Assembly: GCA_019636695.1 (NCBI GenBank)
Contig: JAHBXD010000001.1
Coordinates: 1 to 53,660 of the forward strand
DNA from: Phycisphaeraceae bacterium
GTDB taxonomy: Bacteria > Planctomycetota > Phycisphaerae > Phycisphaerales > UBA1924
DNA length: 53,660 nucleotides
Reading direction: 5' to 3'
Every line of letters starts with the position of its first letter. The first letter of the stretch is position 1. Below, piece by piece: positions 1-53,660 of the stretch. A program made the position numbers and the translations under genes. Under the pieces are notes generated by a model. The model was not told the DNA's origin. It saw nothing but the letters and a program-made list of their open reading frames with translations, and ran no database searches.

Positions 1-1
1 G

Positions 2-862
2 GACAAAGCAATAACCAGTCATTCCGACGTAGCGCTTCCGCTGATCGTCTGTGTGCAGGGGTCGGGTTGTCAGTCGGTATTTCAGGAAGTGGATACTCCT
101 GACGGTCCTCGGATTGCCTCGGGTGGACCGGAAGCCACGATGCTGCGTCTGGTTCGTGACCGCGCGAGGATTCTCGTGGTCGAGAAAGTCGGTGTTACGT
201 TCCTGAAGCAGCCGTCACAGCCGGGGTCGGCGATGGAAGGATCTGACGAGTTTTGTCGTGAACACACGCTTGATCGCTGGACCGAAGCCGTGAGCGCCGC
301 GGTTCGGGCGGCACTGACTCTGCCGGGTATCGATGGGTCGCGCGTGCTTGCGCTCGGGCATTCGGAGGGCGCACAGGTCGTGTGTCATCTTGCCGCGGCA
401 GAAGAGCGGATTACGCATGTCGCGGCCTTGGCGGGCGCGGGACCGACGCAGTTGTTTGATCTGATCGAGCTGGCGCGTCGCGGCGATTTCGGTCCGCCGG
501 ATGGAGCACCGGACGAGCGAGCGGCGTGGGTGATTGACGGCTGGCGAGAGGTTCAGGCTGATCCTGATGCCGAGGATCGATTCTGGCTCGGGCACCCGCA
601 TCGACGGTGGTCGAGTTTTCTTTCGACGTCGCCGATCGAGGCGCTGCATCGTACGAAGGCCAGGGTCTTTCTGGCTCAGGGCACGGCCGATCGTGCAACC
701 ATCGTCACGGCGAGCGATATGGCGTATGCCGAACTGCTGGCCCGAGGCCGAGATGTGACGTATATGCGTGTCGAAGGCGGCGATCACGGGTTCTTTACGC
801 CCGGGGATACCCAGGGATGGCGCCGCGTTCACGAGGCCGCTGCCGCGTGGTTTCTGCCGTGA
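2..862 (+). CDS. alpha/beta hydrolase, 5'-truncated by the window edge
   Basis: The reading frame is open back to base 2 and already inside the fold (LPLIVCVQGSGCQ), so the true start is upstream of the window. The serine-hydrolase nucleophile elbow GHSEGAQ, a late acid-bearing strand (AQGTADRA) and a C-terminal histidine (GGDHGFF) appear in the order of an alpha/beta hydrolase triad. The overall look is of the prolyl-oligopeptidase/acyl-CoA-thioesterase (dienelactone hydrolase-like) group. It ends 51 bp before the thiolase and may be co-transcribed with it. The substrate cannot be read from the sequence; an ester or thioester is the general expectation. Confidence 0.75.
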   Translation, partial: DKAITSHSDVALPLIVCVQGSGCQSVFQEVDTPDGPRIASGGPEATMLRLVRDRARILVVEKVGVTFLKQPSQPGSAMEGSDEFCREHTLDRWTEAVSAAVRAALTLPGIDGSRVLALGHSEGAQVVCHLAAAEERITHVAALAGAGPTQLFDLIELARRGDFGPPDGAPDERAAWVIDGWREVQADPDAEDRFWLGHPHRRWSSFLSTSPIEALHRTKARVFLAQGTADRATIVTASDMAYAELLARGRDVTYMRVEGGDHGFFTPGDTQGWRRVHEAAAAWFLP

Positions 863-913
863 TCGAGCCGCGAAGTCGGACCGTTGCGACCGAACCATCC
901 ATACACTCTGGGC

Positions 914-2119
914 ATGCCCAGACGAGCCGCAGTGATCGCCGCAGTTCGAACTCCTGTAGGAAGGTATGGAGGGGCACTTTCGGCCGTCCGTCCCGATGAT
1001 CTTGCGGCCCATGTCATCCGGGTTGCGGTAAGCAGTGCAGGCATCGATCCTTCACTGGTTGATGATGTCTACTTCGGTGCAGCCAATCAGGCGGGCGAAG
1101 ACAACCGGAATGTCGCCCGAATGGCTGCCTTGCTCGCAGGCCTGCCTGAGACCGTTCCGGGTGTGACCGTCAATCGCTTGTGCGCATCGGGTTTGGAGGC
1201 GGTGCACATTGCCGCACGCATGATCGAGGCCGGACACGGTGAGGTGTTGATTGCGGGTGGTGTCGAGTCGATGAGCCGGGCGCCTTATGTGCTTTCGAAG
1301 AGTGATGCGGCTTTTAGCCGAGGGCAGGAACTTTACGACACGACGATCGGCTGGCGATTCGTCAACCCGCGGCTCGCCAAGGTGCACAACCCCTATGCCA
1401 TGGGTGAGACGGCGGAGAACGTTGCTCGTCGTTACGGGGTGAGCCGCCAAGAGCAGGATCGTTACGCGGTGCAGAGTCATCGGCGATGGGCAGCCGCGCA
1501 CAAGGCCGGGCGGTTTGCAGTTGAGTCAGCGCCTGTTGAAATTCCGCAGCGGAAAGGCGAGCCGATCGTCGTGGATACGGATGAGCATCCGCGTCCGGAT
1601 ACGACGCTCGAACAGCTGGCGAAGCTTCGCCCGGCATTTTCAACGGATGAATCGGCGACCGTGACCGCGGGGAACTCGTCGGGCGTGAATGACGGCGCCG
1701 CGGCACTCGTGCTGGTCGAAGCCGAGCGTGCTAAGTCGCTCGGCTTCGAACCGATCGCGTTTGTCGGCCCGAGCGCGTCGGCGGGCGTTGACCCCGCTTG
1801 CATGGGCATCGGGCCGGTGCCGGCCATACGCAAGGTTCTGGAGCGAGCCAAACTCACGCTCGGCGATATCGGATTGGTCGAGTTGAACGAAGCCTTCGCC
1901 GCCCAGACGGTCGCGTGCCTTCGGGAACTCAGGCTGGATGAAGAGCGTGTGAATGTTCAAGGTGGGGCGATTGCGATCGGGCATCCACTCGGGTGCAGCG
2001 GCGCGCGGATGGCGACGACGCTCGTGCACCAGATGCGTGCGGCGGGGATTGAACGAGGAATTGCATCGCTTTGCGTGGGCGTGGGGCAGGGTCTGGCGAC
2101 CGTTTTTGAACGTGCGTAG
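914..2119 (+). CDS. thiolase (acetyl-CoA acyltransferase, 3-oxoacyl-CoA thiolase type)
   Basis: This 401-residue protein has a full thiolase layout: nucleophile Cys90 in NRLCASGLEAV, NEAFA at 325-329, His357 in GHPLGCSGAR and the second catalytic Cys387 in SLCVGVGQG. The reaction is CoA-dependent cleavage of a 3-oxoacyl-CoA to acetyl-CoA and a shortened acyl-CoA, or the reverse condensation. I chose the ATG at 914 because the conserved N-terminus (RRAAVIAAVRTPVGRYGG) begins there; an in-frame ATG 30 bp upstream adds unconserved residues. It resembles 3-oxoadipyl-CoA and acetyl-CoA thiolases. The nearby CoA-transferase and aminotransferase suggest it finishes the pathway encoded on the opposite strand, although a secreted-protein gene intervenes. 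Confidence 0.93.
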   Translation: MPRRAAVIAAVRTPVGRYGGALSAVRPDDLAAHVIRVAVSSAGIDPSLVDDVYFGAANQAGEDNRNVARMAALLAGLPETVPGVTVNRLCASGLEAVHIAARMIEAGHGEVLIAGGVESMSRAPYVLSKSDAAFSRGQELYDTTIGWRFVNPRLAKVHNPYAMGETAENVARRYGVSRQEQDRYAVQSHRRWAAAHKAGRFAVESAPVEIPQRKGEPIVVDTDEHPRPDTTLEQLAKLRPAFSTDESATVTAGNSSGVNDGAAALVLVEAERAKSLGFEPIAFVGPSASAGVDPACMGIGPVPAIRKVLERAKLTLGDIGLVELNEAFAAQTVACLRELRLDEERVNVQGGAIAIGHPLGCSGARMATTLVHQMRAAGIERGIASLCVGVGQGLATVFERA

Positions 2120-2746
2120 GCGCCATGCTCACCCGGGTTACTTATATGAGAATAGCCTTTCTGGGTTCGTGTTGTCGTTGACGAGCACGCCAGTATTAGT
2201 GCTTGCACGCCATTGGACATGAACATGTGAACACGCTGATGCAGCGGTTTCCATGGAAGCAGGCTCGCGGATGTGCAGGGAGAGGGTGTTCCGATCGTCT
2301 GAGGATCGGATTCCACAATCTAAAGCCCATTGTGTATGCAGGGGATCGGCACCTTGCCAGCACGACGGCACCCTTGCTCTCAGGCGACATCAGGTGCAGG
2401 CATCACGATCGGCGGACCGCTGAGCGGTGGATCGAGCGCGGCATGGCGAGACCTCGGAACGAGCGGGTCAAGATGTTCCGATATTCTGATATCATCGATC
2501 AATCGCACGCTTCTGAACATGCAAACTTATGCCAAATATCAGTTCTCATCGTCGGTGCGGGCCGCTGAATCGTGATATCCGTGGAACCCGGTCGAGATGC
2601 CGGGTACTTCAGAATGGGGGCAAACTTCTGGGGATTTCCCTTGACACATGGCGCAGCATCGGCACATTGAAGTAGCCCCGATGTTCGCTCAGGTGCCGAC
2701 AACACGAGTGGGGCTGTCACAATGGTGCTTACGGAGGCAAGGGACG
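2120..2746. other. intergenic stretch with no recognisable gene
   Basis: About 630 bases between the thiolase and the secreted protein. Short frames exist, but none has family motifs or a convincing ribosome site. A TTGACA hexamer at 2641-2646 could be a -35 element for the downstream gene, but the matching -10 is weak. No tRNA or repeat was seen. Confidence 0.5.
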
Positions 2747-3391
2747 ATGAAAAATATATCGCACGCCGCGTTCGCTTTCCTGGCCATGACTGGTTCGGCA
2801 TCCGCCGATGTGTTTTTCGATTTCTCGGCGAGCGGTCATGGTTTTACATCGGCGGGGAGTCCATCATGGGTTTGGGGCGGTGCATACCCAGCGCCTGGGG
2901 GCGTGGCATGGTCCACCCCAGGCGGAATCAGCACTGCCAACACGTTGACCTCGCCAGTGCTCACGGTCACGACGGCAGGCTTCATCACGGGCTCGTTTAC
3001 CCATCGCTACAACTTCGAAGATCGTTTTGACAGCGGCGTCATCAAATTCCAGCGGAACGATGAGGGGATCCATGTCATTCCGGCCAGCCTGATGCCCATG
3101 AACCCGCCGACCGGGTCGGCAGACCGCTTCACCGGCACCAGCCCCGGGTGGATTGATCCGGGGTACATCACCACCACCTTTACACTCGGCGCTGCGGTTT
3201 TCGGTCCCGCGCTGTTTGAGGTCGGTGATCGGGTCATTTTTCAGTTCAACGCAGGGTGGGACCATGTCACCACGTGGGACGCGCCCAATTGGCAGATCGG
3301 TTCGTTACGCCTTTCGAACGTCGTGCCCTCGCCGGGCGGTGCAGCGTTGCTTGGCCTCGCCGGAGTGCTGGCGGGCCGACGTCGGCGCTAA
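2747..3391 (+). CDS. secreted protein with PEP-CTERM-like sorting tail
   Basis: The 214-residue product begins with a signal peptide (MKNISHAAFAFLAMTGSASA) and ends with a Pro-containing motif, a hydrophobic segment and an Arg run (VVPSPGGAALLGLAGVLAGR then RRR). That is the PEP-CTERM/exosortase-type architecture common in planctomycetes. The ATG at 2747 is chosen because GGAGG lies about 10 bases upstream and the signal peptide starts there; an in-frame upstream ATG at 2648 adds a non-signal extension. The body is rich in Gly, Ser, Thr and aromatics, as in extracellular beta-rich proteins. I recognise no catalytic domain. It is probably exported and anchored or released through an exosortase-like system. 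Confidence 0.8.
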   Translation: MKNISHAAFAFLAMTGSASADVFFDFSASGHGFTSAGSPSWVWGGAYPAPGGVAWSTPGGISTANTLTSPVLTVTTAGFITGSFTHRYNFEDRFDSGVIKFQRNDEGIHVIPASLMPMNPPTGSADRFTGTSPGWIDPGYITTTFTLGAAVFGPALFEVGDRVIFQFNAGWDHVTTWDAPNWQIGSLRLSNVVPSPGGAALLGLAGVLAGRRRR

Positions 3392-3607
3392 GCGCGTAGA
3401 CGCCGATATGGAATCGCACACATCTCGGGCATCAATGCGCCCGGTGCATGCTGCGGAGTTCTCGTCGTATCCATGCTTGGGTTGAGGTATGTGGGTTGAG
3501 GTAAGGGCTGCACCGATCGGCGCACGACACGCAATGGCACGGGAAGAGGAGTTGAAGGGCGTGAAGCCGAATTTCCAGCGGGTTAAAAGAACGTACTTGC
3601 GTGACGC

Positions 3608-4957
3608 TTAGTCCATGGCAGCCAGTTTATCGAAGCCGGAGTGGAACGCTTCCACAAGGGTGTCGATTTCGGCTTCGGCCATCGGTGTAGAGAGCGTGGC
3701 CGAGCCACTGTTGATGAGGATGAAGCCGAGTTCAAAGAGATGCTCGAGGAGCACCTTAAGGCGCTGATTTTCAGCGGGCGTCGCGTGGGCTTCGCGGAAG
3801 TCGCTCGGGACATTCGGCTTCATGTGCACGCGGAACATGGAACCGTAGCCGGCCACGCTGGCGGACACGCCAGTGGCGCGTATGGCCCGATTGATGCCGG
3901 CTCTTGCACGATCAGCCATGGTGTTCAGGCGAGTGACTGCCGCAGGATCGAAGAGCTCCATCGCGGTGAGCCCTGCGGTCATGGAGATCGGGTTTGCCGA
4001 GAAGGTGCCGGAGTGGGGGAAACGCACGGTGGAGGCATGCGGATTGAGGACATCCATGATGTCGGCGCGGCCTGCGACGGCACCGATGGGGAACCCCCCG
4101 CCGATGATCTTGCCGAGTGCGGTCAGGTCCGGGGTGACACCGTAGCGTGTCTGAAGCCCGCCGTATTCCGAGCGGAAGGTGATGACTTCGTCTAGCACAA
4201 GAAGGACGCCGTGGCGAGCTGTCCACTCACGTATCGCGGCGACGAACTCGGGGTTCGCGGGGTGCAGGCCGATGCGGTGCGGCATCAGGTCCAGCAGCAC
4301 GCAGGCGAGCCTGTCTCTGTGTGCATCGAGGATTGCCAGCGTGCGATCGACGTCGTTGAAAGGCACGATCGCCACTTCATCAAGCACGGATAGCGGTGTT
4401 CCGTAGACAAGGGGAACAGGGTTTGGACGATCGATGGGACCCCAATCGGCTGGTGAGGGGGACTGGCTGACCTCGGCATAGTCGTAGATCCCGTGGTAAG
4501 CGCCCTCGGCTTTAGCGATCATGGATCTGCCGGTAAACGCGCGCGCGGCTTTCAAGGCGACCATGATGGCCTCGGTGCCCGAGTTGACAAAACGCATTTT
4601 CTCAAAGTTCGGGTTTCGAGCCCGAAGGTGCTCGGCAAAGCGGACTTCGACCTCCGTCGCCAGGGTAAATGCCGTGCCGCGACCAAGTTGTTCGATGACG
4701 GCCTGCATCACCTGCGGGCAGGCATGACCGTGGATGAGTGAAGCCATGTTGTTGGCGAAGTCGATGCGGGTGACGCCTTCGATGTCGACGACGCGGTAGC
4801 CTTGTGCATGGTCGGCGTAAACCGGGTGTGGATCTCGCAGCACGGCGTTGCGGCTGACGCCGCCGGGAAGCAGGTTTCGTGCACGAGAAAAGAGCTCGGC
4901 GCTGCGTGTTGTGGTGGTTTGTGCCGATGAGCCTGAGAATGACATCTTGAGATCCAT
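3608..4957 (-). CDS. class III PLP aminotransferase, GSAM-like, possible beta-amino-acid transaminase
   Basis: A 449-residue fold-type I PLP enzyme. NSGTEA (125-130), LDEV with Asp256, and the Schiff-base Lys283 in ALGKIIGGG match the glutamate-1-semialdehyde aminomutase/class III aminotransferase group. A housekeeping heme GSAM is unlikely because the gene closes an operon with CoA-transferase subunits and a KamA-like aminomutase. Known beta-phenylalanine aminotransferases belong to this same GSAM-like branch, so a beta-amino acid to 3-oxo acid transamination fits the context; that is inference. It starts 8 bases after the CoA-transferase B stop, consistent with one transcript. ATG codons at 4957 and 4945 are both possible starts. 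Confidence 0.85.
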   Translation of the reverse strand: MDLKMSFSGSSAQTTTTRSAELFSRARNLLPGGVSRNAVLRDPHPVYADHAQGYRVVDIEGVTRIDFANNMASLIHGHACPQVMQAVIEQLGRGTAFTLATEVEVRFAEHLRARNPNFEKMRFVNSGTEAIMVALKAARAFTGRSMIAKAEGAYHGIYDYAEVSQSPSPADWGPIDRPNPVPLVYGTPLSVLDEVAIVPFNDVDRTLAILDAHRDRLACVLLDLMPHRIGLHPANPEFVAAIREWTARHGVLLVLDEVITFRSEYGGLQTRYGVTPDLTALGKIIGGGFPIGAVAGRADIMDVLNPHASTVRFPHSGTFSANPISMTAGLTAMELFDPAAVTRLNTMADRARAGINRAIRATGVSASVAGYGSMFRVHMKPNVPSDFREAHATPAENQRLKVLLEHLFELGFILINSGSATLSTPMAEAEIDTLVEAFHSGFDKLAAMD

Positions 4958-4965
4958 CCGGCGAG

Positions 4966-5622
4966 CTACATGATGGGCAACAGCGGCGCGCCGGTGCGCT
5001 GTTGCACGTCGTCGAGGGTTATACCCGGGGCGAGTTCGACAAGCCTGAATCCTTCAGGGGTGACATCGATCACCGCCATTTCGGTATAAATTCGATCAAC
5101 GACACCCTGCCCCGTCAGCGGCAGCGTGCAGGTGGCAACGAGTTTGGGCTGGCCGTCTTTCGTGCAGTGCGTAGTGACGACGTACACCCGCTTGACGCCG
5201 GCGCAGAGATCCATCGCGCCCCCGACCGCTGGTATGGCATCGGGTTCGCCGGTGGACCAGTTGGCAAGGTCGCCGTTATGCGCCACCTGGAGAGCGCCGA
5301 GCACGCTGACATCGATATGCCCGCCTCGGATCATCGCGAAACTGTCGGCGTGGTGAAAATAGGCCGCCCCGGGAAGCGCGGTGACCTGTCGTTTGCCTGC
5401 ATTGATGAGTTCGGGGTCGCCTTGCCCCGCCGCGGGCGGCGGTCCCATGCCGATCATGCCGTTTTCGGTGTGGTAGATGACCGTGCGATCTTCGGGAACA
5501 AAGCTCGCAATCAGCTCAGGGATGCCGATGCCGAGGTTGACGTAGGAGCCATTGGGGATATCCATCGCTACGCGCTGGGCCATCTGCTCACGCGTCCATC
5601 CGTTCGAGGCGGCCTTAGTCAT
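4966..5622 (-). CDS. scoB: 3-oxoacid CoA-transferase subunit B
   Basis: The 218-residue beta subunit of a family I CoA-transferase. It has the glycine-rich NLGIGIPELI segment and the catalytic glutamate Glu53 in HTENGMIGMG, which forms the glutamyl-CoA intermediate in this family. Length and motifs match ScoB/PcaJ/AtoA proteins. It overlaps subunit A by 4 bases (ATGA), so the two are translationally coupled and should form the usual heteromer. The expected role is transfer of CoA from succinyl-CoA or acetyl-CoA to a 3-oxo acid. The particular acid cannot be told from sequence; the neighbours suggest one made by transamination. Confidence 0.9.
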   Translation of the reverse strand: MTKAASNGWTREQMAQRVAMDIPNGSYVNLGIGIPELIASFVPEDRTVIYHTENGMIGMGPPPAAGQGDPELINAGKRQVTALPGAAYFHHADSFAMIRGGHIDVSVLGALQVAHNGDLANWSTGEPDAIPAVGGAMDLCAGVKRVYVVTTHCTKDGQPKLVATCTLPLTGQGVVDRIYTEMAVIDVTPEGFRLVELAPGITLDDVQQRTGAPLLPIM

Positions 5623-6329
5623 GGGTAGGTCGCTCCAGCTTTGATCAGTTCGGATTCGTGCGCTGGGAGTGCGACTTCGACGACGCGCTGAACGAAGATA
5701 CCGGGCGTGACGACGGTCTCCGGATCAATCTCGCCTGCCGGGACGACACGCTGTGCCTGAACGATGGTGATTTCCGCCGCCATCGCCATGATCGGGCCGA
5801 AGTTGCGCGCTGTCTTGTTGTAGACGACATTGCCATGGGTGTCCGCGGCTCTTCCTTTGATGAGTGCAAAGTCGGCGCGGAGGGCATGTTCGAGAATGTA
5901 GGGGCGTCCGTTGAAGGTCCGAACTTCCTTCCCTTCGGCGAGTGGCGTGCCGACCGCCGTGGGTGTATAGAACCCCGGGATGCCCGCGCCGCCGGCGCGG
6001 ATGCGTTCGGCGAGTGTGCCTTGCGGGGTCAGTTCAAGCTCGCATTTCCCCGCGCGGTAAAGCTCGGGGAAGACAGTCGAGTTGGCGGTTCGGGGGAACG
6101 AGCAGATGATCTTGCGAACGCGACCAGCCTTGAAGAGCGCTGCCAAACCCACTTCGCCGCTGCCGCAGTTATTGCTGACGACGGTCAGATCGCGAGCGCC
6201 TTGGTCGATGAGAGCATGGATTAGTTCGATCGGACTGCCGGACTCGCCGAACCCGCCGACCATGACCACGGCGCCATTGAAGACATCCGCGACGGCTTCG
6301 TGCACATTGGGATAGAACTTCTGAAGCAT
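5619..6329 (-). CDS. scoA: 3-oxoacid CoA-transferase subunit A
   Basis: The 236-residue alpha subunit of a family I CoA-transferase. The signature GGFGESGSP lies near residue 26, followed by TVVSNNCGSGEVGLAAL and a DTHGNVVYNKTARNFGP stretch typical of ScoA/PcaI/AtoD. It precedes subunit B with a 4-base overlap and follows the aminomutase by 31 bases, so the set reads as one leftward operon. The ATG at 6329 begins the conserved N-terminal helix (MLQKFYPNVHEAVADVFNG). Substrate specificity is not deducible. A 3-oxoadipate role is possible but unsupported, because no aromatic-degradation genes are nearby. Confidence 0.9.
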   Translation of the reverse strand: MLQKFYPNVHEAVADVFNGAVVMVGGFGESGSPIELIHALIDQGARDLTVVSNNCGSGEVGLAALFKAGRVRKIICSFPRTANSTVFPELYRAGKCELELTPQGTLAERIRAGGAGIPGFYTPTAVGTPLAEGKEVRTFNGRPYILEHALRADFALIKGRAADTHGNVVYNKTARNFGPIMAMAAEITIVQAQRVVPAGEIDPETVVTPGIFVQRVVEVALPAHESELIKAGATYP

Positions 6330-6360
6330 GCTCGTGCCTGTGTATCAACGGCTCTCGCAC

Positions 6361-7812
6361 TTATGCGCAACCCGTCCGAGCGACCGGCATGGAGGAGATC
6401 GGCGAAAACGAAGGCTTGGTGACACGGTTGTACGAATACAGGCCCGCTTCGTCGAAAAGCACACGGTCTTCGTATCCATCGAACCACAGGGCATCGGGGT
6501 TACGCCCGACGATGCAAACTTTGCCGGCGTCAGGGGCGGACCCGGCGTTCCGGAGAATCTTGAAGATGACGACGCCGTTTTCGGAACCTTTCAATCCCTG
6601 GATGGGCTTGTTCGTCACTGCGGCGACCTCAGTCTTGCCTTTGTAATGGGTGATCGAGAGCCTGGCGTGCTTTTCCACACCGCTGAGGCCCTTCTGTGAT
6701 TCGTTGAGAATGTGCCAGGCGCGTTCGATGGGAATGTTGAAGGCTTTATACGCGACGATGTCGCGACCGCAGAAGAAATAATGATTTTCTCCGCCGATGC
6801 GTTTGAACTCGCGTTGTAGGATTCGCAGGGCATCGGGGTCATCGTTGATTCCGCGAATGATCGGGGCCTGGTTCTCAACGGTCAGCCAGCCGCGAGAGAC
6901 CAGCCCGCGCATGGCTTCACCCGTGTCCGGTGTCCATTGCTTGAAGCCCTGGGCATCTTCGACGTAGTTCCCTTCGTCATCTTTCTGCAGGAACTCGTCA
7001 GGATGCTCGAAGTGCAGCATCATGTGCAGGCCGACCTGCGGGTAGGTTTCGTGGAAGCGATCGAGCATGCCGAGGAAAGTACTGTCAAAACGCTTCGGGT
7101 AGAAGGCCATCTCCTTGGTGCCGATGCGGATGGATTCAACTCCGGCTTCGGCAAGGGCAGCAAGCCACGCCGCGATCTTGCGGTTGTTGAGCACCATGGG
7201 GTCGCCGCCGCTGAGCAGAATCTCGCGCAGCTTTTCGCGGCCGGTCTCCGGGTGCAACCCTCCGTTGGCTGCAACAAGCTCGTTGTGTGCCTTGATATAG
7301 GCCACGACTTCGGGGATCTGTGCGAGACCCTTTTTGGCGACCGTGCCATCCTGCCGCTTGATCTCCTTTCGAGCGATCAGTTCCTCGCGATAACAGAAGC
7401 GGCAGTGGGCTGAGCAAGTGGAGATGACATACATCAGCCCCATTTCATATTTGTGCAGCAGGCCTTCCACGGGGCTGTAATCCATCTGGTTGCCGGGATC
7501 CTCCGATCCTGCGAGGTCAATCGTCTCATCGGGGCTGGCCTTGACGAGACGTTGCAGCGAAGGGCTTCGCCGGGCGAGTTCGTAGTAATGGCGCGTCACT
7601 TTCACAGGCATGCGTGCCTCGACATCGCGCTCGGTTCCCTTGAGCACCCGGAGTCGTACAACTTCATCAGGGCTGTAGAAGTCCAGCATGTCCTGGGGCG
7701 CTTTCTCGTCGAAGAAAGGCGCCAGTCCGTTGATGATCTCGCGCTTGTAGGTCGGATCCTCCACGGTGTTCAGAAATGCCAGCTCTCGGGATGTCGGGGT
7801 GTATTCGGTCAT
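6361..7812 (-). CDS. KamA-family radical SAM aminomutase, substrate uncertain
   Basis: A 483-residue protein of the lysine 2,3-aminomutase family. The radical-SAM cluster motif CSAHCRFC supplies Cys133, Cys137 and Cys140. LLSGGDP (199-205) and a C-terminal GKT with Lys393, the likely PLP lysine, follow in the right order. The family uses SAM, a 4Fe-4S cluster and PLP to shift an amino group from C2 to C3. True lysine enzymes carry DAPGGGGK before the PLP lysine, the Asp binding the substrate's epsilon-amine; here that segment reads SITHYKGK with no acid. Lysine is therefore doubtful and another amino acid is likely. It is the first gene of the leftward operon and is divergent from an RpiR regulator. 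Confidence 0.85.
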   Translation of the reverse strand: MTEYTPTSRELAFLNTVEDPTYKREIINGLAPFFDEKAPQDMLDFYSPDEVVRLRVLKGTERDVEARMPVKVTRHYYELARRSPSLQRLVKASPDETIDLAGSEDPGNQMDYSPVEGLLHKYEMGLMYVISTCSAHCRFCYREELIARKEIKRQDGTVAKKGLAQIPEVVAYIKAHNELVAANGGLHPETGREKLREILLSGGDPMVLNNRKIAAWLAALAEAGVESIRIGTKEMAFYPKRFDSTFLGMLDRFHETYPQVGLHMMLHFEHPDEFLQKDDEGNYVEDAQGFKQWTPDTGEAMRGLVSRGWLTVENQAPIIRGINDDPDALRILQREFKRIGGENHYFFCGRDIVAYKAFNIPIERAWHILNESQKGLSGVEKHARLSITHYKGKTEVAAVTNKPIQGLKGSENGVVIFKILRNAGSAPDAGKVCIVGRNPDALWFDGYEDRVLFDEAGLYSYNRVTKPSFSPISSMPVARTGCA

Positions 7813-7914
7813 GCTGGTGCAGCTCCGTGCTTGATGCAGGCGGGTCAGCGATCTGGAACAGAGTGTACAATATCACCGTCGGATCGCAACAGAATGAACA
7901 ATTGGGAGGCTGAC
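7813..7914. promoter_or_regulatory. divergent promoter region between the aminomutase operon and the RpiR regulator
   Basis: This 102-base gap separates the two divergent starts, so both promoters must sit here or overlap the coding ends. TACAAT at 7866-7871 is a plausible -10 for the rightward regulator. A clear Shine-Dalgarno GGGAGG (7904-7909) lies 5 bases before the GTG at 7915. No strong operator palindrome is obvious. Confidence 0.45.
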
Positions 7915-8793
7915 GTGTCGATCCAAGACCTTATCGCCTCCAAGAGTGCAAGCCTAACGCAAACTGATCGCAGGATCGCGCAAGTTGTTCTGGGTAATCC
8001 TACCCAGATCGCATTCAGCACGGTCGCGGACCTCGCGCGGCAGGCACGGACCAGTCGACCTTCGGTGGTACGCTTTGCAATGAAGCTTGGTTTTGAGGGA
8101 TACAGCGAACTTCAAGCTTGGATTCGCGAAGAAGTTGCTCGTCAACTCGCCATCCCCAGCCTGCGAATCCGCAGACGTGAACCCCAAGGCCTGATTCGCG
8201 GTGACATCGAGAAATCGGTCGCGGCAGCTTTTGAGGCCCTTGCAGATGCAAGGATCGGAACGCTTACAGCACCAGTGATCGCCGCACGAAATGTTTGGAT
8301 TTTATCTGGTGAAACCTCTATGGCAGGTGCATATGTGCTGCACAGTGGGCTGTCGATGCTCCGGCCAGGGGTTCACCTGGTGCTTGAACATTCCGCAGGA
8401 AGAGATCTTTGTGGTGCATCGGCTGAGGATGCGGCGGTGATTTTCGACTTTGCCAGGTATCGGAAGACACCGATTACCGCCGCGAAAGCTCTCACGGAAA
8501 TGGGGGTCCAGTTGGTAGCGATCACAGACGGGCCGCTGTCGCCGTTGGCCACCCTGACACCGAACTGGTGCGCGTTGAAGATCCCGGCGGTGGGGCCGTT
8601 TGATAGCGCGGTGCCGCCGGTGATCGCGGCGGAGCTGCTGGTTGCACGAATCGCGTTTGAACTCGGCGACGCGGCCCGGGAGCGGATCGATCGCCTCGAG
8701 TCGCTCTGGCAGCGCATCGAGACATTTCTGGAGTACATGCCCCGGCACGAGCGATTCGGTCACAGTGGAGACCGAGCTACCGAGAATTGGTAG
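7915..8793 (+). CDS. RpiR-family transcriptional regulator (HTH plus SIS domain)
   Basis: The N-terminal helix-turn-helix (LTQTDRRIAQVVLGNP, then TVADLARQARTSRPSVVRF) is the RpiR/HTH_6 pattern. The rest (about residues 110-260) looks like a SIS sugar-isomerase-type ligand domain. The GTG at 7915 is preferred over the in-frame ATG at 7894: GGGAGG sits 5 bases upstream and the family N-terminus (SIQDLIASKSASLTQTD) starts there. Divergence from the aminomutase operon makes it the natural local regulator. RpiR proteins usually sense phosphosugars, but some regulate amino-acid or CoA metabolism. The last residues (about 283-293) abut foreign integrase DNA, so the original C-terminus may have been altered. 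Confidence 0.85.
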   Translation: MSIQDLIASKSASLTQTDRRIAQVVLGNPTQIAFSTVADLARQARTSRPSVVRFAMKLGFEGYSELQAWIREEVARQLAIPSLRIRRREPQGLIRGDIEKSVAAAFEALADARIGTLTAPVIAARNVWILSGETSMAGAYVLHSGLSMLRPGVHLVLEHSAGRDLCGASAEDAAVIFDFARYRKTPITAAKALTEMGVQLVAITDGPLSPLATLTPNWCALKIPAVGPFDSAVPPVIAAELLVARIAFELGDAARERIDRLESLWQRIETFLEYMPRHERFGHSGDRATENW

Positions 8794-8798
8794 CGGTT

Positions 8799-9302
8799 GC
8801 CCGCTACGCCGGGCTGCGCATTCCCAGCGAGTCGCAGCGGCTGACCTGGGCCGATGTGGACTTCGAACGGGCACGCCTGACGGTTCACAGCCCCAAGACC
8901 GAACGGTGGGAGGGCCACGATCAGCGGGTGGTGCCGATCACGCCGAAGTTGATGACGCTGCTGCGGGACCGATTCGAGACGATGCCCGAGGGCGAAGCGC
9001 CGCTGGTGACCATCGGCGGCAAAGGGGCCGTGATCCGCCCCGTGCGTAAGATCTGGGCGCGGGCTGGCGTAGAACCGTGGGACCGCCTCTGGCAGACGCT
9101 GCGTTCGTCCTGCGAGAAAGAATGGGCGATGACGCACCCGCAGTTCGCTGTGAGCCGGTGGATCGGCCACAGCATCACGATCAGCGGTAGGCACTACGCC
9201 AACGCCGTGCCGGATGAGTTGTTCGAGCGGGTGTCGGGGGTCTCGCACGGTGCCGCGGGCGGGGCCGTCGTTGCCGCGAGCGCCGCCGCCGCGCGGGCGT
9301 GA
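8799..9302 (+). pseudogene. 5'-truncated copy of the island tyrosine integrase
   Basis: From 8799 the sequence is nearly identical to 41191 onward, inside the intact integrase. It encodes only the catalytic half: ARYAGLRIPSES with the active-site Arg, WQTLRSSCEKE, and GHSITISGRHYAN with the nucleophile Tyr. The N-terminal DNA-binding half is missing, and the fragment starts 5 bases after the RpiR stop codon. Its final residues (GVSHGAAGGAVVAASA) differ from the intact copy. It lies the same way round, beside another copy of the tmRNA-3'-end repeat. It is therefore the right end of a second, mostly deleted element of the same family, not a functional gene. Confidence 0.88.
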
Positions 9303-9575
9303 GGCGCTGAACCTCAAAGCGATGGAAGTGGGGGAGTTCGGCGCGATCTGTTCCGTCCGCGCCGGGAGTCGTTCTGCGACAACTCGCGATGGACCCGAAC
9401 ACCTGCGCGCAGCGCAATGCGCAGCGGCAACCGTCGGCAAATAGCGGAAAATCGCGGAAGTGCGACATGAATGCGGAGTTATCGCGGCAGGTCGGCGGCC
9501 TCAAGAGCCGCGCGAACTTCCGCTCGTTTCCGCCAGTTTCCGCGGATTTCCGGAGTCCGGCCGCAAAAACGCGCG

Positions 9576-9614
9576 ACACAAAGAAATGGAGCCGGGGGGA
9601 ATCGAACCCCCGTG
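9576..9614. repeat. left attachment site (attL), tmRNA 3'-end duplicate
   Basis: Thirty-nine bases identical to 41899-41937. On the minus strand it carries the T-arm (GGGGGTTCGATTCCCCC) and the acceptor 3' strand of tmRNA, but nothing upstream of it resembles the rest of a tmRNA. It is therefore a target-site duplicate rather than an RNA gene. Weaker similarity extends about 25 bases further left (CGGAGTCC, CGCAAAAACGCGC). Confidence 0.88.
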
Positions 9615-9943
9615 CCATCGCGGGTTTTCGCGGGGAACGGCGAGGTTTTATCGATGCGCGCAGCGCCAGGCGCAGCGCGCCGATCTGGGTTGTATTCGGG
9701 TCGGGAACGGTAAGCGGAAGGGTAGGCTTTGGCGGTGCTGCGCGCAGCGGCGAACGGGGCCGTGCGCGTGGTTGGGACCACCCCGAACGACGGCCCCGAC
9801 GTGGGCCACGTGGTGGGGACGAGTGGCGACGGGCGGGCCTCCGGCGTCCCGGGACGGCGGGTGACTCCGGTCTTCCGCCTACGCGACGCTCGCCGATCGT
9901 GCGGCAGTGAGGGCGAACTGTCTGCGCCGAACGGGTAAGCGGC
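9615..9943. other. non-coding left end of the island
   Basis: About 330 GC-rich bases between attL and the sigma-54 activator gene. Overlapping frames exist in every register but none has domain-like content. A near-perfect palindrome ACGTGGGCCACGT sits at 9799-9811. Integrase or excisionase arm sites would be expected in this position, but I cannot identify them. Confidence 0.5.
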
Positions 9944-11482
9944 TCAGGAGCGATACTGCTTCCATGCGACGCCAAGTTTGCGCATCTTCGATCGGAGAGT
10001 GTGGGGGTTGATGTCGAGGAGCGCTGCAGCGCCGCGCGGGCCTTCGATGCGGCCGAGTGTGCGCTGCAGGACGGCCTCGATATGGGCGCGCACCACCGCT
10101 TTTAGGGAAGCGCTTTGGCTGGCAGTAAGGTCTGCGCTGCCAGAGGCCAAGCCGGCAAGGGGCGACGCATGCACGGGCGAACCCATGGCGGCGGCGATGG
10201 CGAGGCGATGACCCTTCCCGAGCAGGGCCGCACGATCGATGACTGCCGCGAGTTCACGGACATTGCCGGGCCATGGATAGTCGGCAAGGGCGGCGATGTC
10301 CTCAGGAGTGATCTCGAACTTGGGGAGCCCGAAGCGCACGGAAGCGCGGGCTGCAAAGTGGACTGCCAGATCGGCCAGATCCTCGCGGCGCTCCCGGAGC
10401 GGCGGGATGAGCAAAGGAAAGACGGCCAATCGATACCAGAGGTCTTCGCGAAAGGTTCCGGCGCGAACCATTTCGGCAAGATCGCGATGAGTGGCGGCGA
10501 TGATGCGGCAACTCACCTGAATCGTGTCCTGTCCTCCCACACGTTCCAGCGTGCCTTCCTGAATCACGCGAAGGAGCCGCACTTGAGCGGCCAGGGAGAG
10601 TTCGGCGACCTCATCAAGAAAGAGGGTTCCACCGTCTGCCCGCTCGAACCAGCCTTGCCGGCGCTCTGTCGCTCCCGTGAATGAGCCTTTCTCATGTCCG
10701 AATAACTGGGAGTCGATGAGTTCGTGCGGAATCGCGCCGCAGTTGACACGAATGAAGGGTCCGGGTGCGCGATCGGATCGATCGTGAACGGCCCGCGCAA
10801 TGACCTCCTTGCCCGAACCGGTTTCGCCGAGGATGAGCACCGACACATCGGAACTTGAAACGAGCCCGACGCGCTCCATGACCCCTCGTAGCCCGCGAGA
10901 GACGCCCACGATCGAGTCATCCAACGTCTGGCGTCCGAGGCGGGCGAGTGCTGCTTCGCGATCGGCTTCCGCAGCGCGCTTGAGCGCTTCGAGTTGGTGG
11001 AATCGTCGAGAGGTATCGAGCGCCACCGCCAAAGGCTCAAGAATCGCCGAAAGCATCTCGGTCAAGTCATCGTCCACGTCGGAGGTCTTGCGCAGCCGCC
11101 AAGCGACGATACCTTCGGGCTCATCCTCTCGAAGGAGCGCCCCGCAGATGACCGGCTGCGTCCCCAGCACAGGGCAAAGCGGGCGAAGAAGGGTGCGTCC
11201 GGGTCGGGTCGGATGCAGGGGCGAGATCCCGCCGCGGCGAATCCAGCGTGTCAGCCCATCGAGTTCGTCTTCCTTCAACTTCAGGTGCTTTGGGGCGGGT
11301 TGATCAGTGCCGGTCGTGGCGACGAGGTCACAGCGGCCTTCCTCCAAGGCGAAGATCCACATGCGTTCGAGCCCGATGCTTCGGTCGATGGTGGCGTGAA
11401 GATCCGAGAGGGAGTCTCCGAGGTCGATATGGCGACATGCATCGCGCCAGAGGGAGAGTTGCAGGCGTTGCGTACGGTCCAT
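9944..11482 (-). CDS. sigma-54-dependent activator (GAF-like, AAA+, Fis HTH)
   Basis: A 512-residue enhancer-binding protein. Residues about 15-165 look like a GAF sensor domain. The AAA+ core has Walker A GETGSGKE, the sigma-54-contacting loop GSFTGA (a variant of GAFTGA), Walker [10 protein letters not shown], an arginine-finger region (FREDLWYRL) and [11 protein letters not shown] Fis-type helix-turn-helix ([19 protein letters not shown]) ends the protein. There is no receiver domain, so activation is probably by a small molecule or redox state sensed by the GAF-like domain. It diverges from the sulfur operon, whose start carries a -24/-12 promoter, and is the evident activator of that operon. 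Two palindromes lie just upstream of its own start, so autoregulation is possible. Confidence 0.92.
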
Positions 11483-11490
11483 GCCGCTTT

Positions 11491-11550
11491 ATATCACGGT
11501 TTCCTGTGATTAGCAACAGGCAATGACCATGAAATATCACAGTTCCATGA
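11491..11550. promoter_or_regulatory. two related upstream sites, likely enhancer sites for the sigma-54 activator
   Basis: Site 1 (11491-11510) is an inverted repeat, ATATCAC and GTGAT arms around GGTTTCCT. Site 2 (11534-11550) repeats the left arm and core (ATATCACAGTTCCATGA) with a degenerate right arm. They lie roughly 60 and 105 bases upstream of the -24/-12 promoter, normal for enhancer-binding-protein sites. Site 1 is 9 bases from the activator's own start codon. Confidence 0.6.
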
Positions 11551-11603
11551 CTCTCGGAAGCGCAAACCCTTCTCCCGCTTCATGCAGGGGGGTCTCCAGT
11601 CGA

Positions 11604-11619
11604 TGGCACGGCGGTTGTA
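11604..11619 (+). promoter_or_regulatory. sigma-54 (-24/-12) promoter
   Basis: TGGCACG, four bases, then TTGTA matches the sigma-54 consensus TGGCACG-N4-TTGCA at all but one core position. It points toward the cupin gene and sits between that gene and a divergent sigma-54 activator. The predicted transcription start (about 11630) is only about 2 bases from the ATG at 11632. Confidence 0.8.
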
Positions 11620-11631
11620 AGAGGCTCACCC

Positions 11632-12138
11632 ATGACCGCTCCCCGTGCCCAACTCGCCACCCGCCCACTGCCCGAGGGCCTTGAGGCCTTCGCGGCGGAA
11701 GCGACCGGGATGAACTCAGGGCGGCTGCGGTCCTTGTTGACGAACCTGCCCGCCGCGTTTCGGAACATCGAGCGGTGCCTGCGTCCTGAAGAAGGGGGCA
11801 TCACCCGGCGCGAGTTGGTTCGATCTCCTGAGGTGTTGCTGGTGCTTGCGGGTATGGAGCCTGGACATTCGGAAGCGCCGCACGACCATCCGGGTTCTCT
11901 GAGTGCTTTCAGAGTCCTGCGCGGTGTTGCCGTGGTCACGCGCTTTGGAATGGATGATCGCGGCTCGCTGGTCGTCGCCAGCCTCGACACGTACCTGCCG
12001 GGTTCAGTTCTCGTCCAGGATGAAACAGAGGTCCGCTCCCTCGGCAACGACCGCAGCGCCGCTGAAGCTCTGGTGACGCTGCATGTGTATCTTCCAGCTC
12101 CGGCGATCCGCATCTACACCGAGGGAGGTGTGACGTGA
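11632..12138 (+). CDS. cysteine-dioxygenase-like cupin protein
   Basis: A 168-residue cupin resembling type I cysteine dioxygenase. The metal-binding HDHPGSLSAFRVLRG gives two histidines, and the late LVTLHVYLPAP gives the third in the family position (family form SLHLYSPP). CDO enzymes oxidise cysteine or another thiol to a sulfinate using iron and O2, which fits the sulfate-uptake genes downstream. The real substrate may be a different thiol. The predicted sigma-54 transcript begins almost at the ATG, so translation is either leaderless or starts at the in-frame ATG at 11710 (MNSGRLRSLL), which would give 142 residues. It is the first gene of the operon and overlaps the next start (GTGA). 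Confidence 0.78.
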   Translation: MTAPRAQLATRPLPEGLEAFAAEATGMNSGRLRSLLTNLPAAFRNIERCLRPEEGGITRRELVRSPEVLLVLAGMEPGHSEAPHDHPGSLSAFRVLRGVAVVTRFGMDDRGSLVVASLDTYLPGSVLVQDETEVRSLGNDRSAAEALVTLHVYLPAPAIRIYTEGGVT

Positions 12139-13603
12139 TCGCTGTTGCGAACCATTCGGATACTCAGCCTTCGGCGTTTCCGACGATCGCGATCATCGGA
12201 GGCGGCTTCAGCGGTGTTGCGGTCGCCTGCCACCTGTGTGCCGGCTCGACGCGTCCGCTGCGGGTGTTGCTGTTCGAACGCGCGGCGGAGATCGGCCGTG
12301 GCGTTGCCTATGGAAACCCGGATGAGAGCCTTCTTCTGAATGTCCCTGCGCAGCGGATGAATCTCTGGCCCAATCGGCCAGAACGTTCGTTCTTCGAATG
12401 GGCCAAAGTCGCCAAGGGTGCGACAGATCGCACAGCGTTCCTGCCGCGGACGTGGTTCGGCCAGTACACGCAGCACGAGTTGATCGAGGCCGTGGGTGGA
12501 CCGGAGGGCCGGCACATCTTCTGGCGCGTGCAGGCTCAAGTGCTGCGGGCTCGTCCGGATGGACGGGGGCAGGTTGCCTTGACGGACGATCGCGGGCGGC
12601 GATATCTGGCCAATCGGGTGGTGCTGGCGACGGGCAACGGACCTTCCCGACTTCCAGCGCCGCTCGTCCCTCTACTCGGCGTGACGGATCAACTGATCGT
12701 GAACCCGTGGTCAGAGGAGGGTCTTGCCCGGGCACACGAGGCGCGGCGAGTGCTGTTGGTGGGGACGGGCCTGACGATGATGGATGTCGCCGTCGGGATG
12801 GCCCGGGGCGGAAGTTTTGCGCAGATCATCGCGGTCTCTCGACGCGGTTTGCTTCCGAGGGCGCATGGGCCGAGCCACGCCGCAGCGCACGCCCAATGGG
12901 TGGGGACGCTGTCGGGAAGAACCTTGAAGTCGCTCCTGCATGCGGTGCGCGATCGCGCTCGCCAAGCTGAAGTGGATCAGACCGGATGGAGGAGCGTCAT
13001 CGATGCGATGCGCCCCCATACGACGCGTCTCTGGAATGAACTGCCTCGGTCGGACCGTCAGAAGTTCCTGCGTCAAATTGCCGTGTGGTGGGATGTCCAC
13101 CGCCATCGTTGTCCGCAGGAGGTCTATTCGGTGGTGCAGGTCTGGCGGGAGCGCGGTCGCCTTGCGGTGCTCGCGGGAGAACTGACGAGTGCGAGGCTCG
13201 AGCGGACCGGCGAGATCAGCGTGGAGGTCCGACCTCGCGGGGGACACCTGTCGATCCGCATGGGGTTTGACGCGGTCGTTCTATGCACCGGCCCAGATGG
13301 CGATGTCACCCGGAGCAAAGACGAGTTGCTCAGCGATCTGTTGCAGCGGGGGGAAGTCGCACCCCACACCCTTGGCTTGGGATTCAGACGGATGCCATGG
13401 CGCGCGCGCTGCGTCCCGATGGCGAGCCAAGTTCGTGGTTCACGGCGATCGGTCCGCTTCGCAAGGGTGAGCTTTGGGAAAGCACAGCGGTACCGGAACT
13501 TGCGGCGCAGGCGCGGGATCTGGCACGCACCTTGATACAGAACCTGCCTGAAGGTATGCCGATCGTCAGGCCATCACAACTTATAGAGGAGAAGATTCCA
13601 TGA
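12135..13603 (+). pseudogene. FAD/NAD(P)-binding oxidoreductase, interrupted by a frameshift near 13380
   Basis: The N-terminal dinucleotide-binding motif (IAIIGGGFSGVAVACHL), GVAYGNPDE, a second Rossmann motif (VLLVGTGLTMMDVAVGMA) and VVLCTGPDGD mark the FAD-NAD(P)-binding family often found beside cysteine dioxygenases. The GTG start at 12135 overlaps the cupin stop and follows GGGAGG. At about 13380 the frame loses register: the family's ending (FTAIGPLRKGELWESTAVPE) continues in the -1 frame and stops at 13603, overlapping the next gene's ATG by 4 bases. The uncorrected frame instead runs to 13535 as Arg-rich nonsense. One missing base, in or next to GGCTTGGGATT, explains it. It is either a recent mutation or a sequencing error. 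The predicted role is an electron-transfer or thiol-related oxidoreductase. Confidence 0.8.
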
Positions 13604-14661
13604 AACTGTTCAGACTCGCACGAGCCATCGCGACCTTCGTCTGCATCGGTGCGGCCGCCGCCACGGCAGGTGCGCAGTCACGAACGATTCTGAACGTTTC
13701 GTATGACCCGACGCGGGAGTTGTACAAGGAGTTCAACGAGACGTTCAAAAAGCACTGGCGCGAGACCACAGGTGAGAATCTGAATATCCGCATGTCACAC
13801 GGGGGGGCCGGCAAGCAGGCTCGCTCGGTGATCGACGGCTTGGAGGCCGACGTTGTGACGCTGGCGCTGGCGTACGACATTGACGCGATCGGTGAGATCG
13901 CTGGGCTTGTTGCGGAGAACTGGCAGAGCCGCCTGCCCAACGACAGTTCCCCGTACACCTCGACGATCGTGTTTCTGGTCCGGAAGGGCAATCCTAAGAA
14001 CATCAAGGACTGGGATGATCTGGTCCGTCCGGGCATTGAGATCATCACGCCCAATCCCAAGACTTCGGGTGGAGCGAGGTGGAACTACCTGGCCGCTTGG
14101 GGGTATGCGCTCAAGAAGGAACTGGGAGACCTCTCCAAACTGAAGGACCACGCGTATGCATCGGAGGTTGCCGAAGCGCAGCAGAAGGCCCAGCAATTTG
14201 TGGCGACGATTCTCAAGAAGGTGCCGGTGCTTGATACTGGGGCACGGGGATCAACAACGACATTTGTGCAACGGGGCATCGGCGATGTCTTCCTGTCATG
14301 GGAGAACGAGGCATTTCTGGCGGTGCAAGAGCTTGGTCCGGACAAGTTTGAGATTGTGGTGCCGTCCATCAGCATTCTCGCTCAGCCGCCCGTGACCGTG
14401 GTGGACAAGGTCGTGGACCGACGCGGCACCCGTGATGTGGCTGAAGCCTACCTGAAGCATCTTTACAGCCCGGCTGGCCAGCGACTCGCTGCAAAGCACT
14501 TCTATCGCCCTGCTGAGCCCCGGCACGCCGACGCTGTCGACCTGAAGCGCTTCCCCAAGGTGGATCTCTTCACCATCGATGAAGTCTTTGGAAGTTGGGC
14601 CGAGGCCCAGAAGATTCACTTTGACGATGGTGGCACCTTCGATCGCGTGTATCGCCCATGA
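13600..14661 (+). CDS. sulfate/thiosulfate ABC transporter periplasmic binding protein
   Basis: A 353-residue protein with a signal peptide ([20 protein letters not shown]) ending near AGAQS. The family motifs [44 protein letters not shown] and [14 protein letters not shown] match sulfate-binding proteins Sbp/CysP, including the region that grips the oxyanion. It acts in the periplasm, delivering sulfate or thiosulfate to the CysTWA permease encoded next. It is translationally coupled to the frame-corrected oxidoreductase (ATGA), with AGAGGAGAAG upstream as ribosome site. Whether it prefers sulfate or thiosulfate cannot be told from motifs. Confidence 0.94.
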
Positions 14662-14751
14662 TGCTCGACGGGCCGTTTGAGGCCTTGCACTGACCACACA
14701 CACTCTCTCCCCCTCCCTCCGCACGCGTTGACGGGTGTGCGGGAGGATTCC

Positions 14752-14772
14752 ATGAAAGATCGGCACACATGA
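14752..14772 (+). CDS. six-codon mini-ORF coupled to cysT
   Basis: ATG AAA GAT CGG CAC ACA TGA encodes MKDRHT. It has the only good ribosome site in the gap (GGGAGGATTCC directly upstream), and its TGA overlaps the cysT ATG as ATGA. Ribosomes loading here would reinitiate at cysT. It contains no Cys or Met run typical of an attenuator peptide, so simple coupling is the likelier role. Confidence 0.4.
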   Translation: MKDRHT

Positions 14773-15602
14773 TCCCAGGCATTCAGAAAAACCCCGGCAG
14801 GCTGCCCGGTTTCGGGTTGACGCTCGGCATCACGATGTCGTACCTGAGCCTGATCGTCCTGATCCCGCTCGTCGGTCTTGGGGTCAAGACATCGGAGATG
14901 ACCTGGGAGCGATTCTGGGAAGTGATCACGGACCCGCGTGTGGTTGCCTCCTACAAACTCAGTATCGGCGCATCGTTCATCGCCGCAACGATCAACCTGT
15001 TCTTCGGATTCATCGTGGCGTGGGTTCTGGTGCAATACACATTCCCCGGGCGGAAGATCGTGGATGCGATCGTGGATCTTCCATTTGCGATGCCCACGGC
15101 GGTTTCAGGCATCGCCCTCACGGCCCTGTACGCGAACAACGGCTGGATCGGGCAGTTCCTTGAACCGCTGGGGATCAAGGGAGCCTTCAGCCGCTTCGGA
15201 ATCGTCGTTGCGCTCACGTTCATCGGGTTGCCCTTCGTGGTGCGCATTCTGCAGCCGGCGCTCGCCGATCTTGAGTCTGAGAACGAAGAAGCGTCTGCCA
15301 GTCTGGGAGCCAACCGGCTGCAGACGTTCCGGCGCGTGATCGTTCCCGCCGTGCTTCCGGCGATGCTGACAGGTTTTGCGCTGGCGTTTGCACGGGCTGT
15401 CGGCGAGTACGGGTCGGTGGTGTTCATCAGCGGCAACATGCCGATGAAGACAGAGATCGCGCCACTCCTGATCATCACGAAACTGGAGCAGTTCGACTAT
15501 CCCGCGGCGACGGCGATTGCCGTGGTCATGCTCGCCTTCTCGTTCGTGATGCTCCTTGTGATCAACCTCCTGCAACTCTGGAGCACCGCGCGAGCGCGGT
15601 GA
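14769..15602 (+). CDS. cysT: sulfate ABC transporter permease CysT (CysU)
   Basis: A 277-residue inner-membrane permease with about six hydrophobic segments. The cytoplasmic coupling (EAA) loop reads ENEEASASLGANRLQTFRRV then IVPAVLPAM. DLPFAMPTAVSGIAL and YGSVVFISGNMP are characteristic of CysT. It pairs with CysW to form the channel energised by CysA. The start at 14769 has no ribosome site of its own but overlaps the stop of the six-codon ORF that does. The gene order binding protein-T-W-A is the standard sulfate operon. Confidence 0.94.
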   Translation: MIPGIQKNPGRLPGFGLTLGITMSYLSLIVLIPLVGLGVKTSEMTWERFWEVITDPRVVASYKLSIGASFIAATINLFFGFIVAWVLVQYTFPGRKIVDAIVDLPFAMPTAVSGIALTALYANNGWIGQFLEPLGIKGAFSRFGIVVALTFIGLPFVVRILQPALADLESENEEASASLGANRLQTFRRVIVPAVLPAMLTGFALAFARAVGEYGSVVFISGNMPMKTEIAPLLIITKLEQFDYPAATAIAVVMLAFSFVMLLVINLLQLWSTARAR

Positions 15603-15614
15603 GAAGGGACTTCC

Positions 15615-16505
15615 ATGGCCGGCTCGGTCGCCCTTTATCCCGGTGGCACTTCCAAGGCGGCTTCTCCTGCGATGCGGGACGCCTGGATGGTGCGATGGTC
15701 GCTCACGATCATCGCGCTCGGGTTCCTGGGTCTCTTCCTCGCCCTTCCGTTGGTAGTGGTCTTCAAAGAGGCGCTCCGCGAGGGCCTCAAGGTCTATCTG
15801 GCAAGTTTCAGCGATCCGGACGCCAAGGCGGCGATCAAACTGACGCTGCTTGCTGCGGCGATCGCCGTGCCCCTGAACACGTTCTTTGGAATCTGTGCCG
15901 CCTGGGCGGTCACCAAGTTCCGCTTTCGAGGACGGGGCTTGCTGATCACGCTGATAGATCTTCCCTTTGCGGTTTCGCCGGTGGTGGCGGGGCTGATCTA
16001 CGTGCTGGTCTTCGGGCTTCAGGGGTGGTTCGGTCCTTGGCTTGCGGAAAACAACATCAAGATCATCTTCGCCGTGCCGGGCATCGTGCTGGCGACGATC
16101 TTTGTGACATTCCCATTTGTCGCCCGCGAACTGATTCCCTTGATGGAGGAACAGGGGCGTGAGGAGGAACTGGCGGCGATGACGCTGGGGGCTCGCGGCT
16201 GGAAGATATTCAGCCGCGTGACGCTTCCCAACATCCGCTGGGCGCTCCTGTATGGCATCATCCTCTGCAACGCTAGGGCGATGGGCGAGTTTGGGGCGGT
16301 CTCGGTCGTCTCAGGGCACATCCGGGGTGAGACAAACACGCTCCCGCTGCATGTTGAGATTCTCTACAACGAATACAGTTTTGTGGCGGCGTTTGCCGCT
16401 TCGTCGGTGCTGGCGATTCTTGCGATCGTGACCATCGTGCTCAAAGCGCTGGTGGAGTATCGCGTGCGTCGCCAGATTGAACGAGCGGGGAAGGAGAAGG
16501 CATGA
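15615..16505 (+). CDS. cysW: sulfate ABC transporter permease CysW
   Basis: A 296-residue partner permease. About six membrane segments and the coupling loop [20 protein letters not shown] then [10 protein letters not shown] are seen, plus [40 protein letters not shown] and [10 protein letters not shown], all typical of CysW. GAGAAGGGAC precedes the ATG. It lies 12 bases after cysT and overlaps cysA by 4 bases. It forms the membrane channel with CysT. Confidence 0.94.
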
Positions 16506-17551
16506 GCATCACGGTAACAGACGTATCCAAGAGTTTCGGGGACTTCCGAGCCTTGCAGGATGTCTCGGTCGAGATTCCGACCGGGGAATTGGTGGCGATC
16601 CTGGGGCCATCGGGCTCGGGCAAGACCACGCTCCTGCGATTGATCGCGGGGCTCGAAACGCTCGACCGGGGGCGAGGAGCGATCAGTTTCCATGATGAAG
16701 ATGTCCGCGATCAGCCGGTGCGCAAGCGCCGCGTGGGCTTTGTCTTTCAGCACTATGCCCTCTTCCGACACATGACGGTGTTCCAGAACGTTGCATTTGG
16801 TCTGCGGTGCAAGCCGCGTCGCGAGCGCCCGGCCCGGGCGGAGATCCGGCGACGCGTGCATGAACTACTTTCGCTGGTGCAGCTGGAGGGACTGGCCGGA
16901 CGTTACCCGACACAACTCTCCGGCGGGCAGCGCCAGCGGGTGGCCCTTGCCCGGGCACTGGCCGTGGAGCCGAGAGTGCTTCTGCTCGATGAGCCCTTCG
17001 GGGCGCTGGATGCCAAGGTTCGGCTGGAACTCCGCAAGTGGATTCGCCGCCTCCACGACGAACTGCACATCACCAGCGTGTTTGTGACGCACGACCAGGA
17101 AGAGGCGCTGGAGGTGGCGGACCGCATCGTCATCATGAACAAGGGTCGTATTGAGCAAGTGGGCACCGCTGCAGAAGTCTACCACCGTCCCGCGACGGAG
17201 TTCGTGATGAACTTCCTCGGGCAGGTCAATACGTTTCACGGTCGGGCGACGGGGCGCGACGTCGAGTTCGCCTCGATCCGCGTCGGTGTCACCGGGGCGA
17301 TTCCAGATGGGGATGTGCGCGTCTTCGTCAGGCCGCATGACTTTGAACTGGCGCCCCAGCGCAACGGCAAGCCGAGTTTCGCGGCACGAATCACGAGGGT
17401 CCACACCGCGGGAGCGATCACGCGCATCGAGATGACACTTCCGGACGGGCGTGTGATCAGCGCGGAACTGCCGCCGGATCGCTTCGCAGAACTGGCGGCT
17501 TCGGATGGAGACACTGTCTACGTGACGCCCCGGCAAGTCCATGTGTTCTGA
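16502..17551 (+). CDS. cysA: sulfate ABC transporter ATPase CysA
   Basis: A 349-residue ABC ATPase. Walker A is [11 protein letters not shown], the ABC signature is [15 protein letters not shown] and Walker B is [15 protein letters not shown]; the H-loop lies in [11 protein letters not shown]. The C-terminal part (about 235-349, with [10 protein letters not shown]) is the TOBE-type regulatory domain found in CysA and other importers. It powers CysTW. The ATG overlaps the cysW stop (ATGA), so production of the complex is coupled. Length and motif order are normal for CysA. Confidence 0.95.
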
Positions 17552-17644
17552 GTGCCTAACCGGCCTCAGGTGTTCCATGTTCATTGGCTGCGGAGCCTGA
17601 AGGCTCGCCAGAGGGGGGCCACGGGTGCACCAAGGAGTTGTCTC

Positions 17645-18907
17645 ATGCGCTGTTCTCCGCTCGTCATGTTGTGTCTGGTCGCCGGCTCTTCTCAAGCCGT
17701 CGCTCAGACGTCTTTCAGACTGTTCGAACCCCAACCCGAGTACTTCGCAGAAGTTCAGGCAGACGCGGCGACACGCACGTCGCTCATGGCCGATGCCGGC
17801 AGCGTCGAGCATTCCGGAGGGCGCTTCTCGGTGGTCTCGGCCGATGGGAACTACAAGTTGCAGGTCGGCGGCGACATTCAGTTTCGGTACTTTGGCGTCA
17901 TCGGCGCCGACTCAGATGCCACAAATGAAAATTACGAGGGAGGGTTCCAGACTGGGCGAGCGCGAGTCGATATCGGCGGACACATCGTGAATCCGCAGAT
18001 GACCTTTCGCATTCTTGCCAATGTCAACCGAGGCACGGGCGCGTTCGAGTTGCAGGATGCCTACGGAGAGTATCTTCTCGATGAGAACTGGCGGGTCCGC
18101 TGTGGCCAGTTCAAACTTCCCTTCAGTCGCGAGTTCTTCTCTACCAATCCCACACAGGTGCTTGCGATCGAACGCTCGCTGACGGATGCGGTCTTCCGAC
18201 TGGATCGTTCGCAGGGCGTGCAGGTGTCATACCAGGAAGATCGCTGGCGCATCTTCGGGGCGTTCTCGGATGGAAGACGGAATCTGTCAACGGATATCAC
18301 CAATGCCGCAGAAGCCGACTTTGCGCTGACCGGCCGCCTTGAGACCCGAATCGGTGAAGCCGGGTGGAGGCAGTTCCGCGATCTCAGCGCATTTCAAGGA
18401 GACAAGTTTGGTATGCTTTTGGGCCTGGCGGGGCATTGGCAGCAGGAAGGCTCCACTGGAGCACTCTCCGGAAGCACGAGCACGGTCGATCTGTTCGCGT
18501 ACACCGCCGATGTCGGCATTGAAGGCAATGGCTGGAATGCATTTGCGGCCGTGATGGGTCGTATCATTGACGTTGAGGATGAGACGCTGCATGACATCGG
18601 GTTTGTGGTACAAGGCGGCGTCTTCGTCGATCCGCAGATCGAGTTGTTCGCCCGCTATGCACACATCATGCCCGACAGTGACCGCACTGGGGGCAATGAC
18701 GACTTTGGGGCCATCACGGTCGGGGCCACATACTTCTTCGTACCCAGAAGCCACGCAGTCAAGTTCACCGCCGAAGTGACGTACTACCCGAGTTCGACTT
18801 CCGACTCTGCTTCAGTCATCAGTGCGCCGAACACGGGGATCGGCCTGCTGTCGGACAATGATGGCGGCCAGGTCGGCATCGGAGCACAGTTGACGATTGT
18901 GTTCTAG
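17645..18907 (+). CDS. outer-membrane porin, phosphate-selective porin O/P-like
   Basis: A 420-residue predicted beta-barrel. A signal peptide (MRCSPLVMLCLVAGSSQAVA) is followed by YKLQVGGDIQFRYFG and alternating polar/aromatic strands, ending with a C-terminal Phe (QLTIVF) as outer-membrane proteins usually do. The layout (short helical start, then GRARVDIGGHIVNPQMTF and ELQDAYGEYLLDENWRVRCG) resembles OprO/OprP-type porins for anions. Its place directly after the sulfate transporter suggests it admits sulfate or organosulfur anions. The ATG at 17645 is chosen because AAGGAG lies upstream and the signal peptide begins there. Confidence 0.87.
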   Translation: MRCSPLVMLCLVAGSSQAVAQTSFRLFEPQPEYFAEVQADAATRTSLMADAGSVEHSGGRFSVVSADGNYKLQVGGDIQFRYFGVIGADSDATNENYEGGFQTGRARVDIGGHIVNPQMTFRILANVNRGTGAFELQDAYGEYLLDENWRVRCGQFKLPFSREFFSTNPTQVLAIERSLTDAVFRLDRSQGVQVSYQEDRWRIFGAFSDGRRNLSTDITNAAEADFALTGRLETRIGEAGWRQFRDLSAFQGDKFGMLLGLAGHWQQEGSTGALSGSTSTVDLFAYTADVGIEGNGWNAFAAVMGRIIDVEDETLHDIGFVVQGGVFVDPQIELFARYAHIMPDSDRTGGNDDFGAITVGATYFFVPRSHAVKFTAEVTYYPSSTSDSASVISAPNTGIGLLSDNDGGQVGIGAQLTIVF

Positions 18908-18984
18908 CGTCGAGCAGATGATGCCGCATCATCGCGAGCCTCGACGTGGGGTGCCACCAAGTCGCGTTCGGCCACACAAGCGCA

Positions 18985-19020
18985 GCGGGCCCGCCGTGTC
19001 CTTGCTCACGGCGGGCCTGC
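18985..19020 (+). terminator. strong hairpin after the sulfur operon
   Basis: GCGGGCCCGCCGTG (18985-18998) pairs with CACGGCGGGCCTGC (19007-19020) over 14 positions with one G-U pair and an 8-base loop. No U-run follows, so it may be a rho-assisted terminator or a 3'-end stabiliser. It lies about 80 bases after the porin stop. Confidence 0.6.
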
Positions 19021-19957
19021 TGCCGCGCTTGGGATGGGCCATGCAGAGAGCACAACCGGGGGTGAGGCCCCGGCAACGATCCAGGCTGCGGCATGGTGCT
19101 TGCGACGAGGTTAGGAATCGCAGAGACAACAGCGCGGACGTGGGATGTGAGTTCTCTCGTATCCGCAGCGCGTCGGTTCCAACCTCTTGAGTCAGACTCC
19201 CGGAGGGCAGGTACCGGGCTGGAGGTGGAAAAACCTGTCAGTTTGGTGGGGCAAATTCAGAAATTATCCTGCGCTTCCCTGCCGCTTGCTGCAACGCATT
19301 ACGCTTCGTTGCAACATGGCAGTGGGAACCGACACAGATTTCATGTAGCTTGATCTTGTGTTCCTCTCGCCAGCGGGGTACGCTGCCGTCACATTCATGA
19401 ACTCCCGCAACGCGAGCGGGCCGAAGATCTGAGGATCATCACGTCGGGCAACGGACGCCCCGTCAACTCGTCCGAACAGGCTGCTCGGTAAGCCGCGCGG
19501 AACTGACCCTACCGCGTGCCGCGTCCTACAGGACGTGAACTCTTCCCAGTCAGAGGTTGCTCGCCTCCTGTCGAGCGCAATGGTGAAAGACTGGGCATTT
19601 GACCGATTCCGCGAAACGACGGATAGGAACAAATGACCCTGAACGCAGGGTCATTTTCCCTTCAAGCCGCTCACTCTGGATAGGCATGCTCCGAAGGCCG
19701 TGTCATGGCAGATTGCTGATCGATCCACCGGCAAACCATCGTCCTCGGCGAAGCCGTGCGCAGCAGAAGAACGATCAAGCAGGCGTAACCGAATTCTCAA
19801 TTCAGCACCCGTTGCGCGCATATTTTGGATTTTGGCGCGCTCGATTCTTTCAAACTTCTGCGTCGCGGCCGTCTGCAACGACACCGCAGTTCAAACCGCG
19901 AAAGAACCGATAAAGAGAACGTACAAGGTTGTGCTTCCGCACGCCTGGAGAACCGAG
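19021..19957. other. long intergenic region between the sulfur module and the methyltransferase
   Basis: More than 900 bases with no frame I can tie to a family. The only definite structure is the inverted repeat at 19631-19656. The frame of the downstream methyltransferase is open back to 19700, but the added residues look non-coding. Confidence 0.5.
19631..19656. terminator. perfect inverted repeat, bidirectional terminator-like
   Basis: AAATGACCCTG, loop AACG, CAGGGTCATTT is an 11-bp perfect stem. The arms end in A and T runs on either strand, so it could act as an intrinsic terminator in both directions. Confidence 0.6.
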
Positions 19958-21295
19958 ATGCAAGTCACCCTGCGCCCCGTCGATTCCCTCAAGCCCTACA
20001 AGAAGAACCCGCGGAAGAACGATGCCGCGGTCAAATCCGTCGCCCGCTCGATCCGTGAATACGGCTTCCGCCAGCCGATCGTGGTGGATGAATCCGGCGT
20101 GATCATCGTCGGGCACACGCGGTGGAAAGCCGCGAAGCACCTGGGTCTTGCGCAGGTACCCGTGCATGTTGCCGTGGGCTTGAGTCCTGAGCAGGCACGG
20201 GCGTATCGCCTTGCCGACAACCGCACGAATGAGATCGCCGAGTGGGATGGTGAGTTGCTGCCGGTGGAACTGCTCGAACTCAATGACCTCGGTTTTGATC
20301 TCGCGGATCTCGGTTGGTCGCCGCAGGAGGTTGATGCCCTGCTCGCGCCCCCGGCCAATGTCGGCGTCGTCGATCCGGATGAAGTGCCGCTGCCGCCGGA
20401 CGCCGCGACTACGCAGCCGGGCGATCTCTGGATCTTGGGTTCGCATCGGTTGCTGTGCGGGGATAGCGGCAACGCCGCGGATGTCGATCGCCTGCTCGAT
20501 GGCGCCGTCATCGACCTCGTGAACATGGACCCGCCGTACAACGTGAAGGTCGAACCGCGATCCAACAACGCCATCGCGGCGGGGTTGAGTTCGTTCTCGG
20601 CGGCGCAGCGCAAGGAAGCAAGTGTTGGTGATCAGCAGGCGGCCGACCTCAACCGCTATCCCGCAAAGGCCAAGCCCACGAGCAAGCGCTTGCGCGCCAA
20701 GGACCGGCCGCTCGCCAACGACTTCGTCACCGACGATGCGTTCGTTGTGCTGCTTTCCGATTGGTTCGGCAACGCTGCGCGAGTTCTCAAGTCCGGCGGG
20801 GCCTTCTACGTCTGGGGTGGCTACGCCAACGTCGCGAACTATCCCCCAGCGCTCGCGAAGGCCGGTCTGTACTTCAGCCAGGCGATCATCTGGCACAAGT
20901 TGCATCCCGTCCTCACGCGCAAGGACTTCATGGGCGACCATGAGTGGTGCTTCTACGGCTGGAAGGAAGGCGCTGGGCACCACTTCTACGGCCCGAACAA
21001 CGTGCCCGATGTCTGGCCGGTGAAGAAGGTCAACCCGCAGAGCATGGTCCATCTTACCGAGAAGCCCGTGGAACTCTCCGCGCGGGCGATCCAGTATTCA
21101 TCGAAGCCCGGGGAACGTGTGCTCGACTTGTTCGGTGGCAGCGGTTCGACGCTGATTGCCTGCGAGCAGCAGGGAAGACGGGCATACCTCATGGAACTCG
21201 ATGCGCCGTACTGCGATGTCATCGTGCAGCGCTGGAAAGCGTTCACGGGGAAGAAGGCCGAACGCGTGAAGGCTGTGAAGGGAGCGAAGGCGTGA
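19958..21295 (+). CDS. ParB-like domain fused to a DNA (N6-adenine/N4-cytosine) methyltransferase
   Basis: A 445-residue two-domain protein. Residues 1-130 are a ParB/Spo0J-like domain (SIREYGFRQPIVVDESG, then IIVGHTRWKAAKHLGL). The rest is a methyltransferase with catalytic DPPYN at 191-195 and a C-terminal SAM-binding LDLFGGSGSTLIACEQ, the beta-type permuted order. Such fusions are common on phages and integrative elements, where they act as orphan methylases without a nuclease; no restriction enzyme is adjacent. The ATG at 19958 (GGAG 7 bases before) is preferred because ParB homology starts there. The role is probably protection from host restriction or epigenetic control of the element. 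Confidence 0.9.
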   Translation: MQVTLRPVDSLKPYKKNPRKNDAAVKSVARSIREYGFRQPIVVDESGVIIVGHTRWKAAKHLGLAQVPVHVAVGLSPEQARAYRLADNRTNEIAEWDGELLPVELLELNDLGFDLADLGWSPQEVDALLAPPANVGVVDPDEVPLPPDAATTQPGDLWILGSHRLLCGDSGNAADVDRLLDGAVIDLVNMDPPYNVKVEPRSNNAIAAGLSSFSAAQRKEASVGDQQAADLNRYPAKAKPTSKRLRAKDRPLANDFVTDDAFVVLLSDWFGNAARVLKSGGAFYVWGGYANVANYPPALAKAGLYFSQAIIWHKLHPVLTRKDFMGDHEWCFYGWKEGAGHHFYGPNNVPDVWPVKKVNPQSMVHLTEKPVELSARAIQYSSKPGERVLDLFGGSGSTLIACEQQGRRAYLMELDAPYCDVIVQRWKAFTGKKAERVKAVKGAKA

Positions 21296-21303
21296 TCTTC
21301 GGG

Positions 21304-22011
21304 TCAGGTGAAGAGGCCTGGTGGCTCTTCTGGGGCACTCCGGCTCACGGGTTGGATGCACGCGGGATCATCGTGCGCTGGGGTATTGACCCATGGAGAG
21401 ACCTCGCGTGCGATGATCGATCCCGCAGGCGCAGGCCTCAGCATGGCGGTGACCGTGGCCGCATCGTCGATCGCCGGGTCGAGCCATGCCTTGATTGCAT
21501 CCAAGGACAGGATGACCGGCATCCGGTCGTGGATGGGGCGCATGACCTCGTTGGGTGCGCACGTCAGGATGGTGAACGACTCGATGATCTGGGCATCCTT
21601 CGGCTTCCATGGCGACCAGAGTCCGGCGAGCGCAAGGACGTCAGCGCCGAGGGGTTCGATGTGGTACGGCCGCTTGGTTCTCTTGCCCGTCACCACCTGC
21701 CATTCATAGAAGCCGCTGGCGGGAATCACGCAGCGTTGCGTGCGGAGCGCCCCGGCGAACAGCTTGCTTGCGGCGGCCGACTCGCTTCGCGCGTTGATGG
21801 GTTCGAGCATCTTCTTCTCACCCTTCCGCCAGGAAGGGATGAATCCCCATCGCGCTTTCACCGCGAGAAGTTTGTTGCCTTCGTTGCGGATCATGAGCGT
21901 GGACTGCGTTGGGGCGATGTTGTATCGAGGCGTAAGTTCGAAGGGGATATCCACACCGAAGAGCATGGCGAGCAGGCGAGCCGGGGTATGCAGGGAGATG
22001 CGACCGCACAC
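21304..22011 (-). CDS. SRAP-family protein (YedK/HMCES type), abasic-site DNA-protein crosslinker
   Basis: A 235-residue SRAP domain. Cys2 directly after the initiator Met (MCGRISLH) is the residue that forms the thiazolidine crosslink to abasic sites in this family. RYNIAPTQ, PINARSES, IPASGFYEW (catalytic Glu) and HDRMPVIL (His) follow in canonical order. It shields abasic sites in single-stranded DNA. It lies 15 bases downstream of a Y-family polymerase on the same strand, so the two form a lesion-tolerance operon. The C-terminal tail after residue 210 is not conserved. Confidence 0.93.
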   Translation of the reverse strand: MCGRISLHTPARLLAMLFGVDIPFELTPRYNIAPTQSTLMIRNEGNKLLAVKARWGFIPSWRKGEKKMLEPINARSESAAASKLFAGALRTQRCVIPASGFYEWQVVTGKRTKRPYHIEPLGADVLALAGLWSPWKPKDAQIIESFTILTCAPNEVMRPIHDRMPVILSLDAIKAWLDPAIDDAATVTAMLRPAPAGSIIAREVSPWVNTPAHDDPACIQPVSRSAPEEPPGLFT

Positions 22012-22026
22012 ACTCCAAGGGTAGTG

Positions 22027-23259
22027 TCAGGCGTGCAAGTCGGGCATGTCCAGGTCGGGGATGCTCGAGAAGGCGATCCGCATCGGGGCGGAGGCGGCGT
22101 CGGCGGAGGCAGGATGGATCGCGGCGTAGCCGAAGCGGGCGTTGATGCGGTCGATCGCCCGGTCGAGCCGCTCTTCGTCCTCCTCTTCCGGAAAGAGCGG
22201 GGCCGGGGCATCGATGACGGCGGTCAGCCGCTGGAGCGTGGCCGCGACGACCAGATATCGCGCATCGGGTGCGTGGTTCCATTGGGCGCTCATGGCGGTG
22301 AGCAGGACCCGTGTCGAGCTCGTCGGGGGCAGCACCGTGCGCTGGAACCACTGCCCGGCGGGAAGCAGCCGCGCTGCGCAGACCAGCTCACTTGCCCGAT
22401 ATCCCTCCCGGCGAAGACGCTGCGCGGCCTTGGTGAGCAATCGCACCAGGACGCCTCGGGCGCGCTCGCGATCGCGCTTCTCGGGTGGCAGGACGTGCTG
22501 GTGCCCCAGCGTTCGTCGCACGGTCCGCTTCTCGGGAAGGTCAAAGCCGCGAATGAGCATCCACCAGCGTGCTCCATCGACGGAGCCGAAGACCTCGACC
22601 ATTTGGCGTTCGGTCAGGGTGTACATCTGCTCGGTCGTCGTGACCCCTGCCCGCTCGAATCGCGAGCGCATGCCCCGGCTGATCCCGGGCCAGTCCTCAA
22701 GATCGAGCGTGTAGAGACATCCCGGAAGCATCATCGGATCGATGATGTTGAGCCCATCGGGCTTGCGCTGATCGGCGGCGACCTTGGCCAGCAAGCGATT
22801 GGGCGCGATCCCGATCGAGCAGGTCAGCGCAGCGCCGAAGCGGTTCCGCATGGCACGCTTCACGGCCAAGCCCAGATCGGCAGCATGGATCGGATCGCGT
22901 TCCTCGCCGAGAAGGCGGCAGGCGAACTCATCAATCGAGTAGATGCGATCGATGGGCAGCACGGTCTCGACGGTCGCCAGGATCGCGTGGTGGAGCCGGA
23001 CATACTCGGTTGGCCGGGCATGGACGAAGCGGAGGTCCGGACAGAGGGCTCGCGCCTCGCGGACCGATGTCCCGGTCTTGACTCCCTTGGGCCTGGCTTC
23101 GTAGGAGACCGCGATGCAGCAGGAGGTCTCGGCGGGCTTGCCATCGGGCGTGAAGACGGGAACGACCGCGACGGGGCGACCGCGCAGGTTCGGTGTCAAG
23201 TGCTGTTCCGCCGACGCGAAATACGCATCCATATCGACCCAGAGCACGTTCAGCGGCAT
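22027..23259 (-). CDS. Y-family translesion DNA polymerase (DinB/ImuB-like)
   Basis: A 410-residue Y-family polymerase. Metal-binding Asp9 is in WVDMDAYFAS, and Asp110-Glu111 in YSIDEF complete the active site, so it should be catalytic, unlike ImuB proteins that lose these acids. SIGIAPNRLLAKVA and a helix-hairpin region (WPGISRGMRSRFERAG) are present. It bypasses damaged bases at low fidelity. Carriage on the island with an SRAP protein suggests an SOS-like module. AGGAGG lies 9 bases before the ATG, inside a small palindrome. A C-terminal clamp-binding motif is not obvious. Confidence 0.92.
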   Translation of the reverse strand: MPLNVLWVDMDAYFASAEQHLTPNLRGRPVAVVPVFTPDGKPAETSCCIAVSYEARPKGVKTGTSVREARALCPDLRFVHARPTEYVRLHHAILATVETVLPIDRIYSIDEFACRLLGEERDPIHAADLGLAVKRAMRNRFGAALTCSIGIAPNRLLAKVAADQRKPDGLNIIDPMMLPGCLYTLDLEDWPGISRGMRSRFERAGVTTTEQMYTLTERQMVEVFGSVDGARWWMLIRGFDLPEKRTVRRTLGHQHVLPPEKRDRERARGVLVRLLTKAAQRLRREGYRASELVCAARLLPAGQWFQRTVLPPTSSTRVLLTAMSAQWNHAPDARYLVVAATLQRLTAVIDAPAPLFPEEEDEERLDRAIDRINARFGYAAIHPASADAASAPMRIAFSSIPDLDMPDLHA

Positions 23260-23265
23260 GGTGCG

Positions 23266-23283
23266 GGTTCCTCCTACAGAACC
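23266..23283. promoter_or_regulatory. palindrome over the polymerase ribosome site, possible operator
   Basis: GGTTC, eight bases, GAACC, overlapping the AGGAGG of the leftward polymerase gene. A TATATGAT element a few bases upstream on the same strand could be its -10, which would place the palindrome at the transcription start. It could be a repressor site or a hairpin hiding the ribosome site. Confidence 0.35.
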
Positions 23284-23508
23284 AGATCATATACCGTACT
23301 TATGCCGCGTGTTCTCCTCTCGATCCGAGGGGCCGAGGCGTCACAACGCCCGGTTGGTGCGAGCACCCGAGACCATCCACAGGCGTGGTGTGGAGCGATC
23401 CGAGTGGGTCGGCATGCATGCGTCCCCCTCACAGTGCGCACTTCCCCACCGCAGAAACGCCCCGAAGCGAGTCCGGGGCGGAAGCCCGAGCGATCGTGTG
23501 GGGTGTGG

Positions 23509-24024
23509 TCAGCTCCCCTTGCCAGCGACAAACACGCCGCGCTCATGCTTCTTGAAGCGTGCCTTGTCACCCTTGGCGGCGATCTCGCGGATGATCGCGG
23601 CGTAGACCGTGGCTTCGGGGGTCTTGCCGCCGGGAGAGCGCCACAGGCCCTTTGCTTCCATCTGCGTGATCATGTCCTTGGCCCGGAGCGGGACCTCGCT
23701 GGAAGCCAGGACCTGCGCTGCGGCGTCGAGGGCGCTGGTGCGCTTGGGCTTGGTCTCGCGGGGAGCCTTGGGTGCCTTCGGGGGCTTGCCCGCATTCGTT
23801 GGCTTCGCGGCCTTCGGCGCTTTCGCGGGCTTGCCCGTGCGGCTCTTGGTGACCGGACCTGGGTCAGGGAAATACTCAGCGAGGGCATCGCCGTCGATGC
23901 GAGCGTTGATCTCGTCGAGCGCCTGCTTGCGGAGGCGGGCGGTCTTGGCATCCACAGCGATCTTGTCCGCGCCAACGCGGCCGGGGGTCTTCTTCGTGGT
24001 TTTCTTCGTCGTCTTCTTGCTCAT
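23509..24024 (-). CDS. HARE-HTH domain protein with a Lys/Ala/Pro-rich N-terminal half
   Basis: A 171-residue protein. The first half is basic and repetitive ([15 protein letters not shown] and [12 protein letters not shown] repeats), like histone H1-type DNA-binding tails. The C-terminal ~75 residues ([20 protein letters not shown], then [20 protein letters not shown] and [12 protein letters not shown]) form a HARE-HTH winged helix. The ATG at 24024 has AAGGAG 7-8 bases upstream; an upstream in-frame start is unconserved. HARE-HTH domains link DNA or chromatin binding with DNA modification, and the protein shares its neighbourhood with a DNA methyltransferase. It may compact or mark element DNA. 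Confidence 0.8.
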
Positions 24025-24114
24025 AAGCAACTCCTTCGATTGAACGCCCAGGGCGACATGCCCCGGGCAAACGTGGTGCTTGCGGTTCCCCGCAACCACA
24101 CGTGGGGGTGCGGG

Positions 24115-24441
24115 TCAGTTGCGTGGCTGCCCGACGGCTTCGAGGTAGTCCAAGAGGTCGTCGATGCCCCAGGTGTCGCCATCGACGCTGTCGTGTTCCT
24201 CCGGGCCTTTGCGCTCGTCCATCTCGAAGAGGCGGAACCCGCTGTTGTGGTCGTGCTTCAGCCCCGGGATCGGACCCCAGGAGCCGTCGTCGCGCCTTCC
24301 GTGGTTCGGCGGCAGCGGGACGATGCTCCAGATGCGGCCATCGGGCGTCCTGGCCTCGATGCCCTTGATCTCGATGCCGCGGTTGCCCAGGCGTTCGGCG
24401 AGTTGGATGCTCGGGATGTTGTTGTGCTTCGGGCTGCTCAT
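24115..24441 (-). CDS. hypothetical protein, 108 residues
   Basis: I do not recognise the family. The product is polar and rich in Asp, Gly and Pro, with no signal peptide or membrane segment. The middle (GIEARTPDGRIWSIVPLPPN) and end (DTWGIDDLLDYLEAVGQPRN) look folded rather than random. The ATG at 24441 has AAGGAG about 8 bases upstream; an in-frame start at 24492 adds 17 residues without its own ribosome site. It lies 90 bases upstream of the HARE-HTH gene on the same strand and may share its transcript. Confidence 0.6.
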   Translation of the reverse strand: MSSPKHNNIPSIQLAERLGNRGIEIKGIEARTPDGRIWSIVPLPPNHGRRDDGSWGPIPGLKHDHNSGFRLFEMDERKGPEEHDSVDGDTWGIDDLLDYLEAVGQPRN

Positions 24442-24736
24442 CGTGTGCTCCTTGGCGGGGTGTGTTCTCGCGGGATTCGCCCCCCCGATCACATCAAGCC
24501 ATGCACTCCCGCCGTCATCAAGGCCACCGACAAAGATGTGGGCAGATCAAGGACAATCCCTGCCGAAGCGCCAAGTCAACGACTCGGGAATGTGTGGAGC
24601 ATGAAGCGGGTTGTTCTGGCGGGAGCGCTCGGGTCGGGAAGCGCCTGGGCTCCCGGTCAAGTTCCTCCCGTCGCCCGCCACGTTCGCCCGTGGGGCGTTG
24701 CGGCGTCCGACTTGGCCCGGGAAGGGGAAGAACGCC

Positions 24737-25267
24737 TTGAACGCCCACGACGCGTACGACGAACATGAGGACGATGCCGACTTCGGTCCCGACGACGGCC
24801 TTGATGAATCCCGCGACCCCGTCAACCCGCCCGAACCCGGGGACGACGCCGATGCCCGCACCGACGAAGGTGGGCCGCAGGTGCTCGACCTCGTGGCCGA
24901 ACTCAAGCCGTCTCAGCAGCGCGCCATCCTGGCGCTCTTGCAGGAGCCTTCAATCGCCAAGGCCGCGCGCGCCGCACGCGTCGGCAACCGGACGCTGCAC
25001 TCGTGGCTCGACGACCCGAAGTTCGTCACGGCCTTCCGCCGCGCGAAGCGCCATGTCTTCGAGCAGGCGATCAGCCTGACGCACCGCTACACGGCGCTCG
25101 CCGTGAACACGCTGGCCAAGGTGATGGTGGACCCGGCAGCGCCGTACGCCCCGCGGGTCACCGCCGCCGCGGCGATCCTGCGCTTCAGCCGCGACACCAT
25201 CGAACTCGAAGACCTGCAGGAGCGCGTCGAGTTGCTCGAACGCCAAAGCCGGAGGGACCTGGTGTGA
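24737..25267 (+). CDS. HTH protein resembling a phage terminase small subunit
   Basis: About 176 residues with an acidic N-terminal tail, then an HTH segment (LKPSQQRAILALLQEPSIAK, ARAARVGNRTLHSWLDDPKF) and helices ending in a coiled stretch (IELEDLQERVELLERQ). This pattern is seen in terminase-small-subunit-like DNA-binding proteins. The start is uncertain: the frame is open to 24611, but TTG at 24737 has GGAAGGGGAAG just upstream and precedes the protein-like part. No large terminase, portal or capsid gene follows, so this is an isolated phage-type protein. It overlaps the next gene as GTGA. Confidence 0.65.
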   Translation: MNAHDAYDEHEDDADFGPDDGLDESRDPVNPPEPGDDADARTDEGGPQVLDLVAELKPSQQRAILALLQEPSIAKAARAARVGNRTLHSWLDDPKFVTAFRRAKRHVFEQAISLTHRYTALAVNTLAKVMVDPAAPYAPRVTAAAAILRFSRDTIELEDLQERVELLERQSRRDLV

Positions 25268-25578
25268 GACTGAAGAACCGGTTGAAGGCGCTCGAACGCC
25301 TGGTCAACGTGAACACGGATTGCGATTGCGTGCCGCAGATCACGATCGAGCGGGCCGAGTGCGACCCCATGCCTGCCAAGCGCATCTGCCCGGACTGCCA
25401 GCGGGAACGCCGCATGCTCGTGATCACGTGGGTGGACCACCTGGCCAAGCAGCGCGGCGAGCCGTGCAAGCCGCTGCCGCCGGGGGGCTACCTCGGGAAA
25501 CTGCATCGCGATGCGCCGACGACGTTCATCCCCGAGGACCGCCCGAATCGCTCGGTCTGGCGGCGGGGGAAGCGGTGA
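25264..25578 (+). CDS. small Cys-containing hypothetical protein
   Basis: A 104-residue protein of no family known to me. The GTG at 25264 overlaps the upstream stop (GTGA), and GGAGGGACC precedes it, so the two genes are coupled. CDC near residue 21 and CPDCQRER near residue 43 could bind a metal. The C-terminus is basic (PNRSVWRRGKR). The coupling suggests it works with the upstream HTH protein. Confidence 0.6.
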   Translation: MRLKNRLKALERLVNVNTDCDCVPQITIERAECDPMPAKRICPDCQRERRMLVITWVDHLAKQRGEPCKPLPPGGYLGKLHRDAPTTFIPEDRPNRSVWRRGKR

Positions 25579-25697
25579 CGCAGCGAACGGGGGCGTGGCA
25601 ATCGCCACAAACACATGCCTTGAGTCGTTCGGGGCGTTGAGGTACTGAAGGTTCCGAGTTGGTCGCGAGAACGTAGCCGACCGATGAGGAGCCGAAG

Positions 25698-26534
25698 ATG
25701 CGGAAGAAGTTGGGCCGTGCGGCAGTGCGGCAGTGCGAAGAGGGCAAGCGGGCGAACGCCCGTGAAGAGACAGGCCCAGGGCGAAGGCCGAAGAACGTGA
25801 GTTATGGGCACAGGCCTGAAGAGGCACCACCCAAGCGCAAGCCGGATGCATCCAGTCTCCGGTGGGGGTCGGAAGGATCGAGCACCCGGCGCAGGCTGGA
25901 ACAACCTAGCAAGCGAGCGAGGCCCGTTCGCCGTATGCCCCCCGTGATCATCGACAACCCGCAGGTGCTGGCGCTGCTCGCCGTCTGCGGCCCACCACCG
26001 ATCGGCCTGCGCCATCGCGCGATGATTGTCCTCATGTACCGCGCGGGCCTGCGCATCGGCGAGGTGCTGGCCCTGCACCCGCGCGATGTGGGCCTTGAGA
26101 AGGGCGAGATCCGAGTCCTCCGCGGCAAAGGCGACCGCTTCCGCATCGCCGGGATCGACGCCGGGGGCGTCGAGGTGGTCCGAACCTGGCTCATCGCCCG
26201 CTCCCGCATGACGACGAGCCGGGGCACCGCGCTGCCTTCCGACGCTCCTTTGATCTGCACGCGTGAAGGCACACCCGTGGCGGATGCCTATGTCCGCAGG
26301 CTCATGCGAAGGCTGGGCAAGCGCGCGGGGATCGACCGCCGCGTGCATGCGCACGGCCTGCGGCACACGCACGCTGCGCAACTGCGTGCCGAAGGCGTGG
26401 ACATCGGCATCATCAGCAAGCAGTTGGGCCACCGCTCGATCCTGACGACCATCCGCTACCTCGACCACATCGCGCCCGTGCAGGTCGTGCGGGCGATGCG
26501 CGAGCGCGTGTGGGAGAGCTCGGTGGAGGAGTGA
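25698..26534 (+). CDS. tyrosine recombinase with catalytic domain and an atypical N-terminus
   Basis: A 278-residue protein whose residues ~77-278 are a complete tyrosine-recombinase catalytic domain: Arg in YRAGLRIGEVLAL, Lys in VLRGKGDRFR, HGLRHTHAAQL, LGHRS and nucleophile Tyr in TIRYLDH. The first ~75 residues are basic and low-complexity, not the helical core-binding domain of XerC/D or phage integrases. The start may therefore really lie near MPPVIIDNPQ (25935). GAGGAG precedes the ATG at 25698. It sits just upstream of cas3 and may belong to an older mobile unit. It is a different lineage from the island integrase. Confidence 0.82.
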   Translation: MRKKLGRAAVRQCEEGKRANAREETGPGRRPKNVSYGHRPEEAPPKRKPDASSLRWGSEGSSTRRRLEQPSKRARPVRRMPPVIIDNPQVLALLAVCGPPPIGLRHRAMIVLMYRAGLRIGEVLALHPRDVGLEKGEIRVLRGKGDRFRIAGIDAGGVEVVRTWLIARSRMTTSRGTALPSDAPLICTREGTPVADAYVRRLMRRLGKRAGIDRRVHAHGLRHTHAAQLRAEGVDIGIISKQLGHRSILTTIRYLDHIAPVQVVRAMRERVWESSVEE

Positions 26535-26779
26535 CGCGGAGAGGTGAAGAGGCGATGGTCGGGGCGGGGTTGGGGCCTCAAGGCTCGATGGCCTCGGGAA
26601 CTCGTCTATTCGTGCGCACGAATGTGCGAACATGGTTCCGGGCCGAACCCCAGAGATTGGCCTCTGCCCTTCCCCCCCCAGATGGAGGGGCGAGATTGCA
26701 GCTCGGGAAGTCGGTGACGAAGAAGAACGTCGCGGGCAACGCGGACCGCACGGCAGGCAGTTTCGGACATAATGCACTT

Positions 26780-29035
26780 ATGTACGCACACACGCGACCG
26801 CGACCCCTCAAGCCCGAAACCTGGGAGCCACTGTTGGATCACCTGACGCTTGTGGCGGATGGGAACGATGTGCTGCCTGGGGCGGCGGGTTTTGCTTCGG
26901 AATTTGGTGCATCGGCCTTAGGCCGTCTCGCGGGACTATGGCACGATTTGGGCAAGTGCGCACCAGTGTTCCAAGACTACCTGCACGAATCATGGGCAGG
27001 GCGAGGGCGACGTGGAAGTGTGGAGCATTCGACTGCCGGAGCGCTGCTGGCGTGCAGATGCTGCGAAGGCGGCGCTGGGCTGGCGCTCGCTTTCGTCATC
27101 GCCGGGCATCATGCCGGGTTGGCAGACATGTCGTCGGATGATGACTCCTGTTTACTGCGCCGTCTTCGCCGACCCTGTATGGAGCGAGACTCCGCCATCG
27201 CCCACGCACCGAAGGACCTATTGGAGCAGCCAGCGCCGGACTTGCCGGGTTGGCTCATGGCAAGAATCGGCTCGGCCCCCGATTCTCTATGCATCTCCAT
27301 CTTCATCCGCATGCTGTTCTCATGCTTGATCGACGCGGATCGGCTGGCGACGGAGTGGTTCGACGATCCCGCCAAGGCGGCTCTCCGCATTCAGCACACA
27401 CCTTCGATGCAGGAATTGCGAGAGACTCTCGATGCGCACCTCACCAACTTGTCCACCGGACGTGCCGCTCATCCGTCACCGGTAGACGTGCATCGGCAAA
27501 CTTTGTTGGCAGCATGCCGCGCGAAGGCAACGCTCTCTCCGGGCCTCTTCTCGCTCACCGCGCCGACAGGAAGCGGGAAGACATTCAGTTCGATGGCATT
27601 CGCATTGCGTCACGCGGAGTTGCACGGTTTGCGCCGCGTGATCTATGCGCTTCCCTTCACCAGCGTTACGGAGCAGAATGCAAAGGCGTTTCGTGAAGCG
27701 CTGAGGGCTTGCGGCGATAATGTCGTGCTTGAGCATCACAGCGCGTATGTCCCGCAATCCGACGATGGAGACGATCCCCGGGAGGTTCGGCGGAGAATGG
27801 CAGTCGAGAACTGGGATGCCCCGGTGGTGGTCACGACCAACGTGCAACTTCTTGAATCGCTGTTCGAGGCAAAGGCTTCAGACTGCCGCAAATTGCACCG
27901 GATCGCCAGGAGCGTGATCGTGCTGGACGAGGCCCAGAATCTGCCCGTCCATCTGCTTAAGCCGACGCTGGCGGCGTTGGAGGAACTGGCCACGTCCTAC
28001 GGAACGAGCATCGTGCTCTGCAGCGCCACGATGCCCGCGATCTCGTGGAGAGATGAGTTTCCTATCGGCTTGAAGGAGGTCCGGGAGATCGTTCCTGAGC
28101 CCGAAGCCATGTCTCAAGCAATGCGGCGAACACAGGTCCAACTGGTGGGCCCTCTCGAAGATCAGGAGGTTGCCAATCGAATGGTGGCCATGAATCAGGT
28201 ACTGACGATTGTGAACACGCGCCGGCATGCCGCCGCGTTGTTCGCACTGGTTCGACAGCAGTCTCACCACGCCCTGCACCTGAGCGCTCTGATGTGCCCT
28301 GCCCATCGCAGCGATCGCGTGAGGGAGATCAAGCGCAGGCTTGCGGCGGATGAGCCGTGCCATGTTGTCAGCACGCAAGTTGTCGAGGCGGGCGTCGATA
28401 TCGACTTTGAAACGGTTTTCCGTGCGATGGCCGGTCTGGATTCGATCGTGCAGGCGGCGGGTCGGTGCAACCGGGAGGGAAGGCGGGCGGGCGGACAGGT
28501 GCTCGTGTTTCAAACGGAGGAGCCGCCGCCACCTGGAATCATGGATGCAATCGCCTGGGCGGAGCAGGTTCTGGGCCCCGGCGTCGATGCGCTTGGTCTT
28601 GAGACCATCGAGGCTTACTTCAGGCTTCACTATTGGGGGCGCAAGGGAGAGTGGGATGGGAAAGCAAGGGGCGATGGACGCTCGATTGGCGTGACGCGGC
28701 TGCTGCAAGCGGACCAACTGAAGTTCCGTGCCGCGGCGGACGCGTACAAGATCATCGATGAACATACAGTCTCCGTGATTGTACCCTACGGCGATGCGGG
28801 CGCAAGCCTGTGCGAGAAACTTCTCCAAGACCCGTTCGTGCATCGCGAGACGCTCCGCCACGGACAACAATTCACGGTAAGTGTCAGAAAGTTCACATTC
28901 GACAAGATGGAAGGCGCAGGAATGTGTATACTCACATCATCCGGCGTGGCGGTGCTCTTGGATGCCTCGGCGTATGACGAAAATTTGGGGCTGAGGACAG
29001 GTTCTGTGCCTGGTCCGACGACTTTGATGGCATAA
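26780..29035 (+). CDS. cas3: Cas3, CRISPR type I-C nuclease-helicase
   Basis: A 751-residue fusion of HD nuclease and SF2 helicase. Nuclease motifs are LWHDLGKCAP (His55, Asp56), VEHSTAGAL (His83) and IAGHHAGLAD. Helicase motifs are Walker A TAPTGSGKT (259-267), LDEAQ (381-385), CSATMP, and VVEAGVDIDF with AGRCNREG. It degrades target DNA after Cascade recruitment. The ATG at 26780 is preferred because homology starts with the following residues; the frame is open to 26510 but that part is non-conserved. No ribosome site is visible and a CATAAT element lies just upstream, so the message could be leaderless. First gene of the cas operon. Confidence 0.95.
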   Translation: MYAHTRPRPLKPETWEPLLDHLTLVADGNDVLPGAAGFASEFGASALGRLAGLWHDLGKCAPVFQDYLHESWAGRGRRGSVEHSTAGALLACRCCEGGAGLALAFVIAGHHAGLADMSSDDDSCLLRRLRRPCMERDSAIAHAPKDLLEQPAPDLPGWLMARIGSAPDSLCISIFIRMLFSCLIDADRLATEWFDDPAKAALRIQHTPSMQELRETLDAHLTNLSTGRAAHPSPVDVHRQTLLAACRAKATLSPGLFSLTAPTGSGKTFSSMAFALRHAELHGLRRVIYALPFTSVTEQNAKAFREALRACGDNVVLEHHSAYVPQSDDGDDPREVRRRMAVENWDAPVVVTTNVQLLESLFEAKASDCRKLHRIARSVIVLDEAQNLPVHLLKPTLAALEELATSYGTSIVLCSATMPAISWRDEFPIGLKEVREIVPEPEAMSQAMRRTQVQLVGPLEDQEVANRMVAMNQVLTIVNTRRHAAALFALVRQQSHHALHLSALMCPAHRSDRVREIKRRLAADEPCHVVSTQVVEAGVDIDFETVFRAMAGLDSIVQAAGRCNREGRRAGGQVLVFQTEEPPPPGIMDAIAWAEQVLGPGVDALGLETIEAYFRLHYWGRKGEWDGKARGDGRSIGVTRLLQADQLKFRAAADAYKIIDEHTVSVIVPYGDAGASLCEKLLQDPFVHRETLRHGQQFTVSVRKFTFDKMEGAGMCILTSSGVAVLLDASAYDENLGLRTGSVPGPTTLMA

Positions 29036-29050
29036 GAAAGAGAGACTGGG

Positions 29051-29743
29051 ATGAGTTTTGGCATCAAACTGCGCGTCTGGGGCGAGTATGCCTGCTTCAC
29101 CCGCCCCGAGATGAAGGCCGAGCGAGTCAGTTACGACGTCATGACCCCCTCAGCCGCGCGTGGCGTCGTTGAAGCCATTTATTGGAAACCCCAGATCAGG
29201 TGGGTCATCGACCGCATTCACGTCCTGAAGCCGATCCGGTTCATGAACCTCCGCCGCAACGAGGTCGGGAGTGTCATCCCCGCCGGCACGGTCGAAACGG
29301 CCATGAAGCGCGGCACGGGGGCGCTCGGCGTCTACGTGGAGGAGGATCGCCAGCAGCGGGCCGCGACGATCCTGCGCGACGTGGAGTACGTCATCGAGGC
29401 CCACTTCGAGGTCCTTGACCCACGCGACAGCGACGGCGGCACACTCACGCCGGTGCAGGCCGAGGCCAAGCACCTCGACCAGTTCAATCGCCGGGCGAGG
29501 CAGGGTCAGTGCTTCCACCGCCCGTACCTTGGCTGCCGCGAGTTTGCCTGCCAGTTTGAACTGGTGGAAGGCGAAATTCCCGCATCGGAACGCGCCGGCT
29601 CGCCCAAGGGCGCCCGCGACCTCGGCTACATGCTGCACGACATCGACTTCAGGAGCGGCATGACCGCCCGCTTCTTCCGGGCGCAAATGAAAGACGGCGT
29701 CATCGAGGTGCCCCACCCGGAGAGCCTGGAGGTGCGGTCATGA
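29051..29743 (+). CDS. cas5c: Cas5c (Cas5d), pre-crRNA endonuclease of type I-C Cascade
   Basis: A 230-residue RAMP protein. It has the early Cas5 segment [17 protein letters not shown] with Tyr44, and [11 protein letters not shown] with Lys140-His141, positions equivalent to the Tyr/Lys/His active site of characterised Cas5d. Type I-C lacks Cas6, and none is found here, so this protein should cut the repeat hairpin and cap the crRNA 5' end. GAGAGACTGGG precedes the ATG. Its stop overlaps the cas8c start (ATGA). Confidence 0.95.
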
Positions 29744-31560
29744 TTGTCCCTGCGCTTGTGCGGCTGTATGACCGAATGGCGGCGGAGGGTGACGATGACA
29801 TCGCGCCTATGGGCTACAGCCGCCAGCAGATCAGTTTCAAAGTGGTGCTGAACAAGGACGGCTCGTTGCACGCCTTTGATCCTGTATTTCAGGAGCAGAA
29901 GCGCGAAATCAAGAAACGCGTCAAGGGGCAGGTGGTCATCGAAACCAAGACGGAGCAGCGGCCGGAGATGCTGATCGTTCCGGGGCAGAGCAAGCCCTCC
30001 GGCATCGGCATCAACCCCTGTTTCCTGTGGGACAGGGCCGACTACATGCTCGGCTTCAAGCCGGACGATCCCAAGCCCGAACGCACGCGACAGGCGTTCG
30101 AGGCCTTTCGAAAGCGCCATCTGGATGCTCAAAAGCAGATCGACGATCCGGCTTTCGACACGGTGTGCAAATTCCTGAAGAGTTGGAATCCAGACGACGC
30201 CACGAGTCATCCGCACCTGGTGGAGATTGCCACCAACTTCGGCGTCTTTCAGATTCGAGCCGAGGCAGGGTATGTTCATAAGCGTCCAAAAGTAGCATCT
30301 TGGTGGCAGAAGCGCGGCCATAGTTGGCATCCAGCAAAGGCGGATAAGGATGCACTAGTCTCCAGCATGCCAACACTTGTAGACGGGCGATCACTGCCAA
30401 TTGCTCGAATACACGAGCCTGGAATAAGGGGAGTTGGCAAAGACGCCGCAAAGATCGTTTCATTTGATGATGATGCGTTCCGATCCTACAGGAAAGAAAA
30501 AGGCGCAAATGCTCCAGTGGGAGTCGACGACGCCTTCAAGTACTGCACCGCCCTCAACCGCCTGACGGAAGATGAGAATCGCCGCGTCCGCATCGCCGGA
30601 GACACCTACGTCTTCTGGTCTGAAGGGGCCCCCAAGGCCGAAAGTTTCCTGGCATGGTCGTTGGATGACGCAGCCAAGTGGACAGACGAACACGCGGCGG
30701 ACGCCTACCGCCGCGCGGTTCGCGGGCTGGACGTCGTTGCCCTGGGCGATCCGAAGACGCCTTTTTATATCCTCGGGCTTTCACCGAACATGTCGCGGTT
30801 GAGCGTGAGGATCTGGCTGGCTTCCACCGTAGGAGAGGTTGCCGCACACCTGCGGCAGCATCACGCCGAGTTGGCGATGGAACCCGCGCCCGATGATGCG
30901 CCGCCGTTGACGATCCGCCGGATTGTCAACGAGACAGCGGCGCCAAAGGGCGGCTTCCCCGATCAGGAACGCGTTTCACCGCTCTTATCGGCTTCGGTCG
31001 TGCGTGCGGTGCTCTCCGGCGGGGTGTATCCACGTGTTCTGCTCGGCGGGGTGCTGGCACGTGCCCGTATTGAAGGCCTTGCCGACAGCCAAACGCGAAA
31101 CGATTGGCGACATGCTCAGCACAGGAGATGTGCGATCATTCGAATGTGCCTCCTGCGCGAGGCGAGACTGAACAATCGAGAATTGGAGGTTCCCGTGTCT
31201 CTTGACGTTTCTCGCGATGCACCGGGCTATCTGGTGGGAAGACTGTTCGCGGTCCTCGAGCGCATTCAAGAGGATGCGTTGGGGAGGAATCTGAACACAA
31301 CGATCAAAGATCGATACTACGGCGCAGCAAGCAGCACACCTGCGGCGGTCTTTCCGCGGCTGCTTCGCATGACGCAGCATCACGCCAACAAGATTGACAT
31401 TCCCGGAAAGAAGGTCAACCGCGACAAGGAACTCGGTGGCATCATGGACCGCCTGGTCGAGTTCCCGCGATCACTGAGCCTCGAAGATCAGGGTCTCTTC
31501 GCCATCGGATACTACCACCAGCGTCAGAGTTACTTCGCTGATCCCTCGTCAAAGACGTAA
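29740..31560 (+). CDS. cas8c: Cas8c (Csd1), large subunit of type I-C Cascade
   Basis: A 606-residue Csd1-family protein. The start ([20 protein letters not shown], then [15 protein letters not shown]) and [19 protein letters not shown] are typical, as are [20 protein letters not shown] and [18 protein letters not shown]. In type I-C the protein recognises the PAM and contacts the non-target strand. The C-terminal ~120 residues correspond to the small subunit and contain an internal start listed separately as Cas11c. Coupled to cas5c by ATGA. Confidence 0.95.
31195..31560 (+). CDS. cas11c: Cas11c, small subunit translated from inside cas8c
   Basis: An in-frame GTG at 31195 follows a perfect internal Shine-Dalgarno GGAGG (31185-31189, 5-base spacer) inside cas8c. 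Initiation would give a 121-residue protein beginning [20 protein letters not shown] and ending with the Cas8c C-terminus. Type I-C systems are known to make a separate small subunit of about this size by internal initiation, needed to complete Cascade. The site, spacing and length all fit. An ATG at 31144 is also in frame but its SD is 16 bases away. Confidence 0.75.
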   Translation: MSLDVSRDAPGYLVGRLFAVLERIQEDALGRNLNTTIKDRYYGAASSTPAAVFPRLLRMTQHHANKIDIPGKKVNRDKELGGIMDRLVEFPRSLSLEDQGLFAIGYYHQRQSYFADPSSKT

Positions 31561-31623
31561 GCCCACTTCGACGACTTGTCTGCTCGCAATCCCAACCCGT
31601 TCCATTCACTGAGGAGTTCGTTC

Positions 31624-32538
31624 ATGCCCCAAGCCACAGATGCCCCTATCCAGCACCGTTTCGACATCACCTATTTCTTCGAGGTTGTCGATGGCAACCC
31701 GAATGGTGATCCCGATGCGGGCAACCTCCCCCGCATTGATCCCGAAACCAATCACGGCCTCGTCACCGACGTCTGCCTGAAGCGCAAGATCCGCAATTAC
31801 GTCGGCCTCAAGCATGGCGAGAATCCCCCGTTCGAGATTTACGTCAAGGAGAAGGCCGTTCTGAACAATCAGCATGCGCGAGCATACGAAGCCCTGAACC
31901 TCAAGCCCGGTGACGCCAAAGTGAGCAAGGACGTCGAGAAGACGCGTGCACTCACCGCTTGGATGTGCAGGAACTTCTTCGACGTTCGCACCTTCGGAGC
32001 CGTGATGAGCACAAGTGTCGACTGCGGTCAGGTCCGCGGCCCGGTGCAGGTCGCCATCGCCCGCAGCGTGCATCCGATCCTCACGCTCGAGCACGCCGTC
32101 ACCCGCTGCGCCGTGACGACCGAGCGTGAGTCCGAGGCTCAATCCGGCGGCAACCGCACCATGGGGCGCAAGTTTTCACTTCCCTATGGCCTCTACAAAA
32201 CGCATGTGTTCATCAATCCGCTCCTGGCCGATCCTGCTCGCCACGGCACCGGCTTCACCGTGGGCGACCTCGCCCTCCTCCGCGAAGCCCTCGCCAACAT
32301 GTTTGATCAGGACCGTTCCGCTGCCCGAGGCGTGATGAGCCCCGTCGCCTGCTTCGCCTTCAGGCACGAGAACCCGTTGGGGAACGGCCGCGCCGATCAA
32401 CTCTTCTCTCGCGTCACCTGCACGCCCAGCGACGAAGTGAAGTCCGGGTCACGGCCTCCCCGCGCCAGATCCGATTTCAAGATCTCATGTGACGAACGCG
32501 ATCTTCCTTCCGGCGTCGTAATGGAACAGTGGATTTGA
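31624..32538 (+). CDS. cas7c: Cas7c (Csd2), backbone subunit of type I-C Cascade
   Basis: A 304-residue Cas7 protein with the family opening (HRFDITYFFEVVDGNPNGDP) and DAGNLPRIDPETNHGLVTDV. ARAYEALN, the glycine-rich FGAVMSTSVDCGQVRGPVQV and TMGRKFSLPYGLYKTHVFIN are also diagnostic. Several copies line the crRNA. The ATG at 31624 has GAGGAG 6-7 bases upstream; an in-frame start at 31576 adds unrelated residues. It lies 63 bases after cas8c. Confidence 0.95.
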   Translation: MPQATDAPIQHRFDITYFFEVVDGNPNGDPDAGNLPRIDPETNHGLVTDVCLKRKIRNYVGLKHGENPPFEIYVKEKAVLNNQHARAYEALNLKPGDAKVSKDVEKTRALTAWMCRNFFDVRTFGAVMSTSVDCGQVRGPVQVAIARSVHPILTLEHAVTRCAVTTERESEAQSGGNRTMGRKFSLPYGLYKTHVFINPLLADPARHGTGFTVGDLALLREALANMFDQDRSAARGVMSPVACFAFRHENPLGNGRADQLFSRVTCTPSDEVKSGSRPPRARSDFKISCDERDLPSGVVMEQWI

Positions 32539-32552
32539 CCCGGGTTTGAGCG

Positions 32553-33350
32553 ATGGCCGCTACGAACAATCTCCTCCCCATCTCCGCCCTTCAGCACCTC
32601 ATCTTCTGCAAGCGTCAGTGCGCGCTCATCCACATCGAGGGCCTCTGGGCCGAGAACCGCCTCACCGTCGAAGGCCGCATCCTCCACAAAAAGGCCCACG
32701 GCGAGGACGTCGGGCCTCGCGGCGGCGGCCGCGCCCAGTCCCGCCCCGGCGTCCGCATCGTCCGCGGCCTCTGGCTCGAGTCCCAGGCCCTCGGCCTCGT
32801 CGGCAAGGCCGACGTGGTCGAGTTTCACGACGCCCAGGCGGCCGCCGATCCTTCATCTCCTCCCGACAGACCGTCGCCCTCCGCCACGCCGCCCGCGGCG
32901 GGCCCCGCGGTCCCTGGCGCCCCGGCCAGGGCCGCCCCAGGTGGCTTCGGTTCGGCCCGCGCGCATTCGGCGGCTTTCCACGGCGTCCCCCTCCCCATCG
33001 AATACAAACGCGGCCGCCCCAAGAAGCACGACGCCGACAAGGTCCAACTCTGCGCCCAGGCCCTGTGCCTTGAGGAGATGCTCGGTGTCTCTGTCCCGGC
33101 CGGAGCGCTCTTCTACGGCGAAACCCGTCGCCGAGATCAGATCACCTTCGACGAGACCTTGCGGCAACGGACCGCTGCCATCGCCGCGGAACTGCACGAG
33201 ATGGTGGCCTCCGGCGTCACACCGCGTGCGAGACGGGAGAAGAAGTGCGACAGGTGCTCGATGTTGCACCTCTGCCTGCCGGAGGGAACGGGGCCGGGGA
33301 AATCGGCGAGGAAGTATTTGGAAGCGGGGCTGCGGCTGGAAGCCGGCTGA
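32553..33350 (+). CDS. cas4: Cas4 nuclease with a low-complexity insertion
   Basis: A 265-residue Cas4/Dna2-like exonuclease that trims and selects prespacers by PAM. The iron-sulfur cysteines Cys19 (FCKRQCALIH), Cys233, Cys236 and Cys241 (KCDRCSMLHLC) and the catalytic Asp87 (GKADVVEF), Glu150 and Lys152 (PIEYKRGRPKKH) are present. About 48 Pro/Ala/Ser-rich residues (roughly 94-141) sit between Asp87 and Glu150, where relatives have only a few. The reading frame is kept and the catalytic residues remain, so it may be a disordered loop. It is encoded in type I-C order between cas7 and cas1. Confidence 0.92.
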   Translation: MAATNNLLPISALQHLIFCKRQCALIHIEGLWAENRLTVEGRILHKKAHGEDVGPRGGGRAQSRPGVRIVRGLWLESQALGLVGKADVVEFHDAQAAADPSSPPDRPSPSATPPAAGPAVPGAPARAAPGGFGSARAHSAAFHGVPLPIEYKRGRPKKHDADKVQLCAQALCLEEMLGVSVPAGALFYGETRRRDQITFDETLRQRTAAIAAELHEMVASGVTPRARREKKCDRCSMLHLCLPEGTGPGKSARKYLEAGLRLEAG

Positions 33351-33429
33351 GTGGCGGTTCGCGCACTGCTTCGCGCCCGCGCAATGTTCTCCCGCACTGC
33401 GTCTCTTCGTCCCTTCGTCTCTTCGTCCC

Positions 33430-34461
33430 ATGAAACACCACCTCAACACTCTGTTCATCTTCACCCAGGACGCCTACCTCGCCAAAGACGGCGAGGCCGT
33501 CGCCGTTCGCGTCGAGGGCGACGTCAAACTCCGCGTCCCCATCCACAATCTCGGTGGCATCGTCTGCTTTGGGCGCGTCGGGGCAAGCCCCAGGCTCATG
33601 GCCATGTGCGCTGAGCACGGGGTCAGCATCTCGTTCTGCACCGAACACGGTCGCTTCCTCGCCCGTTGTAATGGCTTCACGCCCGGCAATGTCCTCCTGC
33701 GCCGTGAGCAGTACCGCTGGGCCGACGACCCGGCGCGTGCGGCTGGCGTCGTCCGATCAGTCCTCCTTGGAAAACTGGCCAACGGCCGTGCCGTGCTGTT
33801 GCGGGCAGCACGGGAGCAGCCAGACCCGCTCGCGGCAGGAGATCTTTCCGCCGCGGCGGCTCGGTTCGGGTCATCGATTGGGGCTGCGAAAGCGGCGCTC
33901 GGGGTGGACTCGCTTCGAGGCATCGAAGGCGACGCGGCAAACGTTTACTTCGGCGTCTTCCAGCGACTGATCTTGTCCGCCGATCCGGCGTTCGCCTTTG
34001 GCGGGAGATCACGTCGGCCCCCGCTCGACCGCGTCAATGCCCTGTTGTCATTTCTCTACGCCATGCTCGCCCACGACGCCCGATCGGCGTGCGAGGCCTG
34101 CGGGCTCGACCCCGCCGTTGGCTTTCTGCACGTCGATCGCCCAGGCCGACCCGGCTTGGCGCTGGATCTGATGGAGGAGTTTCGGGCCTTTCTCGCCGAT
34201 CGTCTCGCGGTCTCACTCATCAATCTCGGGCAAGTCAAGCCCTCCGGCTTCATCGTGACCGAGTCCGGCGCGGTGGAAATGACTGAAGCCACTCGCAAGG
34301 AAGTCGTCGCCGCGTATCAACGCCGGAAGCAGGAAACGATTGTCCATCCATTCCTGGGCGAAAGAACAACCATCGGCCTGCTCGTACATCTTCAGGCGAG
34401 GTTGCTCGCACGGCACATCCGCGGCGATCTCGACGCCTATCCGCCGTTCCTCTGGAAGTAA
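33430..34461 (+). CDS. cas1: Cas1, CRISPR integrase
   Basis: A 343-residue Cas1 with the metal-binding triad Glu166 ([12 protein letters not shown]), His234 ([17 protein letters not shown]) and Glu249 (LMEEFR). The N-terminus ([20 protein letters not shown]) is typical of type I-C Cas1. With Cas2 it inserts prespacers beside the leader. The 79-base gap from cas4 has several TCGTC-type repeats and no strong ribosome site. The frame is open upstream, but homology starts at the ATG at 33430. Confidence 0.95.
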
Positions 34462-34472
34462 GAGAGCGCCTT

Positions 34473-34763
34473 ATGTATGTCCTTGTAACCTATGACGTCT
34501 CAACGGTGACACCCGAAGGGCGGCGACGGCTCAGCCGCGTGGCCAAGGCGTGCCTGAATCGGGGGCAACGCGTCCAGAACTCTGTGTTTGAGTGCAAAGT
34601 CGATCCCGGCCAATTTGCAGAAATGAAGGACACCCTCATAAGCATCATCGATCTGGCGACGGATAGCATGCGCTTCTACTTTTTGGGCAACAACTGGCAG
34701 CGTCGGATCGAGCACCATGGGGCCAAGCCAGCCTTCGATATCGACGGGCCGCTGATGGTCTAG
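34473..34763 (+). CDS. cas2: Cas2, CRISPR adaptation protein
   Basis: A 96-residue ferredoxin-fold protein beginning [10 protein letters not shown], with the conserved Asp8 after the first strand, and [19 protein letters not shown] and [10 protein letters not shown] typical of Cas2. It bridges two Cas1 dimers. It starts 11 bases after cas1 and ends 180 bases before the first repeat, the normal type I-C order. Confidence 0.95.
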
Positions 34764-34943
34764 GCTGCCGCGGACTAGAAGCGCGCATGGAAGGTGCGGG
34801 AGGTTCGCTGGTGCGTAAGTGGCACATTGACAAGTGGATACGGAACTTGGTTCGATGCGTGCGCCGAGTTCAGGGTGGTTGGCTTGGGGTTCGCGGAAGC
34901 GTGCTTCCAAGTCTTGCACGGCGCTATGCTTACGAGGTCGGCA
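34764..34943 (+). promoter_or_regulatory. CRISPR leader
   Basis: This 180-base non-coding stretch separates cas2 from the first repeat. Leader polarity is supported by the opposite end of the array carrying the decayed repeat. It should contain the array promoter and the integration signals. A small inverted repeat GGAAGCGTGCTTCC lies at 34897-34910. No clear -10/-35 pair was identified. Confidence 0.65.
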
Positions 34944-37822
34944 GTCGCCCCCCTCGCGGGGGCGCGGATTGAAACAAGGGCCAACTCATCGCCGACGACG
35001 GTTGTAAGTGTCGCCCCCCTCGCGGGGGCGCGGATTGAAACGCCGCCATGGCGCGGCTCCTCAAGCCCAACGGCGGTCGCCCCCCTCGCGGGGGCGCGGA
35101 TTGAAACAAGGTCATCACACCACCCGCGGCCGAACCGATCTGTCGCCCCCCTCGCGGGGGCGCGGATTGAAACCAGCGTTCCTCACCCTTGCGGCGACCC
35201 GACATGAGTCGCCCCCCTCGCGGGGGCGCGGATTGAAACATATCGGGTGCTCCTCTCAAAACTCAAAGGGCCGGGTCGCCCCCCTCGCGGGGGCGCGGAT
35301 TGAAACCGCAATAACGCCTGGGTCGTCAATCACATCGTGCGTCGCCCCCCTCGCGGGGGCGCGGATTGAAACATGCTCGGCCGCCAAGCCGGATCATCGG
35401 CGTAGACGTCGCCCCCCTCGCGGGGGCGCGGATTGAAACTTTCCCAGGGCCAGCACGCGCTCGGGCTGGAGCGCGGTCGCCCCCCTCGCGGGGGCGCGGA
35501 TTGAAACTATTGTGGGTGGCGCGATTTCTCGGCCACAATCACGTCGCCCCCCTCGCGGGGGCGCGGATTGAAACTTTCTGCGGTTCTTCTTCGACGACGC
35601 GGCGGCGTGGTCGCCCCCCTCGCGGGGGCGCGGATTGAAACGGCGTCATGCTCCCCAGCTATCTCGAGCTCTACGAGTCGCCCCCCTCGCGGGGGCGCGG
35701 ATTGAAACATGTGTGTCTTTTCGGCGCCGGTGGCGCGGGGCAGTCGCCCCCCTCGCGGGGGCGCGGATTGAAACCGCTTGGCACAGCGTGCGATCGGCGA
35801 CAAGGTGGGTCGCCCCCCTCGCGGGGGCGCGGATTGAAACCATGGTCCTACTCCTGCCCTCTCGGGCTTCCCCCGTCGCCCCCCTCGCGGGGGCGCGGAT
35901 TGAAACTCGCGGCCGGACTTGGGCGGCTTGGGCCGGGCCTGTCGCCCCCCTCGCGGGGGCGCGGATTGAAACTGCCCGTACAACAAGACGGGCTGGGCGT
36001 GGACGACGTCGCCCCCCTCGCGGGGGCGCGGATTGAAACCATCGGTCAGCCCTCCACCGGAACCTGCATGACGGTCGCCCCCCTCGCGGGGGCGCGGATT
36101 GAAACGGCGTCGGTGGCGCGGGGCATGAAAAAACCCCGGCCGTCGCCCCCCTCGCGGGGGCGCGGATTGAAACGTCGGCAGGCACAACCAGAGCGTCGTA
36201 GTCCACGTCGCCCCCCTCGCGGGGGCGCGGATTGAAACCTCGCAGCGCGTCGGCGAGGCATCCCTCGCCGGGGTCGCCCCCCTCGCGGGGGCGCGGATTG
36301 AAACCAGGTGGATGCGGTTGCACGCACGCCGGCGGAGAGTCGCCCCCCTCGCGGGGGCGCGGATTGAAACCTACCATCCCATTAGCGCAAACGGACGAAA
36401 TTTGTCGCCCCCCTCGCGGGGGCGCGGATTGAAACGGTCCGCCATGACCACGTACCTAGGCATGGGAAAGTCGCCCCCCTCGCGGGGGCGCGGATTGAAA
36501 CCGAGAGCGATCCCGGCCCGCGTGCGGCCGTCCTCGTCGCCCCCTCGCGGGGGCGCGGATTGAAACCATGCCGTCGATCCCGGGCATGAGAGAGGACGAA
36601 CGTCGCCCCCCTCGCGGGGGCGCGGATTGAAACTATTCGATGGTCCGTCAAGTGATCGTCGTGCTGGCGTCGCCCCCCTCGCGGGGGCGCGGATTGAAAC
36701 CCCTCGCTCATGCACGCGAGATCAGCAAGGTCGCGGTCGCCCCCCTCGCGGGGGCGCGGATTGAAACGGCGATCACTGATCAGGTCCTTGCGGCTGATCA
36801 CGTCGCCCCCCTCGCGGGGGCGCGGATTGAAACCCCCCCACAAGGTCTTCGACCTCAGCCGCGCCACCGTCGCCCCCCTCGCGGGGGCGCGGATTGAAAC
36901 GGCCAGTTCCTGACCTCGAAGTCGCTCATCCCACGTCGCCCCCCTCGCGGGGGCGCGGATTGAAACCCCGTCTCGCCGAGTTCGATCGGCGAGAAGATCG
37001 GTCGCCCCCCTCGCGGGGGCGCGGATTGAAACGTCCGTACATCGAAACAGGGTGAACTCTACACTTGTCGCCCCCCTCGCGGGGGCGCGGATTGAAACCT
37101 CCGGGATCTATAGTAATTGTTGATGAGGCCCAGTCGCCCCCCTCGCGGGGGCGCGGATTGAAACGGCCTCGATCGCGCTCCTCCTGGCAGTCTCGGCGGG
37201 TCGCCCCCCTCGCGGGGGCGCGGATTGAAACACCGTGCGTGATGCCGGCGGCGCCACGATCAACGTCGCCCCCCTCGCGGGGGCGCGGATTGAAACAACC
37301 ACGGCTCGAAGCGATGGGCGCAATGCTTCGGTCGCCCCCCTCGCGGGGGCGCGGATTGAAACTAAACATGACAGTCGATCGCGGCGGACTGGACTAGTCG
37401 CCCCCCTCGCGGGGGCGCGGATTGAAACGCTCACGGCGGACATGGTGCCCAAGCTCCTCGACGTCGCCCCCCTCGCGGGGGCGCGGATTGAAACCCTGCT
37501 CTCCCACCTACTCGGCCACTAGCCGAAGTCGCCCCCCTCGCGGGGGCGCGGATTGAAACTGCGCAACATCAACGACGAGGACGATGGCTGCCGTCGCCCC
37601 CCTCGCGGGGGCGCGGATTGAAACAACAACGTGTGTGGTCCTCTCTCCACATCCGGACGTCGCCCCCCTCGCGGGGGCGCGGATTGAAACGCCTCGCCCA
37701 CGCGGCTCGCGGTGCGATCTCCGGGGTCGCCCCCCTCGCGGGGGCGCGGATTGAAACGGCGGGAGCGACGAGGGCAAGGTGTTTGCCGCCGTCGCCCCCC
37801 TCGCGGGGGCGCGGATTGAATC
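34944..37822 (+). CRISPR. type I-C CRISPR array, 44 repeats and 43 spacers
   Basis: The 32-bp repeat begins GTCGCCCCCCTCG, continues CGGGGGCGC and ends GGATTGAAAC. Spacers are 33-36 bp. Repeat bases 3-9 and 15-21 form a 7-bp stem; cutting at its 3' base leaves an 11-nt handle ending ATTGAAAC, as Cas5c does in type I-C. Two repeats deviate: the one at 36536-36566 lacks one C (31 nt), and the last (37791-37822) ends GAATC instead of GAAAC, marking the leader-distal end. All spacers I compared are distinct. The array is long and uniform, suggesting active acquisition. I could not match spacers to targets. Confidence 0.98.
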
Positions 37823-38059
37823 GTATGCGTTGGTATGTCTTTGGTACCGGCGGCATAAAGCATAACGTGCCCTGCAAGTCCCGCTTTTGAGGTGGGAACG
37901 GAGCCTCGGATCGCTCTCTGCGCTTCGCTGTCGAAGCACACAATCCACAGAATCTGTCGCTTCCTGTCGGTTCCAGCCCCCGCAACAATTGGTCTCATGC
38001 TGCTGCGCAACTCCTGACGATGCAAAGGACTGCACGGAGATGCACTTTGAGGAGCGGTC

Positions 38060-38947
38060 ATGGCCAAGGCAACCAAGATCTCACGATCAGAGAAGCCGCA
38101 ACCCGTGGGTCACGCCACGGAGACTGAACGACACAAGCTGCGGCCAACCCAGCCGAATCCGACAGAAAGGTCGAAGATGATGCGTGACGTGGCGGGTTTG
38201 CTCACCAACGCTGCAGATAGCCTGAGGCAGTTCGCTCGCGATGTGCCGGCGTACCTGGTTCTTCATGGTGACCAGTACATTCCCCCTGATGTCATGAGCG
38301 CTGGCGTCGCCGGTACCATGGCGACGCAGGAACTGGATCTGTCGTTTTATGCCGCTCTCGCTGCACTCGACACGGCCCTCAAGCGGCTGGGTGCCTGTGA
38401 CGAGAATGGCATCGGTCTGCAGGAGCACTTGGTGTGTTCTTGGGAGAGTTGGGGATGCTGCGGCCCACGTGACGATTTGCTGACCTTCAGACTCCAAATT
38501 CTCAGACTGGCGCAGGCGATACACGTCCGTTGGTCCGAACACCGGAAAGGCTACTGCGGCTCACCCGATGATGGCGTCGCGGGACAAATCTCATTGGAAC
38601 TCCTGCGGTGGGCGAATGCGATGGCGGTGTCGCTCGAAGGCGATGCGAGGTCTCTACTTCAACGGGTGGAGAGCGACTCGCGTCTCCGGGACCGCCTTTC
38701 CTCACTCCCACTTCGTACTCAGGCGGTGTGGAACATGCTGGATGCCTTGGGGGAGGGCGAAGGACTGACGGGTTCGCAGATCATCGACAAACTTCGAACT
38801 AAGGGCCGGCAGATCAATTCGAATGTGCTCACCAGTCGGATCATTCCAAGCCTTAAACCCTTCTGCGTACGCAATAACATGGGCAGGGGCTACTTCATCG
38901 ATCGCAGAGCAGTCCCTGACGATGACCGCGCGCTGCCAGCGCGGTAA
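38060..38947 (+). CDS. hypothetical protein with a C-terminal winged-helix-like region
   Basis: A 295-residue protein with GAGGAG 6 bases before its ATG. I do not recognise the family. Residues ~40-190 are mainly helical with several Cys/Trp pairs (CSWESWGCCG). The C-terminal ~80 residues (LRTQAVWNMLDALGEGEGLT, GSQIIDKLRTKGR, GRGYFIDR) look like a winged helix. It is the first gene after the CRISPR array but is not a known Cas protein. It could be island cargo, possibly defence-related; this is only a guess from position. Confidence 0.6.
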   Translation: MAKATKISRSEKPQPVGHATETERHKLRPTQPNPTERSKMMRDVAGLLTNAADSLRQFARDVPAYLVLHGDQYIPPDVMSAGVAGTMATQELDLSFYAALAALDTALKRLGACDENGIGLQEHLVCSWESWGCCGPRDDLLTFRLQILRLAQAIHVRWSEHRKGYCGSPDDGVAGQISLELLRWANAMAVSLEGDARSLLQRVESDSRLRDRLSSLPLRTQAVWNMLDALGEGEGLTGSQIIDKLRTKGRQINSNVLTSRIIPSLKPFCVRNNMGRGYFIDRRAVPDDDRALPAR

Positions 38948-38988
38948 CCGCGCTGTTTACACTGGTTTGCCGAACGCAATCGTTCTGC

Positions 38989-39234
38989 ATGCCTATACAC
39001 ACGCTTTCCCGCACGTTCCCGCCCGCCCCGCACGACCGCCTCCTCACCATCGAAGACCTCGTCGCCCGGCTCCGGCGCTGCAAGCGCGCCATTTACGAAG
39101 ACGTCGCCGCAGGCCGTATCCCGGCACCCATCCGGATCGGCAGGAGCGTCCGCTGGCGGGAGAGTGAAATCGCGGCGTGGATTGCCGCGGGTTGCCCGCC
39201 CATTCGCCCCCAGAGCGAGAACGGGGCCGCCTGA
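38989..39234 (+). CDS. small HTH protein, AlpA/excisionase-like
   Basis: An 81-residue protein with a MerR-like HTH_17 domain: LLTIEDLVARLRRCKRAIYE, then GRIPAPIRIGRSVRWRESEI and AAWIAAG. That is the AlpA/excisionase pattern of small DNA-binding proteins on integrated elements. The start could be a few codons later. Its stop overlaps the next ATG (TGATG), so the two genes are coupled. It is a candidate directionality factor for the island integrase or a replication-module regulator. Confidence 0.75.
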   Translation: MPIHTLSRTFPPAPHDRLLTIEDLVARLRRCKRAIYEDVAAGRIPAPIRIGRSVRWRESEIAAWIAAGCPPIRPQSENGAA

Positions 39235-40127
39235 TGGCCGTCCTCGCTTCCATCACGCCCGACGGTGTCGGCCCGCCACGTGGCCCGGACGACGCAGCCA
39301 AGAGGTCTCGCCCGGCTCGACGAGGATGGACGCCTACGGACTGGATGGACGCCATTACGCGGCTCGGCTTGCGCGGCACTGAGGCGGCGATCATGACGGC
39401 CGCCGTGCGCTGGGCGGATTGGGCAACGGGCTTTTCGATTCGACCGAGCATCGAGACGTGGGCCGAAGCGGCGGGATGCGACCCAAGAACGGCTCAGCGT
39501 GCCATCCGACGACTGGAGAAGAAGGGCCTGCTGGTCTGCGTGTATCGCAGCAAGGGCAACAAGAAGGCTTCTGAGTACGCCTTCGGATTCATGCCGGATG
39601 AGGCGTTTAAGCCGACGATTCCGACGCCAGCGCAGCCCGAGTCCCACCCCGGCAATCCGTCCATTTCACCCCGGCAATCTGTCCAGTTCACCCCGGCAGA
39701 TTGCCACCCCAACAACCATACCAACCATCAAAAACATCAATCAAATGGTTCTGAAGAGGAAGTCGCTTCTTCTGTTGATGGATGGATGGCCAAACCCCCA
39801 TCCGAAGAACCCGTCGATGAAAAGGCAGTGATCCGGAAGGTCCTGCTGCAACACGGCGTGAGCGGACCCAATCTCGACCTTCTCGCAAACGCCGAAGACA
39901 TCACGCCCGAGGCGATCGCTTCTGAGTTCGCGGACATCCGAAGCGACGTGAAGGTGCGGAAGGCCTCGGCGGTTCTCGTCGAGCGACTCGCAGCCCGGTT
40001 CGGAGTGACGCTGAAACGCCGCCTTGCGTTGCCCGCAAAGTCTCTCGATACGATCGCCAAACTCGATGCGATGCGGCGGCGGTCATCTGGTTTCCTCGAT
40101 TCAGAAGATCGGAGGACGCTGAAATGA
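39234..40127 (+). CDS. helix-turn-helix protein, possible element replication or regulatory protein
   Basis: A 297-residue protein. Residues ~35-115 contain a winged-helix resembling HTH_36 (RPSIETWAEAAGCDPRTAQR, then AIRRLEKKGLLVCVYRS), as in replication initiators and phage O-like proteins. A polar linker rich in Pro, Asn, His and Gln follows, then a helical C-terminal region. The ATG at 39234 overlaps the stop of the AlpA-like gene. No helicase-loader motif is clear. Position between two excisionase-like genes supports a mobile-element function. Confidence 0.65.
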   Translation: MAVLASITPDGVGPPRGPDDAAKRSRPARRGWTPTDWMDAITRLGLRGTEAAIMTAAVRWADWATGFSIRPSIETWAEAAGCDPRTAQRAIRRLEKKGLLVCVYRSKGNKKASEYAFGFMPDEAFKPTIPTPAQPESHPGNPSISPRQSVQFTPADCHPNNHTNHQKHQSNGSEEEVASSVDGWMAKPPSEEPVDEKAVIRKVLLQHGVSGPNLDLLANAEDITPEAIASEFADIRSDVKVRKASAVLVERLAARFGVTLKRRLALPAKSLDTIAKLDAMRRRSSGFLDSEDRRTLK

Positions 40128-40188
40128 CGCCGCCAGCGCTCGCGTCGGAACCCCAGCATCACGCGCCGTCGGCGACCGGAGGTTCGAC

Positions 40189-40419
40189 TTGAGCCGCCAC
40201 ACGCCTCCAGAGCCCCCGGGCATCAAGCCGCTCCTGACCTACCGCCAGGCGGCGGATGTTCTCGGCGTCACGGAGCGGTCCATCAGGAATTACGTCAAGG
40301 ACGGGGTGCTGCCAGCCGTCCGCTTCTGCGGCAACGTGCGGATTGACCAGAGCGACCTTCAGGCGTTCATCGAGCGGAACAAGCGGGGCGGTTCACCGGG
40401 CACCGAGGACGCCGCATGA
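40189..40419 (+). CDS. small HTH_17 DNA-binding protein, second excisionase-like
   Basis: A 76-residue protein starting at TTG 40189 (CCGGAGG about 7 bases before). The HTH_17 domain reads LTYRQAADVLGVTERSIRNY, then VKDGVLPAVRFCGNVRIDQSDL and QAFIERNKRGG. It is the gene immediately before the island integrase, the common place for a recombination directionality factor. A repressor role is the alternative. Confidence 0.8.
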   Translation: MSRHTPPEPPGIKPLLTYRQAADVLGVTERSIRNYVKDGVLPAVRFCGNVRIDQSDLQAFIERNKRGGSPGTEDAA

Positions 40420-40536
40420 GCCGCCATGCCCCGCGTCACCGCCGTCACCCCATCACCCGCGATTGTGGAATCTTCTCTCGCCCGGCCTTGAAGCATCGGA
40501 GCGTCCGAGCCTGACTGTCAGCAAGGAGGTTGACCC

Positions 40537-41766
40537 ATGGCCAGCATCACCACTCGCCCCAACGGCAGTAGGTTCATCTCGTTCCGCGAAGCCGACGGCA
40601 GCGCGCGCCACATCACCCTCGGCAAGGTGAATCGTCGCTACGCCGAAGTGCTCAAGATCCGCATCGAAGACCTCGTGAGCGCTGCAATCCACCAGCACCC
40701 GCCCACCGACGAGACCAGCCGCTGGCTCCTCGGCATCGACGACCGGCTCTACGCCAAACTCGCCGCGGTCGGCCTCGTCCGAGACCGCCAAGTCGCCTCC
40801 CTCGGGTCGATCGTGGAACGCTACATCACGGAGCGCGAGGACACCCTCAAGCCCGAGAGCATCCGCAAACTCAAACAGACCAAGGCCAAGGTCCTCGAGT
40901 ACTTCGACGAAGCCACGCCCGCGCGGCAGATCACGCCCGACGAAGCCTCCGACTGGCGACGCTGGCTTAAGGATCAGGGGCTCTCTGAAGCCGCCGTCCG
41001 CACGCACAGCGGCAACGTCAAGACCATGCTGGCCGAGGCCAAGCGTCGCAAGATCATCAGCGAGAACCCGTTTGAACTGCTCCGCAGCGGGCCGACGCCG
41101 AGCAAGTACACCCGGTACATCACCCCCGAAGAAATCGACCGCGTCATCGCCGCGTGTCCACACTCGGAGTGGCGGCTACTCTTCGGGCTCGCCCGCTACG
41201 CCGGGCTGCGCATTCCCAGCGAGTCGCAGCGACTGACCTGGGCCGACGTGGACTTCGAGCGGGGTCGTCTGACGGTCCACAGCCCCAAGACCGAACGGTG
41301 GGAGGGCCACGATCAGCGCGTGGTCCCGATCACACCGAAGTTGATGACGCTGCTGCGTGACCGATTCGAGACGATGCCCGAGGGCGAAGCGCCGCTGGTG
41401 ACCATCGGCGGCAAAGGGGCCGTGATTCGCCCCGTGCGGAAGATCTGGGCGTGGGCGGGGGTCGAGCCGTGGGATCGTCTCTGGCAGACGCTGCGCTCGT
41501 CCTGCGAAAAGGAATGGGCAATGACCCACCCGCAGTTTGCCGTGAGCCGGTGGATCGGCCACAGCATCACGATCAGCGGCAGGCACTACGCTAACGCCGT
41601 GCCGGATGAGTTGTTCGAGCGGGTGTCGGGGATAGGGTTGGGCAGCACGCCGCAGGCCGCGGCGGTGGTTGCCACGCGGGCGAGAGGCGAAGAGGCCATG
41701 ATGACTCGGAGATGCACCCGAACACCTGCGCGCAGCGCAATGCGCAGCGGCAATCGTCGGCAATGA
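40537..41766 (+). CDS. tyrosine integrase of the tmRNA-inserted island
   Basis: A 409-residue tyrosine recombinase. An N-terminal arm-binding segment (SRFISFREADGSARHITLGK), a core-binding helical domain (~residues 90-170), and a catalytic domain with Arg in ARYAGLRIPSESQRL and GHSITISGRHYAN carrying His and the nucleophile Tyr. It ends 132 bases before the right repeat and reads toward the tmRNA 3' end. GCAAGGAGG lies about 5 bases before the ATG. It should catalyse insertion into and excision from the tmRNA gene. A near-identical but truncated copy lies at 8799-9302. Confidence 0.93.
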   Translation: MASITTRPNGSRFISFREADGSARHITLGKVNRRYAEVLKIRIEDLVSAAIHQHPPTDETSRWLLGIDDRLYAKLAAVGLVRDRQVASLGSIVERYITEREDTLKPESIRKLKQTKAKVLEYFDEATPARQITPDEASDWRRWLKDQGLSEAAVRTHSGNVKTMLAEAKRRKIISENPFELLRSGPTPSKYTRYITPEEIDRVIAACPHSEWRLLFGLARYAGLRIPSESQRLTWADVDFERGRLTVHSPKTERWEGHDQRVVPITPKLMTLLRDRFETMPEGEAPLVTIGGKGAVIRPVRKIWAWAGVEPWDRLWQTLRSSCEKEWAMTHPQFAVSRWIGHSITISGRHYANAVPDELFERVSGIGLGSTPQAAAVVATRARGEEAMMTRRCTRTPARSAMRSGNRRQ

Positions 41767-41898
41767 GCGGAAAATCGCGGAAGTCGCATCGAGTTCGGGG
41801 ATGATCCCAACGGTTCGGCGGCCTCGCAAGCCGCGCGAGATTCCGCGATTTGCCGCGGGATTCCGCTCGTTGCCGGAGTCCCGCCGCAAAAACGCGCA

Positions 41899-41937
41899 AC
41901 ACAAAGAAATGGAGCCGGGGGGAATCGAACCCCCGTG
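41899..41937. repeat. right attachment site (attR), overlapping the tmRNA 3' end
   Basis: Identical over 39 bases to 9576-9614. Here it is part of a complete tmRNA, containing its T-arm and acceptor strand, so this copy restores the gene after insertion. Confidence 0.88.
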
Positions 41938-42257
41938 TCGTGACAGTCAGCTGATCGCCTCTACGCGTGTGTTCGATGTGTTGATCTCAGCCTTGGGGCG
42001 GCCATCGACAACCTCCCCTCGGCCCAGCAGCCGGTAAAATCTTACCGAGGCGCCCGGCGGCGCCGCGCTTTCGGCCAGCCCGATGTCTTCGATCCCCGCC
42101 CCATCGGGCGTCAGGCGGAGATCGCACGGCCTATCAGGCCGCGAGACGATAACCGCTGTTGTTGGCAGTTATTGTGTTGCGTGCTTTTGACGCGGCATGC
42201 ACGCCCCTCGACGCGCCACAATCAGCCTTCCCTGTCCGGTCGATACCGATCGGCCCC
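41910..42257 (-). ncRNA. ssrA: tmRNA (one-piece)
   Basis: Read on the minus strand, the RNA starts GGGGCCGATCGGTATCGACC, the tmRNA 5' end (E. coli GGGGCTGATTCTGGATTCGAC). It ends with T-arm GGGGGTTCGATTCCCCC and CGGCTCC plus A. The 5' GGGGCCG pairs with CGGCTCC over 7 bp with one G-U. The tag frame lies at 42134-42166: after ATAACT the resume codon GCC begins ANNSGYRLAA then TGA, followed directly by TAG. The LAA end is the usual protease signal. CCA is not encoded. Length is 348 nt. It rescues stalled ribosomes. The 3' end is the island's integration site. Confidence 0.95.
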
Positions 42258-42333
42258 AGTTGTCAATGTACACCGAATGCTGCCACCCGGTTACCCAAGT
42301 TTACGCTGCTTCCGGGGTGGGCGTTCAAAGTAC

Positions 42334-43409
42334 ATGCGAACTCCAAAAACTTATCGGAACCGATACGGATCCAGATCGTATCACGCACATGTCAGGCCCT
42401 TGCGATTCGACGTCGGGCGCGTCGCGATCAAACCGAGTGGTCCACGAGTTCTCCCGCCTAGACTGCGATGCCCGAAGGCACGAACCAGAGCTGTTCTGGT
42501 GCACCGCGACCGGAGGCAGTCTTTGTATCAGCGACCGACAAGGGTGTCTCTTCCCCCTCTCCCCGCCGTAAAGGCGCACGCCGATGCCAAGCCATGGACC
42601 AGGTTCGATGGCATCGAGGTTGTTGCTGGAGACGAACTGGATTTCAATTCACGGATCGCCCGCGACCCGTATGCGTTGCCTGCAACACCCGATCGCGAGG
42701 GATATCACGGCCAAAGGCACTTTGATTACTGGTTGAGCGGCCTCAAAGACTACCTGCTGATTCGACAGCGGCTGCGCCACGCCACGGGGGGGGCCACCTG
42801 ACCCAAGGCCGGCGAGTGCTCGATTTCGGGTGTGCCAGCGGGCGCGTGCTGCGGCACTTTGCCTGCCAGGCAGATGGGCTTGAGGTCTGGGGATGCGATA
42901 TCTCGCCTTCGCACGTGGCATGGGTGCGGCGGCATCTCCCACCATCCATCAAAATGTTCGACAATCACGCGCTTCCGAGTCTGCCGCTGGAAGACAACAG
43001 TTTCGATCTCGTCTATGCCTTCAGTGTCTTCAGTCATCTCGATGAGCACGAACTGGGGTGGTTGCTCGAACTGCGCCGAATCCTGCGTCCCGGTGGGTTC
43101 GCCTACCTGACAACGCACACGGACCACACCTGGAGCATCCTCAAACCTGAGCACGGGGTCTACCAGGGGTTATTGACACGCATGGAAGGCAGCGACCCGC
43201 CTATCGAGCGCTCGCCCGAGATGTTCAAGTCGCCCCTGCCGGCGGAACGCGTGGTCTTCTGGGCCAAAGGCGCCACGGTGTACGGCAGAAATGTCTTCCA
43301 TTCGACAGACTACATCCGGGCGACGTGGGGCCGCTTCTTTGAAATCAGCGCCATACATCGCGAAGGCGCATACTACCAGGATGTAATCCTGCTCAGAAAA
43401 CCTGCCTGA
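42334..43409 (+). pseudogene. SAM-dependent methyltransferase split by a frameshift in a run of eight G
   Basis: The upstream part ends RHFDYWLSGLKDYLLIRQRL then RHATGG in one frame. The downstream part continues HLTQGRRVLDFGCASGRVLR in another, which is the normal continuation into methyltransferase motif I (LDFGCASG). The break lies in a G-tract at 42786-42793; one additional G restores one frame. Motif III-like DLVYAFSVFSHLDEHEL and RPGGFAYLTTH follow, as in small class I methyltransferases. The start at 42334 is uncertain because the region before about 42570 is not protein-like. It could be phase-variable, a decayed gene or a homopolymer sequencing error. Confidence 0.72.
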
Positions 43410-43657
43410 ATGCTCGCGTGGCCGGTGCGCCTTTCAGGGGTCCACCGAGTCAGGGAAACTACCCCAGTGCGAGGCTCGGTTGAGACACAAATCGCACGTA
43501 GGTTCTCAAAACCAGGGGTTCCCTTGGCTACTCATGCGAAAAACATCATCTCTTGTCCTGTATATCCGCTATATTAAAACGGATCAGCATTCAGATGTTG
43601 CGGCGGGTATTGCCGCGATCGTCACATACGCCCCTCCAAGGGGCCGCAGGGGGTTTC

Positions 43658-45319
43658 ATGGCACAAATGTCAAAATGGGGTATTGTTGCACTCACCGCTA
43701 TCAGCGGCAGTGCATCGGCACAAGTCGATCTGTTGCCTGACATCATCGTCGATGCGAATCGGCTGTACGACAACGCCATTCAGATCAGCGGCGGGCGCAC
43801 CTATCTGCGTCTCTCGAATGCGACTGCCAACATCGGCCAGGGCAAGTTGCATCTCTACGGAGGTGCGGTGCTGCCCGGCGGCCGCCAAGAAGTGATCCAG
43901 CGCGTGCACCGCTCCGATGGCACTTGGTGGGACAGGGTCGCGGGCCAGTTCGTCTATCACCCCGGCCACGGGCACATCCACGTCGATTCGTGGTGCCAAT
44001 ACAGCCTGCGTGAAGTCACGACTGACGGTGGCGTCGGCCCTGTCGTCGCGCAAGGAAAGAAAACCAGCTTCTGCATCATCGATCTATCGATCTGGGATAG
44101 TTCCCTTCCCGGGTTCGTGCCCGGCGGCGAGTTCCGCTCGTGCGGCTCGACCGTGCAGGGCCTCAGCGTCGGCTGGCAGGATATCTACAGCCGCGGCCTT
44201 GAAGGTCAGGCGATTGACATCACGGATGTCCCCGCCGGAACCTACTGGCTCGAGTCGGAAGCCGACCCGAACAACAACATGCTCGAATCCGACGAGACCA
44301 ACAACACCGCCCGCATTCTGGTCGTCATCGGTGGCGGTGGCGGCGGCTCCATCGTCGCCGATGCATACGAAGAGAACAACAGCCGGGCACAGGTGGATGG
44401 GCGTCCCGTCGGCCAGAACAACAGCCCGAATCTCGGCCCGGTCGGCCCGCAGCGGATCATCACCAACCTGACCATTCATCAGAGCGGCGACGACGATTAC
44501 TTCAAGTTCTACCAGCCTGGCATGGGCACGTCGGCCGACTTTGTCCGTATCGACTTCCCGCATTCCGCGGGCGATGTGGACATGCAGTTGTACAGCTCCA
44601 CCGGCACGCTGCTGGCGACCAGCCAAGGCACCACCAACAGCGAGACCATTACGCTCAACAACCGTCCTGCCGGGTGGTACTACGTCCGTGTCTACGGGTT
44701 CAACGGAGCAACCTGCCCCGGATATACCTTGACGATCGATCCTTCGGCCAGCAGCAACGCCCCGACCGTGCAGGTGCACACCCCGCCCGCGGGTGACACC
44801 CAGCGCACCTACGGCGCTGAAACCTACGACGTGACGTGGTCCGCCGCGGATCTCGACGGCAATCCGACCTGGGTCACTGTCTACGTGAACACGACTCCGA
44901 CGCTCGACGGCAACGAGATCATGCTGCCCACTTCGTTGCACACGCCGGGCGACCTCGGGTTCTATATTATCAACTCGGCCGACTTTACACCCGGCACCTA
45001 TTGGGTTTATGCGGCCGTGACCGACGGCAACGCCTGGAGCGGCGCCTGGTCAGACGGCACCATCACCTTCGTCAACGAGGTATGCCTTGCCGACTTGTCG
45101 TCGAGCGCTGACCCGAACGACCCCGGATACGGCGTGCCCGACGGCATCATTGATTCGGCCGATTTCTTCTTTTATCTCGATCTCTTCGTTGCCGGGAATC
45201 TGCAGGCCGACCTGACGGGCAGCGCTGATCCCAACAGCCCGTTCTACGGTGTGCCCGACAACATTGTCGATGCCGCCGACTTCTTCTTCTTCCTCGACCG
45301 TTTCACCGAAGGGTGCTGA
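43658..45319 (+). CDS. secreted lysyl-oxidase-like protein with PPC domain and dockerin-like tail
   Basis: A 553-residue exported protein. A signal peptide (MAQMSKWGIVALTAISGSAS) is followed by a lysyl oxidase domain (~23-217): the copper triad HGHIH (His104, 106, 108), Lys135 in GKKTSFC and Tyr177 in DIYSRGLEGQ, equivalent to the Lys and Tyr that form the LTQ cofactor in animal LOX, plus AIDITDVPAGTYWLE. A pre-peptidase C-terminal-like domain (~240-355) follows, then a beta-rich region, then two dockerin-like repeats ending ADFFFFLDRFTEGC. The expected activity is oxidative deamination of lysine or other amines outside the cell. An ATG three codons later (43667) is an alternative start. Confidence 0.85.
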   Translation: MAQMSKWGIVALTAISGSASAQVDLLPDIIVDANRLYDNAIQISGGRTYLRLSNATANIGQGKLHLYGGAVLPGGRQEVIQRVHRSDGTWWDRVAGQFVYHPGHGHIHVDSWCQYSLREVTTDGGVGPVVAQGKKTSFCIIDLSIWDSSLPGFVPGGEFRSCGSTVQGLSVGWQDIYSRGLEGQAIDITDVPAGTYWLESEADPNNNMLESDETNNTARILVVIGGGGGGSIVADAYEENNSRAQVDGRPVGQNNSPNLGPVGPQRIITNLTIHQSGDDDYFKFYQPGMGTSADFVRIDFPHSAGDVDMQLYSSTGTLLATSQGTTNSETITLNNRPAGWYYVRVYGFNGATCPGYTLTIDPSASSNAPTVQVHTPPAGDTQRTYGAETYDVTWSAADLDGNPTWVTVYVNTTPTLDGNEIMLPTSLHTPGDLGFYIINSADFTPGTYWVYAAVTDGNAWSGAWSDGTITFVNEVCLADLSSSADPNDPGYGVPDGIIDSADFFFYLDLFVAGNLQADLTGSADPNSPFYGVPDNIVDAADFFFFLDRFTEGC

Positions 45320-45367
45320 TGGTCAACCGCGGCGTGTTCCTGCCGCGAGTATGTACAGTGCTTCCAC

Positions 45368-45400
45368 TGCCCCGGCGCCATGCGTCGGGGCATTTTTTTT
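45368..45400 (+). terminator. intrinsic terminator after the lysyl oxidase gene
   Basis: TGCCCCGGCGC, loop CAT, GCGTCGGGGCA forms an 11-bp stem with one G-U pair (45368-45392), followed by eight T. It lies about 50 bases after the stop codon. Confidence 0.92.
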
Positions 45401-45718
45401 CTCCGTAGCGTTTGCACTTTCGCGTACGGGCGCACTCGCCGGGCAGAAGTATGAAAACGTGCATGGCCCGAATCGCGGATCAGCGCGTATCGGCCAACGA
45501 CACGACACGATTCTCAAGGCCGACTTCAAGCCTCACGAGAGGCTCTTGAGGATCTCGTTATCCAATCGTGTTTCGTGGTCGCCGCCGATCGGCTGCCATC
45601 GCGGCACGTCTGGTGTGGATAGACATTCCGCATACAGCAGGAGGGAACGGGTGAGGTGTTGTTGATCCAGGGCTGATCTGGCGTGCTTTCGGCGGCACCG
45701 CCCGCCGGGACGAACAGG
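45401..45718. other. spacer between two convergent terminators
   Basis: About 320 bases separating the rightward lysyl oxidase and leftward peptidase transcripts. I see no frame with recognisable content, no RNA motif and no repeat. Confidence 0.5.
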
Positions 45719-45754
45719 AAAAAGCCCCCGGCGGGATCAATCCGCCGAGGGCTT
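45719..45754 (-). terminator. intrinsic terminator after the metallopeptidase gene
   Basis: On the minus strand AAGCCCTCGGCGG pairs with CCGCCGGGGGCTT (12 of 13 positions) around a 7-base loop and is followed by TTTTT. It lies about 40 bases past the peptidase stop. Confidence 0.9.
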
Positions 45755-45791
45755 GAGCGTACATGAATCAGGCGATCCGCCGCCGCGGGAG

Positions 45792-48632
45792 TTACGGGCA
45801 GCCTGCGACAAAGACATCCAGGAAGAAGAAGAAGTCGGCGGCATCGATGATGCCGTCGGGCACGCCGTATCCGGGGTCGTTCGGGTCGGCGCTGCCTGTC
45901 AAGTCGGCGACGGCCAGATTACCAGCGGTGAACTGATCGAGGTAATAGAAGAAGTCCGCGGCGTCCACATTGCCGTCAGGCACACCGTAGCTCGGGTCGT
46001 TCGGATCAGACGAGCCGCTGAGGTCGGCCGCGCACTGGGCTTCGCATGAGACGATCTCGAGTTTGATCGTGTCAACCGCCGCCTCGACGATGGAACCGGA
46101 ACCGAGATCGCTTGCGTGGAAGCGAATGCGGAACTGGTTGGTCGGCGCGACAAAATCAGAGACACGGAAGCGCTTGTAGTACCAGCCGCCCTCAACCTCA
46201 GGTCCGGCCGGGCCGACGGTTTCAAGATTGACCCATGTTGCGCCGCCGTTGTTTGAGATTTCAACGACGAACACATCGGCATAGGGGGCAGCGCCAGTAT
46301 GGTTGCTGTACCAGCGGGCGTAGCTGATAAAGGCTTCGCCGCCCGAAGCATCAAGAATCGGGCTGGTCAATGTTGTTGTGCCGTTGTCAACGTCCGTATT
46401 GCAGTTGTTGGCTCGGCTGTTGTTGGTCAGCCAGCACTGGCCCGATCCGTCGTAGTCGGTCGGCGGGTCACCTCGGTTGCAGTTCACGGGCACACCGCGG
46501 GTCCATTGACCGTCGGTAAGCCCGCCCGAGTTCGTGACCGTCCATCCGGGGTTGGTTTCGCAGTTGTCGTCAAATGTCGGGACCAGATCCGTCGCCGTGA
46601 CCGCCAGATAGCCCGTTGCCGGAGCGCTCGAAGGATTGCGCACTGTCACCGGCCCATCCGATGCCGAGACATAGAACTCGAGCGTTGCACCGCACTCGGC
46701 CGTCGGCAGCGAGGCCATGTACGAGTTGCCGCCGAGATAGTTGAGCGCCACCGTCGAAGGCGCTGCGCCATTGATCGACGTCGTCAGGGTGCTCAATGCC
46801 GGGTTCGGCGTGATGCCGTTGGGAATGATGTTCACCGGGAATGTCGTCGGTGAATAGGGGCTTGCCATCGTCGGCACGCCGTCGGGATACTCAAAGATCA
46901 ACTGCGAGATCGGCGGGCACGAAATGTTGTGCCCGGCGAACTGCGGGCAGATCAGGGCATAATTCGGCGTGCCGTTGTCCAGATCGCCGTCATTGTCGTC
47001 GATGGTGAGCACTTCGATCGCGGTGCCCGGGTGTGCGCTGTTGAGCGAGTTCGTACCCGTACCGCCGTTGGTGATCAGCGACCAGTCGACCTGAAGCTGA
47101 CGAACGGCCGTCAGCCCGGGCTGATGGCCGTAGGCCCCGACAAACGCATCGCGAATGTCGTACCACGTGCCGCCCAGAATCTGTCCGCAGGTGTGCACCG
47201 AGGTCGAAGAGCAGGGGAACTGCTGGTTCGCGGCCTGCGGCATGCGGATTGCCCCGCCGCTCTGGAAAAAGTTCTGACCGACGATGTTCGTGTCGTGCAG
47301 AAGCATGGCGACGGTATCGCCGAAGCCTTCGCCGAAGCCGCCCTGGGCCAGCCCCAGGCGGTTCACGATGAAGTGGCCGTATTCGTGCGCCACCACGGTC
47401 GAATACGCCGTGTTGTTGCACCCGTTGAGAATCCGGAAATAGTTGTTGCTCTGATTGGCGCTGCTGTAGAACGCGTTGCATCCGTTGATGCCGCCTGAAG
47501 TCGTCAGGTTCACGTTGACGGTCAGCGCGACATTGATCGGCGCGAAATTCGACCGATCCGCCATGTAGTTGTGAATCAACGTCGTCTGGTACAACCCGTT
47601 GGCCTGCGCTGTCTCATATTCGCCACGGGCGCCGTTGTTCAGAATAAGGTCCGCCGGGCCGGGCGGGGTAACGTTGGCGCTGGCCGTCATCGACGGTCCT
47701 TCGTTGTCGAACACGCGTGCCCAACGCCCCTCAAGCACACCAGTGGTCACCGTCACCGGCGCCGCACCGCCGTGCGAGATCGTGAAAGCGCCGAGCAGAT
47801 CACTGAAAGCGTTGCCGCCCCCGGTGATCGTCGCCCGAACGTCAGGCAGTGGCACCAGCACCTCGGGGTTCGACGGAATGTCCGGCAGAACGCCCGGAGA
47901 CACCCACCCTCGGATCGTCCCGTTCACATCGACGTAATAGATCTCCGAACGCACATGCACAAGGTCGCCCGTGTGCGCATCCACGAAGAAGGTGTACGCA
48001 CGATCCGTCACCGTGCCGTTCGTCGCTTCGCCCATGAATTTCCACGTCAGCCGTGGCGCACCCCATTCCCCGTCGCCGAACCAGATGGCCAGGGTCGGCT
48101 CGTGCCACGTCGGAAGATCGCGGAACGCAAGAGAATGCGCGATGCCCATCACCGCATCCGTGCCGTCGATCGACGGTGTCGCTTCAAACCCCGGACCCGC
48201 CATCGCGACATTCGCCGAGGCGAAAACCACGCGGTGCGGCGACTCCGCGGCGCTGTTCAGCACCAGAACCTTGAGCGTGCCGTACTCTACCGGCACCCCC
48301 CCGAGTGTCTGGTCATAGGCGTACACCGTGAACTTGCCGTCAGCCAGCGTGTTCTCGCGTGAGAACACCAACTCCGGCACTGCCCCGCCGGTGAAAGCAG
48401 AGGCGAAATCCGAGATCCACGCCTCAGCCGCTTCGTCGGGCGTCGCGCCCGGCGTCATCGGCTTTCCGTAAATCATCGAAACGCGACCCTGATCAATATG
48501 CACGCGCACACCCGGGAAAGCCCCTTCGAGCTGCACCAAGGCATCGCTCCGGCGAACATCATCTGCCTGTGCCAATCCCGCACAAGCCGCAAGCGCCAGC
48601 GCACACGCGCCCCCACGACGGTTCTTCGCCAT
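45792..48632 (-). CDS. secreted gluzincin metallopeptidase (M36 fungalysin-like) with dockerin-like tail
   Basis: A 946-residue exported protease. A signal peptide (MAKNRRGGACALALAACAGL, ending near AQA) is followed by a propeptide-like region (~25-230). The zinc site HEYGH at 416-420 and Glu435 in GFGEGFGD give the gluzincin HExxH...E layout of M36/thermolysin-type enzymes. Beta-rich domains come next, including a jelly-roll-like segment (~690-865). Two dockerin-like repeats ending ADFFFFLDVFVAGCP close the protein. The third of three tandem start codons (ATG 48632) has AGGAGG with a 6-base spacer, so it is preferred over TTG 48638. It probably degrades extracellular protein. Confidence 0.88.
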   Translation of the reverse strand: MAKNRRGGACALALAACAGLAQADDVRRSDALVQLEGAFPGVRVHIDQGRVSMIYGKPMTPGATPDEAAEAWISDFASAFTGGAVPELVFSRENTLADGKFTVYAYDQTLGGVPVEYGTLKVLVLNSAAESPHRVVFASANVAMAGPGFEATPSIDGTDAVMGIAHSLAFRDLPTWHEPTLAIWFGDGEWGAPRLTWKFMGEATNGTVTDRAYTFFVDAHTGDLVHVRSEIYYVDVNGTIRGWVSPGVLPDIPSNPEVLVPLPDVRATITGGGNAFSDLLGAFTISHGGAAPVTVTTGVLEGRWARVFDNEGPSMTASANVTPPGPADLILNNGARGEYETAQANGLYQTTLIHNYMADRSNFAPINVALTVNVNLTTSGGINGCNAFYSSANQSNNYFRILNGCNNTAYSTVVAHEYGHFIVNRLGLAQGGFGEGFGDTVAMLLHDTNIVGQNFFQSGGAIRMPQAANQQFPCSSTSVHTCGQILGGTWYDIRDAFVGAYGHQPGLTAVRQLQVDWSLITNGGTGTNSLNSAHPGTAIEVLTIDDNDGDLDNGTPNYALICPQFAGHNISCPPISQLIFEYPDGVPTMASPYSPTTFPVNIIPNGITPNPALSTLTTSINGAAPSTVALNYLGGNSYMASLPTAECGATLEFYVSASDGPVTVRNPSSAPATGYLAVTATDLVPTFDDNCETNPGWTVTNSGGLTDGQWTRGVPVNCNRGDPPTDYDGSGQCWLTNNSRANNCNTDVDNGTTTLTSPILDASGGEAFISYARWYSNHTGAAPYADVFVVEISNNGGATWVNLETVGPAGPEVEGGWYYKRFRVSDFVAPTNQFRIRFHASDLGSGSIVEAAVDTIKLEIVSCEAQCAADLSGSSDPNDPSYGVPDGNVDAADFFYYLDQFTAGNLAVADLTGSADPNDPGYGVPDGIIDAADFFFFLDVFVAGCP

Positions 48633-48682
48633 CATCAACCTCCTGCTTGTCGAGCCTACACACGCTGGTCGGCCGACCCCCC

Positions 48683-48717
48683 ATCCCGAACCGGGGAAAA
48701 CCCTGGGAATTCGGGAT
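48683..48717. other. long hairpin in the peptidase upstream region
   Basis: ATCCCGAA and TTCGGGAT arms enclose a second stem CCGGGG/CCCTGG with loop AAAA; TTTT follows on the plus strand. For the leftward peptidase gene it would lie in the 5' untranslated region. For rightward transcripts it resembles a terminator. The function is unclear. Confidence 0.45.
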
Positions 48718-48944
48718 TTTGCGTGTAAGGTTCGATCTATCGGATTCTGTTTCGAGTCTGCACCCTGCCGGGTTCCAAGCCAACTCCTATTTGGATATCA
48801 GGTTCATCGATTCCGTCGCTCGGTTGAGTTCTGACGTCTGTGCTGGTGCCTTCCTGAAGGGCATCTGGGGGGCAGCCCGCACACACAAGCCCCCCCCCGC
48901 GGCAAACTGGGCAACTTCTCTCTCAGCGGATAGGCTCTTTCTCC

Positions 48945-49403
48945 ATGATTCCGCGTTCGATTCGCACTTCCTGCCTCGTCGGGCTGGCAAGCCTCGCCCT
49001 CTTCGGCTGCGCCTCCGACCGACGCCTCATCGTGACAAGCGACCCACCAGGAGCCAGAATCTGGCTCAATGACACCGAGATCGGGCGCACCCCGGCCTCG
49101 GCATCCTTCAAGTTCTATGGTGTCTACGACGTGAGGCTCGAAGCCCCAGGGCACGAGCCGCTGCACACCCGTCGTCGAGTCGAAGCGCCTCTCTACGAGT
49201 ACCCGGTCATCGACCTCGTTGCGATGGCTGTTCCCGGTCGTCGCCGGCATCACGTGGCATGGCATTTCGAGCTGGAACCTGCAATCGAACAGGACTCGAC
49301 AGCCGAACACCTCCAGACGGAGTTGCTCGATCGGGCAAAACGCCTTGAGTCGCAACTCGGGCCGCCGCCCGAGCGGGCGGAGCCACCGCCGGAGAACCCT
49401 TGA
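48945..49403 (+). CDS. PEGA-domain lipoprotein
   Basis: A 152-residue lipoprotein. The signal peptide ends in a lipobox (LALFGC, Cys22), then a PEGA-type repeat follows (LIVTSDPPGARIWLNDTEIG, RTPASASFKFYGVYDVRLEA). The C-terminus is a Pro/Glu-rich helical tail. PEGA domains are surface beta-structures of unknown binding role. It reads away from the peptidase gene and toward the glycosyltransferase pair, as a single-gene unit. Confidence 0.85.
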   Translation: MIPRSIRTSCLVGLASLALFGCASDRRLIVTSDPPGARIWLNDTEIGRTPASASFKFYGVYDVRLEAPGHEPLHTRRRVEAPLYEYPVIDLVAMAVPGRRRHHVAWHFELEPAIEQDSTAEHLQTELLDRAKRLESQLGPPPERAEPPPENP

Positions 49404-49437
49404 AAACCCCATGTGATCGTGGTTCTCGCCAACGATC

Positions 49438-50757
49438 TCAGGGCAATGCCGTATCGAAAATGCCCCCTCGCATACCTTGAAGCTCGAAGACGCGCCGAAT
49501 TCCTCTGGCTGCAAGCGACCGCAGGATCGCCCCTCGATCTTCTGGCGTCACAATGACCACGTGTCGCGTGGTGAGCATGTCGCGTCTCAGGCGTATCCCT
49601 CGCCCGGGGGCGTCCGCACCAGCGGCGTCGTCGATCCAGCCCCATGGTTTCCCCTGGAGAAGCGCATCCATTGCTTCCGCGGCACGATGCCCGTTGCGGC
49701 CCATGCCGTAGAGCACCGGGATATCGCCCTCCGCAAGCGTGGTCACGATTTGAGCGAGCATTTCGACGTGGTCGTGCGCCAGTCGATCGAGCAGCCGCTC
49801 GGCTTCCGGACCTGCCAGATGGGCCAGCACGAGGGCATTCCGCCTGTCACGGACATCTGGACTCATCGATGTGGGACAAACGTGTTCCGCAAGTCCGAAG
49901 GCATGCCTGAACGCGCCCGCCAATATGTCCAGATCCTGTGCACTCAATGAGCCGATCTGCGCGCGCAAATCCGACGCGAGCGAGCCTTCGTCCGCCGCGA
50001 TCGCTCGAGCAAGGTGTCTCACACTCCATCGATGCTGTGCGCCGGCCTTGAGTTCCGGGCGAACTGACGCCCGGCCGATGACCCGACGACCCACGGTGTG
50101 CATTTCGGCAAGCTTTGAGGACATCGACCCCCGTCGCAGGCGATAGCCGAACAGTGCATCCTGCCGCGGCCGCGCCCATCGCGCCCCGGAAGCGGTCATT
50201 CGCAGCCAGGCGTCCCAGTCTTCGTGGCACGTCAAATCAGGGTCGAAGAGTTGACCAGCGGAGAGCATCTCCGGGCGGCGGATGGTCGCGGCCCGCACGA
50301 CGATTGAGCCGACCGCAAGCGGATTGAACTCGATCATGCGCTCGATGGTGCAATCGGCGGCAGTCGGGTGGATCACCCATCCGAGGTCGTTCAACCCCGG
50401 GCCGAGCATGCGCGTGGCGCAGGCAGCAAGATCGGCATCACCGATGGCTTCAATCATGGTTTCGACGAACGCAGGCTCGACAATATCGTCTGCATCAAGA
50501 AAGCACAGATAATCTGCCCTGGCTTCACAAATGCCCATATTGCGTGCTGTCGGCAACCCCTGGTTCGTCTGCCGCACCAGCGTGATGCGCGGGTCGCCGA
50601 TCCGGCGTACGCATGCGGCAGTGCCGTCAGTCGACCCGTCATCCACGACGATGGCCTGCCACTCGGGCGTGGTTTGCTTCTCGAGCGAGAGCAGGGTGTC
50701 TGTCAGCGTCTTTGCGGCATTGCAGGCGGGAACGATGAACGCCAGGCGGGCAAACAT
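49438..50757 (-). CDS. family 2 glycosyltransferase with a C-terminal Rossmann-like domain
   Basis: A 439-residue protein. Residues 1-230 are a GT-A family 2 domain: FIVPACNAAKTLTDTLLSLE, VVDDGSTDGT, NQGLPTARNMGI and the metal-binding LDADD, with HEDWDAWLRM as a later acceptor motif. The last ~110 residues contain VLYGMGRNGHRAAEAMDALL and a matching beta-alpha pattern (RHVVIVTPEDRGAILRSLA), resembling a nucleotide-binding Rossmann unit fused to glycosyltransferases in some polysaccharide clusters. The ATG at 50757 follows GGAAGGA; it lies 38 bases downstream of the larger transferase and is probably co-transcribed with it. Confidence 0.88.
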   Translation of the reverse strand: MFARLAFIVPACNAAKTLTDTLLSLEKQTTPEWQAIVVDDGSTDGTAACVRRIGDPRITLVRQTNQGLPTARNMGICEARADYLCFLDADDIVEPAFVETMIEAIGDADLAACATRMLGPGLNDLGWVIHPTAADCTIERMIEFNPLAVGSIVVRAATIRRPEMLSAGQLFDPDLTCHEDWDAWLRMTASGARWARPRQDALFGYRLRRGSMSSKLAEMHTVGRRVIGRASVRPELKAGAQHRWSVRHLARAIAADEGSLASDLRAQIGSLSAQDLDILAGAFRHAFGLAEHVCPTSMSPDVRDRRNALVLAHLAGPEAERLLDRLAHDHVEMLAQIVTTLAEGDIPVLYGMGRNGHRAAEAMDALLQGKPWGWIDDAAGADAPGRGIRLRRDMLTTRHVVIVTPEDRGAILRSLAARGIRRVFELQGMRGGIFDTALP

Positions 50758-50795
50758 GACGCGGTGTCCTTCCGTGTTCGCACAACCGCGAACGG

Positions 50796-53234
50796 CTACG
50801 CGGCGGCTTCGATCCATGCCCTCCGCGGCGATGCGCCGCAGAGTGAGTCGGTGACGAGCGTGAGCATGGCGCGCGCTGCCGAGTCGGTGGTCAGGTGATC
50901 GCCGATCCGCCCGCGGATGCCGTCGATCAGGCTCTGTCTCCAGTGCGGCCGCGACCGTGCCCGAAGCACGATCCGCTCGAGCGAGGCCTCATCCGAAAAA
51001 CCGACCTCGCTCAAATCGCCGAACAACCAGTTCGGGTCGTGCAAACGGCGAGACTCGTCAGACATCCGTTGAAGTTCGCGTTCGCGTTCAGGCGTGACCG
51101 TCATGTTCAAGCGGCGATCGGTGATGCCCATTCGTTGCGCGGCCGCGGCATAGAGCATGCCTGTCGGTGTATCGACGAACGAAAAATGCTTGCCCCGTTC
51201 ATCCACGGTGTGCGGTCGGGCATTCGAGAGTGCTTCGGCCAGCGCCCGGCAGCGCAGATCAGCCAGGGCGTCGGCATAGATGCGAGGTGAAACCAACCCG
51301 CCGCTGAGGATGCACTCAAGCACCCTCTGGTGCACAAGTGTGCTCGCACAAACATGAAGATTCACCTTCGCCGAGTTGTATGCCGCGCGCAGCATGTCGC
51401 CGTGATCGAGTTCCCCCTGTGCAAACGATGAGAGCGAGGGATGCGACGACCAGCCGCGCCCGTAGATGTGCAGGCGCCAGCCGTGCCGCACGCACACCGC
51501 GGCGGCCCAGTGCAGGGCCTGATGCCGATACACGCGGTCGGCGATCGGAAGGGCATAATGCCTGAAGATCTCGTCGGCCATCGCGGGAATCGGTTCGCAC
51601 GAGATTGCTTCCCTGCTGGCTTCGATCACGGCCTTGCGCAGCGTGCCGTGGTGCGAACACGCGTGCGCCTCCTCCATGATCGGCCCGATCCGCGGATAGA
51701 GTGCCTCGACCACGCGCAGCACGTTCGAATCCGCGCCGGTTCGGCGCAGGTCGCCAAGCAGCCTTTCGTGCATCGCCGCCGGGGTCTCGCTGTGATGCGT
51801 GATGCACGCAACATCGCACATCAGATCACGCGACAGCCCCTGGTCAACCGCTCCCGCGTGAAACTTCACGCTGTCTGCGGTCACCGGCAGCGGCGAACTG
51901 CGCTCGCGAGCATATCCATGCCTTGAAAACAGCGACTCATGCAGATGTCCGACGACGAAATCAAGTTCGCCCATCGCCTTGCCCGTGGCGTCGCGGAACA
52001 GGTGCGGCATGGCATCCTGAATCCATGTAACCACGGGCACGTGTTCTACAAGCAGCCCGTCTCCGAGCGTCGCGCGGGTGTAGTTGATCAGAACGATCAG
52101 GTCGGGCTTGTGCTCAGCAATTTGCCGCAGATACGCCGTCGGCGCAAGGCAGCATGAATCGTCCGGCTCGATCAGAAGTCGCACCGAGCAACCTGCACGC
52201 TCGAATGCTCCGGCCAAGTCGGTCGCCGAATGTCGGATATAGGTCGAGTAACGGCACGTACAGATCAATACGCGCAAGGGTTCGCCGCTCCCGTCGCCCG
52301 CGGCACGATACCGCGCCTCCCACCAGGCGCGGTCGCGCCCTGAGTACATCTCTTGCACCTGTGACGCCAGGCGGGTCATCCGCTCGGCTTGCAACCGCTC
52401 ACAGCGGGCGATGACTTCCGCTGGCGATGGGTGCGCTGCCTTGCCGACCGATGGCAACGCCAGCGTCGGCCCGACGATGACCTGATCCAACCTGCGGCGC
52501 ATCCACAACTCATACCGTTCCGTGGCATCCGGACCGATGAAGACTTCCAGCCGCTCCTGACCCAGTTCCGTCCGCAGATCCGCCAAGGCAAGCCCGTCCA
52601 GAAACTCTAGCGCATCCGCCGCAATCAGCACCACGCGGGGCCAGTGCCCGATCGTTCGCTTCGGGAGCGCCCGCATCAGGGCCTGCAAGACGTAGGGTGG
52701 GTCGATGCCTTCGAGCACAATCGGCCTCGGAAACTCCGGCGGCGAGACAAAGTGCCGGGCGACCAACGCCTCGGCTTGCCCCTTGGGGTCGTCCAGATGC
52801 CTCCACGCGGCCAGGTCTGTCGACCCGCGTGGCCGCCTGATGACTTGGCCTTCCAGCGTGCGAAACCATTCCTGCTCCCTTGCTCGTTCCCACCAACGGG
52901 CCAATGGCACAGCCACACTGACCCCTCGCCTCGTCAGCACGCGCGCGTTGGCTTCGCACGTGCGCTGCACATCGTCGGGGTCGAGACGCGATGGTTTGAG
53001 CCTCGCAGCAGCCGAGGCGATCTGGTTCGCCTCCGGGGTCTTGCGTACCTGGGCCTGCAAAAGTGAGATCTGTTCGAGCGCCGGCTCGGCAAGCCCCAGT
53101 CGGGCAAGATGCGCTGCCGCAAGCAGCCGGAGCAGGTCATCCGCCGGTGCGATGCGCAAAGCCTGCGCGACGACAGAGAGGAATTCCCAGGATTTGCCGG
53201 ATTGAGCAAGGTGGACGATGTCTTCCCGGGTCAT
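50796..53234 (-). CDS. large CgeB-like glycosyltransferase protein
   Basis: About 812 residues. The middle and C-terminal parts match the CgeB/DUF3880 glycosyltransferase style: LRVLICTCRYSTYIRHSATD, DLIVLINYTRA, PVVTWIQDAMPHLF, GWRLHIYGRGWSSHPS and YNSAKVNLHVCASTLVHQRV then LECILSGGLV. The N-terminal ~350 residues are helical and unassigned. The ATG at 53234 begins a folded-looking segment (MTREDIVHLAQSGKSWEFLS); the frame is open to 53480, but the extension is low-complexity and no ribosome site is clear. With the next gene it suggests a surface glycan or glycoprotein function. Confidence 0.78.
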   Translation of the reverse strand: MTREDIVHLAQSGKSWEFLSVVAQALRIAPADDLLRLLAAAHLARLGLAEPALEQISLLQAQVRKTPEANQIASAAARLKPSRLDPDDVQRTCEANARVLTRRGVSVAVPLARWWERAREQEWFRTLEGQVIRRPRGSTDLAAWRHLDDPKGQAEALVARHFVSPPEFPRPIVLEGIDPPYVLQALMRALPKRTIGHWPRVVLIAADALEFLDGLALADLRTELGQERLEVFIGPDATERYELWMRRRLDQVIVGPTLALPSVGKAAHPSPAEVIARCERLQAERMTRLASQVQEMYSGRDRAWWEARYRAAGDGSGEPLRVLICTCRYSTYIRHSATDLAGAFERAGCSVRLLIEPDDSCCLAPTAYLRQIAEHKPDLIVLINYTRATLGDGLLVEHVPVVTWIQDAMPHLFRDATGKAMGELDFVVGHLHESLFSRHGYARERSSPLPVTADSVKFHAGAVDQGLSRDLMCDVACITHHSETPAAMHERLLGDLRRTGADSNVLRVVEALYPRIGPIMEEAHACSHHGTLRKAVIEASREAISCEPIPAMADEIFRHYALPIADRVYRHQALHWAAAVCVRHGWRLHIYGRGWSSHPSLSSFAQGELDHGDMLRAAYNSAKVNLHVCASTLVHQRVLECILSGGLVSPRIYADALADLRCRALAEALSNARPHTVDERGKHFSFVDTPTGMLYAAAAQRMGITDRRLNMTVTPERERELQRMSDESRRLHDPNWLFGDLSEVGFSDEASLERIVLRARSRPHWRQSLIDGIRGRIGDHLTTDSAARAMLTLVTDSLCGASPRRAWIEAAA

Positions 53235-53431
53235 TCGGCGCGTGGGGGGTGGTGGTGGCGTCACCCGAGTTTTATCGGTTCGCTCCGGCACGAGCCGACA
53301 CGATTCCAGCCGGAGTGCCCCAGCGCGCCGGGCCTCGTGGTTTTGTGTTGTGCGCTGGGGGAAACCCTGGGCTGCTGCAGGTGGTGTCTTTCCGGTGGAT
53401 GCTCGAGCCTCCGGATTAAAAGGAATGCCCG

Positions 53432-53660
53432 ATGAGCCGATCGCGCAAGATACTGACGCATCTGGGCCTGCTCGAAGCACGTGCCCGCGCCAAAGCCGAG
53501 GGGAAGACCCTTGTGCATTGCCACGGGTGCTTCGACATCGTGCATCCCGGGCATATACGACATCTGCGTTTCGCTCGAGAACAGGGGGATGTGTTGCTCG
53601 TCACAATCACGGGCGACGCTTCGATGCGAAAGGGCGATGGTCGCCCCCTGATCCCCGAAG
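53432..53660 (+). CDS. RfaE/HldE-type nucleotidyltransferase, 3'-truncated by the window edge
   Basis: The first 76 residues of a cytidylyltransferase-like protein: VHCHGCFDIVHPGHIRHLRF contains the nucleotide-binding HPGH (HxGH) motif, followed by REQGDVLLVTITGD. This resembles the nucleotidyltransferase half of HldE/RfaE, which makes ADP-heptose, though glycerol-3-phosphate cytidylyltransferases share the fold. AAAAGGAA precedes the ATG at 53432. It diverges from the glycosyltransferase operon, which fits a role in activated-sugar synthesis. The C-terminal part, and any fused kinase domain, lies outside the window. Confidence 0.85.
   Translation, partial: MSRSRKILTHLGLLEARARAKAEGKTLVHCHGCFDIVHPGHIRHLRFAREQGDVLLVTITGDASMRKGDGRPLIPE

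Follow-up and report, generated by a model that had tools for sequence, protein, structure and literature searches.

The window, by which we mean the whole 53,660-nucleotide stretch analysed here, contains a leftward operon of four genes flanked by a convergent thiolase gene and a divergent regulator. The first gene of the operon (6361..7812, minus strand) encodes a KamA-like radical-SAM/PLP aminomutase (KAM), a predicted L-2-aminoadipate 2,3-aminomutase. It is followed by the genes for the two subunits of a predicted 3-oxoadipate:succinyl-CoA CoA-transferase, subunit A of the SCOT/PcaI type (5619..6329, minus strand; CoA_trans, TIGR02429) and subunit B of the PcaJ/ScoB type (4966..5622, minus strand; CoA_trans, TIGR02428), and by a class III transaminase (AT3; 3608..4957, minus strand; Aminotran_3) whose predicted substrate is 3-aminoadipate. 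A 31-bp gap, a 4-bp overlap and an 8-bp gap separate these genes in turn, and this tight packing is operon-like. The thiolase-family gene (THIO; 914..2119, plus strand, from the ATG at 914) encodes a PcaF-like protein, a predicted 3-oxoadipyl-CoA thiolase, while the regulator is of the RpiR type with HTH_6 and SIS domains (7894..8793, plus strand, start codon uncertain). All genes were found at the positions reported in the initial annotation. An unrelated ORF (2648-3391, plus strand) separates the thiolase from the transaminase in the window; in many relatives the two are directly adjacent.

Conservation of the gene set

We collected 90 KAM loci, comprising the window's own, 80 of 188 relatives and nine more, with some genomes in both sets, and counted neighbours only in loci with enough flank. 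CoA-transferase subunit A follows the aminomutase in 86 of 87 loci, and subunit B and the class III transaminase are present in every locus that could be scored (81/81 and 66/66, respectively). The convergent thiolase occurs in 48 of 61 loci and is missing in 13, and the divergent RpiR gene occurs in 46 of 81. The gene set is thus co-conserved far above chance. Besides the window organism, likely a planctomycete, verrucomicrobia also have the five-gene set, and a rhizobial plasmid carries part of it, the aminomutase and the transaminase.

When the ORFs of 80 loci were clustered, no gene outside the six-gene cassette recurred widely. The remaining large ORF groups are, by position, opposite-strand overlaps of cassette genes, and the others comprise 4-5 loci each. 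Inspection of the upstream genes in loci without RpiR gave nothing clear. Database labels for the operon's aminomutase vary between lysine 2,3-aminomutase, KamA family protein and hypothetical protein.

Family assignment and active-site residues

KAM has no Pfam match and scores 95.9 bits against TIGR00238 (KamA family), below the cut-off of 199.2, which makes it a distant relative and not a filed family member. It matches lysine 2,3-aminomutase 2a5h by profile (1.8e-46), and 2a5h is also the best fold match of its AlphaFold model (E 3.9e-17), a comparison used for fold recognition only; the model is weak in the cluster region and over much of residues 101-160 (block pLDDT about 58-66). Together with this fold, KAM has the KamA-type CxxxCxxC cluster motif, with Cys133, Cys137 and Cys140 invariant, and Lys393 is, by eye, the counterpart of the PLP lysine. 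KAM, AT3 and THIO each score under the cut-off of the nearest named family.

In the profile alignment, Arg350 of KAM is placed opposite the Asp of 'QCDLSLG' in 2a5h, a lysine-binding residue that we take to be D293. This position is Arg in 90 of 90 KAM rows, the window being counted twice, and by eye the second lysine-binding Asp lies close to Thr388, a region that the HMM alignment does not reach. Residue counts for KAM, AT3 and THIO are based on matches that cover 85% of the query and contain no stops, those for AT3 and THIO counting the window once. Arg350 is also present in ten KamA-like paralogues of uncharacterised function in alignment A1 (38 sequences; L098, L105, L109 and L110 were removed in dealing with in-frame stops, and L101, L102, L104 and L106-L108 were never included), so the residue argues more strongly against lysine than for 2-aminoadipate. 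Despite its KamA homology, we give hardly any credence to KAM making beta-lysine in a route like that of Bacillus or clostridia, since the lysine-binding Asp is replaced throughout and the score against the lysine 2,3-aminomutase model TIGR03820 is 69.5 bits (cut-off 525.4). The beta-lysine 5,6-aminomutase model PF09043 matched 0 of 20 genomes, and the controls gave no match either.

Replacement of the Asp pair also distinguishes glutamate from lysine 2,3-aminomutases, the glutamate enzyme having Lys and Asn (PMC3965090, in the part available), where KAM has Arg350 and, by eye, Thr388. Were KAM a glutamate 2,3-aminomutase, its product 3-aminoglutarate would be converted to 3-oxoglutarate and then to malonyl-CoA and acetyl-CoA. 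Arg350 would fit any side-chain carboxylate, and such a route requires no upstream gene, consistent with genomes that lack lysine 6-transaminase (LAT). It is nevertheless very unlikely: KAM is without the Lys/Asn pair and scores 77.4 bits against TIGR04368 (cut-off 650), the PcaF-like thiolase and pca-type CoA-transferase described below indicate a six-carbon oxo acid, and a glutamate route would not account for the link to LAT and piperideine-6-carboxylate dehydrogenase (P6CDH).

AT3 scores 320.5 bits against HemL TIGR00713, below the cut-off of 527.3, and HemL (GSAM) identity was rejected on this score. Its closest PDB entry is the free-acid beta-transaminase 6k8h (4.3e-126), and its Arg36, invariant across all 65 rows, corresponds in the alignment to Arg36 in StoTA from Sphaerobacter, a P-pocket residue proposed to hold the substrate carboxylate (accessible portion of PMC10589169). 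Both the score and the retained arginine support the initial annotation's suggestion of a GSAM-like transaminase that may act on beta-amino acids. AT3 is predicted to use 3-aminoadipate. Rhizobial AT3 homologues (about 46-48%) occur in other gene contexts, so AT3 alone is no marker of the route. For the same substrate, the order of steps might be reversed, with the CoA-transferase acting first to give 3-aminoadipyl-CoA and the transaminase then working on the CoA ester, as does Kat, a HemL-like transaminase of a lysine pathway that is active only on CoA esters (PMC3149608, as far as its available text goes). We consider this unlikely, given the free-acid enzyme nearest to AT3, the conserved Arg36 and a CoA-transferase of the 3-oxoacid type.

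Both CoA-transferase subunits belong to the 3-oxoacid CoA-transferases (PcaIJ/ScoAB), subunit A scoring 349.7 bits against TIGR02429 (cut-off 128.5) and subunit B 304 bits against TIGR02428 (cut-off 243.55). For the thiolase, PcaF TIGR02430 is the best of all models at 563.3 bits, under its cut-off of 597; the top models are 3-oxoadipyl-CoA thiolases (563.3, 560.8 and 486.3 bits), followed by a general acyltransferase (471.1) and the next named model (434.3). The protein is 56% identical to PcaF from two pca loci. Cys90 and Ile-Gly-Trp-Arg148 of the covering loop (alignment numbering plus 2) are invariant in 48 of 48 sequences, the PcaF loop residues and Cys used for comparison being those in the part of PMC7337054 at hand, while the two residues preceding this motif vary (Thr/Ser/Ala).

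On a Mesorhizobium plasmid, the order is KAM (66.7%), the ferredoxin FdxA, AT3 (56%) and then a CoA-transferase pair of a different, glutaconate type, which resembles the window's B subunit at only about 26%. All 3 annotated homologue loci that were opened have pcaF next to a beta subunit sharing 67-81% identity with the plasmid's; pcaGH is present in two of these loci, and pcaD, pcaQ and pobA in the third. The Mesorhizobium alpha-subunit gene is broken by a frame change, and there is no annotated thiolase in the 31 kb read.

The initial annotation had offered leucine, giving isobutyryl-CoA and acetyl-CoA, as an example of a substrate; beta-leucine would then pass through 4-methyl-3-oxopentanoate to these products. 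SCOT-type CoA-transferases can be broad, which would suit leucine or another neutral amino acid. Moreover, StoTA, the nearest solved transaminase, takes beta-leucine (PMC10589169, same portion). Such a substrate is highly improbable, however, with an invariant Arg350 at the side-chain position, a PcaF-type thiolase loop, a pca-type CoA-transferase in Mesorhizobium and no widely recurrent non-cassette neighbour able to process isobutyryl-CoA. The leucine example is unsupported.

Association with lysine-degradation genes

LAT and P6CDH convert lysine to 2-aminoadipate (PMC9854754, in the section available). In a phylum sample, P6CDH (E <= 1e-150) was found in 10/10 KAM genomes versus 107/284 others (p = 7.8e-5) and LAT in 7/10 versus 41/284 (p = 1.7e-4), and in a verrucomicrobial order LAT was found in 5/5 KAM genomes versus 23/142 others (p = 1.8e-4), all by exact tests that count related genomes as independent. 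P6CDH is present in all 7 sampled members of the window's family, with or without KAM.

G092 has its P6CDH gene beside the KAM operon, in convergent orientation to AT3. Of the 5 KAM genomes in the verrucomicrobial order, 4 have a thiolase with 74% identity to the window's within the LAT-P6CDH cluster, the contig ending in the fifth. The cluster contained this thiolase in 0 of 12 KAM-less genomes read, which are part of the 23 that bear LAT; the sequence read reached at least 4.7 kb past P6CDH in 11 of them and 0.9 kb in L191. One contig of G302 holds the KAM operon, this thiolase, P6CDH and LAT within about 15 kb, and G314 has separate contigs for KAM and LAT whose ends, 107 bp long and identical, fall within the thiolase gene. 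An association with lysine catabolism genes might also suit beta-lysine formation, but LAT and P6CDH would precede, not succeed, the predicted KAM step.

Among 50 KAM genomes reached through loci (a hand-chosen 50 of 80 loci, at least two repeating genomes of the first set), LAT was above cut-off in only 13. A search for LAT next to KAM had no match in 110 loci, a set that includes the 90 KAM loci, and P6CDH was likewise absent from these 90, whose flanks extend 8 kb at most. The window's genome has one P6CDH homologue, just under the family cut-off, and no recognised lysine-to-P6C enzyme; LAT is missing from it and from all 7 sampled family members. Saccharopine dehydrogenase was rejected as a lysine source, with a 28-bit partial match in G000 and none in G095. 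With LAT absent and no more than this partial match, lysine is at most a putative source for the window organism. In the verrucomicrobial clusters, LAT-P6CDH is accompanied by genes for acyl-CoA dehydrogenase and FadB-like proteins whether or not the genome has KAM, so a different lysine route may operate there.

Proposed route and comparison with known systems

Taken together, Arg350, the PcaF-like thiolase, the Mesorhizobium pca-type CoA-transferase and the LAT/P6CDH linkage argue for a dicarboxylic substrate with six carbons, L-2-aminoadipate. We estimate a probability of roughly 80% that the operon degrades this compound to succinyl-CoA and acetyl-CoA, all substrates and reactions being inferred. 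In genomes having both LAT and P6CDH, these enzymes would supply 2-aminoadipate from lysine. KAM would then shift the amino group by one carbon to give 3-aminoadipate, AT3 would convert this to 3-oxoadipate, the CoA-transferase would form 3-oxoadipyl-CoA, and the thiolase would cleave it to succinyl-CoA and acetyl-CoA. The succinyl-CoA so made could be the CoA donor, in which case the lower beta-ketoadipate pathway would be entered without carbon loss. The class of route proposed in the initial annotation, from alpha-amino acid through beta-amino acid, 3-oxo acid and 3-oxoacyl-CoA to two acyl-CoAs, is supported.

More broadly, it is likely that KAM is an L-2-aminoadipate 2,3-aminomutase opening a carbon-conserving lysine route via 3-aminoadipate into the beta-ketoadipate pathway, and that the cassette has spread across Planctomycetota and Verrucomicrobiota and onto at least one rhizobial plasmid, acquiring another type of CoA-transferase in the process. 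The literature searched held no description of a 2-aminoadipate 2,3-aminomutase or of such a route. If correct, this would widen the substrate range of radical-SAM aminomutases by one amino acid, link lysine catabolism to the beta-ketoadipate pathway with all six 2-aminoadipate carbons kept, and give a function to a conserved operon whose aminomutase is variously labelled. It predicts that lysine C1 and C2 would appear in acetyl-CoA, not CO2. Interest in 3-aminoadipate and 3-oxoadipate also comes from the production of adipate-type chemicals.

Classically, 2-aminoadipate is degraded via 2-oxoadipate and glutaryl-CoA, a route that releases CO2, whereas here it would be rearranged. The upstream steps to 2-aminoadipate would be the same as in the LAT/P6CDH route (PMC9854754, same section). 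The genes for these steps are clustered in the verrucomicrobial order.

The Bacillus subtilis kamA-yodPQRST sporulation operon likewise combines a KamA-family aminomutase with both a class III transaminase and the subunits of a CoA-transferase. According to the available part of PMC6522883, KamA of Bacillus is a lysine 2,3-aminomutase and YodT an uncharacterised class III transaminase. KamA is about 60% identical to 2a5h, whereas KAM belongs to a distant subfamily without the Asp; the cassette described here also has a PcaF-like thiolase and no recurrent acetyltransferase or deacylase gene. The lysine fermentation of Cloacamonas acidaminovorans also combines an aminomutase, a HemL-like beta-transaminase (Kat), a CoA-transferase and a thiolase, but differs in that it needs both a 2,3- and a 5,6-aminomutase as well as two additional enzymes, and in the restriction of Kat to CoA esters (PMC3149608, same text). 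The lower part of the beta-ketoadipate pathway (pcaIJ, pcaF) parallels the predicted final steps, with a 3-oxoadipate CoA-transferase and a 3-oxoadipyl-CoA thiolase, and the Mesorhizobium CoA-transferase is itself of the pca type; the difference is that 3-oxoadipate here would derive from an amino acid, through an aminomutase and a transaminase, and not from aromatic ring cleavage.

The aminomutase operon and its conservation

Within the window, the genes for the KamA-like radical-SAM/PLP aminomutase KAM (6361-7812), CoA-transferase subunits A (5619-6329) and B (4966-5622), and the class III transaminase AT3 (3608-4957) are tightly packed on the minus strand. A thiolase gene (914-2119, plus strand) is convergent with this operon, and an RpiR/SIS regulator gene (plus strand, ending at 8793) diverges from it. 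KAM is present as a single copy in the window's genome (3.11 Mb, 9 contigs).

The initial annotation had read these genes as one amino-acid degradation route, and the gene set is indeed co-conserved. Across 90 KAM loci, with each gene counted only where enough flank was available and some genomes counted twice, CoA-transferase A lies downstream of KAM in 86/87, B in 81/81, and AT3 in 66/66. On the same basis, the convergent thiolase was found in 48 of 61 loci and the divergent RpiR gene upstream of KAM in 46 of 81. No further widely recurrent neighbor of the cassette was found among the KAM loci compared.

KAM was detected at E < 1e-200 in 10 of 294 genomes of the phylum, and the family is sharply bounded, since identity drops to 38% at the next match. 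The scan for relatives used one genome per species and yielded 188, of which 80 were kept (identity 74-85%). Most of the closest named ones are titled Phycisphaerales, and the phylum is taken here as Planctomycetota. Some MAGs with titles naming Chthoniobacterales, Spartobacteria or Verrucomicrobiota carry the operon as well (loci L009, L014, L035, and L043).

Several other features were observed around these loci. In the window, an ORF between the thiolase and AT3 genes (2648-3391, plus strand) has no Pfam match, and its C-terminal GGAALLGLAGVLAGRRRR end appears PEP-CTERM-like by eye. The gene at 9944-11482 (minus strand), close to the operon, encodes a sigma-54-dependent NorR/NifA-like activator; in the comparison of loci, weaker relatives of this activator turned up near KAM in L081 and L090 alone. 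A tmRNA (tag ANNSGYRLAA) and an adjoining tRNA-Gly(ccc) occupy 41910-42451 on the minus strand. In genome G320, about 3.3 kb of unrelated ORFs separate CoA-transferase A from B (L156, 9535-14169). All five verrucomicrobial KAM loci read also have, close to KAM, a thiolase-superfamily gene of a different type that looks SCP2-like by eye (L154 5622-6857, L156 6446-7684, L158 14586-15821, L159 5930-7162, and L162 8174-9409; only the L154 copy was scanned).

Predicted substrates of the operon enzymes

KAM has no Pfam match and scores far below every KamA-family cut-off. A profile built from the KAM family nevertheless matches lysine 2,3-aminomutase (2a5h) at 1.8e-46, and the same entry is the best solved match of the predicted KAM model (mean pLDDT 84). 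KAM Arg142 and the cysteines of the cluster motif do not vary. Arg350, likewise invariant in 90 KAM rows, aligns with the Asp that holds the lysine side-chain amine in 2a5h. Replacement of the Asp pair distinguishes glutamate 2,3-aminomutases from the lysine enzymes (PMC3965090). Arg350 argues for an acidic side chain on the KAM substrate without proving it, because ten KamA-like paralogues in alignment A1 also carry Arg at this position. Arg is likewise found there in L091, L094, L095, and L103, which are shorter KamA-like paralogues of the phylum sample.

The nearest PDB entry to AT3 is the Sphaerobacter beta-transaminase StoTA (6k8h, 4.3e-126). StoTA Arg36, proposed to bind the substrate carboxylate (PMC10589169), is kept in 65/65 AT3 rows. 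In KAM genomes, AT3 is at 55-70% identity, and several of these genomes encode another class III transaminase (33-39%), which may be HemL. In the window's genome, AT3 is the sole match to the AT3 search and no separate HemL was seen. The assignment of AT3 itself as HemL was ruled out by family score.

The window's CoA-transferase is of the 3-oxoacid type. The top models for the thiolase are three 3-oxoadipyl-CoA thiolases, at 563.3, 560.8, and 486.3 bits, each under its own cut-off, followed by a general acyltransferase (471.1 bits) and the rest from 434.3 bits down. The window's thiolase retains Cys90 and the Arg148-containing covering loop described for PcaF (PMC7337054).

Association with lysine and 3-oxoadipate genes

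Lysine 6-transaminase (LAT) scores above cut-off in 7/10 KAM genomes of the phylum sample versus 41/284 others, and in the verrucomicrobial order (E <= 1e-120) LAT occurs in 5/5 versus 23/142, kinship being ignored in both comparisons. Piperideine-6-carboxylate dehydrogenase (P6CDH; E <= 1e-150), the enzyme that forms 2-aminoadipate, is present in 10/10 KAM genomes versus 107/284 others of the phylum sample, again ignoring kinship. Certain families have LAT as a family trait, and P6CDH occurs in 7/7 sampled members of the window's family, with or without KAM; the copy in the window's genome scores 725.2 bits against a cut-off of 730. In genome G092, P6CDH is convergent with AT3, in the position elsewhere taken by the thiolase.

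The main gap in the proposed route is that the window's genome yielded neither LAT nor a clear substitute for it, and that among 50 KAM genomes reached through loci only 13 have LAT above cut-off, with one more at 505 bits and one interrupted by a contig end. 2-Aminoadipate may therefore be made by a different enzyme or be taken up from outside. In the window's order, two genomes that lack KAM carry saccharopine-dehydrogenase-like genes beside or near P6CDH (G231, contig C24, ~596-599 kb; G278, contig C21, ~48-54 kb), possibly another lysine-to-P6C route.

In 17 verrucomicrobial loci selected for carrying LAT, P6CDH adjoins LAT in all 17, and the three P6CDH scanned were all above the family cut-off. 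This cluster includes a thiolase with 74% identity to that of the window in 4/5 KAM genomes; in the fifth, the contig stops at this point. None of the 12 KAM-less genomes read, out of 23, has it there, and in 11 of the 12 the reading extended 4.7 kb or more past P6CDH. The KAM operon, thiolase, P6CDH, and LAT share one contig in G302, within ~15 kb; in G320, ~21 kb lies between KAM and LAT on one contig. In G314, the thiolase gene is divided between the KAM contig and the LAT contig, whose ends share an identical 107-bp stretch inside that gene, which makes it probable that the thiolase-P6CDH-LAT block adjoins the KAM operon in this genome. Another lysine route may coexist in these clusters, since genes for acyl-CoA dehydrogenase and FadB-like proteins occur there too, whether KAM is present or absent.

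The LAT-P6CDH cluster of three KAM genomes also encodes a protein of ~425-475 aa (L157 9155-10582, L161 924-2321, and L160 12589-13866); two copies have no Pfam match and one has no NCBIfam match at E 1e-60. In G299, the LAT-P6CDH region is partly duplicated, with a second P6CDH and a LAT fragment (L160 6991-17691).

On the Mesorhizobium plasmid NZ_AP023244.1, the gene order is KAM (66.7% identity), ferredoxin FdxA, AT3 (56%), and two CoA-transferase subunit genes. This pair is glutaconate-type (1poi) and no orthologue of the window's enzyme. For its beta subunit, identity is 78-81% with the homologues of Chelatococcus and Methylocella and 67% with the Phyllobacterium one. Because homologous pairs adjoin pcaF among pca genes in 3/3 annotated loci opened (a fourth record had no annotation), this different CoA-transferase beside the same aminomutase and transaminase most likely serves 3-oxoadipate. 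The alpha-subunit gene is split by a frame change, and the 31 kb read around the cassette contains no thiolase annotation. FdxA is a possible electron donor for the iron-sulphur cluster. Upstream of the cassette are BREX defence genes (L135, 1-9881).

Proposed route and related systems

LAT and P6CDH would convert lysine to L-2-aminoadipate, steps described in PMC9854754. KAM would then form 3-aminoadipate, AT3 would yield 3-oxoadipate, the CoA-transferase would use succinyl-CoA to give 3-oxoadipyl-CoA, and the thiolase would release succinyl-CoA and acetyl-CoA. Three pointers to this route are the pca-type CoA-transferase of Mesorhizobium, the 2-aminoadipate-forming genes, and the verrucomicrobial thiolase in the LAT-P6CDH cluster.

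The literature searched, with most subscription papers outside its scope, yielded no description of an aminoadipate aminomutase or a 3-aminoadipate route. The closest known systems are the Bacillus kam operon (PMC6522883), lysine fermentation in its Kat variant (PMC3149608), and the beta-ketoadipate pathway.
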